From Volutella citrinella (taxonomy: Eukaryota > Ascomycota > Sordariomycetes > Hypocreales > Nectriaceae): a stretch of 64,000 bases of DNA. Location of the stretch: positions 1,736,001-1,800,000 of the forward strand of contig JAWZSP010000008.1 in assembly GCA_034401135.1 (NCBI GenBank), given 5' to 3'. The translations under genes were made by a program, and so were the position numbers. The notes below the pieces were generated by a model that saw only the letters and a program-made list of their open reading frames with translations, ran no database searches and was not told the origin of the DNA. The first letter of the stretch is position 1, and the number at the start of each line of letters is the position of its first letter. Shown here one piece after another: positions 1 to 64,000 of this stretch.

Positions 1-473
1 GGTCGATATGATTGAGGTGAAGCGTGCGGCTGCTCAGGCCCTGCAGACACAGGACGGCATCTTCTCTGGTCTGAAGCGAAGCGACGAGCCTGGCACCACC
101 GAGGCCCACCTCATTGAGATGCTCACGGCGGGGTAAGAGACATGAACAATCTCTCATGATTAGCCCACAATACTAACGGAACTCTAGTGGCTTCAACCAC
201 GACGATCGATGGGGCCACCGTGCCGGCGAGCCCAACAAGGCCGTCATCTGCAGTCTTGCGCTGGCGCGGCTGCGTAGCGACATCCGCGGCAATGACATGG
301 GCAACAACGCCGTGGGCATGGCCCAGAAGCTGCTCCTCTTTTGGCGCAAGCCCGCCAGGCGATGCTGGTGGGAGGGCGTCGAGCTCGACAACGTCAAGGG
401 CGTGGAGGGCAAGCTGAAGGTGTGGATCAGGAGGGTGTGGACGCTCGAGATGAGCGTCATTGGCCTGCGATGA
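1..473 (+). CDS. 3' end of an unrecognised protein-coding gene (partial)
   Basis: The gene starts left of the window. An open frame runs to position 132, is interrupted by a 55-nt intron (133-187, GTAAGA...CTCTAG), and continues from 188 to a TGA at 471-473. Joining the exons keeps one frame and restores a Gly codon at the junction. About 138 C-terminal residues are visible. They are soluble in character, with no membrane segment, and end in a Trp- and Arg-rich stretch (WIRRVWTLEMSVIGLR). I do not recognise the family. The final exon looks conserved-protein-like (few stops, GC-rich third positions), so I think it is a real gene, but no function can be given. Confidence 0.6.
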
Positions 474-1092
474 GGCTTCAACAAAAGCATGGAAAGCGTG
501 TTGGGAACATTACCATCTATCTATACCTCTTGTTCCCCGCCCCCGTATACCTAGGGGTACTCTTTTTGTCATTGCCCCCCTCTTTTTTTGTCGTTTTCTC
601 TGCTTCCTCTCTGTCTGTCTCCTGTACTGTCCATCCATTTCAAATATCGCGGCCGCAGACGCTGGGAAAGGGGGAAGGAAGGTGGTCGAAGCAATCTTGC
701 GGTGCGGGCGTCTGGGTGCCATCGGGACCAGTTTCGTCGTTTGAAAGACTGTATGCGGTTCCTCATTCTCTCTTTTCTATACTCATGTCCATAATTCTTG
801 TGCCCCCGTCGACTATTACGCATTTAGGGAGCAATATCATGGCCAATCATCATCCCCAGCCACTGATCCTGTGATGTGTTGAGTTAAAAACACTAGAAGC
901 TGCTGTGTTGCCATTACGCAAGCCTAACTGAAAGGCCATGAAGGGCAACACTTGTGACATCATGGCTGGCTATCACTATCAGCGGCAGGCGTCATAATAC
1001 TCGGTCAAGAACGTGTCCACTGTCTTCTACCATGGTCTTAGCACTTGGATACTCCCCTTCGCCCCCTCACCTTTCTTCCGCATGTTCTTCCG
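474..1092. other. Intergenic, convergent 3' ends
   Basis: Between two convergent genes. It holds a pyrimidine-rich tract around 565-620 and otherwise nothing I can assign. The short open frames here lack any protein-like pattern. Confidence 0.5.
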
Positions 1093-2004
1093 TTAAGAAT
1101 CATTGTCCGGTCTACGAGCAGTAGCAGCATACCCGTTTGCCTTCATATTGAATCGACGGGCAGGGCGAAATCGTGTGAACTTAGATCGAATAATTTCTAA
1201 CCAGCGAGCTTCTTTGTCATAAAGTGCGCCTGCAATCCACGAAAATACCTTCCAACGCCATAATGCAAACCTACTCCAACCCGCGGGAATGAAGTTATGC
1301 ATCCCAGCGTACTCAAAGAAGTCAGGATAAAATCCTGCGTAATCCCAGTCGATAAGATAGATCTTCCCCGTAGAATCAAGCATGATGTTACGAGGGGCGA
1401 GATCGTGGTGTGTAAATCGGAAGGGCTTCTTGATCGAAAATTTCGGTTCTGCACATATTAAGTGTTCTGATAAGGGCTTTTTTATCTCATGGCGAATTGA
1501 GGAAAAATTGGCCCAGAAATTCAGAAAGCCGTCGAGTTGGTCTGGGGTTGCTCTTGGTGGCAGACCAAATGTATCATCAAGGTAATACGATGTGCATTGG
1601 CCAGTTATCAGTGACCCAGCTGTAGATGACTCTGCGGATCGTAATCGGCGGATGATATGTCGAAGCTGGAAGGCAAGACGAATGCTTGTAATCCACCCGA
1701 TTCTCGACCATGCTGTGTCCAAGGTTGAACCTTGGATTCGTTCCATTATACAGTAAGCTGAATCCTTGGTCTGAACCGTTCTTTCGATGCGTGGAACAGG
1801 GACTCCGAGTTCAGAAGCAAATTCCATGGCTTTAATACCGTTTTCTGCCTCGTCATCTCGGTACGCCTTGGCTACATAATTGCGGGAAAGTAGCGTGATG
1901 TTCGAGTATCTAGGTAGGGTGGGAAGAGTCTCGATATGATGGGCAATTTGGATGTCAGTTTGGTTCAAGAGTTCCTCGTCGTGGGATGTCGAATCGGAGT
2001 CCAT
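1093..2004 (-). CDS. APH-family phosphotransferase (kinase-like)
   Basis: Single-exon gene of about 303 residues. The kinase-like core is clear: an ATP-site Lys/Glu region near the N-terminus, MERIQGSTLDTAW in the middle, the catalytic loop HHDLAPRN with Asp at residue 201 and Asn at 206, and the metal-binding LIDWDYAG after it. This is the aminoglycoside-phosphotransferase/choline-kinase fold, of which fungi carry large families of unknown substrate. The open frame continues 42 codons upstream to an ATG at 2130, but that ATG lies inside the 5S rRNA gene on the other strand. I therefore place the start at 2004 (MDSDSTSHDEE), which begins a normal N-terminus for this family. The substrate is unknown; resistance to an aminoglycoside should not be assumed. 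Confidence 0.8.
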   Translation of the reverse strand: MDSDSTSHDEELLNQTDIQIAHHIETLPTLPRYSNITLLSRNYVAKAYRDDEAENGIKAMEFASELGVPVPRIERTVQTKDSAYCIMERIQGSTLDTAWSRIGWITSIRLAFQLRHIIRRLRSAESSTAGSLITGQCTSYYLDDTFGLPPRATPDQLDGFLNFWANFSSIRHEIKKPLSEHLICAEPKFSIKKPFRFTHHDLAPRNIMLDSTGKIYLIDWDYAGFYPDFFEYAGMHNFIPAGWSRFALWRWKVFSWIAGALYDKEARWLEIIRSKFTRFRPARRFNMKANGYAATARRPDNDS

Positions 2005-2118
2005 AGTGAGACGCGCACGCGCAGCGAGATTGGAGGAGTTTATTAGGAGTCTCGAGTATTTCCACGACAAGGCTGGGTTGACACTAAGAATATGACCGAG
2101 TATGTTACCAAATCCAGC

Positions 2119-2237
2119 ACATACGACCATACCTACTAGAGAACACGGGATCCCGTCCGCTCTCCCATAGTTAAGCTGGTAAGGGGCGGACTAGTACTCG
2201 GGTCGGTGACGACCGGGGAATCCCCGCTGTTGTATGT
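2119..2237 (+). rRNA. 5S ribosomal RNA, dispersed copy
   Basis: A 119-nt segment begins ACATACGACCATA and ends TGTTGTATGT, so its two ends pair to form helix I. Internally it has the fungal 5S landmarks: GGGATCCCGTCCGCTC, then CATAGTTAAGC, AGTACTCGGGTCGGTGACGACC and GGGGAATCCC. A run of six T follows directly. An AT-rich TATG lies about 28 nt upstream, near the place where Neurospora 5S genes carry a TATA-like element. Dispersed single 5S genes outside the rDNA array are the usual arrangement in filamentous ascomycetes. It would be transcribed by RNA polymerase III from internal control elements. The first ATG of the antisense APH open frame falls inside it. Confidence 0.93.
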
Positions 2238-2242
2238 TTTTT
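2237..2242 (+). terminator. Pol III terminator of the 5S gene
   Basis: A run of six T starts at the last base of the 5S sequence, the standard RNA polymerase III stop signal. Confidence 0.8.
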
Positions 2243-2510
2243 GCCATTTGTTTGGATTACCCCATTTTGGTTTCCAGTTTTGCTGTCATCATCCATCATG
2301 ACGGTGTTGCGCTGTGGTTGTGGTGCGGCCAATTATGGCGGCCGTATGGCTTACTATTTTTTTGCAGAGTGCCTGCTGCCTGCTACCACCAGTAATCAAG
2401 CGCAATCACTGACCTCAGTTTATCAAGGTGCTTGAACTACTGGGCAATTCGCCCCACTAAGCGGCGACTGCTTTAAAAGCTCCAGGACTCCCCGACGTAG
2501 TAGTCAGGAC

Positions 2511-3725
2511 ATGCCAGACCGTCTGAAGACTTCGCTTGGCGGGACAGATAGCAATCGGAACCAGAAGCAAGCCATGGGGAGAACAGAGCCTTCAGTGGGC
2601 CAACCGCCCGCAAGCTTCCGCCGAGATGCGCGTGCGAAGCAGGCCAAGGCCACCATCAACCAGCTCATCCCATCACTGCTTCCGACTCACCCTCGCGCTC
2701 GGCGAGGCATTGACGCTGCCGAGTTGATTGTGAACCCAGCACCGGCACAGAAGCCCGAGACTTCGTCCAAACCCGATCGTGGGGCTGATTCCAATGAGCA
2801 CGCCAGCGGTCCTAGTATCACTTTGCGGGTGGCCGACACTCTTGTCACTGCTCGTGATCTCGGGGAGAATGGCCGGTCCGCCGATGCTGGAGACAGCCGA
2901 AGAAAGCGAGAGGTTAGAGTGGCAATCCTGAACATGGCCTCCCCCCTCTCTCCTGGCGGAGGCTTCCTAAACGGAGCCAGCAGCCAGGAGGAGTCGCTGT
3001 GCATGCGTACAACTCTCCTGGCGTCCCTGAAAGACGAGCATTACCGACTACCGGAGCTGGGCGCTATCTACACGCCCGATGTCATGGTGTTTCGGGACGA
3101 AAGCACCGACGACACTCTCCCTAAGAAGGATAGGTGGTTCGTGGACTGCGTCACTGCCGCGATGCTGCGAGGGCCTGAGCTAGACCGGGACGAGGACGGC
3201 ATGGCAATGTACACAAACGACCAAGATCGCGAGCTGGTGCTTCAGAAGATGCGGATGGTGCTGAGGATATGCCAAGCCAAAGGCATCACCCGCGTTGTTT
3301 TGGGGGCATGGGGCTGTGGAGCATACGGCAATCCCGTCAACGAGGTTGCCCCGGCCTGGAGGAAGGTTCTGCTGCCGAGGAGAGACAACAAGGGGCGGAC
3401 AAAGAAGGAGACGTGGCCGGATATTGAGCAGGTCGTCTTTGCGATCAAGGATGCCGGCATGGCGGATGCTTTCGAGGCGGCCTTTGGCGAAGGCATCACA
3501 AGAGAGGAAGAAGTGGACGACGACGACGACGAAGAGGGGGATGACGTGGATCCGGAGGAAGCGCAGCGGAAGGAGCTGCAGGCTAGGATCTCGGAGCTGG
3601 AAGCTCGCATTGAAAGGGCACCGGATGCCCAGATCAAGAGCGGCTTGAGATCGATCCTGGCCGGTTTGGTGAAGCAGCTTCCCCAGGACAGGGGATCCAG
3701 TCCGGAAGAGCACAATGAATACTGA
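2511..3725 (+). CDS. PARG-like macrodomain protein (DUF2263/TIGR02452)
   Basis: Single-exon gene of 404 residues. The core from about residue 135 to 300 carries the bacterial-type poly(ADP-ribose) glycohydrolase signature GGG-x7-QEE (Gly 149-151, QEE 159-161), preceded by VAILNMASPLSP and followed by IYTPDVMVFRD and VVLGAWGCGAYGNP. Family members with this signature remove ADP-ribose from proteins or hydrolyse poly(ADP-ribose) with the Glu pair; activity here is inferred from the motif. The N-terminal 130 residues are low-complexity and basic. The C-terminus has an acidic run (VDDDDDEEGDDVDPEE) followed by a predicted helix rich in Glu, Arg and Leu. A TTTAAAA element lies about 35 nt upstream of the ATG. 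The gene converges on the HeLo-E2 gene, with only 182 nt between stop codons. Confidence 0.85.
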   Translation: MPDRLKTSLGGTDSNRNQKQAMGRTEPSVGQPPASFRRDARAKQAKATINQLIPSLLPTHPRARRGIDAAELIVNPAPAQKPETSSKPDRGADSNEHASGPSITLRVADTLVTARDLGENGRSADAGDSRRKREVRVAILNMASPLSPGGGFLNGASSQEESLCMRTTLLASLKDEHYRLPELGAIYTPDVMVFRDESTDDTLPKKDRWFVDCVTAAMLRGPELDRDEDGMAMYTNDQDRELVLQKMRMVLRICQAKGITRVVLGAWGCGAYGNPVNEVAPAWRKVLLPRRDNKGRTKKETWPDIEQVVFAIKDAGMADAFEAAFGEGITREEEVDDDDDEEGDDVDPEEAQRKELQARISELEARIERAPDAQIKSGLRSILAGLVKQLPQDRGSSPEEHNEY

Positions 3726-3873
3726 GTAAGAAATTACGCTTTGGCGTGTTCACTGCGAAACATGAAGTGAGTGGAACGGTGTGCTTTCCGAGCCACTCCG
3801 TAACATCAGCCACCAGGGGCCGTCAACTCCCCAGGAGGGCTCTGGCTTGACCAACAAGGCCGAAAACATGGAT

Positions 3874-3889
3874 TATCTACTAGTAGATA
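3874..3889. repeat. 16-bp perfect palindrome
   Basis: TATCTACTAGTAGATA is its own reverse complement. It lies between the convergent stop codons of the PARG-like and HeLo-E2 genes and is followed one base later by a second palindrome. Confidence 0.8.
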
Positions 3890-3890
3890 G

Positions 3891-3904
3891 TATTGCCGGC
3901 AATA
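3891..3904. repeat. 14-bp perfect palindrome
   Basis: TATTGCCGGCAATA is self-complementary. It sits directly next to the preceding palindrome and 3 nt from the stop codon of the HeLo-E2 gene. Possible roles are 3'-end hairpin or protein-binding site; neither is shown. Confidence 0.7.
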
Positions 3905-3907
3905 ACC

Positions 3908-5425
3908 TCATCTATCAGAGCTCCCAGGGGCCTCGGTCGCCGTGTAAAATCCATCGCCCCTCTCGCCCGGGTAGACGATCTGGCCCGTCGCGCACCTGCG
4001 CGTGAGCTCCCTGGCGCGAGCCATAAACTCCTCCCTGTCGCCCGTCCATTCCCGCGGCAGATGCGTCTCGACTGGGTGGTCCCAGTTCGGCGTGTCGAGG
4101 AGGGAGGCCACGCTGGCGAGGACGCCCTCCATCTGGAAGCCGGGGCTCCATCCCCACGAGCCCTGGTCATCATCGTCGTCGTCGCCGTCATCGAACAGGG
4201 ACGAGCAGATTGCGCCCATGGAGTCAATGTTTGGGTGCAGAACCCTTGTCACGAACCATACTATGGGGGGCTTGAAGGGGTAGCGCGGCGGGAGGTTGAT
4301 GCGTATGTGGAATATACCGCCTTCGTAGGGCGTGCCGACGGGGCCGCGGATCGTCCCGAGGAACATGGTCATGTTGGAGGGGTCTATCGGCGAGAAGGTC
4401 ATCCAGCCGTTGTTCGCCTCGTTCTGCGTCCAGATCCTCATCTCCCACATGACCCGCTTGAAGGACCCAATCTCTGACCCGTGGGGCGTTGGTGGAGGAT
4501 CTGCCACGAGAGCGGCGCAGGCCAGTCGATTTTCTCGCTCTAGAGCGGAGAAGTCGAGCTCAGAGGAGCTCATGCCGTCGGATTCTTCAGATGCAGACTC
4601 TGCATCCTTGGAGCCGTACTGTTCCAGGTCGGTAGAGCTCTCCCAGGCAGTAACGAATGAACCACCGGACACAACCGAGGGCGCAATCTTTCCGGCCTTG
4701 ATCGACCTCAGACGGATACTGGCGGCCCCTGAGACGAGGGTCTCTCCATCGAGGCTCGCTTCTTCAATCTTTATTAGGCTTGCTTCGCTGACCTCTTGCA
4801 CCGCTTCCGCCGCGAGCTCCTCTGCCGACTTGCCGACCTGGATGTCCCTGGTCAGCCTGTCGAGGTCGTCGACCAAGTCAGAAAGCCGGGCCACCAAATC
4901 CACCGTCTTCCTCTCATCTCGGATGGACCACTTGGTCTTATTCCACGTCGAGTGCGAGCTCTGCGGCTGCCGAGCCCGCCTCCGAAAACTGGCCAAGCGA
5001 GAGCTAGTCCGGTGTCGACTCCGGAGAAGAGTTCTGAGGCGCGCATACCTGCGAGAGAATATAGCAGATGACGGCGTCTCGCCTTGCTGACGCGCCTCGT
5101 CTGGTGATTGGATCCTGATGCCGTATTTGCTGACCAGTTCGTCCGTGTTGGCGAAGACGAGGCTGATCTGCTTGAGCGTATCGTGTACCTGGCGCAGCCG
5201 CTGGGGCGGCGCGTGAAGTTCCTTGCAGTACCCAGCCTCGGAGAAGAAGCCGAGCCTCTCGGCCCAGATGAGGAAGATGGCGCGCTGGTTATCGAGTCTG
5301 GTCTGGAGGTAGTAGAGGCTCTCGGCCGTCGAGCGGCCGGCGTCGACAAACTCCCAGCCCTCGAGGACGACTTTGAACAGGCCGGCCAGCCCGACGACGC
5401 CGGCCACAAGTCCCGTGACCTCCAT
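3908..5425 (-). CDS. HeLo-domain / E2 ubiquitin-conjugating enzyme fusion
   Basis: Single-exon gene of 505 residues. The N-terminus (MEVTGLVAGVVGLAGLFK, then Leu- and Arg-rich helices up to about residue 205) has the pattern of the fungal HeLo or prion-inhibition domain, the helical bundle of HET-S that perturbs membranes in cell death. A linker rich in Ser and Glu follows. Residues about 300-490 form a UBC fold: YEGGIFHIRINLPPRYPFKPP, then HPNIDSMGAIC with Cys407 placed ten residues after the His exactly as in active E2 enzymes, then an acidic insert and WSPGFQMEGVLASVASLL. The catalytic Cys is retained, so it may be active. HeLo domains are usually joined to prion motifs, kinases or NLR cores; a HeLo-E2 join is unusual to me. 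A GT...AG pair in the basic region (82 nt) would break the frame, so I read it without introns. Confidence 0.82.
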   Translation of the reverse strand: MEVTGLVAGVVGLAGLFKVVLEGWEFVDAGRSTAESLYYLQTRLDNQRAIFLIWAERLGFFSEAGYCKELHAPPQRLRQVHDTLKQISLVFANTDELVSKYGIRIQSPDEARQQGETPSSAIFSRRYARLRTLLRSRHRTSSRLASFRRRARQPQSSHSTWNKTKWSIRDERKTVDLVARLSDLVDDLDRLTRDIQVGKSAEELAAEAVQEVSEASLIKIEEASLDGETLVSGAASIRLRSIKAGKIAPSVVSGGSFVTAWESSTDLEQYGSKDAESASEESDGMSSSELDFSALERENRLACAALVADPPPTPHGSEIGSFKRVMWEMRIWTQNEANNGWMTFSPIDPSNMTMFLGTIRGPVGTPYEGGIFHIRINLPPRYPFKPPIVWFVTRVLHPNIDSMGAICSSLFDDGDDDDDDQGSWGWSPGFQMEGVLASVASLLDTPNWDHPVETHLPREWTGDREEFMARARELTRRCATGQIVYPGERGDGFYTATEAPGSSDR

Positions 5426-6623
5426 ATCGGGGGCCGATGGACGATATCCGTGTTGTACAACCGAGAACTTGTGCTCGTGGGAGGCAACTCAGGTGATGTT
5501 ACATACGAGAGGGGGAGGGACAGCCTGAAGAGTAAGCGCAGAGAGGGTGGGGGGCTACCCCGGCAAAGTGCTTGCAGACATCATCCTGTTGAGCTCGAGA
5601 GGTTGAGAGCCGTTGACCAAGGTTCTTGTCTCTCGCGGTAGAGTGAATGGCCTGCTAATTGGCCGCGAAGAAGAAGCGGCTACGCCGCTGCGTCGAGGCT
5701 CTCGTGCCGCGCCTTTGGCGATAGGGCCATGAAGCAACAAGACGTCTGGTTATGGTTGGAGCCTGTAGCAGCTATGCTGGATGAGATTTCTAAAATTAGG
5801 CGTTTTCTGCCTTGTCAGCAGTAACAAGGGGAGGAGACTGGAGTTGGCCGGGATATCCATGCAGTCAGTACGAGGTGACGTCTAAATTCGTAGGGCAGGT
5901 CAAAGATGGTTGCTGTTGCTGGCCTAGCTGCGTCACCAGTGGCGAGGAGTTTCCAGTTCACATGATTGACCGCCAATACCCATGTTTTAAGTCAAATTCT
6001 GACCTATATTGCCGTCGTCGACCGCGAATCTCAAGCGAAAACCTGGCGAGGGATGTCGTCATGATGGACAGGTTGACAGGGCCTGCCAAAGTGGGATGCG
6101 CGCTGGAGTGGCGTAGCGTTCCACTAACTACTACCGGTAGTAGCACGGCTGTTCCTCCATGCGTCAGCAGTGTGTGACCTGTGCCATGTGCTAAGCCCCT
6201 TATTTCTCTGCTGCTGTAGCCCAATTACAGCGACGGCCAACCCCTGCAGCCGCCGTGTTTGAGGACCGTCCGCTGCGCCTTCTCTCCCTGGCTGGCTCAA
6301 CCAACACGAAAAAGCGTCGGATGGGTTCTGATCGTCAAAACGAAACGTCTCCTATTCCCCAACCACCACTCGGGAGGCCTATAATACTACCTCCATCCCT
6401 AAATAGTACTCTGAACGAACCATTCTGTCTTTTTCTTGTCCATTTCGTGCCACTGCCTACACCTGAGAGGCCAACTGAGTCTGAAGCCCTTCCGTCGCAT
6501 TGCCAGCCATCAGTCTCTGACGCGTAATCATCTTCCTTGTCCTTGCACTACTCGAAGTAGTGGTGCGCACGCGCCCTTTGTCTTTTTTCTTCTTGTCCAT
6601 ATACCCTCCCTCACATCACCATC
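5426..6623. other. Divergent promoter region
   Basis: 1.2 kb between the start codons of the HeLo-E2 gene (minus) and the small Gly-rich gene (plus). It holds the 16-bp palindrome at 6128-6143 and, from about 6560 to 6623, a pyrimidine-rich tract just before the plus-strand ATG. I see no gene. Confidence 0.5.
6128..6143. repeat. 16-bp perfect palindrome
   Basis: CTACTACCGGTAGTAG is self-complementary. It shares the CTACTA...TAGTAG arms with a palindrome at 55170-55185 and is close to the one at 3874-3889, and lies about 700 nt upstream of the HeLo-E2 gene. Confidence 0.75.
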
Positions 6624-7046
6624 ATGTGCTTCGGCATCAGCTTCAAGAGGATGGGCGGCGAGCCCGTGACGGCGGGGAAGAAGGGCTCACGACCAACGAC
6701 GCCCAGCACATCAAACCACAACGACGACGAGGAGGCCGCCCCCCGGCCCTCCGGGCTAAGGCCGCCCGGGCGCACGGCAAAATGGGAAAACGGGAGGCCT
6801 CACAGCGGCATCAGCAGTCACAGCACCAGCGGCGGGCGCCAGTCAAGCCCCGGCGATGGGAGCTACGGACCGCACGGCACAGTCACGGCACCAGTCTACG
6901 GCGGCATGTACTCGGCCATTGCTGACCCCATCTACGGTCCCGTCCACGGAGCCGGCGGCGGCCAGGCTGTCTCAGGAGGTTATGGGGGCGGGATGGTAGT
7001 GGGAAGTTATGACGGAGGTGGTGGATTCGGGGGGCAGCACCACTGA
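6624..7046 (+). CDS. Small Gly/Ser-rich hypothetical protein
   Basis: Single-exon frame of 140 residues beginning MCFGISFKRM. It has no signal peptide or membrane segment. The middle is rich in Ser, Pro and His, and the last 50 residues are Gly- and Tyr-rich (GGYGGGMVVGSYDGGGGFGG). The ATG is preceded by CATCACCATC after a long pyrimidine tract, which fits a fungal promoter and start. Filamentous fungi often encode short proteins beginning MCFG with a disordered remainder. The function is unknown. It is moderately likely to be real on the basis of its start context and codon use, but there is no domain to confirm it. Confidence 0.5.
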   Translation: MCFGISFKRMGGEPVTAGKKGSRPTTPSTSNHNDDEEAAPRPSGLRPPGRTAKWENGRPHSGISSHSTSGGRQSSPGDGSYGPHGTVTAPVYGGMYSAIADPIYGPVHGAGGGQAVSGGYGGGMVVGSYDGGGGFGGQHH

Positions 7047-7477
7047 GTAGGGAGATGGCGGGAATGAGGATGCGTCTGCGCAGTGACGGAACTTGTCATG
7101 ATGGGCTTTGGCATTCAACCGGTTGGGTTTCTGGACACGGGCGGCACTGTTCTTTGGTCGGGGCGTTTTCGGGGCACATTCTTTGGGTAATAGAGGTTTC
7201 ATGGATAGAGGCGTCGGCTTCTATGAATGATGATATTCGGCACTCCCTCCTGCTAACGGGTTTGAGGTTCCAACCGGCTCTTTATTGTGGTACCATGAGA
7301 CAACAACAGACGCTTCCTTCGTTGGCCATTGTGGTAATTCATTCATTTCACATCGCAATCATGAGGCGAGCTACATCTACACTGCTGTTGTGGCATCACC
7401 AGCTTCCAGCCCAGTTCCCAATCCACGCCCGATTCACCCCGACCATGTCACGATCTAGACCAACGCACCGCTCAATT
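7047..7477. other. Intergenic, convergent 3' ends
   Basis: About 430 nt between the Gly-rich gene and the dehydrogenase stop codon. Probably 3' UTRs of both; no other feature seen. Confidence 0.5.
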
Positions 7478-9043
7478 TTACAACTTGCTGTCGAATCCGC
7501 CATTGGGGTGGATAAGGACCTTGGTGTACCCATCGACTCGCTTGTCAAACTTGTCGTAGGCCATCTCGGCGTCGTCAATGTTGATCTCGTGCGACACCAC
7601 GAAGCTGGGCTTGGCCTTGCCCGCGATGATGAGGTCCCGCAGGTATCGGTTGTACGCCTTGACGTTGCACTGCCCGGTGCGCAGGGAGAGGCCCTTCTCA
7701 AAGAGCTTCCCGAAGCTGAGGCTGATCATGCCCTTTGCGGCGTCCGAGTCGGGCGCGCCGGGGTCGCTGGGCACGTAGAGCCCCGGGATGCCGAGGCCGC
7801 CGCAGGCCCGCGTCACCTTGATCATGTTCTCGAGCACAATGTTGGGCTGCTCCTTGTTGCCGCCGCCGCCCACGGCCTGGTAGCCCACGGCGTCGACGGA
7901 GCGGTCGACCTCGCCACCATGCAGCTGGATGATTTGCTGGACGGCGTCGCCCTTGCTGAAGTCGATGGGAGTGCAGCCGATGCGCTCGGCGGCGGCGAGG
8001 CGCTCGGGAACGCGGTCGACGACGTAGACGCGGCTGGCACCGCGGAGGGTGGCCGAGTAGGCGGCCATGAGGCCGACGGGGCCGGCGCCGAAGACGGCGA
8101 CGGACTCTCCGGGCTGGAAGCCCGAGATTTCAACACCGTGCCAGCCTTGGTGCTGGTGTAAGCCGGGTGTTCACATCATCAAGGTGGAGGAGGGGAGCAT
8201 ACCGGTGGGGAAGATGTCTGCCAGAACAGTGTTAGTCGAGCACATTCAAGGAACTAGTCAAGGGACGCACCAGCAAGGAGGATAAAGTCGGCCTCAAACT
8301 CTTTTCCGGGGGGGAGCAGGAGGGCGTTGAAGTCGGCGTAGGGGATTCGGATGTACTGGGCCTGGCCTAGACGAAGAAGTTTAGCTGTCCTGCACAACAA
8401 GGAACAATCGTAGACAAGACATACCTCCACGGTAGGGACCCATGGCAACGTAGCCTGCATGGAACCCAGTTAGCCAACACAATGTCGCGCTATGAGGCCG
8501 ACTTGCCGTATGCGCCACCGGCGAATCCGGGGTTGACGCCAGTGCAGAAAGCCGTCTGGCCCTCCTCGCAGTTGCGGCACCGTCCGTCGGCGACGTTGAA
8601 GGGCATGACGACACGGTCGCCCTTCTTGAGCAGCGTGACGCCCTCGCCGAGCTCTTCGACGATGCCCATATTCTCGTGGCCTTGAAGAATCTTCGTTAGC
8701 GCTTGAAGCAGCGGGTTATACCCAGTGGCGGTCTCACCAAAAGTAATGCCGGGCTCGGCTGCTGTTCGGCCCTCGTACATGCTGGAAGCGGGTGTAAGAG
8801 ACGGGTCGGGTCGAGGAGTGACTCTGGGGAAGGGTCTTACTGTAAATCGGAACCACAGATGGCAGCCTAGGTTACTCGGTGAGCGATCGGACGTGTAAAT
8901 GGTCTGGGAAACTGGTGTATGCCTACGGTTGTGACCTTAACAATAATGTCGTCGGGGTGCTCCAGCTTGGGCTTCTCCACATTCTGCACCTGGACCTTGT
9001 GCGGGCCGACGTAGTTGACGGCCTTCATCGTGTTGGACGCCAT
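7478..9043 (-). CDS. Zn-dependent alcohol / formaldehyde dehydrogenase-like
   Basis: Eight exons (9043-8927, 8866-8841, 8781-8738, 8680-8507, 8454-8425, 8366-8271, 8217-8203, 8145-7478) give 389 residues. The product starts MASNTMKAVNYVGPHKVQVQ. It has the catalytic-zinc Cys in AAICGSDLH, the GHE motif split by intron 3, four structural-zinc Cys in CRNCEEGQTAFC, and the nucleotide-binding VAVFGAGPVGLMAAYSA. It belongs to the medium-chain dehydrogenases close to glutathione-independent formaldehyde dehydrogenase; the real substrate is uncertain. Intron 4 (8506-8455) has a GC donor, GC-AG type, required by the frame (AYG-YVAMG). Exon 7 is only 15 nt. A TATA element lies about 120 nt upstream. 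A 368-codon open frame on the plus strand across this gene is a shadow. Confidence 0.88.
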
Positions 9044-10181
9044 GATGCGTGTGAGTGTGGGTGTACTAGCGATACCGAGACTAATTGGGAGAGCCAGGAA
9101 TCACGACGGAAGAGGGGGAAGGACGCAGGAGCAGGCGTCCGTCCCGAGAAATGTCAACGAGGGTATATATACATGGAGGGTTGGAGCTTGGCGCTACCTA
9201 CCCCAGAATACCTTGTGCCATGCTCGGACAAGATTCGGCGGTTGTGCATCCTCTAAAATACGGGGAAGGACTAGGCCCGGGTATGCTCTTGCGGCGTCAT
9301 GATGGCCGGGAGTGGAGGGGTCATGCTGGGCCGGGTGTCTATCCAATACGATGCTGCGATTGAGGAGCCATATCACATGGACGGCCCGTGTTCCGTGCCT
9401 GGCTGAACTCTGCTATCAACACCTATCCATCGCAACCGGGTTTTTCATTGAGATATAAAACCAGCATTTCATAGATAGACTGCTCCTTCAATTCCCCTCC
9501 CCATTCTTCAAAGCGTCCTCCCCTCGTTGCTCGACCGTGAGTCAGTTCGACATTGGACCGTCCGTCACTCCGGGGCAGAAATTTCCTTTTTGGGCCGCGG
9601 CGTTTCCTCTCCAGGACACCCGCTGGAAGAAGTAAGTTGCTGCACGCTAGCTCGTCTATCTTCGCCGAATATCTCCCTGTGCTGTTAAAAGGTCGACCCC
9701 GCATGCCCGTTTCTGATAGCTGACTGGCCCGGCGCTCACCCGTCTCGGCTTCCGTCGACTTTAAATGTCGCCCTCCCCCGCTCATCCAGCCAACCTTCTC
9801 CCCACTGCCGCGCCGGTCTGTCCCAACAAGGCAGGAATATTCCGCGGTGACCCCCGGACACTTGTGCGGCTATTTACATTAGAGGTGGCGGATATGCTTC
9901 CACTCCCTGACGACCAATTGCGTGGGCCCGATGGGGAGTGGGCAGTAGAGCGGGTGGAGAGTGGGCGGGAAGTGGACAAGAGTGGGCGGAGAGCACACCG
10001 ACTGGTGGCTTGCACCGTTCATCTCTTTATATTTACGTATCCACAATACAAGCCCATGTTTGTAGATCAAGCCGCGTGCCCCGTGTGTAGCGGGCTGAAC
10101 TCTGTCCTTCCTGACTACATCAACCATCAATCCCATAAATGGCCACAGTCCATGCTTCAAGCTGACACCAGCCACGACCGA
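9044..10181. other. Intergenic, promoter of the dehydrogenase and 3' side of AA9
   Basis: 1.1 kb with the TATA element at 9164-9172 belonging to the minus-strand dehydrogenase. A 120-codon minus frame at 9423-9785 has no protein-like features and is not annotated. Confidence 0.5.
9164..9172 (-). promoter_or_regulatory. TATA box of the dehydrogenase gene
   Basis: TGTATATATA read on the minus strand, about 120 nt upstream of the ATG at 9043. Position and sequence fit a core promoter. Confidence 0.4.
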
Positions 10182-11003
10182 CTAATTCGCAGCGGTCCAG
10201 AGAGCCGGTCCGGGGTACGGGTAGCTCGTGTAGGGCACATAGAGGTTGAACTTGATGCCCGGGTCCGAGCGAGAGTACAGGCTGGTCGCCAACGCTCCTC
10301 CAGAGGGGGCAACGGTGCCGCTGCCGCCGACCCGGAGGTTGAGGCACTGCGGGTAGTTTTGCGCGCCGTTGTCGTTCTGGCCGCTGTGGAGGGCGATGAT
10401 CTCGTGCCGGATCACGTAGGTGCCGGCCTTGAGGTTGCGCGGGATCGTCGTCGAGGACGTGAAGTTGTTCCTGATGAGGTCGTCCGTCACCCAGTTGGTG
10501 CCGCTGACGATGCCGCCCTGGCTGATCTTGGACCACCGGAGGCTGCCGCCAGTCGTCTCTCCTGTAGTTGACGTTCAAGGTTAGCCGTTTGTCTCTTACA
10601 CGTGCTTCAAACTTGGGGGCTGGCTGCGTTGGGGACGAGAGATACCATTGTACGGCGCAATGTAGTTGATGATGGGACCCTTGTGCGACTCGGGCCAGGT
10701 GTTCCAGAAGAAGGTAATCGTCTCGCCGGGATTGACGTTGATAAAGTTCTTGCCTGCCGTGGCGCTCTTGTGGCACGCAATGTCCGCCGACCCAAAGGCC
10801 GCCGGCTCAACAAAGCCGTTATCCTGGTTGAGCGCGTTCCAGCCCGCGTTCGGGGGAGCCTGGCCCGTGGGGAAGTAGAACCAGACGGGATCGGCGCCGG
10901 CAGTCCAGACTCCGTTGACCTTGACGCCGGAGACGAAGCCGTGTGCCGAGACGAGCTGGGGAAGGGTAGCTGCGAGGCCGATGATTGAGGCGAGGAGCTT
11001 CAT
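10182..11003 (-). CDS. AA9 lytic polysaccharide monooxygenase (secreted)
   Basis: Two exons (11003-10646 and 10561-10182, intron with AACGGCTAACC branch region and CTACAG acceptor) give 245 residues. A 20-residue signal peptide ending LVSA is followed directly by His21 (HGFVSGV), which becomes the N-terminal copper-binding His. The second copper His is His107 in WPESHKGP. The C-terminal half has the family block YVIRHEIIALHSG...QNYPQCLNL and an axial Tyr within NLYVPYTSYPYPGP. Cys77 and the Cys of PQCLNL would form the usual disulfide. There is no cellulose-binding module; the protein ends a few residues after the catalytic domain. It would oxidatively cleave cellulose or related glucans outside the cell, supplying a plant-biomass degradation function. 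A TATAAAAG box lies 64-71 nt upstream. Confidence 0.93.
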
Positions 11004-12591
11004 GTCGACAGTTGTGTGGCTGCTTGGTTATTTGATAGTTGTGTGGTGAGTATAGTTTGTCTGAAGCTTTTATACGGCGCTCATCGGCTCTACCGCAACT
11101 GGTTATATATACTTAGGCAGAGTTGCCGTCAAACGTTTTCGTCTCGGTGCTCGAGGTTCCGTGCCAGAGCAACAGACTTGTCCATCTGACCGAGCCATTG
11201 CTCAATTCCACCACTAAGTTGCGACTTACACCAGGAGCCATCTTAAGATAATCAAGTTTAATTTAAGCGAAACCCCAGAATGACAATGCGCAGGCGTCCC
11301 CGTTCGCCAATAGAAATATACACAGCGTCGCAGCCGTGGCATCACGGACCACGCACCGGCGGCCCGCCCTCTCTTGCCCCAGATTCCAATCTGAAGCCTT
11401 GTTTTCATGCCGGGTACAGTGTCGCAGTTGCGAGAATGCCAAGCTTTCTATAGGGTCGTCTTGACTGCTCGAAGCGCGCGTGATGGGCCGGGATTGGGCT
11501 GCGATGACGGAACGTGCGATTCCACGTCCATTTTCGGAACGTTGCACTCAGCGGTTGGCCGACGACAACCATGGCGGCGGCATGGATGGAAAGAGGGAAT
11601 ATTACTGCTGGGTTATGATGGCGGAGAATTGCTATATTGGTAGAAAAGCCTCTGGCAGACGTCAGGCGGGAGCAAAACTTTGTCATGCCACCAAGCTCAT
11701 GGCTTTGTTGCTAGTCATCGGCTTCCGTCACGTCATGTGCTGCTAGCAAACCTTGCCATAGGCCACTTGGGAGAAAAGAAGATTTCAATTCATGATATGA
11801 TGGCACACGAGCAAAATGGTGTTTTCCAAAGCGGCATTGGACGCTCAGGATCCAACACTTCCCTTGATTCAGGGGTTGGAGACGCATATTTCCACGGGAT
11901 CTCCAGTATAGCTTTGAAGGAGCTTCACAATAATTCGAACCAGCTTCATCCTACAGGTAATCACTCGCAGCTCTATTTTTCAATAGAATGGCCGACAACA
12001 CATGTAAAATACAGACCGTGGACGCCTGATACCCAATCTCACTGACCATCCCCTGTTGCATGATGCTAAGAGACTCATGAGAAAACCATGTTACTTGTAT
12101 CAATTGGTATAGACCAGCATGAAATATTCAGCTGGTAGTATACGTATATGCTATTGATATTGACTGATGGAACTCGCACCAGCTGCTTCGAGAGTGACCA
12201 TTTCCAAATGAGGCTTGGTAGAAAATGTACGGGTGGGGTACAGATCACAAGCAGAGGAGCGAAATGGAGGGGTGCTCCCGCACCCGTGCCCCGCCATTGG
12301 CACCTGGGCGGCCAGAGACGTCACTTTTGGACTCGCAAAATTCTACTTGCGACGGACAGTCATCGCCGACGACAACCAGACTCACCAGACACGGAGCTCT
12401 ACGATTTCTTGTCAGGTAGGCGACAGGCCACTTCATCGATAGCGTCTCGGACGCATTGGCTAACCGGTCGCTGCCTTCACCAGCATCCACAGCGCCAATT
12501 GCCCCGCCTCAGGCCTGCCCTTGCTTGAGTCTTGACACTGCAACCCATCGCATCGCATCACACAGGCATTCACACGTTGGACTCGGTCGCA
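11004..12591. other. Intergenic, divergent promoters of AA9 and ADE1
   Basis: 1.6 kb between divergent start codons. It contains the AA9 TATA box at 11067-11074 and a second TATATATA at 11105-11112. No frame here looks like a gene. Confidence 0.5.
11067..11074 (-). promoter_or_regulatory. TATA box of the AA9 gene
   Basis: TATAAAAG on the minus strand, 64-71 nt upstream of the AA9 ATG; a strong match in a standard position for an inducible secreted-enzyme gene. Confidence 0.55.
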
Positions 12592-14301
12592 ATGTCTTCC
12601 GAAGCGCTCTCCAGTATCCCGCTCAGCTCCCTGCCCCGGCTGTCCCAGGGCAAGGTCAGGTAGGCGCCCGGCTCTTGTCATGCGGGGGTGCGCAGCCCTT
12701 GCCTGTGGCGCTGGTCGACGCTGACCTGAGGACAGAGATCTTTTCCCCCTGCCTGATGGCAAGTCTCTCCTCTTTGCCACCTCCGGTATGTCCTAAGATC
12801 CATATCAAAATATTGAAATATTGAAAATGGAGGCTTAATGGCGACTGCAGACCGAATCAGCGCCTACGATGTCATCATGAAGGTCAGTGCGAGGAGGAGC
12901 GAATGAGTCAACTATAGTCATTCGCGGACCCGTGTTCGCAACTGCACTCACGTCGCGGCCGCTGACCATTGAATGCAGAATGGCGTCTCCAACAAGGGCT
13001 CTATCCTGACCATGCTGTCTGCCAAGTGGTTCGAGGTCCTGGCCGAGCGTGTCCCTGGACTCAAGCACCACTTTCTGCACCTCGGCCCTCCGGCGGGCCT
13101 TTTGACCCCCGAGGAGCGAAAGATGCTTCGCGGACGCTCCATGACTGTCCGGTGCGCCCCCGGTCTCACGAAATACTCCTTTTGTTCAAGCCATTCTTAC
13201 TGATCTGTGGTCCCGCAGCCGTCTCAAGATCTTTCCCGTTGAGGCAATCGGCAAGTACCGTTCCCCTGGGCTGAAATCCGGGATCCGTTTGCGAAAATTG
13301 CAGTTTGTATAGATGGCGGGTCTGACACCGGAGCAGTACGAGGATACGTTACGGGCAGCGCTTGGGCCGAGTGAGTTCCAGCCCTGTAGCTGAGGCGCCC
13401 GCTGTTGCGACTGACCCCGTCCCTGCGCAGGTATGAGAAGAAGCAGACCATCCACGGCCTCCCTCAGGCTGCGGGACTGGCGCGCTGCCAGCAGCTCCCC
13501 AAGCCCATCTACACGCCTTCCACCAAGGCCGAGCTTGGAGAACACGACGAGAACATCTCGCCGGAGCAGGCGAGGGCCATTGTAGGAGACAAGTACGCCT
13601 CTCGCATCGAGGAGCTGGCGCTTGCGCTCTACAAGGCTGGCGCCGAGTATGCGCAGGAGCGAGGCATCATCATTGTAAGCGCAATTTCGCATACCGCTGC
13701 GGTTTGGGACTTTGGGATGGGGCGCGGATGCTGACCAGTTTATAAATAGGCCGACACCAAGTTCGAGTTTGGCTTCGATGAGGAGACGGATGAGATCTAT
13801 CTCGTCGACGAAGTTCTTACGTACGGGCTGCCTCTCGAGTCGACTGCGCCCATCGGATGATGCTGACGGAAACTTACCAGGCCCGACTCGTCCCGCTTCT
13901 GGAGCAAGGCGGATTATGAAGGTATGTGCACCTCTTGGCATCTACCGCCACGTTTCCCCATAAAAGACGGACCGTCATCCTAACGGGACTTTTAGTTGGA
14001 CGCGAGCAGGATTCCTGTAGGTGTTGGCTGACAAACGAGGACCCTGTTCCTGGAGATGCTAATCTGGCGGTGCAGTCGACAAGCAGGTGCTGAGGAATTG
14101 GCTGACTGCCAACGGTCTAGTAAGCCGCTCCGTGACAAGGACTAGATCTGATCTGTGCTAACCGCATGCCTGCAGAAGGGCAAGGACGGCGTCGAGATGC
14201 CCGCCGAGGTGGTGGAGAAGACCAAAGCTCGCTACATGGAGGTCTACCAGCTCCTGACCGGACAGACCCTGGAGGAGGCGCTTGCCAAGGTGCAGGAGTA
14301 G
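12592..14301 (+). CDS. ADE1: SAICAR synthetase (purine biosynthesis)
   Basis: Twelve exons (12592-12659, 12736-12785, 12851-12882, 12979-13151, 13219-13250, 13337-13370, 13431-13674, 13750-13820, 13881-13921, 13996-14016, 14076-14119, 14176-14301) give 311 residues, the normal length. The enzyme joins aspartate to CAIR with ATP in purine synthesis. Recognisable blocks are SQGKVRDLFPLPDG, LLFATSDRISAYDVIM, FPVEAIVRGYVTGSAW, DTKFEFGF and VDEVLTPDSSRFW. Intron 5 (13251-13336) has a GC donor: only ATCG followed by TACGAGG restores the VRGY motif. Exon 10 is 21 nt. The intron density (11 in 0.94 kb of coding sequence) is high for this family, while neighbouring genes have none to seven. A 251-codon minus-strand open frame across it is a shadow. 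Confidence 0.93.
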
Positions 14302-14819
14302 GTTGATTGGGCTGATAGAAAGAATGAATAGAATCACGGATCGAGTCGCTTTGATTCGACTGCCTAAGATCACCATCCAATGTGACTCGCCCTCGTACTC
14401 GTAGGAGCCCTGGTGCAACTAGGCTAATATGAGCTTGGGGGCTAAGCATAATGCTTGATAGAAGCGATGCCAAATTTCAACAAGTCCTTATTTGATCCTA
14501 ACACGGACTGCGATAAGACATAATGCCAACTGGTGAGCTTCATTGACTACGCGTAGCCCCACCCGTGTGCCTTATGTATATGTAGCTCAAGTTTATTTTA
14601 CCAAAACCCACCTCCCGGAAGCAGAGTCAACAAGCAAAGTCAAGATTGAGTTTGGTTTGAGATTCGGGCCACACGGAAGCACTAGAAACAGATGGGGGTA
14701 CATGATGGTTGGGCCGCCGCCAAGTACGACGAGGCAAACCTGCATCATTACGCTACCCTACGACCGCCTCATCGCGTCCCTTTGTCTTGTAACGTGTTCC
14801 TTCAGCCCTCGCTCCTAGC
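14302..14819. other. Intergenic
   Basis: 3' UTR of ADE1 and upstream region of the F-box gene. No further feature seen. Confidence 0.4.
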
Positions 14820-15752
14820 ATGCTGTCGCTTTATCGATGCCTCCAACAGCTCGGAAACAAGATTCAATCTCTGTGGTCGAGACCTCCCAAGTCCCAGTCG
14901 CCCCTTTTGGAACTCAACGCGGACGTCGTCATTCTCATCATGTCTTTTCTCCCTCGCCCCGACCAAATGTCAGCGGCGCTCGCGTGCAAAACACTGCTGT
15001 TCATATACGATGACGTATTCCATGAACTCACCGCGCCGGTATCAAAATCTGACAAGGCCGACTTCCCGCTCCGCCTGGAACGAGATCTCATGGCGACGCA
15101 CCACTACTGTGCCATATGCACGAGATTGCACAGGTTCTCTTCCCTCAACAAGCCAAGCTAGAATCTCTACATTTTACTATTCTACAACGCTCCAACTTGC
15201 TTAGACAGCGGCTACCGAAACTCACCGATATCCGCAAACAATTACTTTGCCTACCATCATGGTCGAGCAGCCATGAATCGCCATTTTTACGGGGCCCCGG
15301 CCGGCCTTGATCCCAACTCACTGTGCTATGAAACTTGGCACAAAACTTTAGATAATGCGTGGAATCATGTCAAATGGACGAGTCGATACTCTGTGAGGAT
15401 CATATGCCACAGTTTATTCCTTTTTGGCGAACATGTGACGGACTCGACCGATGTACGGTCCATGATGGCGAGCCTCGATGAGGGTTTACACGATGTTTGC
15501 CCGCACACGACAACATCAGATACGACAAGTCGCGCAACGATCATGACAAGAGCCGCCGGCTTGGACGCGGGTGAAATCTCCAGGTTCCTGCTGGAGCCAG
15601 GGCGTGAAGTCGACGGATCATGCGCACGGTGTCTGACAGACTACACGGTAGCCATTACACGAAATTGTCGTCCTCCTGGGTTTGATGTGTATTATCGCGT
15701 GAAAATGCAGACATACCACGACCTTGGTCAGTTTCGGAGCCCGGAAGAGTAG
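14820..15752 (+). CDS. F-box protein, in-frame stop or one unusual intron
   Basis: The frame from 14820 begins MLSLYRCLQQ and has an F-box-like segment at residues 30-70 (LLELNADVVILIMSFLPRPDQM). It reaches a TAG at 15159-15161, yet the same frame stays open afterwards to 15752, with a plausible C-terminal half (Cys- and His-containing, ending QFRSPEE). Either the gene is disrupted by this stop, or an intron from 15134 (GTTCTC) to 15208 (GACAG), 75 nt long and phase-preserving, removes it, giving 285 residues. The donor is weak. F-box proteins recruit substrates to SCF ubiquitin ligases; the substrate here is unknown. Related fungal F-box proteins often have a C-x-x-C...LHRF motif just where the proposed splice occurs, which argues partly against the intron. 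Confidence 0.45.
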
Positions 15753-16741
15753 AAATGGAGGGCCTGGAGATGGAAGTGTGGAGAGCGGCACGATGCAGTC
15801 GAACATCGCGACACACAAGTTTACCCCCCTGGGAGCGTACGCCGGCGATACTATGCAGCTGAGAACGGGAAGGATAAGGTCACTAGCAAGTAATCGTCCA
15901 TGGGTGGTAGCACACAGCAGCATATCCGTGCATACTGCGGGAACCAAGAGGCGGTGGCCATCTGCAAAACACACCACCCAGTTGAGGCACAGCGCGGGGT
16001 AGAATCTGCAGGCGGTTTCAGCCCGGATCAAAATGACGAGTGATGACCGGCCGGGAATGGAAAATGGAATGCGAATGAGGGTGTGGATGCAATGCCAAGA
16101 CGCAGACACTACGGCAGCAAGGCAGCTACGGTGAATGAGCAAAAGCACTGCCAACAAGTGACGTTGATGACGCTGAAAGGTCCCTGACACATGGACCCGG
16201 ATGTGCCACTGAAGGCCCTGGAAGTGGGCCCTGTTTTAAGCTTGTCCAGGCCGGGGCGCCTGCTGGTTGGCGCGGGGCCCGCCCTGTGACCCTTGAGAGG
16301 CTGAAGCCTCTCCCTCCCTTGCGGCCCCCTCCCCCCAGCCGTTCTTAACTTGAACCCGCCGGCGATCAACATCCCGACCGTCTCCGGACGGGCCATGTGA
16401 TGCACCCCCGGCCATTGTGGTCCCTTGGGGATTGTGTGCTGGCCGAGTCTTGGCGCACCGCACCAAACCGCGCTCACACGCACGGAGAGGGGCGGCTGGA
16501 CTGGAACACCCATAGTCATAGATATGGCCTCGCTCGCCACCGCCGCCAGCCTCTCCATTCTCCCTCCCATTGTCTGGCATCCAACTCCAGGGCTGTGCAT
16601 CCCGTAGCTGCCGCCAGCACTCGCCGTTACCTCTGCCGCTCCTTCTCGTGAAGGCCATTACAACGGCCTGCCATCACCACGAGTGCTCCACCGCCTCCAG
16701 CCTCCTCCCAATTCACACACAAACGCACACACACTCGCACA
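15753..16741. other. Intergenic
   Basis: About 1 kb, GC-rich toward the right end, with CACACACACTCGCAC just before the next start codon. No gene or RNA recognised. Confidence 0.4.
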
Positions 16742-18378
16742 ATGGCGGTCCTCGGCCGCCGCGCCCGCCGCTCGTCGCTGGCCTTTGCGACCATCTTGTC
16801 GGCCCTCGTCGGGCTGGCCGCCTCCGCCGAGGATTCGTGCTCAAACTCCCTCTCCGTGTCCTACGACAAGCCCGTTCTCGCTGACGGCTGGTCCTACCGC
16901 CTCGTCGCCGACAAGATCCGCCGACCGCGCGGTATCCTCTTCGACACCAATGGCGCACTGCTGGTGGTCAGCTCCGGCGTCGGCGTCGTCCACATCACTT
17001 TTGAAGACGACGGGGGCACCTGTCTGCGCGTCAAGGAGACCAAGACGCTGGTGGGGAACAGCGGTGTAAGTCAAGCCCAGCAACCTCGCCTCCCACTCCC
17101 AACTCCCACGATGCCTGCACATTGCTCTTCCAGTAGATGGTATATTTCTCGCGACTGACACCAACACACTATAGCTCAACCATGGCATCGCCCTGTCGAA
17201 AAACGGGGAAACCCTCTACGCATCCGACTCGGACAAGGTCTACTCGTGGTCCTACGACGCCTCTCGCGCCACCGTCGACACGGGCTCCGTTCGTACCCTC
17301 GTGAACAACATGGATAACTCGGGGCACTCGAGCCGCACTCTCCTGCTGTCCGAGAAGTACCCCGAGATGCTCGTCGTGTCCCGCGGCAGCGCAGGAAACG
17401 ACGACCTGGAGGCCGAGGACGTCAAGACGGGCCACTCGCAGCTCCGCGCCTTCAACCTGACCGAGCTGAGCGGCGACGGCGGCTTCGACTACGCTGTCGA
17501 TGGCGACCTCCTCGGCTGGGGCCTGCGCAACTCGGTTGGCGTCGCCGAGCAGCCCGCGACCGGCGGCGTCTGGTCTGTCGAGAACTCGGTGGACAACCTC
17601 CGGCGCAGCGGCACCGACGTGCACACCGACAACCCCGGCGAGGAGCTCAACTACCACGGCTTCCTCAACGGGACGAACGACAGCAGGATCGTCAACCGCA
17701 ACTACGGGTACCCCTTCTGCTACGCGCTGTGGGCCACCGACGGGTTCCCCAACAAGGGCAACCTCACCACCGGAAACCAGTTCGCCGCTGACCGCACGAG
17801 GGGGGACCAGTCCACCGACGACAAGTGTAACAAGGACTACATGCCCCCCGTCCTCGCCTTCCAGGCGCACACCGCGCCGCTGGACCTAAAGTTTGACAAG
17901 GACGGCTCCTCTGCCTACGTGTCGTTCCACGGTAGCTGTACGTTCACACCCCTTAACCCCAAAGTCCCTCCTCCTGCTGACACCGCCACTACCAGGGAAC
18001 CGCGAAGACCCCGTGGGCTACGCCGTCTCCCGCGTCTCCTTCCGCGACGGCTGGCCCGATGCCCGCTCCGACAGCAGGGACGCCGCCGTGCCCATTATCA
18101 GGAACCCCAACCTGGCGCGGTGCCCTGACGACTGCTTCCGCCCCGTCGGCCTGGCCTGGGACTCCCAGGGCCGCCTGTGGTTCAGCTCCGACAGCACCGG
18201 CGAGATCTTCGTGCTCAAGGCCGACGGTGCCAGCGGCGGCCGCAACGAGACTACCGGCGGTGGCGGCAACGGCAAGACTAGTGGCGGCGATGACAGCGCG
18301 GCCTCGCAGTACCTGCCGCGGTCGGGCGTGCTTGGCGTGGGGATCGCGGCCGTCGTCATGGGGCTGTTTCTTGCATGA
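16742..18378 (+). CDS. Secreted, probably GPI-anchored sugar (sorbosone/pyranose) dehydrogenase-like propeller
   Basis: Three exons (16742-17065, 17175-17931, 17996-18378) give 487 residues. A signal peptide (about residues 1-29, after an Arg-rich start) precedes a domain with beta-propeller blocks: PRGILFDTNGALLVVSSG, LNHGIALSKNGETLYASDSD, GLRNSVGVAEQPATGGVWSVENSVDNL, NYGYPFCYALW and GLAWDSQGRLWFSSD. These are typical of soluble quinoprotein glucose/sorbosone dehydrogenases, including the fungal PQQ-dependent AA12 type. The tail is Gly/Ser-rich and ends in a short hydrophobic segment (GVLGVGIAAVVMGLFLA), which suggests GPI anchoring. Cofactor and substrate are inferred from family only. The strong antisense open frame here is a shadow. 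Confidence 0.8.
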
Positions 18379-18948
18379 GTCATGGTCATGATTGTCAACG
18401 AGCATGATGGGGATATCTGCGGTGCTTCTTCGGTCCCGGCGTTTGTTGGCTTCTTGTCTGTTCGGATGCACATCTCACCTCGGTGTGACATTTGGTTTTG
18501 GGTTTTAACGTCATTGCATCAATCATACCCCGACTTTCCTACATGGGAGAGTCACGTCAGACGGGACAGCTGAAATCCCTAGAGTTAGATATGTCTTGGG
18601 ACGTCCTTGGTTTAAAATTACTTGTATTCATCACATCGGCTTTCGTGAAAAGTCCGCCTCCGTACAACGAACTCACGACATAAATGCCCCACGCTCCGCG
18701 CGGCACTGGCTTGCCCCCGCGTCTAGAACCCCATCGACTTTGTTTCGATTCCCTTGGATTTTTGTCTTTGGCCATGATATTCAGCCCATGTGACCAGCCA
18801 CTCTTGACTGAGACGAGGCACAGCTCCAGCCCGTCCCGTGTCGTCTTGGATCGGAAGCGGGGTCAAGGTATCTGTCATATCCATCCGCTTTGTGCCCGTC
18901 CAACGCCTTTGCTCTCCCTGTGACTTATTGTGTTGATATGGCCATGCT
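18379..18948. other. Intergenic, convergent 3' ends
   Basis: 570 nt between convergent genes; no feature recognised. Confidence 0.4.
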
Positions 18949-20142
18949 CTACTCTTCAATGGACTTGACGCACTCCCACTCGCCCCGCAGGTTCTCCTTC
19001 CACAGCGAGACCTTGTTGTCGGCGCCGCTGACGGCCAGAACGTTGCCGCTGAGCGACCAGCTGACGCGCCACACGGCGGCCTCGAAGTTGAGGACCTTGG
19101 AGTTCCACTGGCCGGCGCTCGAGGCGTCCGAGGTCCAGATGCGGACCGTCTTGTCCTGCGAGGCGGAGGCGATGTATGACTTCTGCAGGACGGTAGGCGA
19201 CCAGGCGACGTCGCGGACCCAGTCCGAGTGGCCGGTCAGGGCTTCGCCCTCCTGCTTGTAGCTCTGAGAGGCGGCGTCAAAAGCCCAGATCTTGAGCGCG
19301 TTGTCGCAGCCGCCCGTCACGAAGCGGCGGTTGCCCGTGGCGCCGGGGCCGGGGGCGCTGCTGACGATGCTGCCGGGGGTGGAGGCGGGGGCCCACGACA
19401 CCGAGTTGACGCCGAGGCCGTGGGCGGCAAAAGTGGTGTGGTCGACGGCGTTGTCCTTGAACTCGACGACGCTCACGTTGCCGTCGGAGGAGGCGCAGGC
19501 GAGCAGGCAGCCGGCCTCATGGGGGGACCAGGAGACGATGTTGACCGAGGCCTTGTGCAGGGGGAATTCGTAGATGCGCTGCCATGAGCTGTTCTGGCCG
19601 CCCTGCTCCTTCCAGATGAACACTTTTCCGTCGTAGCCAGCCGACGCCAGAATGTTGCCGTACTTGGGATGCGCCCAGGAGACACACCAGACAGCACCCT
19701 CATGTCTATAGCACGGACCTATGTTAGCAAGTCGGTTCCTGGGTTTCAACTCTCGCCGGGGTGTTGGGAACGCTGCCTACCCCTTGAGCGTCTCGATCAG
19801 GCGCTGAGTCTCGCCTTCGATTTCGAAGATCTTGATTGTTCGGTCGCTGGAGCATGTGGCCAGCTTGCGGCCGTAGTAGTCGAGGACAGCATCATGCTAA
19901 GAGCTGTCAGCGCGATTCGCGGCGGGCAGCGGGGAGCCACTGTGTATGCAGCTGAGGCAAGCTCCGGGGAGCTGCGAACAGGCATCGCGAGCATCGTGGG
20001 GGCAGTATCGGACGTACAATCATATCATCATGGCCGGAGTTGGAAATCACTTGGGCCGCCTAAGGGGGGTTTGTTAGCTATGTCGCCTGCGCAAGGAGAA
20101 CCGCAAGAGGCCATTATCCAGCGTGGCAAGGAGACATACCAT
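18949..20142 (-). CDS. SEC13: SEC13, COPII and nuclear-pore WD40 protein
   Basis: Exons 20142-20140, 20059-20018, 19896-19781 and 19705-18949 give 305 residues. The N-terminus [20 protein letters not shown] and the repeated WD40 blocks ([83 protein letters not shown]) identify SEC13. It is the six-bladed outer-coat partner of SEC31 in COPII vesicles and part of the Y-complex of the nuclear pore. The first coding exon contains only the ATG, followed at once by GTATGT. It is divergent from PEX20, with 700 nt between start codons. Confidence 0.95.
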
Positions 20143-20842
20143 CTTGTAGGAGAGTGCGCCAAACCAGCGCGATGGGGAAAAGGCAGAAATTACAGAAAGT
20201 TGGCCGACAAAGGACACGATACTGCCCAGAACCTGAAGCTCCCTGGTCGCCGCCTCTCTCGCGCGTGGTGACAGCTGGCCCGCCATTTAAGGTCACGTGA
20301 GAGGTACCGTGATCTGTCCCACTTGCCGCATCTGGCTTTGGACCTGGCAAGAAGTGGGGACCGCACAATGGTTGCTATTGGCAGGTATGGACGGGCCATG
20401 GTGGCAGGCGCAGAAGCTCAAACGGTACGTAGCGCATGCCGCCCAAGGGCAGGACAGGAACGTTCCTCGGTGCGCGGCTTCCCCGGACGGCAGCGGGCGG
20501 CCTGGTAATCACGAGCCACCAGCCATCGGGCCTCTGGCCGACGACAGCATTCACCCGCAGTGGGAGCCAAACTCTCACAATCACCTGCGTTTGTCAAACC
20601 GTCTTATTCCCCAATAATCCGCTATTCATCCTCTTGGTTGTCTTTCACCCCCATCTCATCTCATCTCATTCCATTCTCCTCTACAGCTTTCTTTCCCACT
20701 CGGCTAGAACTTTATTAGGCCAGAAACCGCCGCCACTCCCACCCCGCCTACCCGCCTTCGGCCGAGGCATTCATCGCATCTCCTTCTGCCAACTACCTCA
20801 TCAGACAACACCCCAGCATCTTCACCTATCGCGCCCATCAAG
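20143..20842. other. Divergent promoter of SEC13 and PEX20
   Basis: 700 nt with a pyrimidine-rich stretch from about 20620 to 20700 including repeated CTCAT units, which precedes the PEX20 start. No gene seen. Confidence 0.45.
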
Positions 20843-21938
20843 ATGGCGGATGCCTCATGCAGCGGCGGCACGCCGTTCAAACAACTCATCGAGCATCAGT
20901 CTCGCGATGTCAGCCATCATCAGGACCGCCTAGTGGACCGGGCGGGTGCTCAAGCAGCCCGTGGTGTAAGCAACCCAGTCTCAGTGCTGACCAGAACCCA
21001 AGACATTGACAGACCTGTAGTCGTTCAGATCGACACCACAGCCAATGCAAGGCCAGAATGGCTTTGGCGCATTCATGGACGGCCCCGCAAACCTACCTGG
21101 CATCCAACACCACCAACACCATGCTGCCAGCCGGTTGGACACTCATGCTGCTGCCCTAGCTCCAACCCATACTATGCCCTTTCCGCCGTCTCAAGCCCCG
21201 GCATTGCATGCTCAACCTTCTAACGCTCTCGACACGAGCAACTGGGCGGCTGACTTCAGTCGCTTTGCTAACCAGTCGCACCAACGGCAGCCGCTCCACA
21301 ATGGCTTCCCTCAAGCCCGGCAGCAACTTCCCATGGCACAACAACCTGGCCTCCAGTTCAACCTTCAGGCTGCATTTGCGCAACCAAGTCCAGGCTATGC
21401 GCCACTCTACGGCCCGACCAACGGAGGCTTCACAGACCCCAGTGCCGCCTCAGCCCAGCGCCCGGCTGCAGAGGCTGAGTTTGACCAAGAGATGTCTCGC
21501 TGGATGGCCAGTCACGGTGATGGGCGTGGAATGGAAGATGTGGACGCGGTAATGGATCAGATGGCCCGTGAACTCGAGATCAATGACTCAGCGCTCGACA
21601 AGGCGGAGGAAACGACGACTGATGACCATCCCATGACGGCCATGCAGGAGCAGCTGCACCCAACAGACCTGGAGCCTTCAGAGGTCGAGAGTCTGGCACA
21701 TGAGAACAACGAATCCACAGCCGCAGAGCCGGAAGACGGCATCAAAGCCAAGTCGGAGGTATCAGAAGCTGCCGAGCGACTCCTAGAGACAGTGCAGCAC
21801 GAGGAGGGCGACAAGTGGAAAAACTCCGTCTTTCTGTCGCTTATGCGAGACTTCAGGGATGGCCGTAAGGATATTGTGGACAATGAGATCCGGGAAACTC
21901 CTCAGCAGGGCGAGCCAGCAAACACAGCGTCACATTGA
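20843..21938 (+). CDS. PEX20: Peroxin 20, PTS2 co-receptor
   Basis: Two exons (20843-20965, 21021-21938) give 346 residues. The start MADASCSGG carries the conserved N-terminal Cys used for mono-ubiquitination and receptor recycling. The block HQSRDVSHHQDRL follows. The middle is Gln/Pro-rich and disordered with a WAADF motif of the WxxxF type that binds PEX13/PEX14. The C-terminus has DKWKNSVFLSLMRDFRDGRK, the conserved PEX7-binding helix of fungal PEX20. The protein acts with PEX7 to import PTS2 cargo into peroxisomes. The assignment rests on these three short conserved blocks in the right order and on a similar length. Confidence 0.85.
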
Positions 21939-22943
21939 CGGCCAGGGAATCAGACGGCGTTATTCGGCGATGTTCCATCCATCGTCCATCTTCCCACTCC
22001 CCCCAAAACTATGGGTCATGTCATGGGCTGTCTGGCTCTAGATGATGCGATGCCGCGCGTCCTTCGTCCATCACGGTCCTGTGTTTATCATCTCAACCAG
22101 ACGATGTACTAGACCCCAATCATCTTTGGCAGGACCGGTCTCTAGTCCATACCTGGGGGCTGATTTCCGACATCGTCTACGTGGTTTGGAAAGGCCTCAG
22201 GAGGAGTTGAAGCAGTCGGTCAAATGGAGCATATTCTATGTATCACAATATGAGGCGAAGGGCGTTGGCGAGAGATGCTCGTCCCTATGGAATCCGGACT
22301 TGCATGTCACACACCGGGATTACTTGTAAACTAGCAGACTTTATTACTCTGGCAGTGCCACCTCGGATATAGGCACAGCCTGATAAATGATATACGCATC
22401 AAGAGCACCGTCGATGCAAATGTGGAAGTTGTTTGTCATGGCCCTGTACCAGGGTTTCGTATATGTACTATGTGCACAGCCCTTGGTGCCCCAAACTATT
22501 CTAAACATGTTGCAACATTTTCCCAGTTTCGTCCCACCCCCCAATATGATTCCCAGTACCGACAAGGCGTATGGAGCACGAAATAGCACTTCCAACCCAA
22601 CAATTGTGGCAGTAATAATAATGTCGATATGAATCAACCCGACCTTCAACTCCAACGTTGCCATTGACCAAATGAGCAAATACTCTTGTGGTCGGCCGTA
22701 AAAGAGAACCAAATAACTGATATAAACCATGGAGAATTACTCCGCTTGTATGATGTGCCGCGCTCGATCTTTTCAAAACGCCTGTGAAACATCCAAAATA
22801 AAAGCAAGAAAGAAGGCGTAATAATAGTTAAGGCGTGTGGGCATCAACAAAGGACGTGCCGAAATTGACCCAGACGCCGTTGCAGTATAATCATCGCTCG
22901 AACGGGTCATCCAATGGACCCCATTCGAGTCTCCCAACGGTGC
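21939..22943. other. Intergenic, convergent 3' ends
   Basis: 1 kb between convergent genes. A 128-codon minus frame (22344-22730) encodes hydrophobic segments and is more AT-rich than its neighbours, but has no recognisable motif and no intron or start context to support it. I do not call it a gene. Confidence 0.35.
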
Positions 22944-25291
22944 TTATGAGTACAACCACTCGCACGCACAAGCAGTGAGCTCTAGCTTGTCGCCTCGCTC
23001 AAGCAATTCGCGTACATACCAACGCTTTGGTATGGCCTCGACCCCCCTCTTCGATTGAGATGCCCGGGCTTGTCTCTTTTCCACGACGACTGTTTCGATT
23101 GCGTTACCATCTTTGTCATACTTCTGGTTGAGCTTTCCGCTTGAGTCCATCTGGTATTGAACACAGCTTGCGATGAAGCTCTTTCCGGTCCACATTCGGC
23201 GTTCAACGACTCTCACAGCCCTTGAAAAGAGTGGAGGCATGCCATCATAGCGGCTAAGCAACTCCCTGCCAGCTATTTTCTTATCATCGTCCTCTTCCTT
23301 GTAACCATCACTCTTCGTCTTCTTCTCGGTGGAAGGGTTGGGAGTTTGCGTAACTGTTTCCGGGGTGGTTGTCGTAGTACTTGTACCAAATGTGCCCACT
23401 TTTTGCTGGGGATAGATGAAGACATCCATGGTGATATTGGGCCAAACACAGATCCAGAGCAAGTCATTAGGCATGGCATACAACGGTTGCTTGCCGAATC
23501 GGGGAGGGCCACCCGTTAGTATGTCGTCATCGTGGTAGCCTCGTTTGTTCAGTTGACCAAATTTATCATCGGCAACGTAAACCGTCTTGTTGAATGTGAA
23601 GGATGCGTGCCACGCAGGTCCCTTGTCGAGATCCGTTGTGTCATTGACCAGCGACAATTGTACAGGATCTTTGGATACAAAAGGCTGCGCCCCCCAAACG
23701 GTCTTCTCGTTATAGGCGATGCTTGGGCTGAGTCGCATATTGTAGCAGCTGACGTCCTTTTCATCGGGAGTCTTATTGATTTCGAGTGTGTAGGTGAGCA
23801 AGGGCATCTCGCAGTTCCATGCCTGTTCTTGAGAGGAGTTGTTGATGCAGGAGGGGGGTGCCGACCTCACGGAGAGCGTGGGAATCGTGAATGCACCTGT
23901 TGCTATGGTGCTAAAGCTGGTTGGGACAGTGTCGATAGGAGTGGGCGTAACTTTGGGAGTTTCGTAGACATCGCCGTAGGCATCGCTTCTTGATCTCATG
24001 TTAGTCTGCGCGGTCATCTTCAACGCCAGCATCATGCAACTCACTGTTGGTTGTTAGGCGGTGGTGGTTTGTCCTTCTTGTTCTTCGTGAGCACGGTACC
24101 AATCACAGCTCCCATGATGATTCCCATGAAAACCAATCCAACGGCCAAGAGGCAGATGGCCCAGTACGGCACGATTCCCCAGAGTTTCTTCTTGGCTCGG
24201 CGCTGCCACTTATTTAAGCGAGGCTTCTCAGCAACGTCTCTCGCAGCGGTGTTGATGTCATGGTGGCTGTCGTTCTGTGATTGGGCACTGCGCACTGAGG
24301 GCCTTGTTCGTGGCAAGCCAAGGTCATCATCAGTCGAGGAAAATTCCGGGTTTCGAGTCGCCATGCCAATGCCGCCAGCACCAGCAATATCTGGCGCAGG
24401 GGTTTCGGGTTCGGTAGAGGGGGTGGTGGTTTGAGGAGTAGGTTTCGGTGCAAATGCATTTTCCGGATACCTTGTGTATGGAGGCAGCTCTTCCGTGTGT
24501 CCCAATGGCCCTATCAAGTCTCCGGCTTCTTCGCCGTCTGGTCCAAGCTGACGTTGGTAGTTTCCCCCGTTGAACCCAAGAGGAATCTGCTGGTCCGAAG
24601 ACTCGTTGGTGGGGGCCGTGTTTTGTGTATACATCGCGTAGGGGTGGGTGGGACCTGTAGGCCCATTGTATGATCGCTGGTCAGCTAAGGGTGCCGCAGA
24701 TGTTGACGTGGTAGCGACGCTCATAGTTCGCTGAGGATACATCTGATACGGATGGGATGGGCCTGAAGGGCCCGTATAGGGGCTTTCGGCACGGATCACG
24801 GGGGCGTCGGACGAGATACTTTCATGGCGATTAAGGTGCGAATGGTGGTCCGCTACCGGGGCGGGAGCTGGGATAATAGGAGGCCCGCTTGAGCCTTCAT
24901 TGCGGAGGGTGAGGGAATCGTGGCTCCGTGGAGGCTTGGAGATACTTGTTGGGCGATTCCGCATTGCTAATCCTGGTTCTGGTCTGATGGCATCAGGGTC
25001 CAGTTCTGTCGAGGACGCCGACGATGCCGACGCGCTGATAGGCGAAAGGCCAGGATATTGATTGTGGGGTGCCAACGCTGGCTGAGGCTGGGTTACTGGT
25101 TGTGACGCGGGGCCAGTCGATGATGAATCTGCAGCGGTGTTGATGTTTGATGGTCGGAAGCCGTCGCTGACGAGCATGGCACTCAGGTCGTATTCGTCGG
25201 ACTCGGGACGGCCGCCGCCCACAGAGAGCCTCGCAGATTGTCTTGTGGATGACCGTCGCTCCATGCTGGAGGCCTTGTCTTGGGAATTCAT
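22944..25291 (-). CDS. Large single-pass membrane protein, DUF7820-like
   Basis: Two exons (25291-24045 and 23994-22944; 50-nt intron with GACTAAC branch) give 765 residues. The N-terminal 370 residues are disordered and Ser/Pro-rich, with two repeated GPSGPSHPYQMYPQ/GPTGPTHPYAMYTQ motifs. A basic stretch (KPRLNKWQRRAKKKLWG) is followed by one membrane helix (YWAICLLAVGLVFMGIIMGA). The C-terminal 330 residues, presumably outside the cell, contain several N-glycosylation sites and paired Cys (PPSCINNSS, AWNCEMPLL, CACEWLYS at the end). This matches a fungal family known only as a domain of unknown function. The open frame extends to 25624, but the ATG at 25291 (MNSQDKASSMERR) starts the conserved-looking protein. 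Confidence 0.75.
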
Positions 25292-28200
25292 GGCGCCGAA
25301 GGGAGGTTCGCTGCCTCGAGAGGCTAGAGACGGTCGCCGGAGGGCGAGGGCGCGCCCGAGAGGTTGTTGTCGAACGTGTCCAGGGCGACTCGAGCGGACA
25401 CGCCAGGGGGTTGAAGCCGCAGCCGAGGTGGCAGAGTCCAAGCAGTCGGGGGACGGCCGTTGGTGACGGAGATGGACGCGTCGGTCGGTGGGATGTGCGG
25501 TGTTGAATTGAATTCGATGGTGATGGATGGGATGGGGAGGTGGCAGACAGACAGGCGACGGACGGGATTGACGGGGGCAGAGATGGGCAGAGCAGGAGCG
25601 GAGCGGCCAACAGGAGACGAGCAACAGCCAGTGGCCAGTGGAAGGAGTGCCGCAAGAAGAGCCTGCCCTGGCAGAGTTGGGACTAACGAAGGAAGGGGCC
25701 AGGAAACGCTAGTCTACAACAAGACTAGCGCATCTAGAATTGGGTGGAGGGAGAAACAAGGCACGAGAATATGAAAAGGCCTGAAAGTGGGGCTGGTCAA
25801 AGGTCCTGGCTGGGCGACAAGAGGCCGGGCTAAAGATAAATAGGTATGCGGTTCGGGAATGATAGGCTGAGGCAGTGGGCTTCCATGCCAACAGCCCGAA
25901 AAATAAAAGTATAAATCGTGAACCCCAGACGCGAATGGGGGATGGCATGGGCGGTGGATGGATGCAAGCGAGGCGGGCGCGAAGCCAAAAAAGGGCCTCG
26001 TCAGACGACGGCGACGGGGGATTGATGAGAGGCGGCGGCGGCGAGCACGGGGATTTTGGTGTGTTGTGCAAGCTGTCTGCAGTTGATGCACGGGATTGCT
26101 TGGCACCACGGGCGCCGGCACGCATGCGCCGCGCTGCACTGCACTCTCAGAGTATCTTTTTGGGAGATGGGTGAATAATTCCTACCACTAAGCCGAGTCC
26201 TACGGTAGTAGCAAGTAATAATCCGTCCCTAGCTGCTCCGTAGCATTGGAATTATTGCCAGCTGAACACTGGTGCGTCTGCATCTGCTCACGCTGGAAAG
26301 CATCTAGGGACGACGCTGCGTCAATGTCCGTTAGCCGTCGGTATGTGATGACGGCACGTCCTCTCGGCCGTCCCCCGTCTCGCTCGTCGCCTCCTCATCA
26401 TTCACAAGCTCGAACACGGGCGTGAGCAACCGGCACAGGCCCTCCGAGGCATTGAGTCGTCAGCACCCTCTCTCCCCGCCTACTGTGCTGCTCCTTCCCT
26501 AGCCTCCGCCTGGGCACCACCTACGACACCGTCTCCTGATAAGATGGATGATCTTGGACTCGGGCTTAGGGGCGTTCGGCCAGGCCAAGGGCGACTTTGG
26601 TGGCTCTCTTGGCTTGGCGACTCTCGAAGGCGCTGCTTGGGTGGTCCTTGGGTGCTAGTCTCATGCCTGGTAAGACGGGAATGGGCCCTCCCCTGGAGCT
26701 TCTGCGGTGCTTGGCGATGCGAGTCAGGGAAAGCCCGCCTGCGTGGGCCTGCGTGGGCTCTGTTTCGGGGCTGGCTGGTGCGGTCGGACGCCGCCCCCTG
26801 ATTGGTGGCCAAGAAGCCCTGGTCGGACGCCGTGGGAGCATGAGAGGGGCTCGAAGCGCTGGGCGCTCACTGCCACGGGCAATATTGCTGCTGCGAGGTG
26901 CTGGTGGGCGCCAGCTGCAAGGCCCAGGACCATCCATCGTCCGACTCCCGCTGACTGGTCTCTGGACCAGCATCTGGACCGACGCCGTGCACTCTCGTCA
27001 GTTCGTTCACGGGCGCGCCGTTGCAGCTCACCAAGTCGCAGAAGCCAAGGGGATACCCAAACGACAGGGGATGGTGGTCGTCTCCTGCCTCGATCGACAG
27101 CTGGAGATACTGAGATGGCATCCACATCGATAACATCCATGCCCTGAACTGTAGGTGCTCGTCTCATCTGCTCCATTCAGACACCGCGCCCGTTCCTCCT
27201 GAGTCCTCCTGCAGGTGCATGCCCTCTCTTCCCCGGCGTCCTGCCCCGTCCATCAGCACCCGTAGGACTGTGACAGCGACGGCGACGGCGACAGTGGAGG
27301 GCCATGTCGCAGACCTGCGGCGCACCCTGCCTCGCAAGTTGCAACGCAGTTATCCCGGCGTCCAAACAGCCCGAGCGCCCCCCATGTTACCTCTTTGGGC
27401 GGCCTCCGAGTCGCTGGCGACTGCATGGATCACAACCTCACAAGGTTCAGGATGGTGGGTCGGCTCCATCAATCATCCTATTGCCTTGTCTACTGACGAA
27501 TGACTGGTCAGTGATGGGCAACATCTCGTTCATAATAGCTGATCAAATACTATGCCATACTATGCCCTGGTGTTACTAACAGCCCAGCCAGCAGTCAATT
27601 GATGCCAGTCATCAGAGTGCAAAGCACAGATATGGCCAAGGCCGTATTCAGTGCGTTTGCTTTCCCGGGGATGTCAATGTTCTGGATAGAGGATAGAATG
27701 AAAGTGAAACAGCCCATGGTCGCTGCAGAAGGAATGGCAAGTGGGTGGTGTCGAAACAGTGGCTGGTATGACGCCGGAGAGGCAGTTACCGGTACTATTA
27801 TCAACACGGAGGGATTGAAAGTCTGTGGACGACACTAGTGTTACCTCTCCAACGGCTGGACATTTCAAACAGTTGTTTGGTGGCTGTCTGTCGTTGGGAG
27901 GGGGTGTTATTTTGAGTATCCAACGGAGGAGGCTGGCCAGAGCAAGAGCACAATTTTGAAACCGACGCGTCGTAATTATTACTCCAGTCGAATGGATCGA
28001 TCGATGCGCCTAGTGATTCCCTCGTGTGCGAGCAGTGGTCCCTTCTTGAGTTACGTCACGATGATACTCTCTCCGTCTCGCTACTTTTTAACTCATCCGC
28101 TCCGCGCTCGCTAGCGACGCCATGGCGAGCGGGCGAACCCAGCGAATCCCAGATGGCCAGATGGGTCAGTCTATACATAGCGCGCCGCTTAGGTATACCA

Positions 28201-31200
28201 TGCATCTGTCAGCCCCAGCATGGGTTTTTCGTCTTACGTCGCGCACCGCAGAAATGATCTCATGGCTGCCACCAAGCCCACGCTGACTGCCCGAGTCAAA
28301 CTGAGTCGTTTTTCTGAACGTATCTAGGGACGAGAGCTCGATGCTGGGCTAGGCTTGCCCGCAAGCTAGAGATCCCGCCACCCCACTTGATGGCTGCCAA
28401 TCGCGACCTTTGCCGGGGTTTTGTGCCGGGGCTTTGCGACGGGTGTTCCCTTCGGCGCGAGACAAGGATACACACTCTCGAGTCCTCGGCCATTTTGTCT
28501 CGACTCTCTTGGTGCCCCTGAAAAAGCAAATGCTGGCCGATCTGTGGGCTGGCCGTCTTTTCTAGGCCATGATCGGTGGTCAAGTATGCCGACCAGGGAC
28601 CTGTAACGGCGATGAACTGAGATGAATGCATGTAGACTATCCCACAATGAGAAAATGGCCCCAGGTCTGAGGTGAAGCTTGTGCTTTTGCGGCTAAGAAG
28701 GACGGCCAGCACACCAGAGAAGTTAGGAACCTGTCATTTCCTAAGGTTTTGAGTTTTTATGCGAGGCCGGGGTTGTTCGCGATAGTCTGTCGAGTGAGCC
28801 CTCTCAATGGACCCTCATTTATCCAAGATTTAGCGCATGGACCCTGGGGGTCTCCAATGCTACCTTGGATGCTGTCGAAAATGAAATCGATGACTTCTTG
28901 ATTCTAACATCTATCATCGAATCAGAAAGGAACCCCACCCATTGCAAACAATGGAAAAGGGCATGCAGAAGATGTTGTGTCCAATGTTCATTGGTCAAGT
29001 GCGAATGCCAGGATGAGATTAGCCGAGGCGTGGTGGTTGGTTTATTCACTCCTCGCTCACAGGACTAGAAACATCCTCTGCAACTGTACATCTCTCGTTC
29101 TTCTAATAGATATGAAAGAGAGTTGAGTGTGAGACCGGCAATTGGGCCCTCGTCCGTCCAAGTGTTCAACAGGCTGTGCTTGTCATTGACGCTTCCCCTG
29201 TTCTGGAGACGTAGCGTAATTGCTTCCAAATCGTCTTTTGCTGCACTCAAACAAAAATCTTGCCTGTAACGTAACTCAATCTTGGCTTTTTCAGCGTATC
29301 AAGGACCTTGATCAATCGTTCAATCGCCCGAATGATGTCTTCGTCTTCGATTCGTCATTGCTCAGCAACCCTTGTGTTGAACGGCTTTGCTCGTTCCATC
29401 GCGTCCCGTCGATGCAGTCACCTGCATTCGGTGAACCCCCGGTGATCCTCGTCATCTCTCATTATGTATCCAGTGCAAGAAGCGTCTCCTTTCTCTTCCA
29501 CGATTGCTTGTAGTCTCACGATCGGTGCTCCTTTCGGTCATCCAGGCTCACGAAACAACATATCTTCCTATTTGCGTATCCCTCGAAGCCGCGGAGCCCA
29601 GGGGTACCAAGGCTTTGTAAAGAACCTGATCAAGCCGACCATCGATCCCAGACCAGGGCATTGCAGTTGTGACGAGCTTGGGGATGCTGTGACGTATGTG
29701 CGTGACGCGAACATCAAGCAATCCTCAAACTAGACAGCCTCGCAAGAGGAAAAGGCGCCGTCTGTCGGAGATGCCATGGACGCGGTTCATGGCATCATCT
29801 GCGATCACATATTCTCAACTGCAGGATCCTCCGTAGTGATATCAGAGAGCATGGGAGCCCATTATATCAGCACCCTGCCCTTTACCGACGTTGGCCATGA
29901 TGCTGACTCCCTGGCAGGAGCAACCATCCGCCCATCTTGGAACATCAAGATAATGAGGGACCCGACGACAAACATGGGCATTTCACTCGCTTGTTCCATT
30001 TATGGCTCAAAGACATTGGCGCAAATCGATAGGTTTATCTCAAGGCCCAAACTTAGCGCTCTCAAAGCTGAGGGTCGATGACCACTGTTTCCATTTCCAG
30101 TCCTCGTTCGGCAGCCAGAAGAGTTCGCCCAATCACTGAACAGAAGGGCACCGTTTCAAGAACTTGCTCTCCACGATGGTGATAATATCGCCTTCCGTTC
30201 CTAGGTTCATTGAGTATGCCATCGAGATTTTGCGAGCCTGAGACACAAAATTCGAGGGTCCTCGGGTCCCCAAGAGCAGGTTTGGCACGATGCTGCTGTC
30301 GTGCCCAATGACACGCTCCTCACACCGGCGTCAACATGAAGCTTCGGCTGAGCCTTGCCTGCAACGTCAACGTCGCCTTTGGCTACTTAGGGAAATATGA
30401 GCTCTATGAAGGTATCAGACTCACTAGTCGGGTGGTGTCATACAACTAGTATCCCGCCTACGGCTGGATGAGTGGGAGTGCTCGAGGTTGCTTGTTCGGG
30501 GCCCGCGTTGCCCAAATGCTTGAAGAGGGCTATTTATACGAGGGACATGAGGGGTCAAAGCGTGTAGAAAGCTTGAAACGAGTCAATGCGGCTCCAAAAG
30601 GATTTGCATCGCAGTGTGTGGCAATCTGACATAACACATATCCGGGCATGTTGTGCCATGGTCTTGGTTACTCCCTACCCTGCACATCACATTCGGCCAA
30701 CGGATCCCCCCTGCAGCTTCATTTTGGGCCGGCCACATAGAGCTACTATCTGATCCCATGAGAGCCTGGCTCGTACATTCTGTGATGATGCTTGTGGCCG
30801 GGGCACATGACCCGCTCAGATCAGGTAAGATCCTACCTTGGACAGATGCAACAAATGGTGGCGCTCTCGACCAACGGCTTCCTTGTCCGAGGCAGATCCC
30901 TTGTTTTCCGCAGCGGTGCTCTTTTACCAATCCGAAACAGTTTCAAGCAATAAATGCTCAGACCAGCCGGCTTGGTCTTGTTTCACGGCACAAGCATTAC
31001 ACCAACACTGAGCCTGAGGTTGATCGCAACGCACTTACACACATCGTGCTAGCACTCTTGATAAGCTTTTGTGTAATGTAATTGGAATTGCCCAAGATAA
31101 AATACAATATGATTCTCACTGCTCTCTACAAGACGAAGATGGCCTTTTTCGTGAGGCGGTGTCTGCGATTACATTATTTGTCGCCCAGGGATAAACCACA

Positions 31201-33595
31201 ACAGAGTCGTGGCTGCCTCACTGGCAGCCTCGATACGAGATGGTTTTTTCATGTACCTCCCCACACAGCCCCCCGTGCTGCTAGCTTTTGGCAGAATGCA
31301 CTTTGCCTCGTCTACCTGTAATTACGAGTTAACCACTCACTCTCGTGGTGGGCGAGCGAGCCAGCTAGCCGAAGCTGAGAATCACAAAACACAAAACACC
31401 AGCTCTCGACCCGTGGCGCATTCCGCCCACGCACGTCGAGACAAAATGCAACTCTGCCATCCATTCAGCCTGCAGCAAGCACTGTATACGGGCATCGCGA
31501 CCCCCGGTCCATCGGCAGCATCCATGGGCGCCGCTCAGCCCACCATCTCCCCCAGCTGCCGTTCGCCTCATTCCCGATGAATGGCGCTTCTTCATCGCTC
31601 GCCCCAGATTCCCGGCTGCGCTTGCTGTTTCTCGAAGCCGGCAGGACAGCGCAGGACTTGCTGCTGCAGCGACGACACCATCTTTTCAGGCGCGCGGGCC
31701 CAATCACGCAGCTTCCCGGACACACCTGGCGACCAGACGAGACTCGGGAAGACGGTGCCCCTCACACAAGGCACGCCCCGGGCGGCGGGCTGTTGTTGCG
31801 TGTGTGTGTGTGTGTGACCGACAAGCCATGGCCCGCCTCATTGTCGGGTCGGAGAGTAACGCTATGTGGATGGTGGGGTGGGTGACGCTGTGATTACCTT
31901 TCGCTATCGCTGCCAGATATGTCGTCGGACGGATGGCGATGGCGGTGACATTTGCATACCAGTGGTCTTGTGCGTGCTGCCTCGGCCTCCTGCGACGAGG
32001 GCAACCTTGTTTACTTGGTACGCACTCTGTGACTCTGTCCGCCCACTCGCCGCCTCAGCTGGAGAGGCGGCTGACGGTGTCTGGCGGGCCATCCGAAGGT
32101 CGACCAGCCGTCCCCTTGCAAGGAGTTCTCGGATACAGTCAGTCAGAGGCCCAGATGGGGGATGGGATGGGATGAGATGCGCATTTCAGCACACGTCGAT
32201 GCCTGCCAACCTATCGAACGAGGCATAGCAGAAGCGCTAGTTGCTGACCTTGCACCTCGAGCATCAGGTATCACGTACGCATCAATTACCCTGTGTGGCC
32301 TACAGCCCACTCTCCGCTGATGGGGATGGGGGATTCGGCATGGGTGAACGAGCGATGGGACTGCCGATGCAGAGACACAGCAATGGAACTGCATCTCTCG
32401 CCGCCGCTGAGCGCCCTAGGCCGCGAACCACTGGCCACGGAAGCAGCTGACAGGCTCCGTCACAGCATGCCCGCCGCCAAGTGCTCGCTTCACTCCAACC
32501 ATTCGCCGCCAAGCGACACAAACCCAGGCCCGCTATGCCCTGCCAGGCACTCCTCTGGCAGAGTGGCACGCTTCTGCCCTTGCACGTACCACCCCTCCCT
32601 CTGGCCCACTAAAACGAGGCGAACCGTGGCGCAAGAGATCGCCCTGCGGTGCACTGCAGGGCCACTGATTGACCACTGGCTGCCCTCTGGACTGCCCCTC
32701 GCCCACTGCGGCCGTGGCCCACCCAACCGTTCTCTCCGGGGGCCGCTCACCTGCCGGCTGCAGGAGGGTGGGCGTGCAGGCAGAGCCTCGCCCCGCGGGC
32801 AGGACGAAAAAGGACTCTCTGGGTGGACGGGAAGTTGAGCTTTCTTTTTGGCGGCGCTCGTGTCGGCTTGGTAGCTGCTGACCGGTTGCGCCGCGAGCAG
32901 TCGACCTTGACCATGTCTACCCCCTGGCCGTGGTGGACGTTGCTCGGTCGTAGTTGTCGTGCATTCGCTAGCCCCGTCCCCGTGCAACGGCATTGGCACA
33001 ATGCGTGCGCAGCCCCCCTCGTCTCTGCCCCTCTCCACGCAGCGCTCTATCACATCGTCTCAACTCTCACATCCCGGACCCCCTGGTTCGTCACGGCATC
33101 CGCACCCAATGTGCAACATCCAGAGACCACAGATGGCCTTCTGTCGCCCGCATAATACGGCGGAGCACCACGAGGCAGCCGGGCAATGCGGCTCCCTGCC
33201 AAGGTACCGCACAGGTACTCTCACCCGATGCCCGTGTCGCCGCACTCCTGGGCTGGCGCCCCCAAGACAGGCTGCAGGCAGAGTCACCAAGGAAGCGCTC
33301 GTCATATAATTGCTGTCACCCCGTCCCCTTTCTCCTGCATGTCATGTTCCCTCGTCTTCACCTCTCTCAAGTTTGCCCTGCCTATGTGACTAGTTTGTCG
33401 CCTTTGCTCGCCCAGCCAGCAGCGCTCAAGGCGCCTTGTACCACTCGGCCCTAGGCCAATTGAGCAACCAACAACAACACAAACACAACACCTGCTCACG
33501 ACAACTAGGACAACCTTGCCGCAACCAGTTCACCTTGACCTTCCACCGTGACCCCTCTCGCCCTCCCTCTATCACTGTACAATCTCACCATCACA
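25292..33595. other. 8.3-kb gene-poor stretch
   Basis: No convincing intact gene. The first 900 nt are probably promoter of the DUF7820-like gene. From 26.4 to 27.4 kb and 31.5 to 33.4 kb the DNA is GC-rich, with overlapping open frames on both strands that look random. From about 29.0 to 30.5 kb there are short protein-like fragments broken by stops and frame changes (for example 29776-30078 plus, 29065-29250 minus), possibly relics of decayed genes. A (TG)8 run lies at 31800-31816. No transposase, reverse transcriptase or tRNA was recognised. Confidence 0.5.
31800..31816. repeat. (TG)n microsatellite
   Basis: Uninterrupted TG dinucleotides over 17 nt in the gene-poor stretch. Confidence 0.8.
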
Positions 33596-34258
33596 ATGTC
33601 GCGCCATTCCAGATCTGGCGGGTCTCAGTACTCGGATGACTTCAGCAACGCCTCGTCCACCTGGACCACTCACGTCAAGAGGCTGCCCAAGAAGCAGTCC
33701 AAGACTGTGAGGTTCATGTCCTGGGCCGCAGGAGCGCCCCCAAATGCCGTCGCCGTCAAGAAGAAGACGCGTGACTTCCCGGATGACTATTCGGTCAGCT
33801 CTTGGGGCTCATCCTACTACGGCGATTCCCAGACCCAGACCCAGCTGTATTGGGTTGCCGACCCGTACTATTACAGCTACGGCGGCGGCAGCAGCAGCAG
33901 CAGCAGCGGCCGGAGCAGCCGTCACAAGTCTGGATCGCGCCGCGGAGGTGGCTTCAAAGGCGGCATCCCGGCCGAGATGGCGCCGCCGCCCATGTTCAAC
34001 GGTCCGCCTGGGGGCAACTTCGGCCCGCCGCCGCCGCCTCCCGGTATGCACATGGGAGGTGGTCCACCCGGCGGGTTCATGCCCGGACCTCCTCCTCCTC
34101 CGCCGCCTGCTCCAATGGGCGGCGGAGGCGGAGGACCTGGCTTCATCCAGCTAAATCCGCAACAGCCCCAGCCCGGCAATCCCTTCAACGGGGGCCGTGG
34201 GGGGCCGATGGGCGCTAGCATGAGCGACTGCAGCGACTCCGAGTCTGATTACTACTAA
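33596..34258 (+). CDS. Pro/Gly-rich low-complexity protein
   Basis: Single-exon frame of 220 residues starting MSRHSRSGGSQYSDDF after TCACA, a good fungal start context; the open frame reaches 16 codons further up but without a better ATG. Residues 1-80 are mixed and basic with conserved-looking segments (TVRFMSWAAGAPPNAVAVKKKTRDFPDDYSVSSWGSS is one, split here as TVRFMSWAAG and TRDFPDDYSV). The remainder is Ser runs, GPPGG repeats and two polyproline runs (GPPPPPPGM, PGPPPPPPPAPM), ending in an acidic DCSDSESDYY. Polyproline of this kind can bind profilin, SH3 or WW domains; that is inference. Function unknown. Confidence 0.6.
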   Translation: MSRHSRSGGSQYSDDFSNASSTWTTHVKRLPKKQSKTVRFMSWAAGAPPNAVAVKKKTRDFPDDYSVSSWGSSYYGDSQTQTQLYWVADPYYYSYGGGSSSSSSGRSSRHKSGSRRGGGFKGGIPAEMAPPPMFNGPPGGNFGPPPPPPGMHMGGGPPGGFMPGPPPPPPPAPMGGGGGGPGFIQLNPQQPQPGNPFNGGRGGPMGASMSDCSDSESDYY

Positions 34259-34355
34259 TGCGCTGAGCTACCGCAGGCTCGAGCCTGGCGCTTTTTTTAC
34301 GACTCATGTATATTAACGAGCGCCGTTGAGGGCGCCGAGGCGTTTGGCTATTGAT

Positions 34356-34385
34356 GATTGGGATTGGGATCGGGATCGGGATTGA
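34356..34385. repeat. GGGATT/GGGATC hexamer repeat
   Basis: About five copies of a GGGATY hexamer just downstream of the Pro-rich gene, in its probable 3' UTR. Confidence 0.75.
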
Positions 34386-34562
34386 CGGATACCTCATGAC
34401 TATGGACGACCGTGGCTACTAGTATGCTTCTGCTGCGAACCGGGCGAAATGGTTTTGATCCCGGGGACACACTGGCTTGCGCGTTCTGCTCTTCTCTACT
34501 TGTTCTTTATCCGGCAGCGTTCCAGTCGCTCTGTTGCGCAACCAGATAACAAACACAAACCC

Positions 34563-34614
34563 AGATACAGATACAGATACAGACACAGACACAGACACAG
34601 ACACAGACACACAG
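34563..34614. repeat. CAGATA/CAGACA hexamer microsatellite
   Basis: Three to four CAGATA units pass into about five CAGACA units; a single T-to-C change spread through half the array. Confidence 0.85.
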
Positions 34615-36255
34615 CGTGTTTGTTGCCTGCCAACATCAACACTAGGGTGGTTTGATGTTTGGAGGGCACCGGCGGGCTGGTAGATGAACGAGCATGACGC
34701 ACAATCAATGATGAATGATAAGCATTTGGACTTTTGTACACTCGAGCCAATGGTGGTGGGGCTCTTTCAATGTGAAACAAGTTGTGTGAACGGTGCAATG
34801 CACGCATGTTGTCAAGCTTTGCCACTAAGGAGAATGAGCCTAGGACCGGCCCGTATCGTTCACAAGACTTCACGGTAAATGGCATTGAGCCCTCGCCTAC
34901 CACGGTAATCAATTACTACCATTCAAGGAGGAAATCTGACTGACCAGCTCAAGCCTCCCGCCACTCTCTCGTTTGCGTGTGCAAGGATCTTTGCGGGAGG
35001 GCGTGGCGCAGCTCCACTCATCAGTGAGCCGACGGTGTGGCTTCGCGGGAGGCATCCTAAAGCGAATTCACCAAGAGGGGTCCACCTACCTGGCCGTGTG
35101 ACGTCAGGTTTTTCAGGCAGCGAACGAGCTTGGAGGTCTCGACTCACGGATCAACGAAACAATGACAGAGCTAGCCAGGGATTGGGTTTTGCTGAACCCT
35201 CATCCATCTTAATTCCTGGGGTCTACTCCTATCAATAGCAAAGGGTGCCGTGCCAGCACTCAACGCAGTCAGCAGCAGGCGGGTCAGATCTGCATGTCCA
35301 GCGAGGCCCAGGCCCAGAGGGACACCCTCCTCTCCACGAAGCTGCTCAGCCACTGGCCGGGGCAGCGACAAAAGAGGTCGTCTTTCAAGTTTTTGACCAA
35401 CTCCATACGCGCTGTATGCTGGGGCCTTGCGTGTTTGGTAATGGATCGGGTCGCCAATGGGTCGCCCGCGCCAGGCGGCGTCTCAGAGGCCCTTTTGGAA
35501 GCCGTGACCCTCCTCCCAGACAGCCGAGGGCCACGAGAGGGTTAGCCAGACGAGCCAGGCAACAACGCCCTTGGCCGACGGGAAATAATGCCGTTTGCGG
35601 GGCCCTCCCACCTCCAGGAATCGTATGGACTGGACAGAGAACTGGCGGTGCATCGCTGTACGGCTAACGGCGGCCCCATTCGGAAGGTGGGGAAACGAAG
35701 ATGGTACCGCTATTGGCCGGGGCGGACAATCCAAAGGTCTTTTGGATGGCTGCTCCACGCCCTGGAGGCGGAGCTCATGAGTCTGAAAGGGGGCTTGGCG
35801 CAGCAGCTTACCGCCAATGTCACTGACAGCAGCATCCGTGCCTGGTAGAAGGTGCCTTAGTGACTTCAAGGGGCGAGAAACGGAGCCCGATATGGCAGCC
35901 ACAGACGCAGAAAAATGGAATCCTGCCAGATACAGCAGAGCGCGCCGATGACTCAGTCCGGGGTGGAGGAGCCATCATCCATTTTCCGTTAAGGTACCAT
36001 TCCCCAATTACCCAGGGATCCATGTAGTGGCCAGGCAAACTAGGCACCACAGGCAGCCAGAGGGTTCTTTGTTGCCATCTGCCGCAATCAGGAGTTGAAT
36101 TGCTATCCCCGTAAGGCTGCATGGAGTGCTCCGGTCCGCCCACGTCTCCACACATTTGCGTGCCGGACCCTGGCTTGCCCGCAGCGGCGCAGACACCCGA
36201 CGTCAGCACACACTAGGGTGGGTTATGTACGTCAAGAGGCATCCATCCAGACGAG

Positions 36256-36263
36256 TATATAAG
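36256..36263 (+). promoter_or_regulatory. TATA-like element upstream of the BCS1-like gene
   Basis: TATATAAG about 290 nt upstream of the ATG at 36552. It could serve a transcript with a long 5' leader. Confidence 0.3.
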
Positions 36264-36551
36264 GCGCAGGTGCCCGGCGCTCCAGTCTCGACGTTGAATC
36301 TTCATCCGCCACCTCTGCGACTCGCCATCCCCCGCAGACTCCTGCGGCCCCGACTGATAAAACCCCCACTGGCTGTCTGTCCTCCTGACCGCTGACCACT
36401 GACGGCGGCCGTGTGACACACTCGGACGCTTCAGCTCTCTCAGGAGCATCACCAGGCTCGGCCAGCAGCAGGTGCAGCTGCATTTCCGCTGCCCCGAAAG
36501 GGAGGGGTTGCAGTTCAGACAGCCGAGCGCGCGAACCGCTGCGAAATCACA

Positions 36552-38777
36552 ATGGCTTCCGCAGACTCGTGTAACCTAGGACCCAATGCGGCTGCCGGCT
36601 CCACGCCGCAGTTCACCATCCTAGACTACGTCTTCCCCGGCTTCTCCGTGTTTTCATCCACCGTCAAGGACTACCTTGGCATCGACATCAACCTGTACAT
36701 CCCGCTGCTTCTCGTCATCTCCGGCCTCGCCTTTTCATGGAACCACATCAGCGAGTTCGTCTGGGAGCAGGCCCAGCGGCACCTCATGGCCATTGTGCGC
36801 ATCCGCGCCGATGACGAGGTCTACACCATGATCATGACCTGGGTTGCTAGCCAGAACTTCTCACAAGACTCTCGCCGCTTTGTTGCCAATACAAACTTCA
36901 ACTCGCGCTACTGGTGGCTCTGGGACAGCAACAATGACGACACGGATGACGACCCTGTCATGACCGACGCCGGCGTCTTTACCCCCCAGAAGAAGCCGCT
37001 CCAGTACACTCCTGCTGCCCAGGGCACTCACTACTTCTGGTTCAAGAGCCGCCTCCTCATCTTTGAGCGCCACGAGAACCGCGAGCAGGGTGGTTACCTG
37101 ACGGCTAGCGAGCGTGAGGAAATCACAATCTCCTCCTTTGGCCGAGACCCCACCATCCTCAAGGATCTGCTCATCGAGGCCCGCGCACACTTCATGAAGA
37201 AGGATGAGTCCAAGACCCTCATCTACCGCGCTAGCAATAGCACTGGTGGTGATCCGACTTGGCAGCGCTGCATGACCCGCGAGAGCCGTCCCCTCTCAAC
37301 CGTCATTCTCAACGAAAAGGTCAAGAAGGATCTCATCGACGATGTGACCGACTATCTCCACCCGGCGACCCGGCGATGGTACTCCAACCGTGGAATCCCC
37401 TACCGCCGTGGCTACCTTCTCTACGGACCCCCGGGCACTGGCAAGAGCTCACTCAGTTTGGCGCTGTCTGGATTCTTCAAGATGAAGATTTACATGGTGA
37501 GCCTCAGCTCGCCCCTGGCCAACGAGGAGCACCTGTCCCATCTCTTTGCCGAGCTCCCTCGACGATGCGTGGTCTTGCTGGAGGACATTGATACTGCGGG
37601 CCTGACGCACACCCGCGAGGCTAATAAGAGCGGTAACAGCTCGGACGAGAGTCCTGAGGCAGTTGTCGCTGCTGCCGCCGCCGTCGCGCGTCCCTCTTCA
37701 AGGGGCGGAGGTGGAAAACCCGCGACAACGCTGCCTGGACGACTCTCTCTTTCTGGATTGCTCAACATCTTGGACGGTGTGGCGTCTCAGGAAGGCCGAG
37801 TGCTCATCATGACAACCAATCACCTGGAAAAACTGGACAAGGCCTTGATTCGACCCGGGCGAGTTGACATGATTGTCAATTTCGGCCTCGCCGACAAGGG
37901 CATGTCTGCTTCCATCTTTCGGGCCATCTACGCCCCATATGAGGGCGAAGATGTCATCGGAGCGGCTTCTCAGGCCGCTCAGCCTCAAGATCAGGACGAA
38001 AAGGAAAAAGCCAAACAACTCGCCGAGGCTAGGAAGCTTCGGGCAGAGACGATTGAGCGGATCGGCCATCTGGCTGAAAAGTTTGCGGCCAAGATCCCGG
38101 ACAACGAATTCAGCCCTGCCGAAATCCAAGGCCTCTTGCTCAAGCATAAGCGAAACCCGGAAGCCGTCCTTGATGCCGTCGATCAGTGGATTGTGGACAC
38201 TCGAAAGGAGAAGAAGAAGAAGGAGTTTGAGACCGCCCAGAAGCTCCGCAAGGAGGAGGAGAAGCGCAGGAAGAAGATGCTGAAGAAGAAGAGCAAGAAG
38301 AACAAGGACAAGGAAGACGAGGAGGCCGACTCTGATGCCGCCTCGGATGCAGGATCGGGTTCCGACGCGGAATCCAACTCTGACTCCAACTCGGAACCAG
38401 AGTCTGAGGCTGAAAAGGTCGTCAAGAAGCCACGAAAGAGCAGTGGCGAGAAGAGCAACACCTTGAGCAAGACCAAGTCCAAGAAGAAGGACAAGCAGAA
38501 GAAGAGAAAGAAGGAAGAGTCCGACTCTGGCCCCGGCTCGGACGACAGTGGCAGCGATGCCGAGAGCGAGGCTGAAGCCAAGGAGGACAAGCCCGCCAAG
38601 AACGAGGAGGCGGCCAAGGCGGACGTCAAGGTCCCGGAGATCAAGGTCCAAGAGGACAACACCCCGGCAGTCGCTGTGGAGAGCAAGAAGGGAGCAACGA
38701 ACGAGGCGGCTGGGCACAAGAGCACTGTTAGCAGCGACTCGGGTTATGTCACCCCTGATCGGGCTGTTGAGCTGTAA
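36552..38777 (+). CDS. BCS1-like AAA ATPase with long charged tail
   Basis: Single-exon gene of 741 residues. After a short hydrophobic N-terminal helix (YIPLLLVISGLAFSW) comes the BCS1 N-domain (FVWEQAQRHLMAIVRI to LIEARAHF). The AAA module has Walker A GPPGTGKSS at residues 292-300, Walker B VVLLEDID with Glu344-Asp345, and the sensor and Arg-finger region MTTNHLEKLDKALIRPGRVD. An insert rich in Ser and Ala lies between Walker B and sensor 1. Residues about 550-741 form a tail of Lys-rich and Glu/Asp/Ser-rich blocks not found in yeast BCS1, which loads the Rieske protein into complex III. Filamentous fungi have several BCS1-like paralogues, and the tail marks this as a paralogue of unknown client. 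A long antisense open frame is a shadow. Confidence 0.88.
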   Translation: MASADSCNLGPNAAAGSTPQFTILDYVFPGFSVFSSTVKDYLGIDINLYIPLLLVISGLAFSWNHISEFVWEQAQRHLMAIVRIRADDEVYTMIMTWVASQNFSQDSRRFVANTNFNSRYWWLWDSNNDDTDDDPVMTDAGVFTPQKKPLQYTPAAQGTHYFWFKSRLLIFERHENREQGGYLTASEREEITISSFGRDPTILKDLLIEARAHFMKKDESKTLIYRASNSTGGDPTWQRCMTRESRPLSTVILNEKVKKDLIDDVTDYLHPATRRWYSNRGIPYRRGYLLYGPPGTGKSSLSLALSGFFKMKIYMVSLSSPLANEEHLSHLFAELPRRCVVLLEDIDTAGLTHTREANKSGNSSDESPEAVVAAAAAVARPSSRGGGGKPATTLPGRLSLSGLLNILDGVASQEGRVLIMTTNHLEKLDKALIRPGRVDMIVNFGLADKGMSASIFRAIYAPYEGEDVIGAASQAAQPQDQDEKEKAKQLAEARKLRAETIERIGHLAEKFAAKIPDNEFSPAEIQGLLLKHKRNPEAVLDAVDQWIVDTRKEKKKKEFETAQKLRKEEEKRRKKMLKKKSKKNKDKEDEEADSDAASDAGSGSDAESNSDSNSEPESEAEKVVKKPRKSSGEKSNTLSKTKSKKKDKQKKRKKEESDSGPGSDDSGSDAESEAEAKEDKPAKNEEAAKADVKVPEIKVQEDNTPAVAVESKKGATNEAAGHKSTVSSDSGYVTPDRAVEL

Positions 38778-38880
38778 GATACGAGGCGAGGCCAATTTTC
38801 ATGAGGATATGAAGCATGCAATTTTGGTGGAAACATGGGTCGGCGTTGGGCATGGTATGTGCATCTTGCTAGTTAGTTTT

Positions 38881-38907
38881 CTCTCTCTCTCTATCTGTGT
38901 GTGTGTA
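38881..38907. repeat. (CT)n-(TG)n microsatellite
   Basis: Six CT units followed after a short break by TG units, about 100 nt past the BCS1-like stop codon. Confidence 0.75.
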
Positions 38908-41900
38908 GTCTATGAACGATTGTCAAATGAATCATTGTCTGAAGCATCCTCCTGTTTGTGTAAGAAGAGTGACATGGCGAGCATATTGGTAAGTGAAGTA
39001 TTGGGCAATGCAACTGGTACAGTCGATGGTTTGCAATACGAACAGTCCTCTACGCTGACCACCGAGACGAAGAGGGAATGGGCTTGGGGGGAGGACGAGG
39101 CCATACTACGAGATCAAAGATTGACACATCCAAACAAGATGGATGAGCGCCACAGGGAAAACCCGCAGATCGATTACGTTTCTGGGCGTGCTCACATGCC
39201 CCTGGACATTTCCGATCTGCACCTGCCCCTCCAGCTCGGGTAGTTGTGGGCTTAAAGGATGCCGCGCCCGATGCATGTTGATTATCTCTGCCCCCGAAAG
39301 TGGACTCGGACCCACGCCGGGCTGCGATGGCGAGCTTTTTTTTCTTCTTGCTGTGCCTGCCCGTTCGTCGTTTTGGCGATGGCGGCGAGACGTGGCAGGG
39401 TATCGTGCAGGACTAGTAGTAGCTGGGTGCGGGTTCCCGTTGCAGAAAATTTCTCATATTACGTCGCATCAAATCAAGGAGACGGGTGATGGCGTGGAAG
39501 GAGGGGAAGGGGGATGCAGACATTTGAGGTGGAGGGATGTCAGAGCCGGGATTTCTGTAGTCAATGGTTGTCATGCTTGAGTTTATACAGACGTCCGTGG
39601 GATGATCAAAACCGAGGATGCAGCACCAGCAGGCAGAGCATCGCCCGTTGTCGGCACCTAAGGAGTTGATGTTGTATGAGCCGAACTATGCGCAACACAT
39701 GCCGGCCCCGCAAGTGGGCTGGTCGGCGGCATCGGTGGGCGTGATTGGCGCGTCGTGGTCATGAGGGGCATCTGATAACGGGTTGGCATCTCCAGATGGG
39801 AAGCGCACCGACGCTGTCTGGAACCCTGGGTGGCTTGCCCTATGGATAGTATGCGTGAAAATACCGACAGCGACCGGGGTCCCCCCACGTAAATGGGTCG
39901 TCGGCAAAGTCGGTGCTTTACATGGGCGTTTCGAGAAGTGCCGACGGCAGGACGCCATCAGGGTTTTTTCACGCAGGGCGCTGGGCGTCGCACTCTGGTT
40001 TGGTGTAAGACATAATTAGGCTGCGAGTACCTCTGAGAATGGGCGAGGCATGACGTCGTCATACAAGCTGATCGCCAGCCAGGTCGGGCGCGGGATGCAG
40101 ACGAGATGATTCAACGGCGTAGGGATAGCTATGGGCGCACCGGAACTCCGCCAGCTGAGTCTTACCCTGGGACCAAGCACTAGGTCAGTTGGCCAGCAAG
40201 TCCATGCGTGTGTGACAGATATTGTGAGGCATTAGAACCGCATTGGAAGCGTTGCTTTGTCTCGGAGTGTGTTGCGAGACTATTATGCCATTGGACCCCG
40301 TTGTCCTTCAACGAGCTAACGAGGTGGGCCTCGGCTCCAAGGGCAAGATGGATACATGGTCTGACTTACTGTAGTCGTGTGTATGCGCCGTATGGTCATG
40401 ATACAAGTGTGTTGGCAGAAGATTGCTGCGCACATAGGCATCGTTGGCGAGGTTGGACGTCGCGTCGATCGGATAGTACCAGGTCTGCGGAACCGTGCAA
40501 ACATTGCTCCGTGGGGGGTCATGAGGCAAATAGTAGTAGCCAAGGCCAGCCGCCACCATGATGGACGGGCCAAACTGTGACGCTGGGCACCGGGTAATGT
40601 CTCCTAGGCGTGCCCGGCCCCCAACCACCGGCGCATGTTAGCAACCCTCCTTCTCTGGCTTTTAAGATTCAAAGTAAGGCCATTGTCCGATGCGTCAGCA
40701 TTGATTGTCTCTCCCTCTGGCCCGCGGCACATGTGCCTGGAATGCCCTCCTCCATAAGTGTGAACGAAAACCCGTCTCTCGGTCTCGCTCTCTCTCCCTC
40801 ATCGCGTACCCGGTGCACCGCCCGCCGTACTCGTGTCGTAGTCGGCTTCTTCGTCGTCATCTCTTTCTTTTTCGCTCCCTCGCGTGTCGCGGGGGGAAGA
40901 TCCCTCGCATCCGCGAGAATTCATTTTGGAGTTTGAACCATTTGGTCCCGGCTAGGTTGTTTTGTTTGTTGAGGCTTGGGGACTAGCCCCGCAGCTTCTA
41001 ATCATTACTGAGCAGCAACGTTCAGCGCGGCCAGTGTAAGTCATTGCGCCTCGTCGGCCCCGCTGGCCTGATCTGCCTGTGCCCAACTGGCTGGCCCTAC
41101 TTGCTCGCCGCCGCTGGAAGCTACGACCGTTCCCGTACTCGGTTTTTCTGGTGCGGGACCCTTCCTCCACCGCCAATGACAACCGCCAATCTCGGAATCC
41201 CCCCCAACCTGAATCGCCTACCCCTGCTGAGCGCTGACCCACCAGAGGCCACCATCATGACCCCTCCTTTCCGTTTCGGGGCCTGTGCCCCTGGGTGCGC
41301 CCGTGGCCCTCATGCCATGCTGGGCAGCGTGCTGTGGGTGCTGCTCCCCGGCTGTTGCAGTCCCTGAAGGTACAGCGCTCGCCGCGTGGTAATGCTAAAA
41401 TTACCGGCGCCGGCACGCAACCAACGCAGCCAACGCACCGATTGCGCCAATGCAACCGTGGGACAAGCCGAATACGCTGGTACATGCAGCCTCTCCCACT
41501 TGTTCCGAGCCTACCAAGGCAATAAGCCTGCTTCCGTTGTCTCTGTATCCCCGTCAACCCAGAGATTCATTGCGTCGCCGCCCATCCAGTACCTTGCTCG
41601 GTGCTACCTTGAGATTTTCATGCCATGTCGAAACCCCGGCACCTTCAGCTGTCTGCCTTCAGGTACCCGGCATCAAACCAACCCCATGCACGATGTCTCA
41701 ACGAGGGCCTGTTGAGGGGAGTGCGCCACGGTACCTGGGCGTTGGCCAGGCTAGTACTTTGTAGTCCCGGGTGAATGTATAGTAGCACCTTCTGTCACTC
41801 ATGAGGGTGTCCTTGGCGCGGTCGACAGCGGCGAATCTGGCAAAAGGGCGGTGTACTACAGATCATCATCAGTACTACTAGTAATAGCATCACGGGTGTG

Positions 41901-42551
41901 TGTGTGCATGTGCGGCCAGTATCAGAAACGGATTGCTGTTGATGCCAAACTCCGAGACGGATTGATGAGACTGTTTCTCGGGACAGCCGCCCGCGCAGGC
42001 TGTCCAGTGCTGCAGCAACGGCGGCATGCGAATGCGTTGATGCTTGCCGGTGGATATCATGGAGCGAGCGAGAGGACAAGGAAGAGGGTCCGCGTTCGGG
42101 ACGGGCAACAGCATGGCATGGGATGGATGCGAAAAACGCCACTAGCCCCAAGCCCACCGTCCCTCAGGTTCAACCCGTCGAGCTTAGCCCGGGCCCCTCC
42201 GCCGTGGACGTTGTGGTTCTGGCACAGATCCAATCTCAGACGGATATCGAGATCCCAAACCCCTTGCCCATTGGACTCTGGACCTCATTTGCTGCCCGGC
42301 TTCTTCCTCATCCCTCGTCCCTCGTGCCCTTGCCTTGTTCTCCCCAGGCCCAGCAACGGTATGTACAAACAAGCCCTTTCCTCTTCCTGCTCCACTACCC
42401 TGCCTCGTCTTTCAAACAAATATCGTCTCCTTCGCCGCCGTTGTCCTCGTCCTACATCTACGCCCACTTCCCTCGCACTTGCTTGCACCTTCCCCTCTAT
42501 TCTGCTCCTATCTCCCCTCCTCGCCTCTACCCCGCCACCCACCCACCTCCA

Positions 42552-42559
42552 TATAATAA
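42552..42559 (+). promoter_or_regulatory. TATA element and CT-rich core promoter of HMG-CoA synthase
   Basis: TATAATAA lies about 106 nt upstream of the ATG within a pyrimidine tract extending on both sides, the usual layout of strongly expressed fungal genes. Confidence 0.45.
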
Positions 42560-42664
42560 CTTCCTCCCCCCCTTTTCTCCTGGACCTTTTTGCCCCTCGA
42601 GACTGAACAATCACTAGCCAGAACTCTACCGCTAACCTTCCCTTCGACCTTCCTCACCTTCACC

Positions 42665-44492
42665 ATGGCGGCCCGTCCTCAGAACATTGGCATCAAGGCC
42701 ATTGAGATCTACTTCCCCAGCCAGGTAAGGACATTGGTGCTGTGCTGTCGCGTCGCCCTTCCCTGCCCTCGACGACCTCTCTCTTTTTTTTTTTTTTGTG
42801 ATGCACCGCCTTTTTGCTGCTGTGCCCCTCACCAGACCTTCGCCGCATGCGAAAAGGACCCTTGTGTCGCCCCGCGCGGCCCTGTCGTGTGCTTGATGCC
42901 CCTCATCTGCACCCTCAGATCATCATTTTTTACCCCTCCAAGACTGGCAACGGCATACCGCCCTCGATTCCGCATTTGCTAACCACCACCTTTTTCGCCA
43001 CTGTAGTATGTCGAGCAGACCGAGCTTGAGAAGTTCGATGGCGTCAGCACTGGAAAGTACACCATTGGCCTCGGCCAGACCAAGATGAGCTTCTGCGACG
43101 ACCGTGAGGGTGAGTTTCCACCTCCCTGGCAAGCTGCCAGTGCTTGCTATTTCTCAAGGGAAACCCCGCAAGAAACACTTCATGTTGCTCCCTGGTAGCG
43201 ACAGAGCAGCTAACGAAAAAATCCCATCGCAGACATCTACTCCTTCGCCCTTACCGTCACCTCCAAGCTCCTGAAGAACTACAACATCGACACCAACTCG
43301 ATCGGCCGTGTTGAGGTCGGCACTGAGACCATCCTGGACAAGTCCAAGTCCGTCAAGACTGTCCTCATGCAGCTTTTCGGCGACAACACCAACATTGAGG
43401 GTGTTGACACCATCAATGCTTGCTACGGCGGCACCAACGCTGTCCTGAACACCGTCAACTGGATCGAGTCCTCCGCCTGGGACGGCCGTGACGGTATTGT
43501 CATCGCTGGTGACATTGCCCTCTACGCCAAGGGCAATGCTCGTCCCACTGGTGGTGCCGGTGCCGTTGCTCTCCTCATCGGCCCCAACGCCCCCATTGTC
43601 ATCGAGCCTGGTCTGCGAGGCACCTACATGCAGCACGCCTACGACTTCTACAAGCCCGACCTGACCAGCGAGTACCCCTATGTCGACGGCCACTACTCCG
43701 TCAACTGCTACACCAAGGCTCTCGACTCCGCTTACCGGGACTACTGCAAGCGTGAGGCCAAGCAGGCCACCAACGGCACCACCAACGGTGTCGACCCCAC
43801 CAAGACCAGCCTGGATCGCTTCGACTACCTTGCCTTCCACGCCCCTACCTGCAAGCTCGTCCAGAAGTCGTATGCCCGCCTTCTCTACCACGATTACCTG
43901 GCCAACGCCGATGCCCCTGCCTTCGCCGAGGTCGCTCCCGAGCTCCGCGACATGGACTATGAGAAGTCCCTGACCGACAAGGTTGTCGAGAAGACCTTCA
44001 TGGGTCTCACCAAGAAGCGCTTCCAGGAGCGCGTCAACCCCGCCATTCAGGTCGCCACCATGTGCGGTAACATGTACTGCGGCAGCGTCTGGGGTGGCCT
44101 TGCCTCCCTGGTCGGCATTGTTGACCCCAAGACCCTCGAGGGCAAGCGCATCGGTCTCTTCAGCTACGGCTCTGGTCTCGCTGCCACCTTCATGTCTTTC
44201 CGCATCAACGGCAGCGTTGAGAACATCTCCGAGACTCTCGACATCTCTGCCCGCCTCGACGCCCGCCGTGCCGTTGCCCCCGAGGTCTACGACCAGGTAT
44301 GTTGCACCCTCCCACAGTCAAGTTGGCCCACCTGAGAAACTAACCATTCCACAGATGTGCGATATGCGCAAGGCTGCCCACCTCCAGAAGGACTTCACCC
44401 CCAAGGGCGACGTGTCCACCATCGCTCCTGGTACCTACTACCTGGAGAAGGTCGACGACATGTTCAAGCGCGAGTACAAGGTCAAGGCCTAA
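42665..44492 (+). CDS. ERG13: Hydroxymethylglutaryl-CoA synthase
   Basis: Four exons (42665-42724, 43007-43109, 43233-44296, 44355-44492) give 454 residues. The enzyme condenses acetyl-CoA with acetoacetyl-CoA to HMG-CoA, the second step of the mevalonate and sterol pathway. The N-terminal block [14 protein letters not shown], the catalytic Cys118 in [60 protein letters not shown] (catalytic His) and [15 protein letters not shown] are all present and intact. Intron 1 is long for this window (282 nt) and contains a run of 14 T. The gene converges on a DHCR24-like oxidoreductase, another enzyme type linked to sterols. Confidence 0.96.
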
Positions 44493-45093
44493 GCGACACG
44501 CCAATGTCCCGAAACAACAAATAATTCTTCCGCTTCTCGTTAATCCTTTCTTGCGACCTGAAATGACGACCGTTGGGCTCGATGATCCAGACCGTGCAGG
44601 TCTGGGGGTGTCGTGGACCCTTATGAATATGGGTGGAGGGGCATATGCATGACCAGGCGAACGAAGCTGCTATTGATATAGACTTGCGCGGCATAGAGGG
44701 GCTGCGCATGGCCTCCATAATTGAGCCATGAGGCAGGGTCGAGGCATAGCCTGCGTACGGGCTGCACCACTTCAGCTGCATGCTTGTGTAGATACTGGGG
44801 CCATGGCCCCCGAGGACGCATGTGCGTCGGAGTCATGTCCGCACATTATAGACGTGATGATCTGCCGTTGAGAAACAACTCTCGCAGTTTGCAATATAAC
44901 ACTTTTATTACCGCATTGCCTCTTTCCGCCATCTATACCCCTACGTCTTGAGCTGGTCTATCTAATTTACAGGCAGCGCTCCCAAGCTGGCCGGCTATTC
45001 TATCATATCAAGTCTGGATGTCTCTTCGCCTTTTGTACATGCTCAACACAGTCGGGTTTTCTTTTCTCTTACAGGCATTTGAGTGGGCTGCTC
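44493..45093. other. Intergenic, convergent 3' ends
   Basis: 600 nt of 3' flanking sequence of two convergent genes; no feature seen. Confidence 0.4.
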
Positions 45094-46737
45094 TTATTTC
45101 TTCTCTCCTTTGTACTTCCACTCGGCTCTTCGGTGCAGGAAGTAATCCTTGCTCTGGATGCCCTTCCAGATACCATAGAAGCCGCCCAGCGGCTTCCGAC
45201 TGACAAGGGAGCGCTGGCGAGCCTTGCCCTTGGCGAGCTGGGCGTCAACGTTGACCTTGACCTTGTCGTAGACGGTGGGCAGGGTGTCGGCGTGATACTT
45301 GGCGCGCAGGGCGTCGTATGCCGGGCGGTCGTACTGCTTCCAGAAGTCGGGCTCGTCGTAGTAGGTGTGGGCGTAGAGCCACTTCATGCCGCCGAGCTCG
45401 GCGAGCTTGGCCTCGAGGGCGCGGTTCTCGGAGACGAACTTCTCGGGGTCGGCAGGGCCCCAGCCCCAGAGGCCGATGTTGAGCGAGGGCGCGACGGAGA
45501 CGGAGCCGTCGGCGGCGGTCACGGACTCGCCGGTGTGCGGGTGGAAGGTGGGCGGCGGCGTCTGCTTGAGCGGGCATAGCCACAGCGGCCAGATGCCGAA
45601 GCGGTCGGCTGTGTAGTCGACAAAGGCCTCTGCGGTGCGGTAGGGCAGGCCGAGGTCCTGGACGATGAAGCGGGCAGACTCGCCGCTGCCGTGGAGGGCG
45701 CGGTACAGCATGCGGGTGTGGAGGAAGTCGTCGAGGAACCAGCGCGTCAGGCGGTTGAAGGGCACGGGCTTGAAGTACTCGAAGGCGGCGGTGCCGACCC
45801 AGAAGCCGCCACGGTCGTAGCGGAACAGATACTCGGCGAGCGGGATATAGTCGACGGGGGACGAGGCAGAGGGGGTGTCGGAGGTGGCGGCGAGGGGGCC
45901 GGCCGAGGGGGCATCGCGGGTGCGGTCCTGGACGTGGAGGTAGTACCACGGGTCCCAGGCGCTGCTGAAGGTCTGGACGGGCTGGTCGGCGGGTTTCTCG
46001 TCGGTGAGGCGGCCGGTGACGACGACGCCGTGGTCCTTGGAGAAGAGGATGCCGTCGACGTAGTCATTCGCCGGGTTCTCCGTCTCGGCGCGCACGCGAG
46101 CGACGGCCTCTGCGACGCTCGACGTGCGGTGGTAGGTTGTGCGGACGAAGCGACGGGCCTCCATCAGGCGCACCTTGAGCAGCGTCGTCATGCCGAGCGA
46201 GCCCACGGCGCCGGCGGCCCCGTGGAACAGGTCGGGCCGCTCGTCACGCGAGGCCGTCACCAGGTCGCCGTTTCCCAGGACCATCTCGACGCTCTCGACC
46301 GTGTCGTTGAAGAAACCGTGCTTGAACGACGAGCTCTCGCCGGCCGTGCCCGCGAAGCCGCCGCCGGCCGTGATGCCGGGGAACTCCATGACGACGGGCG
46401 GCACCAGCCCGTGCCGCAGCGTGTGCGACACGAGTGCGTCCATGGCCACGTTGGGCTCCACGAGCGCCGTGCGGCTGGCCCGGTCGACCGAGAGCACGCT
46501 GCCCAGGCCGCTGATGTCGACGACGTTGCCCTTGATCTGCGGCCGCGTCGAGTTGGTCGAGCCCTTGAAGATGCGGTACGGCTCGCGCCGCTCAAAGAAG
46601 CCGCGCACCGTAGAGGCGATCTGGCTCACGGCCTTCTTGTGGCGCTCCATGGTAGGCGGGGGGGCGTGGTGCGGCTCAGGTGAGGTTGGAGACGGAGGAA
46701 GTCGGTTGTCCGTCATGGCGTCGGGATTGGGAGACAT
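45094..46737 (-). CDS. FAD oxidoreductase of the DHCR24 / DIMINUTO family
   Basis: Single-exon gene, 547 residues from the ATG at 46737 (MSPNPDAMTDNR); the frame stays open to an ATG at 46800, which would add 21 residues. The FAD-binding PCMH-type domain occupies the first half: STNSTRPQIKGN, VEPNVAMDALVSHTL, GITAGGGFAGTAGESSSFKH and GAVGSLGMTTLLKVRL. The second half matches delta-24 sterol reductase landmarks: YVDGILFSKDHGVVVTG, WDPWYYLHV, GIWPLWLCPL, KWLYAHTYYDEPDFW and LPTVYDKVKVN. Animal DHCR24 and plant DWF1 reduce the sterol side chain; ascomycetes make ergosterol by other enzymes, so the substrate here is open. No N-terminal membrane anchor is visible, unlike animal DHCR24. Confidence 0.85.
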   Translation of the reverse strand: MSPNPDAMTDNRLPPSPTSPEPHHAPPPTMERHKKAVSQIASTVRGFFERREPYRIFKGSTNSTRPQIKGNVVDISGLGSVLSVDRASRTALVEPNVAMDALVSHTLRHGLVPPVVMEFPGITAGGGFAGTAGESSSFKHGFFNDTVESVEMVLGNGDLVTASRDERPDLFHGAAGAVGSLGMTTLLKVRLMEARRFVRTTYHRTSSVAEAVARVRAETENPANDYVDGILFSKDHGVVVTGRLTDEKPADQPVQTFSSAWDPWYYLHVQDRTRDAPSAGPLAATSDTPSASSPVDYIPLAEYLFRYDRGGFWVGTAAFEYFKPVPFNRLTRWFLDDFLHTRMLYRALHGSGESARFIVQDLGLPYRTAEAFVDYTADRFGIWPLWLCPLKQTPPPTFHPHTGESVTAADGSVSVAPSLNIGLWGWGPADPEKFVSENRALEAKLAELGGMKWLYAHTYYDEPDFWKQYDRPAYDALRAKYHADTLPTVYDKVKVNVDAQLAKGKARQRSLVSRKPLGGFYGIWKGIQSKDYFLHRRAEWKYKGEKK

Positions 46738-47081
46738 TGTTGGCTGGTTTGTGGTCGTGGTGGGGCAGACAAGGGTAGGTAGATGGCAGCTGCTGAGCAC
46801 GAGAGCATGAAGATTGATAAACCTCGAGTCTACATCAAATTAGTCGAAGCTACAGAGGCCGCGAGAGTTGGCTGGATATGTCCCTGTCTCAGTTGCCTTC
46901 TCTACCAAGGGTATTTCCCCCCCGCCATAATTTAATATCTTCCTGATTGTCCAGTGCATGACAGCCACCACGCCAAAAAAATATGTCCCATGCTTTTTCA
47001 TTGTGCCAAAAAAGAAGTAGCTCCCCAACGCCCAGATTCCAAGTCGAAGATTGTTACAGAGTGTGCGTCCCCTTCCCTAGC
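46738..47081. other. Short intergenic region
   Basis: Promoter side of the oxidoreductase and 3' side of LUC7. Nothing else seen. Confidence 0.4.
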
Positions 47082-47964
47082 TCACCATCCGCCGCGATAG
47101 CCTCGGCCTCCTCTGCCGCTTCGGTATCCGCCCTGCCCACGAGGCCCGCGGGGGCCGCCCATGCCAGGCCCGTCGTCGTCCATTGGCGCGCGCGAACGGC
47201 CCTTCATCTCCTTAGGGAAGGCCTCGTACGTCTTGCGCATCTGCGCGTAGCCCAGGTGCATCTTCCCGTAGAAGTGGTCGGCCAGACGGCGGTCGTTGTC
47301 GAGGCGGCTGAGGTAGGCGCCGCAGACGTCGCAGACCTGGAGCTTCTGGTGGCCCGACGGGCCCGACGTGTCGGAGAGGGCCTTGAGCTCCTTCTCGCGG
47401 TCCGTCTTGGCCTGCATGGCTTGCCGGACGCGGAAGAGCTCGTCCTGTGCGCGCGACACCTCGGACATGGAGCCTAGGATTTCGACTTCGAGGAGGCCGT
47501 TGTTGATGGACGAGGTGAGGTCGGCGATACCCTTGAGCTGTGGCGCGCATGGGTTAGCACGGCGGGCCGACTAAAGTGAACAAGGGGAAGTATGGGAAGA
47601 AGCTTACCAGGACGTTTGTCTGACGAATCTCATCGGGCGTCTTCTCAAGGCGTCGCTGGGCGGCATCGATTCGGCGGTTGCACTCGTCAATGTACTTTTG
47701 CAGGTCGCGCATGTAGTCGTAGTCGAAGCCGTACTTCTGCTTCTCGCGATCGCCCAGGCCCTCGTACTCGGCCTTGAGTGCCTCCGAGTGCACCTTGGGA
47801 CACGGGCCGATGTCCTGCTTGGTATTTGTGAAGAGGTCGTGCGGGCAGGTGCCTGCGAGGTACGACCGGCACACCTTGGGGTCAGTCATGGACAGCTGGG
47901 CGGCCCGCGACGTCGACGAGGCGCCCATCAGCTGCTCGAGCAGCTTCCTCTGTTCGGCGGCCAT
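47082..47964 (-). CDS. LUC7: LUC7, U1 snRNP component
   Basis: Two exons (47964-47608, 47537-47082) give 270 residues. The N-terminus MAAEQRKLLEQLMG is typical. The first zinc finger is CCCH type (VCRSYLAGTCPHDLF ... GPCPKVHSEALK), the second C2H2 type (VCDVCGAYLSRLDNDRRLADHFYGKMHLGY). Between them lies a helical segment (YIDECNRRIDAAQRRLEKTP). The C-terminus is Gly/Arg-rich (GGYRSGRGGRGYRGGW). LUC7 stabilises the U1-5' splice site duplex and influences choice of weak donors. The start at 47964 is chosen because it begins the family N-terminus; the open frame extends 53 codons upstream without similarity. Confidence 0.95.
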
Positions 47965-48970
47965 GGCGGGAGGGGAGCGGCGGCGAGGATTGTGGTTGGG
48001 GGTGGGAGAGTGGCTGCGCTTGGCCGAACTGTTGTCGCGATGCCCGTGGTGTCGTCGATTCGTATGGGTCCACTGCTGGCTCTGCTGCTCCATTCCAGAG
48101 CACGTGACATCCACCGACATCAACTTCCATGCACAATTGGGAGCACATCATGATGAAAAAGGGGTGTTGAGTCACTACTTGTAGCATTGCCAGTTGATTT
48201 GCTTCGATCATCCAATTACGGTCAATTTATTCTCGCTTGAAACACATAATGAAATTTCTCCCCTTCACCATCACATTGGCGACTCCCTTGTCCATGCTTC
48301 CCCTTCACGCAATACTTCCGGGTTCATGTTCCAACATGACATTGAACAATTGGCTCTCGTTAATTGATGTTGAGTTTTAGTGCAGCTCGCCGGCTACACA
48401 AGAGGGCTCATCTTTTGATGTGGTAGACTGAAACTGGGTGTCGCTTCTATGAGACCAAGTCAGACTAGGCCATTCATCCTTTGGATATTTGCCTGGCTCA
48501 CCATGAGGTCGTTCTCTACTCAAGTTGGAATCGAATGTCTGGTGTCTGATTCTTAATGAGCACACCACGCTGCCTTTCTGTGAGTTCTTGCGGGTTCTGT
48601 GGCTTGAAAATTTCCTTTGGCGTCTTCGAAGTTTGTGTTCTAAATTATTCCTTGTCGGGGATAAGTTGATCGAATGGTATCTCACGAAGCAGGGGCTGGC
48701 AAGTTAGCGTGTAGCGTCCCTAGTCTTACCAGCAAAATTAAGTTCGTCACAATTGGGCAAGGAGAAAGCGTGAGACGGCTCATTTATTCATTCATTCTGG
48801 CAATAATGTTAGTAAAAGCATGCTATTGTTTGGCGCAATGGTCTATACCAGGTCGGCGTGTGACAAACACAGGACCACATTCATCTCCTGTACTACATAT
48901 GATCAGCAACTCTTCGTCATGAGATTTCGGATAGGCGGACAACTCTGCATATAAAAAGGAGAAGAAAAAC
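47965..48970. other. Intergenic
   Basis: About 1 kb between LUC7 and the microexon gene. It is more AT-rich than the housekeeping regions. No frame looks coding. Confidence 0.4.
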
Positions 48971-49031
48971 CTGCATATAATACCGTCAGCTAGTATATCA
49001 ACCGGTAATCGCCATGGCACAAGTAACTCAC
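48971..49031 (-). other. 3' UTR intron of microexon gene A
   Basis: Starts two bases after the TGA (TGATT then GTGAGT) and ends ATATGCAG, with a GCTGAC branch sequence. The same position relative to the stop codon is seen in gene B. Confidence 0.5.
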
Positions 49032-49033
49032 AA

Positions 49034-49852
49034 TCAGCCCTGCTGAGGGGCCTCTCCAGCCTCGTCCTGCCGGGCCTGTTCGGCCTACATAGGAGAGTTA
49101 GTGAGTCGGTCATGGGGCAGGGATGTCGACTTACCTCTTCAACGGCCTCCCAGTACTTTTGAGCCCGTATTGTTAGTGCGAAGCAATTGGTGCGAGTAGC
49201 AGGGTAAGAAACACGACCTACGGCCATCATCCGTCGAGCGAACTGGCATTACTTCCGTATTAGTTCAAACATCTGGAAGAAGATGGGTGTGCTAAAAATT
49301 CACGTCCAATCGTATCCGAAGAGCCTTATTTAGCCCCTATGTTAGCTCTGATGAGCAATAGGGAGCACAAAGCTGTGACTTACCGCAATCTGGCGGCTGA
49401 TTTGCTATGATTCTCGTTAGTCTGGTTAGGCAATGTATCAGAAACCGCTCGCCTTACCTCCACCTGCCTCTCCCAATGCTTTCACAAGGCCGCATCAGCC
49501 TACTGGTTCAAGGTTCAAGATGGGACATCTACTTACGGCGGCTCGGGCCCTGGCGTACTATTTTGACTTGTTAATAGCATTCAAATGGCAGCAGGAATTA
49601 GACTTACATCAACGCAGCCAAGCTACCACAGTCTGCTGTCAATTTCACTACCATCGTTACATGCGCATACCGCAACAGACAGGGCTGCTCACCCGGGGCT
49701 GGGGGGATGGGCCGCCTGCGTTAGCAGCAATGTCGTAAATAGGTCAAACAATTTGAACTTACGCGTCTCAAGACTTGAATCTATGGGCCAAGTTAGTGAT
49801 GTGGTTCTGGGAGTTGTGCTTCCAACTAATGTGTGCTGCTTACACGGGCCAT
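49034..49852 (-). CDS. Microexon heptad gene A (novel, unnamed)
   Basis: I read eleven coding exons from splice signals: 49852-49844, 49780-49763, 49698-49693, 49622-49608, then six 21-nt exons 49557-49537, 49478-49458, 49404-49384, 49324-49304, 49242-49222, 49155-49135, and a last exon 49084-49034 ending TGA. All are phase 0 and give 74 residues. The 21-nt exons encode YARARAA, HWERQVE, QISRQIA, ALRIRLD, FARRMMA and YWEAVEE. Hydrophobic residues fall at positions 2 and 6 of most heptads, the a/d spacing of a coiled coil, so one exon is one heptad. Introns are about 50-65 nt with clear donors (GTAAG, GTGAA, GTAGG) and branch sites such as CACTAAC. The 6-nt third exon is the least certain; a 23-nt alternative (49715-49693) would break the frame. 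Noncoding exons may lie upstream. No known family recognised. Confidence 0.65.
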
Positions 49853-50910
49853 GTTTCAATTGTTTGACTGATTACCGAACGGCTCGGTTAGTAGCACGAA
49901 CACACCAAGGCATGGGCGTCCACGGCGACTTACGAAAAGTTTGTATTTAAAAAAAAAGACTGGAGAGCATTAGCCAAACTAAACTGACCCGGAATCCGGT
50001 GCAAACCGGTCATCGACCGCACTGGACGCTGGGGATACGCACATGGGACGATGGAAGGCTGAGGAAAAGAAGAGAAGAAAGGAGGGCGCCACCGACTGGA
50101 AGAAATTTATCAATATGGTGGACAGACAGCCTGAGCATGTGCCACTCACCCGTGGGCGGTCTGCCAGGTGGCAGCTGGTGCCATCATATGCAGGTTTGCA
50201 GTGGGCAACTGGCAACGGGTGGGAGACTGGCAGAGTACTCAGAACGAGGCGAGATGGACGACAGAGCATGGCAGATTCGCGTGCGTTACAATAAAATCAT
50301 CAATGAAATGTCCGGACAGTTGGCTTCCATCATCGCCAGATGCTGTCGACGGTGCGAAAACGGTCAGGGGGTGGAAATGCAAACTCCCAAACATTCACAG
50401 CTCTACAGGCCTTTTCGATATTTGAACCAGTGACTACTGTTCAATTGGATCTTCTCACTTGTTTACCCGTTTGGATAAAGAGAAAGGGGGTCTAGTCACG
50501 ATATGGTCTTACAGTGAAACTTCAGTCCCCGATGACGGACGAGTCGGATACCAGAGATTGAGCCAGAGGGCCGCCGACAGGGCGCCAAGAAGCTGCAGTC
50601 AAAGCTCCCAGCCGAAGGAACCAGCCATTGGGCAATCCCGTTCTCTCCCGTTCTCATGCATACGCAAACAGAGGGTCTGGTGAGTAAACCCGGTTGGCCT
50701 GGGAAATATGAGTTATGTAAGCAACTCAAGCCGTTCGGAGCCCGGAGCCTCCGGTGTCCGAAATCCCCCCAGCTTTTGATTGCGCCTCTCAATCGCTACC
50801 GCCGCAGCTCCATTGCCATCAATTCAAGTTTGTCTGTTTGCCACACTCGGATGCCCCGAGGGCCCGAAACAAGTACCTAATCAATTTGTGCAACGGTCTC
50901 TGCAGCCGTG
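49853..50910. other. Divergent promoter of microexon gene A and the Zn2Cys6 gene
   Basis: 1.06 kb. On the minus strand, splice-like signals (GTAAGTCGCC at about 49932, and an acceptor GGTAATCAG with CTAACC branch just before the exon with the ATG) suggest a 5' UTR intron of gene A. No other gene seen. Confidence 0.4.
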
Positions 50911-53492
50911 ATGGATCATGACATGACAGAAGAGCACGACGCCTCGCCTGGAGACCGTGAGGATGGAGGGGCCGGCGCAGTGAACGAGCTTTCGCATGCT
51001 GTGAGTTGGTCCAGAAGAACAGATTCTCGAGTTCATTTTTAGCTGACATTTTAGTGTGACCACTGCCGCCGAAGAAAGGTGTGCCTGTCCCCCTTGTCTT
51101 GTTCTCCACGCCAACTAAACACTGAACAGGTCAGATGCAGCAGAGGCCTGCCATGTCTACAATGCTCGGGACTGGGGGCGTCATGCACCTACAACATGGG
51201 GCACAAGCCCAGAGTCCGTCGGGAGCGTGTCAGGATCTCCAACACCCTGTAGCTACTTCCCCATCTTCAACGTCTGCTAGCTAGAGCAATGCTAACACCC
51301 TAACAGTGAAGGCAGCGTGGAACACATTGCAAAGACGGTGGACGAGCTCAAGCTGATGATGGAAGACCTTTTACTACCGAGCGACTCGGCCGATCGTAAT
51401 GCCCGTGCAACGGCACCAAGGCGCGCTGCTGCTCCAACAGCCCCGCGGCCGTCGTCGTCCCGGCCCTCGCCACCGCCATCTGCTCCAGTTGCCGCAACGC
51501 CAGGCAAGTCGTCCTCGGCACCACAGCCAGAGTATAGCGGCGAGTCATCCGCCTTTGCGCATGCCTTGTTCGCCACTGCTTTCCTACAGAATGCCGTCGG
51601 CAACAGCTCCTCCCTCCACGTCACCACAGAAATGGGCCCTGTACTCCAAACGCTGAACAGCATCGCCAACGCTCAAAAACAAACGACCGAGTCTGTTGAC
51701 ATCCTCTACCCCCACGCCAGGAAAGTCGAGGATGGACAGTGGCTCCAGAAATTCCCATCTCCTCCAGCCGAGAAAGTATTTGCTAGTCTCAGGCTTGCTC
51801 AAGGTCCGCACTTAGGGAGATCGAAATTGCGGACACCCATGATGTTAACACGCACAACAGAACACGAAGATATTCACACCGCGTGGATGACTGAATTTGA
51901 GTCGCTTGGCCACTTTACCGAGTACGCTATCAAGGCCTGCGCACCTGGCCCTGCATCCGAAGAGGAACTCATTATCGCCAATATTGGAATGTACTGGCTA
52001 TTTCTTGAATGTGCAGCAACCGTTGACGACACAGAGGTTGCATCGGACTATGAGGCGCAGGCCATGCTGTGCCGAGAAAATACTGAGACCTTGCTGGCAA
52101 ATCTCAAGTTTCATATCCCGAGCACCATAGATTCTGTGTACGCCTTGAACATGGCTGTGCGTGGAATGTCCCATACAAAGTTTATTCTATTGACGGAGTT
52201 GTTTTAGTCAACATATTGCATGCAGATGATCAAAATATCCGCCGCGTGGGCTTTCATCACCACAGCATCTTCCATCATGCAGATCCTTGGCATGCACAGC
52301 GCCGCATTCCTCTATTCTGAGCCACCTGCACAGCAAAGACGCAGGCTGCGGCTGTTTTGGACCGTCTACTGCAACGAACGGTGCATCTCGCTTCGCGTCG
52401 GGCGGTCATCAAACCTTCGAGACGGCGACATCACAGTCCCACGGCCGGAGCGCAGCTCTGGGCCCGATTCATTCATGAATTGCCTGACGCCTATACTGAT
52501 TGAAAACTGCTTTCTTCAAGGGCGCGTCTATGAGGAAATTTACAGTCCTAGAGCCTTCTTGCAGCCCGAGGCAGTGAGATACGCGAACGCCGAAGCCCTT
52601 GCAGCGGAAATCAACAATGTCATGAAAGCTGAAGAAACATTCTCGGTCTGTTGCAATTTATAGCCTTCGTTACTTGCCCTTCAGGCTAACACGACAGCAG
52701 AAGGAAGTGGGGTCGCAATTTGCAGGCTCCGATTCTCCTCTGTCTCAAATCTGGTACAAATCAGACAGAATCGAGATGTTGTCCATGTTAACGCTCGTGC
52801 ATCGCAGTCTGCCGACGGGAGAGTTCACTAGGTCTTCGTTTTCTGAAGAATGCATCAGCTACGCCCGCAAAACTTTAGAAGAACACCAGCAGTGTGTCAC
52901 TCTACTGAACGAGCCGGGCACCAAGACGACCTATGTTGATCTCTTCATCCGATGGTGGGCCGCACCCCGACAGTAATTACAACTGGCATTAATGTAGCGT
53001 TTCAGGTCCTTGCTTCACTCGCCGTTTGTACCCTTCACAATCCTGTTCTGTCACGCCATCGAGTCGTCAAGCACGGCTGACCTCGACGCAATGAAGATGT
53101 TTCTCGACACCAGCGAGGAAACTGTATACCGATCACACCATGGGTCCAACAAGAACCAACTCCGTCTGTTCCAGACCCTCTATAGCGTTGCGGTCAGGTT
53201 TACTAGCCTCAAGCAGAACGAGTCCCTGGGAAATAGCCCACTACCTGGCCCTCGCTGTTTGGGTCTAGATACTAGCCGCGTCGGGCTTGCTACAGGGTCA
53301 TCCGACTCGCACACCTTGAATTTTGGCCCAAAAAGTAGCGCGTTTACGGACCCAGCCACTGAAGCGGCTGCTGCTCTGTCGGAGGATCTGTTTGCATCGA
53401 ACCTGGGTTTTCAGGCTGACCCTTCTGGGAGTCAGCTTGCTACATGGTTTGCAAGCAATCAGCAAATCATGAGGATGATTGAGAACGTTTAG
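50911..53492 (+). CDS. Zn2Cys6 transcription factor
   Basis: Seven exons (50911-51000, 51055-51078, 51130-51248, 51307-52156, 52226-52645, 52698-52954, 53006-53492) give 748 residues. The binuclear zinc cluster at about residues 31-56 is canonical, C-x2-C-x6-C-x5-C-x2-C-x6-C, starting CDHCRRRKVRC and spread over exons 2 and 3. A linker rich in Ala, Pro and Ser follows, then the fungal transcription-factor middle homology region (for example ILGMHSAAFLYSEPPAQQRRR, LRLFWTVYCNERCISLRVGR, DITVPRP). Exons 5 and 6 meet at a CAGCAG acceptor, so one Gln is optional. The gene is divergent from microexon gene A and lies between genes A and B, so it could regulate them; this is inferred only from position. 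Confidence 0.88.
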
Positions 53493-56400
53493 CTACTCCC
53501 AGAGCCTGGCATGACGATGAAATGTATTCGCTTCTACTTCGATGGCAAATATAGGGATTCTACGGGTGGTGTGGGCACGATGTCTCCCGGGATTAATTTC
53601 CATCGCCTACTCGTCCGTGATAGCGCTCGGCTGATGTCCACATAACATTCACTACAGACAGACCTTCAGCTGATGTAGGGGATAATTTGGCAATTTAATT
53701 CTTGAACCCCAGGTCCCCAATGTAATAAGAATTAAGGATTATCAGCAGAATTTGACCCCGATGCACACTCTCACACAACGCCTCGCCCATTCCATTGACC
53801 CATCCACGCCAAAGCTCCTCCAACAACGACCAGGTATCCGGGCGGCACCACGAGGAGGTTGTAAGAGTCCGACTTCGCCGCCCGTGCCTTCCCTTCCGAA
53901 AGGCACTCCCCCCGGAGTTTTTTTTCTTTCTGGAACTCTGCTTGTGGCTCGCCAGCTTCACAAGGGGGGGAAGGTCTGTGGACTGACTCAAATTGGGTGC
54001 TGTTTCACTGTTTCAGTCACCTCAAAGTGGACTCCATGGCTCAGAGTTTTCGGCTTTCGCGTGGCTCAAATGAGGACTTCCTGACTTTCTGTTCTTGTCA
54101 ACTCAAATTGGCCACCCAGGATCGCTGCATCATTCGATGTCATTCTATTTACTTTCTTCAGCGGGCTAGTGTACACTCTTTGCAGTGTCTCCACTCTCGG
54201 GGGAACTTCTTTGTCTTCTTGAAGTCTTTCATCTCCCGTAGCGTTGCCTGGGCATTCTCAGTGAGGAGGATCTGTCTGTTGTCATCATCTCTGTCTCAGA
54301 ATGAAGCCTTCATCCCACCAAGTATTTAGAGCCTCGATGAGTACATCGCGCTGTTGTTCTGCGTGCTTGCTCTCATTGTTCTGTTCTTCTTGACTTTCTT
54401 CTTGAAGGAGCGTATCGGGTCTTTCATTTGGGAACAGTGTGATGCTGCGGCCGTATCATCCTCCCAGACGTCTGCTGCCTTGAACTCTTCGATCTGGGGC
54501 AGCTTTTTATGTGCTGGCTCATTGCGGTCACTGTAATCCAGTCAAGCAACATTGCTCTTCCGACACCGATCATCTTGGTACGTATGGGGTCGCCCACGTG
54601 TGGCCTACCATTTTCCCTTCAGCAACGAACTGGTCCTGTAGTACTTCTGGCCGTTCTGGGACTGTTTGTTCTTTCCTATAAAGATACGACCACTGAAATT
54701 AGCAATCTGCATAAGTTAAGACAAATAACGCTGGCGGCAACCTACCACGCAGGCTGTGATCCGAAAAAAAAAAGGATCCAAAGATGAATCAGCCCGGGCT
54801 AATTTGTAATCTAGTGCAGACAGGTCATCGATATGCATTCCCCAGGTCCTTGTGCACACTTGCAGAGACGATGGAGTGCGGGGGAGGAGATAGGGCGGAG
54901 GGGGTGGAGGAGAGGTGGCTCGGGGGGGAGGAGGGCTCGGGGAAGAGAATGAAGGACGGAGGGTGGAGGAAAGAAGAGGAAATTGAGTGCGCGACCACCG
55001 TCTGGTAGATTTTAGCTGGCGGCAAGAACGGAGGCCCAGGTGACGGCAGCTGCCAGGCACTCGGTCAAAAGTTGTAGCTGGCAAATTGGAAGGAGCCAAC
55101 CGAGACGAGTCGATCCAAAAGTGCGTACCTTAGGCATTATCATTTCACTGCTGCCATCAGTACTAGTACCTACTACTAGTAGTAGTACTCCTAGTAATTA
55201 CTCCCTAAACATTGCTACTCAAATACGCGCAGAGTTCAGAACCCAACAACACTCCTCCAAGCTGCCAGGGTGGTAGCTCCAGCACTTCATTGCACAAGCG
55301 CAAACGCGATGGCGATGTGCCTGAAAGTTATTGACGGCACCGAGGCTTGATCTTCCTCGCAAGACTGGTCGCACAATGTCCCAGAGTCGAAAGAAATTGG
55401 GGATGACGTCGCGAATGTCGCCTCTAAAATGACACGGATCTAACAAGACTGTCCTCGTCGCAAGCTTCAAATTGATCGCCAAAGCCGCAGACTAAGAGGG
55501 GGCACTTCAAAGACAGAAGCAAAAGACCTAAGAACTTGGAGAGCAGTCAAGCATGAAGGAGAACCGCGAAACTAAAAGAGACAATCACTGTTTCTTAGGC
55601 GACCACTGTGCCTACCTTAGTACACGTTTCCCGTGATCAGACATGCAACCATGGTCCGTGTAAGCAGCGCAATCAAACCTCCACGTCTATGCTCCATTCA
55701 CTGACATGGTCTACAGAGAGAAGCTATTCCCTCTCCTCGATATCCCAAATTTCATCACCAGAGCAAGCCGAGCGATATCGACAGACCGCAGATTCAGTCT
55801 AAGCTCCTGTCCTACAAGAGATGGCTGATATGAAAGGAAAAGGGCAGAGCCAGCGGTCACCAGGCAGACCAACTAGATCGGGGATAGGACAATCTCTGGG
55901 AAAGACGGAGGGCATAGCAGGATGCATGGTTGGTGTCACTATCTTACCATCACCACCCTGCCCCTAAACAACGGAATGAGTCCTAATAGCAACCTATCCC
56001 ACGCCTAATATGATTCCTACTCGTCCCTACCCTAACATTTCCAACACCTAATCCCATCCTGGGTCGGCTTAGGTTTGCGTTTAGTCATGCTTAGAGCTTA
56101 CTGACAAAGCGACACGATGGTATGGATTTAGGCATTCGGCTTTGCAGCGTTCGGTGGCGTTGGAGTCCTACGCCATCTTGGACTTGATCTGTCCGTTCCT
56201 GCACGGAACCATATTTTTCCTCACAAGCTTCCGCGAAGCATCAATGTCTCGAACTGCCCAACTACGGGCTTTCTAGGCTGAGGTTTCAAAATAGGCATCT
56301 CAGTGAGGGCGCTTTCATTTCAAGTCTGAAGTCGGGTATAGAAAATAAGAACTAGGCCATCTGGTGCGACGCTCCTTCGATGGAGACCTCCAAACTACCT

Positions 56401-56534
56401 CTTCGGCTGGGGCCTCGGTGGAACGACAGTCCCTCGAGTCATAAACTGCCCATGGCCCCTGATGTAGTTGGTTTGTCGCTGCCCAGCTTTTCGCTTCGTG
56501 AATTTCGCCATGCCAGATCTCGCGTGAACCGCAA
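53493..56534. other. 3-kb gene-poor stretch
   Basis: No gene recognised. The segment holds a 16-bp palindrome at 55170-55185 and, from about 55970 to 56060, a cytosine-rich stretch with scattered CCTAA/CCCTA units. Frames between 53.7 and 54.8 kb look like stop-interrupted fragments. Confidence 0.45.
55170..55185. repeat. 16-bp perfect palindrome
   Basis: CTACTACTAGTAGTAG is self-complementary and contains the core CTACTAGTAG also found at 3877-3886. Confidence 0.8.
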
Positions 56535-56591
56535 CTAGAGAAAACATGTCAATCAATGGATTTGAATAACAAAATGCGGACGAAAACTTAC
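56535..56591 (-). other. 3' UTR intron of microexon gene B
   Basis: Begins two bases after the TAA (TAAAT then GTAAGT) and ends TTTTCTCTAG, with a GATTGAC branch. If a different acceptor is used for the last coding exon, this intron would instead join a basic C-terminal frame that runs to about 56400. Confidence 0.5.
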
Positions 56592-56593
56592 AT

Positions 56594-57885
56594 TTAGGCC
56601 TCGGCGGCCTCCTCCGCCTCGGCCTCCTCGAGGCGCACCTCTTCTTCCAAGATTAGTCGCTTTATAGCCAGTTAGCGATGTTTTCTAGTCTTAGATAAGA
56701 CACAATTCCTTACGGTCGCCACATCGCCGGCCATCTTAAATTTATTAGCCTATTAGTAGTGTTACACATAGGACTGTTTGTGATCGCACCTCTCTGTCTT
56801 GGACTGTTCACATGAAGATCAGGAGTTAGTTGACCTCAAGCTGAAAATGGCGTGAATAGATCTCAGCTCACCGCCGCGTCTCTGGCCCAGTACTTAATTG
56901 GCGCGTGGTGTCAGTACATAATGCGCTATTTAGGGTGAGCAATGGACTTGACTTACGGCCGCTTTGGTCACGGCATACTATTATATTCGGTTAGCTTAGG
57001 CGCCTGGAATATCAGATAGATGACAGCCTACCTGTCGTTTCACCTGGAGCCCCTTCATGATTCACATATGTCAGTTCTGCTGAGCACACAAAGTAGAATC
57101 CGACCATGGCTTACCTGAATCTGGAGGGTGATTTCCTACAGATGACATTTTCGTTTAGCTTTTGTACCAAGCAGTACCGAAAGGAAGTACTTGTAGCTGC
57201 TGTTTTTCTTACCTCCACACGGCCCCGCCAGTACTTGGACATTGTTAGCCTGTTTCAGGATCCAAAATCAGATGTCAGATCTCTTACCCGGGCTTTTTTG
57301 TCGGAGTGCTAAATTTTTGTATCAGTCGAATGGGCCGATAAAGTGCTTGTCAAATTGCAAGATACACTCACATCACGCGTGCCAAACTGGAGCAATGAGA
57401 TATTAGTTCCACTCCCACATTCACATACACTATCCACGACAGGCAATGATAATCACGGGTGGCTTTTTTCTAGAAGTAAGTGACTGGTGTTAGAGGCGGT
57501 ATGGCAATTGAGATTTAAAAACAATCCAATGCTTACCGTCTGCGCCTCTGGGGCGCCTTGGTTTTGCTATGATACTGCTTCAGTATACTCCGTGATCGAC
57601 CATCTTCATGTTTGAACTTACGATGGCAGGGCCCGGAGGCCCGGTGGCCGGGGTCACGTTCTACAGTTGTCAGCTATCGAAGTTCCCGATTCCCATGGTG
57701 TGTTTAACGGACTCGATTGCCCCCTCTCTGTGGATAAGAATATTAGCAAAGCCCAAGGCCAAGATTTGCTCAAGTACATGCCCCTCGCGAGGCACGGCGG
57801 CCTCCACAGGAGTGATTTCAGTGTGTGGCGGAATATCTGGGGCGGTGACTGTGACCCCCTTCGCCGCATGACGCGGCGAAGTCAT
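56594..57885 (-). CDS. Microexon heptad gene B (novel, unnamed)
   Basis: Proposed phase-0 exons: 57885-57709 (59 codons from MTSPRHAAKGVTV), 57660-57622 (39 nt), 57566-57537 (30 nt), one near 57470-57432 (39 nt, donor uncertain), 57386-57372 (15 nt, FGTRD), then 21-nt exons 57308-57288, 57233-57213, 57135-57115, 57052-57032, 56977-56957, 56892-56872 and 56734-56714, and a last exon 56638-56594 ending TAA. About 163 residues. The 21-nt exons encode HSDKKAR, YWRGRVE, EITLQIQ, GLQVKRQ, YAVTKAA, YWARDAA and MAGDVAT. The first six pair one-to-one with gene A (for example YWRGRVE with HWERQVE, YWARDAA with YWEAVEE). The N-terminus is Pro-rich. The last acceptor is ambiguous (GAAGAAGAG): the third choice gives an acidic tail and stop like gene A. 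A possible 14-nt exon near 56815-56790 does not fit the frame. Family unknown. Confidence 0.6.
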
Positions 57886-58475
57886 CCGGGGTAGGCAGAT
57901 TGCCGAAAATCCGCATTGACAGTGATCTTCTGTTGAGAACAGAGAGGTGGGTAGTTGGCGAGAGAAAGATGTAAAGGGAGGAAGAACGTGAAGTGGGCGA
58001 GGCTCAGCAAGAAATTGTGGAAGTCCGTGCCTGCTGCGCGTGAGGGTGAGTGAGTCCTGAGGCAAGCGCTACCTGCCCTCCTCCCGCCCTCCTTTTCCAT
58101 CTGAGAGTGAGGTGACAGCAGTCAAGACCGAATATCGCCGGCGGGAGGTCTCAACTCCCTGTAGAGATGTGTGAAAGCCAGCGAACGTTATCTGTCCCAG
58201 TGGAGCTAGGGTTCGCCATCGAGGTTCGCCCATCCGCTGTCTTGTAAAACCCTAATACTCTAATAAGCCATGGTCATCCTCCATCAAGGTTGGAACGCCC
58301 GTGACTCACGCACAACGACTTTATATATTGCCAACCCCGCAACCTGGCCTACCTTTCATTTTCTCCATTCATGGCTGCCATTGACAAACGTCTGGTGTCA
58401 CCACACAATCTCGCAAACATCACACACACTAGCAAGCTTCGCGCATCTCAGCAAATTTCACACAATCTCAGGACC
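57886..58475. other. Intergenic, divergent
   Basis: Promoter side of microexon gene B and 5' flank of the 2EXR relic. An in-frame extension of gene B reaches 58065 but has no supporting features. Confidence 0.4.
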
Positions 58476-59638
58476 ATGGCAACGTCGACTTTCCATCCAT
58501 TCCACGCCTACCGTACGAACTGCGGCGACAAATCTGGGAAGCCGCAGTACGACCTACAGATGCTTCCTACATCGCCATTCACGGCCTTTGCGAAGCAGGC
58601 CCAGACGACGAGTATGACTTGAAAGTCATCCTCCCTAACGACAAGAACTCGCCCGAAGATAGCCGATCAGTTTAGCTCTGGGATGGTGGGCTGTGGACTG
58701 CTTGCAGAGAGTCCCGCGATGCTATTAAAAGCTGCCTCAATATGGGCCGTTGGCTGGACAGGACGGAAACTGAGCGCTCTGTGGGAGGCCAGATCCAGAA
58801 ACGACCCCGGTCACCTATCACACGATTCAATGAAGAATGAAATGGCGAAGGCGAAAGATATTCCATTGATCATCTCAGCTTCCTCGTGTACAGCAAACGA
58901 TGCCACTGAAGCCTGGGATCTCATGATTTGACCATTCCAAGACGCATACAGGCTGCATCACTCAAGATTTCTCTACAAGGACACGACGCTTGGCTGGCAG
59001 GCAGGTTACGACGACCACTTATGGCTTTTCGGCAACATGCACATCCCGTCTATGTCGTGGTGGATGTTATATCCGCAGATGTCAAAAGTTGTCCTCGATT
59101 TTGACCCGTCTTGGAATCACGGATTGGAAGAGCCGGAAGAGGCATGGGCGGAGGATTATTGGTCATCTTCTTTTGAGACCGGGGAGCCCCAGCCAAACTT
59201 CTACCACTGGTTCGCGAAGAAAGTCAAAGAGGATTCGTCGCTGGATTCCTTCGGATGATGATGTTTGGAGACGAGTACTGCAACGAGCGCGACGGTGCTC
59301 ACATCTGGCTGATTGACCACGGTCACCATCCGATGACTTCCGAGGACGCAGGAGGCACCAATAGTCAAGGCTCTCCTGACAGCCTGTCAAATGGAACGGT
59401 GTTTTACGATTGCGACGCAGAATACGTCGAGCTGAACCTGGCAAAGCACGGCCCCGGATTTGACAAGGACTCCGCAGCCTACTTTGTTGGAAGATTGTTG
59501 GAGTTTGCCGAAACCGCGGCGGACTGGGAGCGTGGGGAGGCGCTGAACCACGCTGAGCTGGAAGACACTTACCTTGATCCCTACCATGGACCGTACGTGG
59601 ACGACGATTGCATTGGGGTGTTGGTTCGAAAGAAATGA
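58476..59638 (+). pseudogene. Broken 2EXR-family gene
   Basis: The segment starts MATSTFHPFH and, after a one-base frame change near 58505, continues RLPYELRRQIWEAAVRPTD, which is the 2EXR motif (hydrophobic-x-x-LP-x-ELR-x-x-IWEAA) of fungal proteins of unknown function. That frame meets a TAG at 58673-58675, continues protein-like (LWDGGLWTACRESRDAI), and meets further stops. The later part changes frame again: 59037-59258 (NMHIPSMSWWMLYPQM...), then 59255-59638, ending in a normal-looking C-terminus (CIGVLVRKK and TGA). At least two frame changes and several stops cannot all be explained by introns, because I see no donors at those points. It is best read as a recently inactivated gene, about 380 codons when intact. 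Confidence 0.6.
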
Positions 59639-60036
59639 GCTGATGGCAAGATGACACTGGAGAGAACCATCAGGCACGCAACATGTTGAGCGAATAGTCC
59701 CAATAGTGGCAACACGCGTGGAGGGCTGTGGTAGAGACGGGATACAGTACAGCTCGTCTGTATCGTTGGTAATGAACACCGAATAATACCACAACAAAAC
59801 ATCATCTTTCTGTGTATCCAGAGGACAAATGTTCTTCGATCATTTGTATGCGTGTCCTCACGCTTAGGTCCTGTTCCTCGACAAAGAAAATGGTGGCCCC
59901 ATCTCTAACCAACAATGAGTTTATGTTCTTTTCCCAGCAAGTGTCCTGCCACAGCCGACACATTCCTCCCCGAACAGACCGATCCTCTACCAATGTCAAA
60001 ACCCGTCCCGACCTTGTCCTCCCTTCCACCGACCAT
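59639..60036. other. Intergenic, convergent
   Basis: 3' flanks of the 2EXR relic and the F-box-like gene; no further feature. Confidence 0.4.
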
Positions 60037-61368
60037 TCAAGTTGGAGTTGATGGTAGGAAACTTGGCGACGACGGCACGACCGAGTCCAGTCCCGGTGAC
60101 CGGGGCGCATACGGAGAGAACCCGAAATCTGGCGACTCTGCCTGAAACGGGGGGGAGTTTCCGGGCGTGTCGTATTCTGGAGCGTCGGTATAGCCGCCCC
60201 CGGGTGGCGAGAGAGTCGTGTAGCAGAACTGCCACATGTATTCATCCGCGTCCGTGTAGTCGTCGATGACCCAGTCCCGTTTCGATCGCCGGTCGATTCC
60301 CCAGTACATCTGAATGTTCCGCTCGCTCATGTGGGCCCACGACTCCCTCGGTGCGTCTCTCCGGAGGTCGTGGGGGAGTAATGGCGAGTCCATCTTCTCC
60401 TCATAGTCGACCCCAGCTCCCCTTTTGACCACGATGAGCATTTCCTTTTCCACCTCGCCTACAGCCATTAAGGCTTGGTCTTTACCCGAGCTGTATGGTT
60501 CGCCCTCTGCGGGCCCAGTCTGCTCGAATGGAACCAGCGAGCTGGTTGTTGTGAAGACGGATCCTGGTTGGCCGACCTGGGCTGTGCGGTAGACGGTGAC
60601 AGATGGCTTGGTGTGGGCTCCATCCCTTGCTTCCATGACTCGCTGCCATGTAGCAGGCTGTGGCTTCCTGGAGCACAACCCGGAATGTGCTTGGCCCGGA
60701 AGCGGTGGCCACATTTCGAGTTCGGAAAACCCCAGCAGCGATGAGCTGCGGTTGAAGAATTGCAGTTCCTTCCATCCCGAACCATGCTCGATTAGCCCAT
60801 CGATGGTACTGTAGGCAAGGCTCATCCCGGTCCCAACCACGGTTAGCCTGTCAAGGCGCAGTCCCGGTAGCAGCTTCAGGACTGATGCGATGCGATAGTA
60901 CACATTTTCGTCAACAAAGCCCGTCATGAGGGTATCGCCTGTCACGCGAAGATGGCGAAGCTTTGAGATTACTTCCAGCGGCCGAGGGGCGAGCTTGTCG
61001 ATGATGGCCTCGGCATCTTCAAAGCAGAAGAGAATCTGGCTGAGCCACGAGTCTCCGATCTCATCCCGGGCGCGGTGGCAGGTGCGCAGTATCGAAAGTG
61101 TCTCCTTGCGAGGCTGGACTTCGTAGACGGTATGCATGCCGCCGACCCTCTGGCCCCATGTGAGCCGGCTAGAGGTGAAGACATGGCGGTAGATCTTGTC
61201 TCGGAGCTCTTGGGGAAGACGTTGGAAGAAGCCAGAGCCTGGCTGCGTATACAGAGATCCGGACGCTGGAACTCCTGGCGCCGGGTCAGCAGGGTTCAGT
61301 CTCTGCCTTTTCTCTGGACGTTGGTCGTCTCCCATGTCGCTCTCCTGCGGGCCGACCCGTAGTGACAT
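60037..61368 (-). CDS. F-box-like hypothetical protein
   Basis: Single-exon frame of 443 residues. Residues 45-62 (SGFFQRLPQELRDKIYRHVF) match the F-box-like or DUF7730-type start found in many fungal proteins: hydrophobic-x-x-LP-x-ELR-x-x-IY. The middle is leucine-rich (SKLRHLRVTGDTL, LKLLPGLRLDRLTVVGTG) and may form irregular leucine-rich repeats. The C-terminal 90 residues are disordered and rich in Ser, Pro and Asp. A second ATG at residue 12 is possible as the start. Such proteins may be substrate receptors of SCF ligases; no substrate is known. Confidence 0.65.
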   Translation of the reverse strand: MSLRVGPQESDMGDDQRPEKRQRLNPADPAPGVPASGSLYTQPGSGFFQRLPQELRDKIYRHVFTSSRLTWGQRVGGMHTVYEVQPRKETLSILRTCHRARDEIGDSWLSQILFCFEDAEAIIDKLAPRPLEVISKLRHLRVTGDTLMTGFVDENVYYRIASVLKLLPGLRLDRLTVVGTGMSLAYSTIDGLIEHGSGWKELQFFNRSSSLLGFSELEMWPPLPGQAHSGLCSRKPQPATWQRVMEARDGAHTKPSVTVYRTAQVGQPGSVFTTTSSLVPFEQTGPAEGEPYSSGKDQALMAVGEVEKEMLIVVKRGAGVDYEEKMDSPLLPHDLRRDAPRESWAHMSERNIQMYWGIDRRSKRDWVIDDYTDADEYMWQFCYTTLSPPGGGYTDAPEYDTPGNSPPFQAESPDFGFSPYAPRSPGLDSVVPSSPSFLPSTPT

Positions 61369-62956
61369 CTGCTGCGAGACGTGGGGCAGAGCAAATCAAC
61401 CGCGCGGAAGCGGCAACGGTGCCTAATCTAAGGTGTCGCTTAGTTCTTTCTTAGCCGACGATACAACGCCGGAAAGCTTGTTCCAATGCCGCGGTTGGCG
61501 CCGGCAGAGTTTCTCTTGCTTTGTGCCTCCACAGGGTGCGATGGCGGTGTGAGGGGCAACAGGCAGCAGGCAGCCAGAGAGGGCATGGAGGCGCATGGTC
61601 AGCCCTGGTTATGTACTAGTTTATGCCAAGTGTGGGGCTGACAGGGTGTAGGGCTGGACTCACTGCTGAAGCAGCGATTTTGTTCATTGGCAAATCCCGG
61701 GCAAATGGGACTTTCGTCGTGGCTACGGGCTCGCAAGGGGTTAGGTCGCTACGTAATGGTTTGGCCCTTGCATTTTTTTTTCATGAATATAAATATTCCC
61801 CAAGAAGCCCATGGCGTGTTATGGCACTGTTTCTGCCTCTTTTCCCCGGATTCCCACCTGATGCTCATCTGTAAGACTGTAAGTCATGTCTCCCCCACAC
61901 AAACTCCCAAACACCCACGTTACAATGCAATGATGAATATTTCCTTGTGAAATTACCGCGGCTTATGAATGTTGGGACTCTGTTCCAACCTTGATTACCA
62001 TACATACTCATACGCTTCTGAACCCGTTTCATGCCCTCACTTCGACGTTCCATCCTCGACTTATGCCAGTGCTAACGACCTGGAGTATAGACGCAATTCG
62101 AGGATGCAGAACATATGGGGATTCTAGTAGACCACCGTTAAACTGGGGGGGGGCCAGAGTAGGCCTAGAACCAAAGAGTCAACCGGAGTGTCCACGATAC
62201 GGTCATGCTGTGGCTTTTTTTTGACCTGTCTGTAAATCGTAATTGTCCAGCCAACTTGTCAGTCTTGATATAGATCAGCAATCTGCTTGCATCCATATAT
62301 CTATATACCATGCAAGCAGAAGAACCTACCAGAAGAATCTGATGGTCAGTGCTCTTCGACACTCCGTAGCAGCGAGTGCAGTTGACTTTTGCGAAACCGA
62401 AGTTGCCTCGAAACAAGTCTCTGGGGATTTTTACAAGGCGGGTCTTTCCACTGCATACTACGGCCTGGTTGAGCATGCTTGTTTGAGAACGTCGGATGTT
62501 GTTCTACTAAATTGCTAGAGTGGCAGTGTTACGGGAAGGCTTCCGAGCTAGACTGCAGCTTTTCGAATCTCCATCCTATGATTTGCTTGACGATTGGGTT
62601 TCGTCATAATCGTCTGAGGAAAGCAGCCTCTGGTTGAGCCACCTCACGTCCAAACGAGAATGATTTGCCCGCAATTGAAGCGACCATGGCTTCAACGCTC
62701 ACCTGTTTTCAGCTTTATTGGCTTGGTTCCATTGTCAGCATGTCCCGTCAGCCTGGCGCATTAGAAGTGTCGGGTAAGTGGAATCTGCCGCGTCTCACCG
62801 CCTGTCAGCTACGCCAGCGGCGCTGCGGGACAGGTGCAGCAGTGTCCACATTGGCGGCCTGCGCCCAGATGCGATCATACCCCAAGTCTCAACGCGACTC
62901 TCCACGAGGCGGTGGTGGGATGTGACAATTCCGCAGAATCCACTACATCTCACATC
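61369..62956. other. Intergenic, divergent promoters
   Basis: 1.6 kb between the F-box-like gene and GPI16. It is more AT-rich in the middle. No gene recognised. Confidence 0.4.
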
Positions 62957-64000
62957 ATGCGCCAATTTCTGGCGTCGATACTCCTCGCCTATGCCTACGG
63001 GCTCGGCCTCGTCGCCGCGGCGGCGTCGGGCTACCACGAACAGCTCGTCCTCCGACCTCTCCCCCTTTCCACCCTCCTCGCCAGCTTCAACTTCCGCGCC
63101 AACACCACGGTCGCTGATTTCGAGGCACAAAACTTCCGCCTGTTTCCGCGGTCGCTCGGCCAGATCCTGCAATATGCCGGCACCCGCGAGCTGCACCTGC
63201 GCTTCACCCTGGGCCGATGGGATGCTGAGAGCTGGGGCGCTCGTCCCTGGGATGGCACGCGTGAGGGCGGCACTGGTGTCGAGCTCTGGGCCTGGTTGGA
63301 CGCCAATACCGACCAGGAAGCGGACGAGAAGTGGCTGACTCTGACCAACGCACTATCTGGCCTCTTCTGTGCCAGTCTCAACTTCATCGACGAGACCAGG
63401 ACCATCCGACCCGTTAAGTCATTCCAGCCCGATGGCCACCACGACAACAAGACTCTCGCCAACACCCGACTGCTCCACGGTGTCCTCCCCCACGAGGTTG
63501 TTTGCACCGAAAACTTGACTCCTTTCCTGAAGCTGCTACCGTGCAAGGGCAAGGCTGGCATCGGGAGCCTGCTCGATGGCCACAAGCTGTTTGACGCCTC
63601 CTTCCAGAGCATGGCCATTGATGTGCGTCCGCTCTGCGACGACAACGGCGACTGTGTTCTCGAGATGGAACAGACTGTTGATATGGTGCTTGATATCAAC
63701 CGCTCCAAGCGGCCTCGAGGTATGAGCTGCATTGCGTGGCGCACTTTACCGCAGCTAACAGTATTCTCTAGATAACCCGATCCCGCGACCTACGCCCACC
63801 GGCGAACTCCTCTGCGACACTTCCAAACCGTACCACTCCGAGGAGGCCTGCTTCCCTGCCGATGGACTCGACGGCCAGGACTGGACCCTTGACCAGATAT
63901 TTGGCCGATCGATGAAGGGCGCGTGCCCCTTGAACGACCCCGAGGTGCCTCCCGTGTGCATGCAGGTCCCCCAGACCCGGGACATCTATGCCAGTCAAGG
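62957..64000 (+). CDS. GPI16: GPI transamidase subunit GPI16 / PIG-T (5' part)
   Basis: Exon 1 runs 62957-63719 and exon 2 from 63772 past the window edge; the 52-nt intron has a GCTAAC branch and TCTCTAG acceptor. A signal peptide (MRQFLASILLAYAYGLGLVAAAA) is followed by YHEQLVLRPLP, LLASFNFRAN, FRLFPRSLGQIL, ELHLRFTLGRWDAESWG and GGTGVELWAWLD, all strongly conserved in GPI16. The Cys in NALSGLFCASLNFI is probably the one that forms a disulfide with the catalytic subunit GPI8. The protein is part of the ER-membrane complex that attaches GPI anchors. The C-terminal half with its membrane helix lies outside the window. Confidence 0.95.

Follow-up and report, generated by a model that had tools for sequence, protein, structure and literature searches.

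Proposed splicing at the scale of the heptad

Can a protein be assembled from exons that each encode a single heptad of a helix? This question is raised by two loci on the minus strand of a 64,000-nt stretch of the Volutella citrinella genome (the window, to which all positions refer), for which the original prediction had proposed a paralogous pair of genes with exons of exactly 21 nt. We found that the two runs of 21-nt, phase-0 exons are real as an observation. Every exon lies where it had been placed, and in our models all six heptad exons of gene A and all seven of gene B are exactly 21 nt long and in phase 0. Gene A spans 49867-49032 and the core of gene B 57386-56592, both on the minus strand. 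In both genes, a single 15-nt exon precedes six of the 21-nt exons, as had been claimed (LGCVD in A matching FGTRD in B), and gene B contains a seventh beyond a longer gap, which we measured at 137 nt. As a separate observation, a zinc-cluster gene that lies between the two loci shares 56% identity with a protein of [Neocosmospora] mangrovei.

Gene A probably extends further upstream than had been outlined, with a probable ATG at 49852 followed by exons of 18 and 6 nt, all in phase 0. The predicted start codon (49852-49850) lies within a 24-nt exon (49844..49867, minus strand, as are all features below) that codes for MAR, carries the donor GTAAGC, and is preceded by a 66-nt intron with an ACTAAC branch site. 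Enumeration of the 5' exons gave 284 models, among which the preferred all-phase-0 model ranks 95th by a summed score that rises with the number of introns; of the eight ATGs found in these models, the one it uses has the most favourable start context. The following exons are IQVLRR (18 nt, phase 0, 49763..49780; donor GTAAGT, branch site ACTAAC) and a probable 6-nt phase-0 exon, PR (49693..49698), with acceptor CCAG, a GCTAAC branch site whose A lies 22 nt before the acceptor, and donor GTGAGC. A rival 28-nt exon starting from the identical acceptor does not keep the frame; it is the one preferred by the frame-free search described below, which excludes exons shorter than 10 nt. The 15-nt exon LGCVD (49608..49622), with a weak branch site (GCAGAC) in the preceding intron, and the first two heptad exons, YARARAA (49537..49557) and HWERQVE (49458..49478), are predicted from both their splice signals and the frame-free chain. 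They are followed by QISRQIA (49384..49404), which matches gene B most closely at the DNA level (16 of 21 bases), ALRIRLD (49304..49324), with the weaker donor GTGAAT, and FARRMMA (49222..49242) and YWEAVEE (49135..49155), both modelled on splice signals. The last coding exon (49032..49084; acceptor GTAG) encodes AEQARQDEAGEAPQQG, a stop codon ending at 49034, and two further bases; the frame-free search places its acceptor 9 nt downstream, in frame. The predicted product has 74 residues, and its predicted N-terminus, MARIQVLRRPRLGCVD, has no hydrophobic signal evident by eye.

For gene B, the enumeration of 5' exons yielded no model that passed and no start codon. Upstream of the 15-nt exon we list two tentative candidates, NVTPATGPPGPAI (39 nt, 57622..57660, donor GTAAGT) and QNQGAPEAQT (30 nt, 57537..57566, donor GTAAGC, recovered by the chain searches), and a doubtful third, KKATRDYHCLSWI (39 nt, 57431..57469), which combines a weak donor, GTGTAT, with an intron of 44 nt, and in whose region the chain searches picked other exons of 27 or 55 nt. 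The 15-nt exon FGTRD (57372..57386) is predicted from splice signals and the frame-free chain. Both chain tests recovered the six heptad exons that follow: HSDKKAR (57288..57308), YWRGRVE (57213..57233), YAVTKAA (56957..56977), and YWARDAA (56872..56892), for which splice signals also speak, EITLQIQ (57115..57135), the DNA match to QISRQIA, and GLQVKRQ (57032..57052), which is cut to 12 nt if exons below 15 nt are permitted. Within the 137-nt gap lies a splice-like stretch of 14 nt (56790..56803) that would break the frame and has a weak donor (GTGCGA, score 3.4); it is possibly a decayed exon. The seventh heptad exon, MAGDVAT (56714..56734), is modelled on splice signals and has no counterpart in gene A; the frame-free search retained its donor and set the exon start 39 nt upstream. 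The last coding exon (56592..56659; acceptor AAAG) encodes RLILEEEVRLEEAEAEEAAEA, a stop codon ending at 56594, and two further bases, and the frame-free search puts its acceptor 16 nt downstream. Counted from FGTRD onward, the predicted product has 75 residues.

A further claim, that a 3' UTR intron begins two bases after the stop codon in both genes, also agrees with the sequence. In gene A, TGA TT is followed by the donor GTGAGT of a plausible 61-nt intron (48971..49031), and in gene B, TAA AT is followed by the donor GTAAGT of a plausible 57-nt intron (56535..56591), each predicted from its splice signals.

Splice-signal chains exceed chance expectation

We searched for chains of exons with a donor, branch site, and acceptor model that was set by hand rather than trained on the V. 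citrinella genome, allowing exons of 15-60 nt and imposing no rule on frame, stop codons, or equal length. This frame-free search returned the series of one 15-nt and six 21-nt exons in both A and B, with scores of 146 and 112, compared with a maximum of 38.8 in the background outside A and B (264 kb, both strands) and of 45.2 in resampled sequence (three sets of 350 windows). At least three equal exon lengths occurred in only four of 700 windows of 1.5 kb (264 kb, both strands), all four covering A or B. When the exon minimum was lowered to 10 nt, the search shortened one exon of A to 13 nt and two exons of B to 12 and 10 nt.

A simpler pattern test, in which exons of the form [ACT]AG-N21-GTRR[G/T] were chained through introns of 45-85 nt, found a chain of six in gene B and of three in gene A, where the chain stops because one donor is GTGAAT. 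In 200 dinucleotide-resampled windows, this test gave a longest chain of three once, of two in 38 windows, and of one in 161. When exon lengths of 12-45 nt were scanned in the window, the sole other chain of three consisted of 17-nt exons. A stricter regular expression for acceptor and donor gave no chains of 21-nt exons. Several acceptors are AAG, and in A the donor GTGAAT and the branch site before LGCVD are weak.

Paralogy, coding signal, and a likely coiled coil

The original prediction held that A and B are paralogous and that their heptads pair in order, and both proposals are borne out by our comparison. All seven shared exons have equal lengths, while the introns between them vary from 50 to 77 nt, the 3' UTR intron is common to both, and 12 of 42 residues are identical. 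The in-order heptad score was reached by 0.16% of 20,000 column shuffles and by none of 20,000 free shuffles, and of the 720 possible exon orders only 5, with the observed one among them, do as well. The in-order score (63) falls short of the best order (71), as copying between exons 1-2 and 5-6 would lead one to expect. Similarity between exons four positions apart, by which exons 1-2 resemble exons 5-6, is reached by 16 of 720 orders (counting the observed one) and suggests that the genes may have grown by exon duplication. At the DNA level, the best alignment between A and B falls exactly on the QISRQIA and EITLQIQ exons and their splice sites, with a score of 34 against a maximum of 30 in 100 mononucleotide shuffles. 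With a common exon structure and sequence similarity in order, A and B look like paralogues.

The base composition of A and B fits coding sequence. The GC content is 0.62 and 0.63 in exons versus 0.45 and 0.42 in introns, and the GC content by codon position (0.67/0.48/0.71 in A and 0.65/0.47/0.78 in B) ranks the three positions as the nearby HMG-CoA synthase gene does (0.56/0.44/0.80).

Hydrophobic residues had been placed at heptad positions 2 and 6, and we indeed observed them at 23 of 26 such positions versus 23 of 65 others (Fisher p = 3e-6). The coiled coil predicted from this register fared unevenly: A has a clear heptad moment, reached by 197 of 20,000 shuffles, but that of B is weak (4179 of 20,000), and the moment in A is slightly higher at a period of 3.4 than of 3.5. 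Since the moment stands out only in A, we consider a coiled coil likely rather than established.

No third member or homologue was found

Motif searches of the 45-Mb genome revealed no third member, leaving aside 26 weak matches to the 15-nt exon, and a DNA search of the same genome with each locus returned only that locus itself. A motif for 21-nt exons starting with YW or HW gave 12 matches, 4 of them within A and B (6 for a reversed-pattern control), and one for exons starting with YA or FA gave 19, of which 3 were within A and B (control, 15). We rejected the remaining loci as members: chain scores reached at most 25.2 at the 8 others with YW or HW and at most 34.9, inside the background, at the 16 others with YA or FA. 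Allowing up to three mismatches, the QISRQIA/EITLQIQ exon was found in A and B alone (control, 0), and the 15-nt exon motif was found without mismatch in A and B and with three mismatches at all 26 other sites, an excess over the 9 matches of the control.

Neither spliced A nor an alignment of A and B, used as queries against 5.8 billion proteins, retrieved a homologue; one search returned no candidate and the other 41, none of them at E 10, in a search that requires shared five-residue words and easily misses spliced microexon proteins. Pfam gave weak matches only (best E = 0.01), and the PDB gave three, none convincing (best E = 3.3).

Comparison with known microexon systems

Among the closest parallels are genes of animals. 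In the accounts of schistosome micro-exon genes (MEGs) that we consulted, the coding region consists mostly of very small symmetrical exons, whose gain or skipping leaves the frame intact; the exons measure 3-81 bp and the introns up to 5 kb, and the products are said to carry a signal peptide, to be secreted or membrane anchored, and to be restricted to platyhelminths (PMC4350168, PMC10526429). The modelled heptad exons of A and B are likewise very small and symmetrical (six of six and seven of seven), but they are uniformly 21 nt with one heptad each, their introns are mostly 50-77 nt, a signal peptide is not evident by eye in gene A, and the genes are fungal, with no sequence match found. 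Aphid bicycle genes are described as having many unusually small internal exons of a single phase, about 17 exons on average, and as implicated as effectors of plant galls (PMC9168663), with products of saposin-like fold (PMC13041983). A and B share the small one-phase internal exons, although in phase 0 instead of phase 2. Because the sequence of bicycle genes, like that of A and B, diverges while their structure persists, gene structure is the better signal of homology (PMC9168663).

In plants, two tandem micro-exons of MADS genes are reported to lie in the K-box, part of a coiled-coil oligomerisation region (PMC7714060). This resembles the tandem micro-exons and predicted coiled coil of A and B, yet the K-box case comprises two exons in a larger transcription factor, whereas six or seven equal 21-nt exons would make up most of a small protein here. 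Fungal cases include Trichoderma Xlr2 (PMC11121469), a one-nucleotide exon in Fusarium CYP621A and an 8-nt exon in a Phanerochaete P450 (PMC12940212), and codon-sized microexons in Tuber nank (as cited in PMC3689799, PMC4986451, and PMC10197012). Like A and B, these contain microexons that gene finders easily miss, but by their descriptions they are large genes with a single microexon or a few, or NLR-type genes whose microexons are codon-sized, and none contains a run of equal heptad exons. The proposal that no described fungal family has such a design is uncontradicted among the matches listed (titles and abstract openings of open-licence papers).

Proposed explanation and alternatives

We propose that A and B are probably real, anciently duplicated coding genes in which symmetrical 21-nt microexons are constitutively spliced to encode a charged helical protein with a coiled-coil interface, and which grew by blocks of exons. 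Sequence statistics support the exon chain, the lengths, the phase, the paralogy, and the coding composition, and we infer that splicing proceeds as modelled. The middle part of each gene would be a run of phase-0 microexons, and constitutive splicing of all exons would join every heptad to the next in a single frame and a single helical register. The predicted product is a small, highly charged alpha-helical protein in which the helix face at exon positions 2 and 6 may serve as a coiled-coil interface, pairing with itself or between A and B. Growth would have occurred by exon-block duplication, with exons 1-2 copied as 5-6, which leaves frame and register intact because the 21-nt exons are symmetrical.

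Alternatively, exons might be skipped or included in vivo, such that each locus produces a ladder of helices whose lengths step by whole heptads, along the lines suggested for micro-exon genes in schistosomes. Any skip would preserve frame and register, all heptad exons being symmetrical; gene B has a seventh heptad without an equivalent in A, and short exons of mixed donor strength (GTGAAT, GTAGGT, GTAAGT) could be skipped. We nevertheless regard such a ladder as unlikely, since the introns are short and the scores of most donors and branch sites are good, and in fungi short introns with good signals favour constitutive intron-defined splicing. Also unlikely as a whole is the broader idea of a fungal gene family whose helix length is determined, heptad by heptad, by the spliceosome, with one 21-nt exon as one coiled-coil unit, growth by exon blocks, and exon choice producing a ladder that pairs selectively between paralogues flanking a transcription-factor gene.

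It is improbable that the introns matter rather than the heptads, for example, because efficient splicing is required before protein is made or because the genes host intronic RNAs. With eleven introns in the 897-nt model of gene A (49867-48971) and nine in gene B within 57386-56535, introns outweigh coding sequence, and each gene has one in its 3' UTR. However, no Rfam family reached its gathering score within 48500-58500, an intron of 50-77 nt would be small for hosting a snoRNA, and exon length and heptads are kept between A and B while their introns are little alike (in-order z of 0.6-3.3, against a composition-only null under which common branch motifs inflate z). Still less probable is the insertion of introner-like mobile introns, evenly spaced, into a coiled-coil gene that was originally uninterrupted. 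The spacing is regular, intron lengths are similar, and a few intron pairs are alike (best z of 3.8 among 105 pairs, for B1-B4), but the mean z of 0.97 over these pairs stems partly from branch motifs, and near-identical copies are absent within and between A and B, nor did the DNA search of the genome with each locus bring up copies elsewhere. Such insertion would also leave the exact in-register 21-nt spacing without a reason, and the exon-block similarity indicates exon duplication instead. Finally, we dismiss as extremely improbable that the exons were drawn by chance from random AG..GT pairs or that the genes are decaying, which would fit the lack of a passing 5' model for gene B, its frame-breaking 14-nt stretch, and the empty homologue search, but not the chain scores well beyond background and resampling, or the paralogy with exon lengths retained at so low a residue identity.

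Implications

If transcripts confirm the constitutively spliced heptad exons that we propose, exon and protein repeat unit would coincide at the very small scale of seven residues. Because the exon is then the repeat unit, gain, loss, or skipping of an exon would alter the protein by one structural unit. Upon such confirmation, the pair would provide a small and tractable fungal model in which to study both the recognition of microexons where introns are dense and the question of the exon as a module. More generally, our findings point to genes of a kind that probably escapes annotation and sequence search and that may be found through gene structure rather than sequence.

Exon structure of genes A and B

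The original prediction of runs of 21-nt phase-0 exons in two minus-strand genes about 7 kb apart, gene A (49867-49032) and gene B (core at 57386-56592), was confirmed: all exons could be placed on the minus strand, an unusual arrangement. Read on that strand, gene A is predicted to comprise a 24-nt exon with the probable ATG, exons of 18, 6 and 15 nt, six 21-nt heptad exons (A1-A6) and a last exon, and all coding boundaries of the model are phase 0. Its predicted product has 74 residues (MAR-IQVLRR-PR-LGCVD-YARARAA-HWERQVE-QISRQIA-ALRIRLD-FARRMMA-YWEAVEE-AEQARQDEAGEAPQQG; hyphens mark exon boundaries). Gene B is modelled as a 15-nt exon, six heptad exons, a 137-nt gap, a seventh heptad exon and a last exon (B1-B7 being the heptad exons); exons upstream of the 15-nt exon are tentative candidates. 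Both genes have a 3' UTR intron two bases after the stop. The 137-nt gap of gene B holds a 14-nt splice-like stretch (56803-56790, minus strand) with branch-like motifs upstream, which would break the frame and may be a decayed heptad exon. Upstream of gene B, an ATG at ~57695 (minus strand) in good start context (CACCATGGG) opens a short frame, read by eye as MGIGNFDS-stop, that is possibly an upstream ORF.

Regular-expression chains of 21-nt exons ran to six consecutive exons in gene B and to three in gene A, which reaches only three because one of its donors falls outside the rule; among 200 resampled windows the maximum was three, reached once. With a splice model set by hand (donor, branch point and acceptor) and stop-free exons in multiples of three, genes A and B scored 90.6 and 112.5, against 36.6 for the next region and a maximum of 25.6 in one resampled minus strand. 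A frame-free version of this search (exons of 15-60 nt; no frame, stop or equal-length rule), covering 264 kb on both strands in 700 windows, scored gene A at 146 and gene B at 112. Outside the two genes no score exceeded 38.8 (one row at 40.5 is the 3' end of gene A itself), and resampled sequence gave at most 45.2 (three sets of 350 windows). At least three equal exon lengths occurred in only four of the 700 windows, all covering A or B, and the length was always 21 nt. The frame-free search errs at the last-exon acceptors, which it puts 9 nt off in A and 16 nt off in B, and it misplaces the point where the seventh heptad exon of gene B begins; with the minimum exon lowered to 10 nt, one A exon was called at 13 nt and two B exons at 12 and 10 nt. 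GC content was 0.62 and 0.63 in exons and 0.45 and 0.42 in introns, and codon-position GC in both genes increased from position 2 through position 1 to position 3, an order shared by the neighbouring HMG-CoA synthase gene.

Paralogy and coiled-coil potential

That the genes form a paralogous pair is supported by sequence and structure comparisons. The six heptad pairs taken in order score 63 (BLOSUM62; 12 of 42 residues identical), which is equalled or exceeded by 5 of 720 heptad orders (observed one counted; maximum 71) and in 0.16% of column shuffles, but never in 20000 free shuffles. The top DNA alignment between the genes spans acceptor, exon and donor at QISRQIA/EITLQIQ (A3/B3), with a score of 34 (the best of 100 shuffles reached 30). 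All seven exons shared by the genes agree in length, with variable intervening introns of 50-77 nt. The leaders of A and B did not match. Overall, heptad-per-exon paralogues are a well-supported reading at the sequence level.

The heptads also resemble one another within each gene. Exon 1 resembles exon 5 (score 13 in A, 7 in B) and exon 2 resembles exon 6 (18 and 12); for exons four apart, similarity averages 12.5, a value that 16 of 720 orders reach (observed one counted), compared to means of at most 2.0 at other distances. In addition, A1 is closer to B5 (18) than to B1 (5). This suggests that exon blocks may have been duplicated before the A/B split, a suggestion and no proof because so few residues are involved.

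The predicted coiled coil fared less evenly. Hydrophobic residues occupy heptad positions 2 and 6 in 23/26 cases, compared to 23/65 at the remaining positions (position 1: 8/13). The heptad-period moment is clear in A, where 197 of 20000 shuffles reach it, but not in B (4179 of 20000); this makes the gene A product a fair candidate for a coiled coil and the gene B product an uncertain one, and a coiled coil for the pair is moderately supported.

Relatives and neighbouring genes

In the genome (45.1 Mb, 26 contigs), three of four motif searches returned nothing beyond A and B clearly above the reversed-pattern control or chaining. The 15-nt exon motif matched A and B at 0 mismatches and 26 others, known from the motif match alone, at three mismatches (control, 9 matches). 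Protein database searches found no homologue, and Pfam and PDB gave weak matches only; these negatives are weak because short spliced products have few exact words in common and annotation likely misses them. On the minus strand at ~55010-54640, we observed a diverged copy of the pyrimidine-rich gene A leader (local score 21; 0/300 shuffles as high), and a GATGACC..TGCAC stretch ahead of a T run also resembles that leader by eye. No heptad exons were seen downstream, and the stretch was unique in a DNA search of the genome; it is possibly a relic of a third gene copy.

The gene between A and B (~50911-53492, plus strand) resembles a Zn2Cys6 transcription factor by eye. Its putative zinc-cluster start, CDHCRRRK, lies on a 24-nt phase-0 microexon (51055-51078, plus strand), recalling the Trichoderma Xlr2 microexon as excerpted from PMC11121469. 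A piece of this gene shares 56% identity with a [Neocosmospora] mangrovei protein that also starts with a similar zinc cluster (the species name is placed under Fusarium, Nectriaceae); Pfam gave no family for the searched piece. Together with the neighbouring HMG-CoA synthase gene, this match marks the DNA as fungal, although a single match gives no more than a hint about closer kinship.

Comparison with known microexons and proposed mechanism

According to excerpts of the cited papers, schistosome micro-exon genes, which are secreted, flatworm-specific and have long introns, share tiny symmetrical exons with A and B (PMC4350168, PMC10526429). Aphid bicycle genes likewise have many small exons of one phase, but in phase 2 rather than phase 0 (PMC9168663), and in plants the K-box of MADS genes contains a tandem pair of micro-exons within a coiled coil (PMC7714060). 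The abstract of a 2024 paper states that no functional microexons had been described earlier in filamentous fungi (PMC11121469). Fungal microexons as such are already known, since other papers record fungal exons of 2-10 residues and, among the P450 genes of Fusarium, an exon of a single nucleotide (PMC12940212); for Tuber, microexons the size of a codon are cited in PMC3689799, PMC4986451 and PMC10197012. Among the titles and abstract openings listed from the open-licence literature, none mentions consecutive heptad exons of equal length.

The exon chain, phase, paralogy and coding composition are steps that sequence analysis supports; that the genes are spliced this way in vivo, that the products pair as coiled coils and are not secreted, and what they do are inferred, and exon skipping is an idea with no support as yet. 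The predicted gene A N-terminus is arginine-rich, with the first acidic residue not before position 16, and, speculatively, would also suit a mitochondrial or nucleic-acid-binding role. In the best-supported reading of the two genes, constitutive splicing would assemble a pair of small helical proteins, each 21-nt exon adding one heptad in register.
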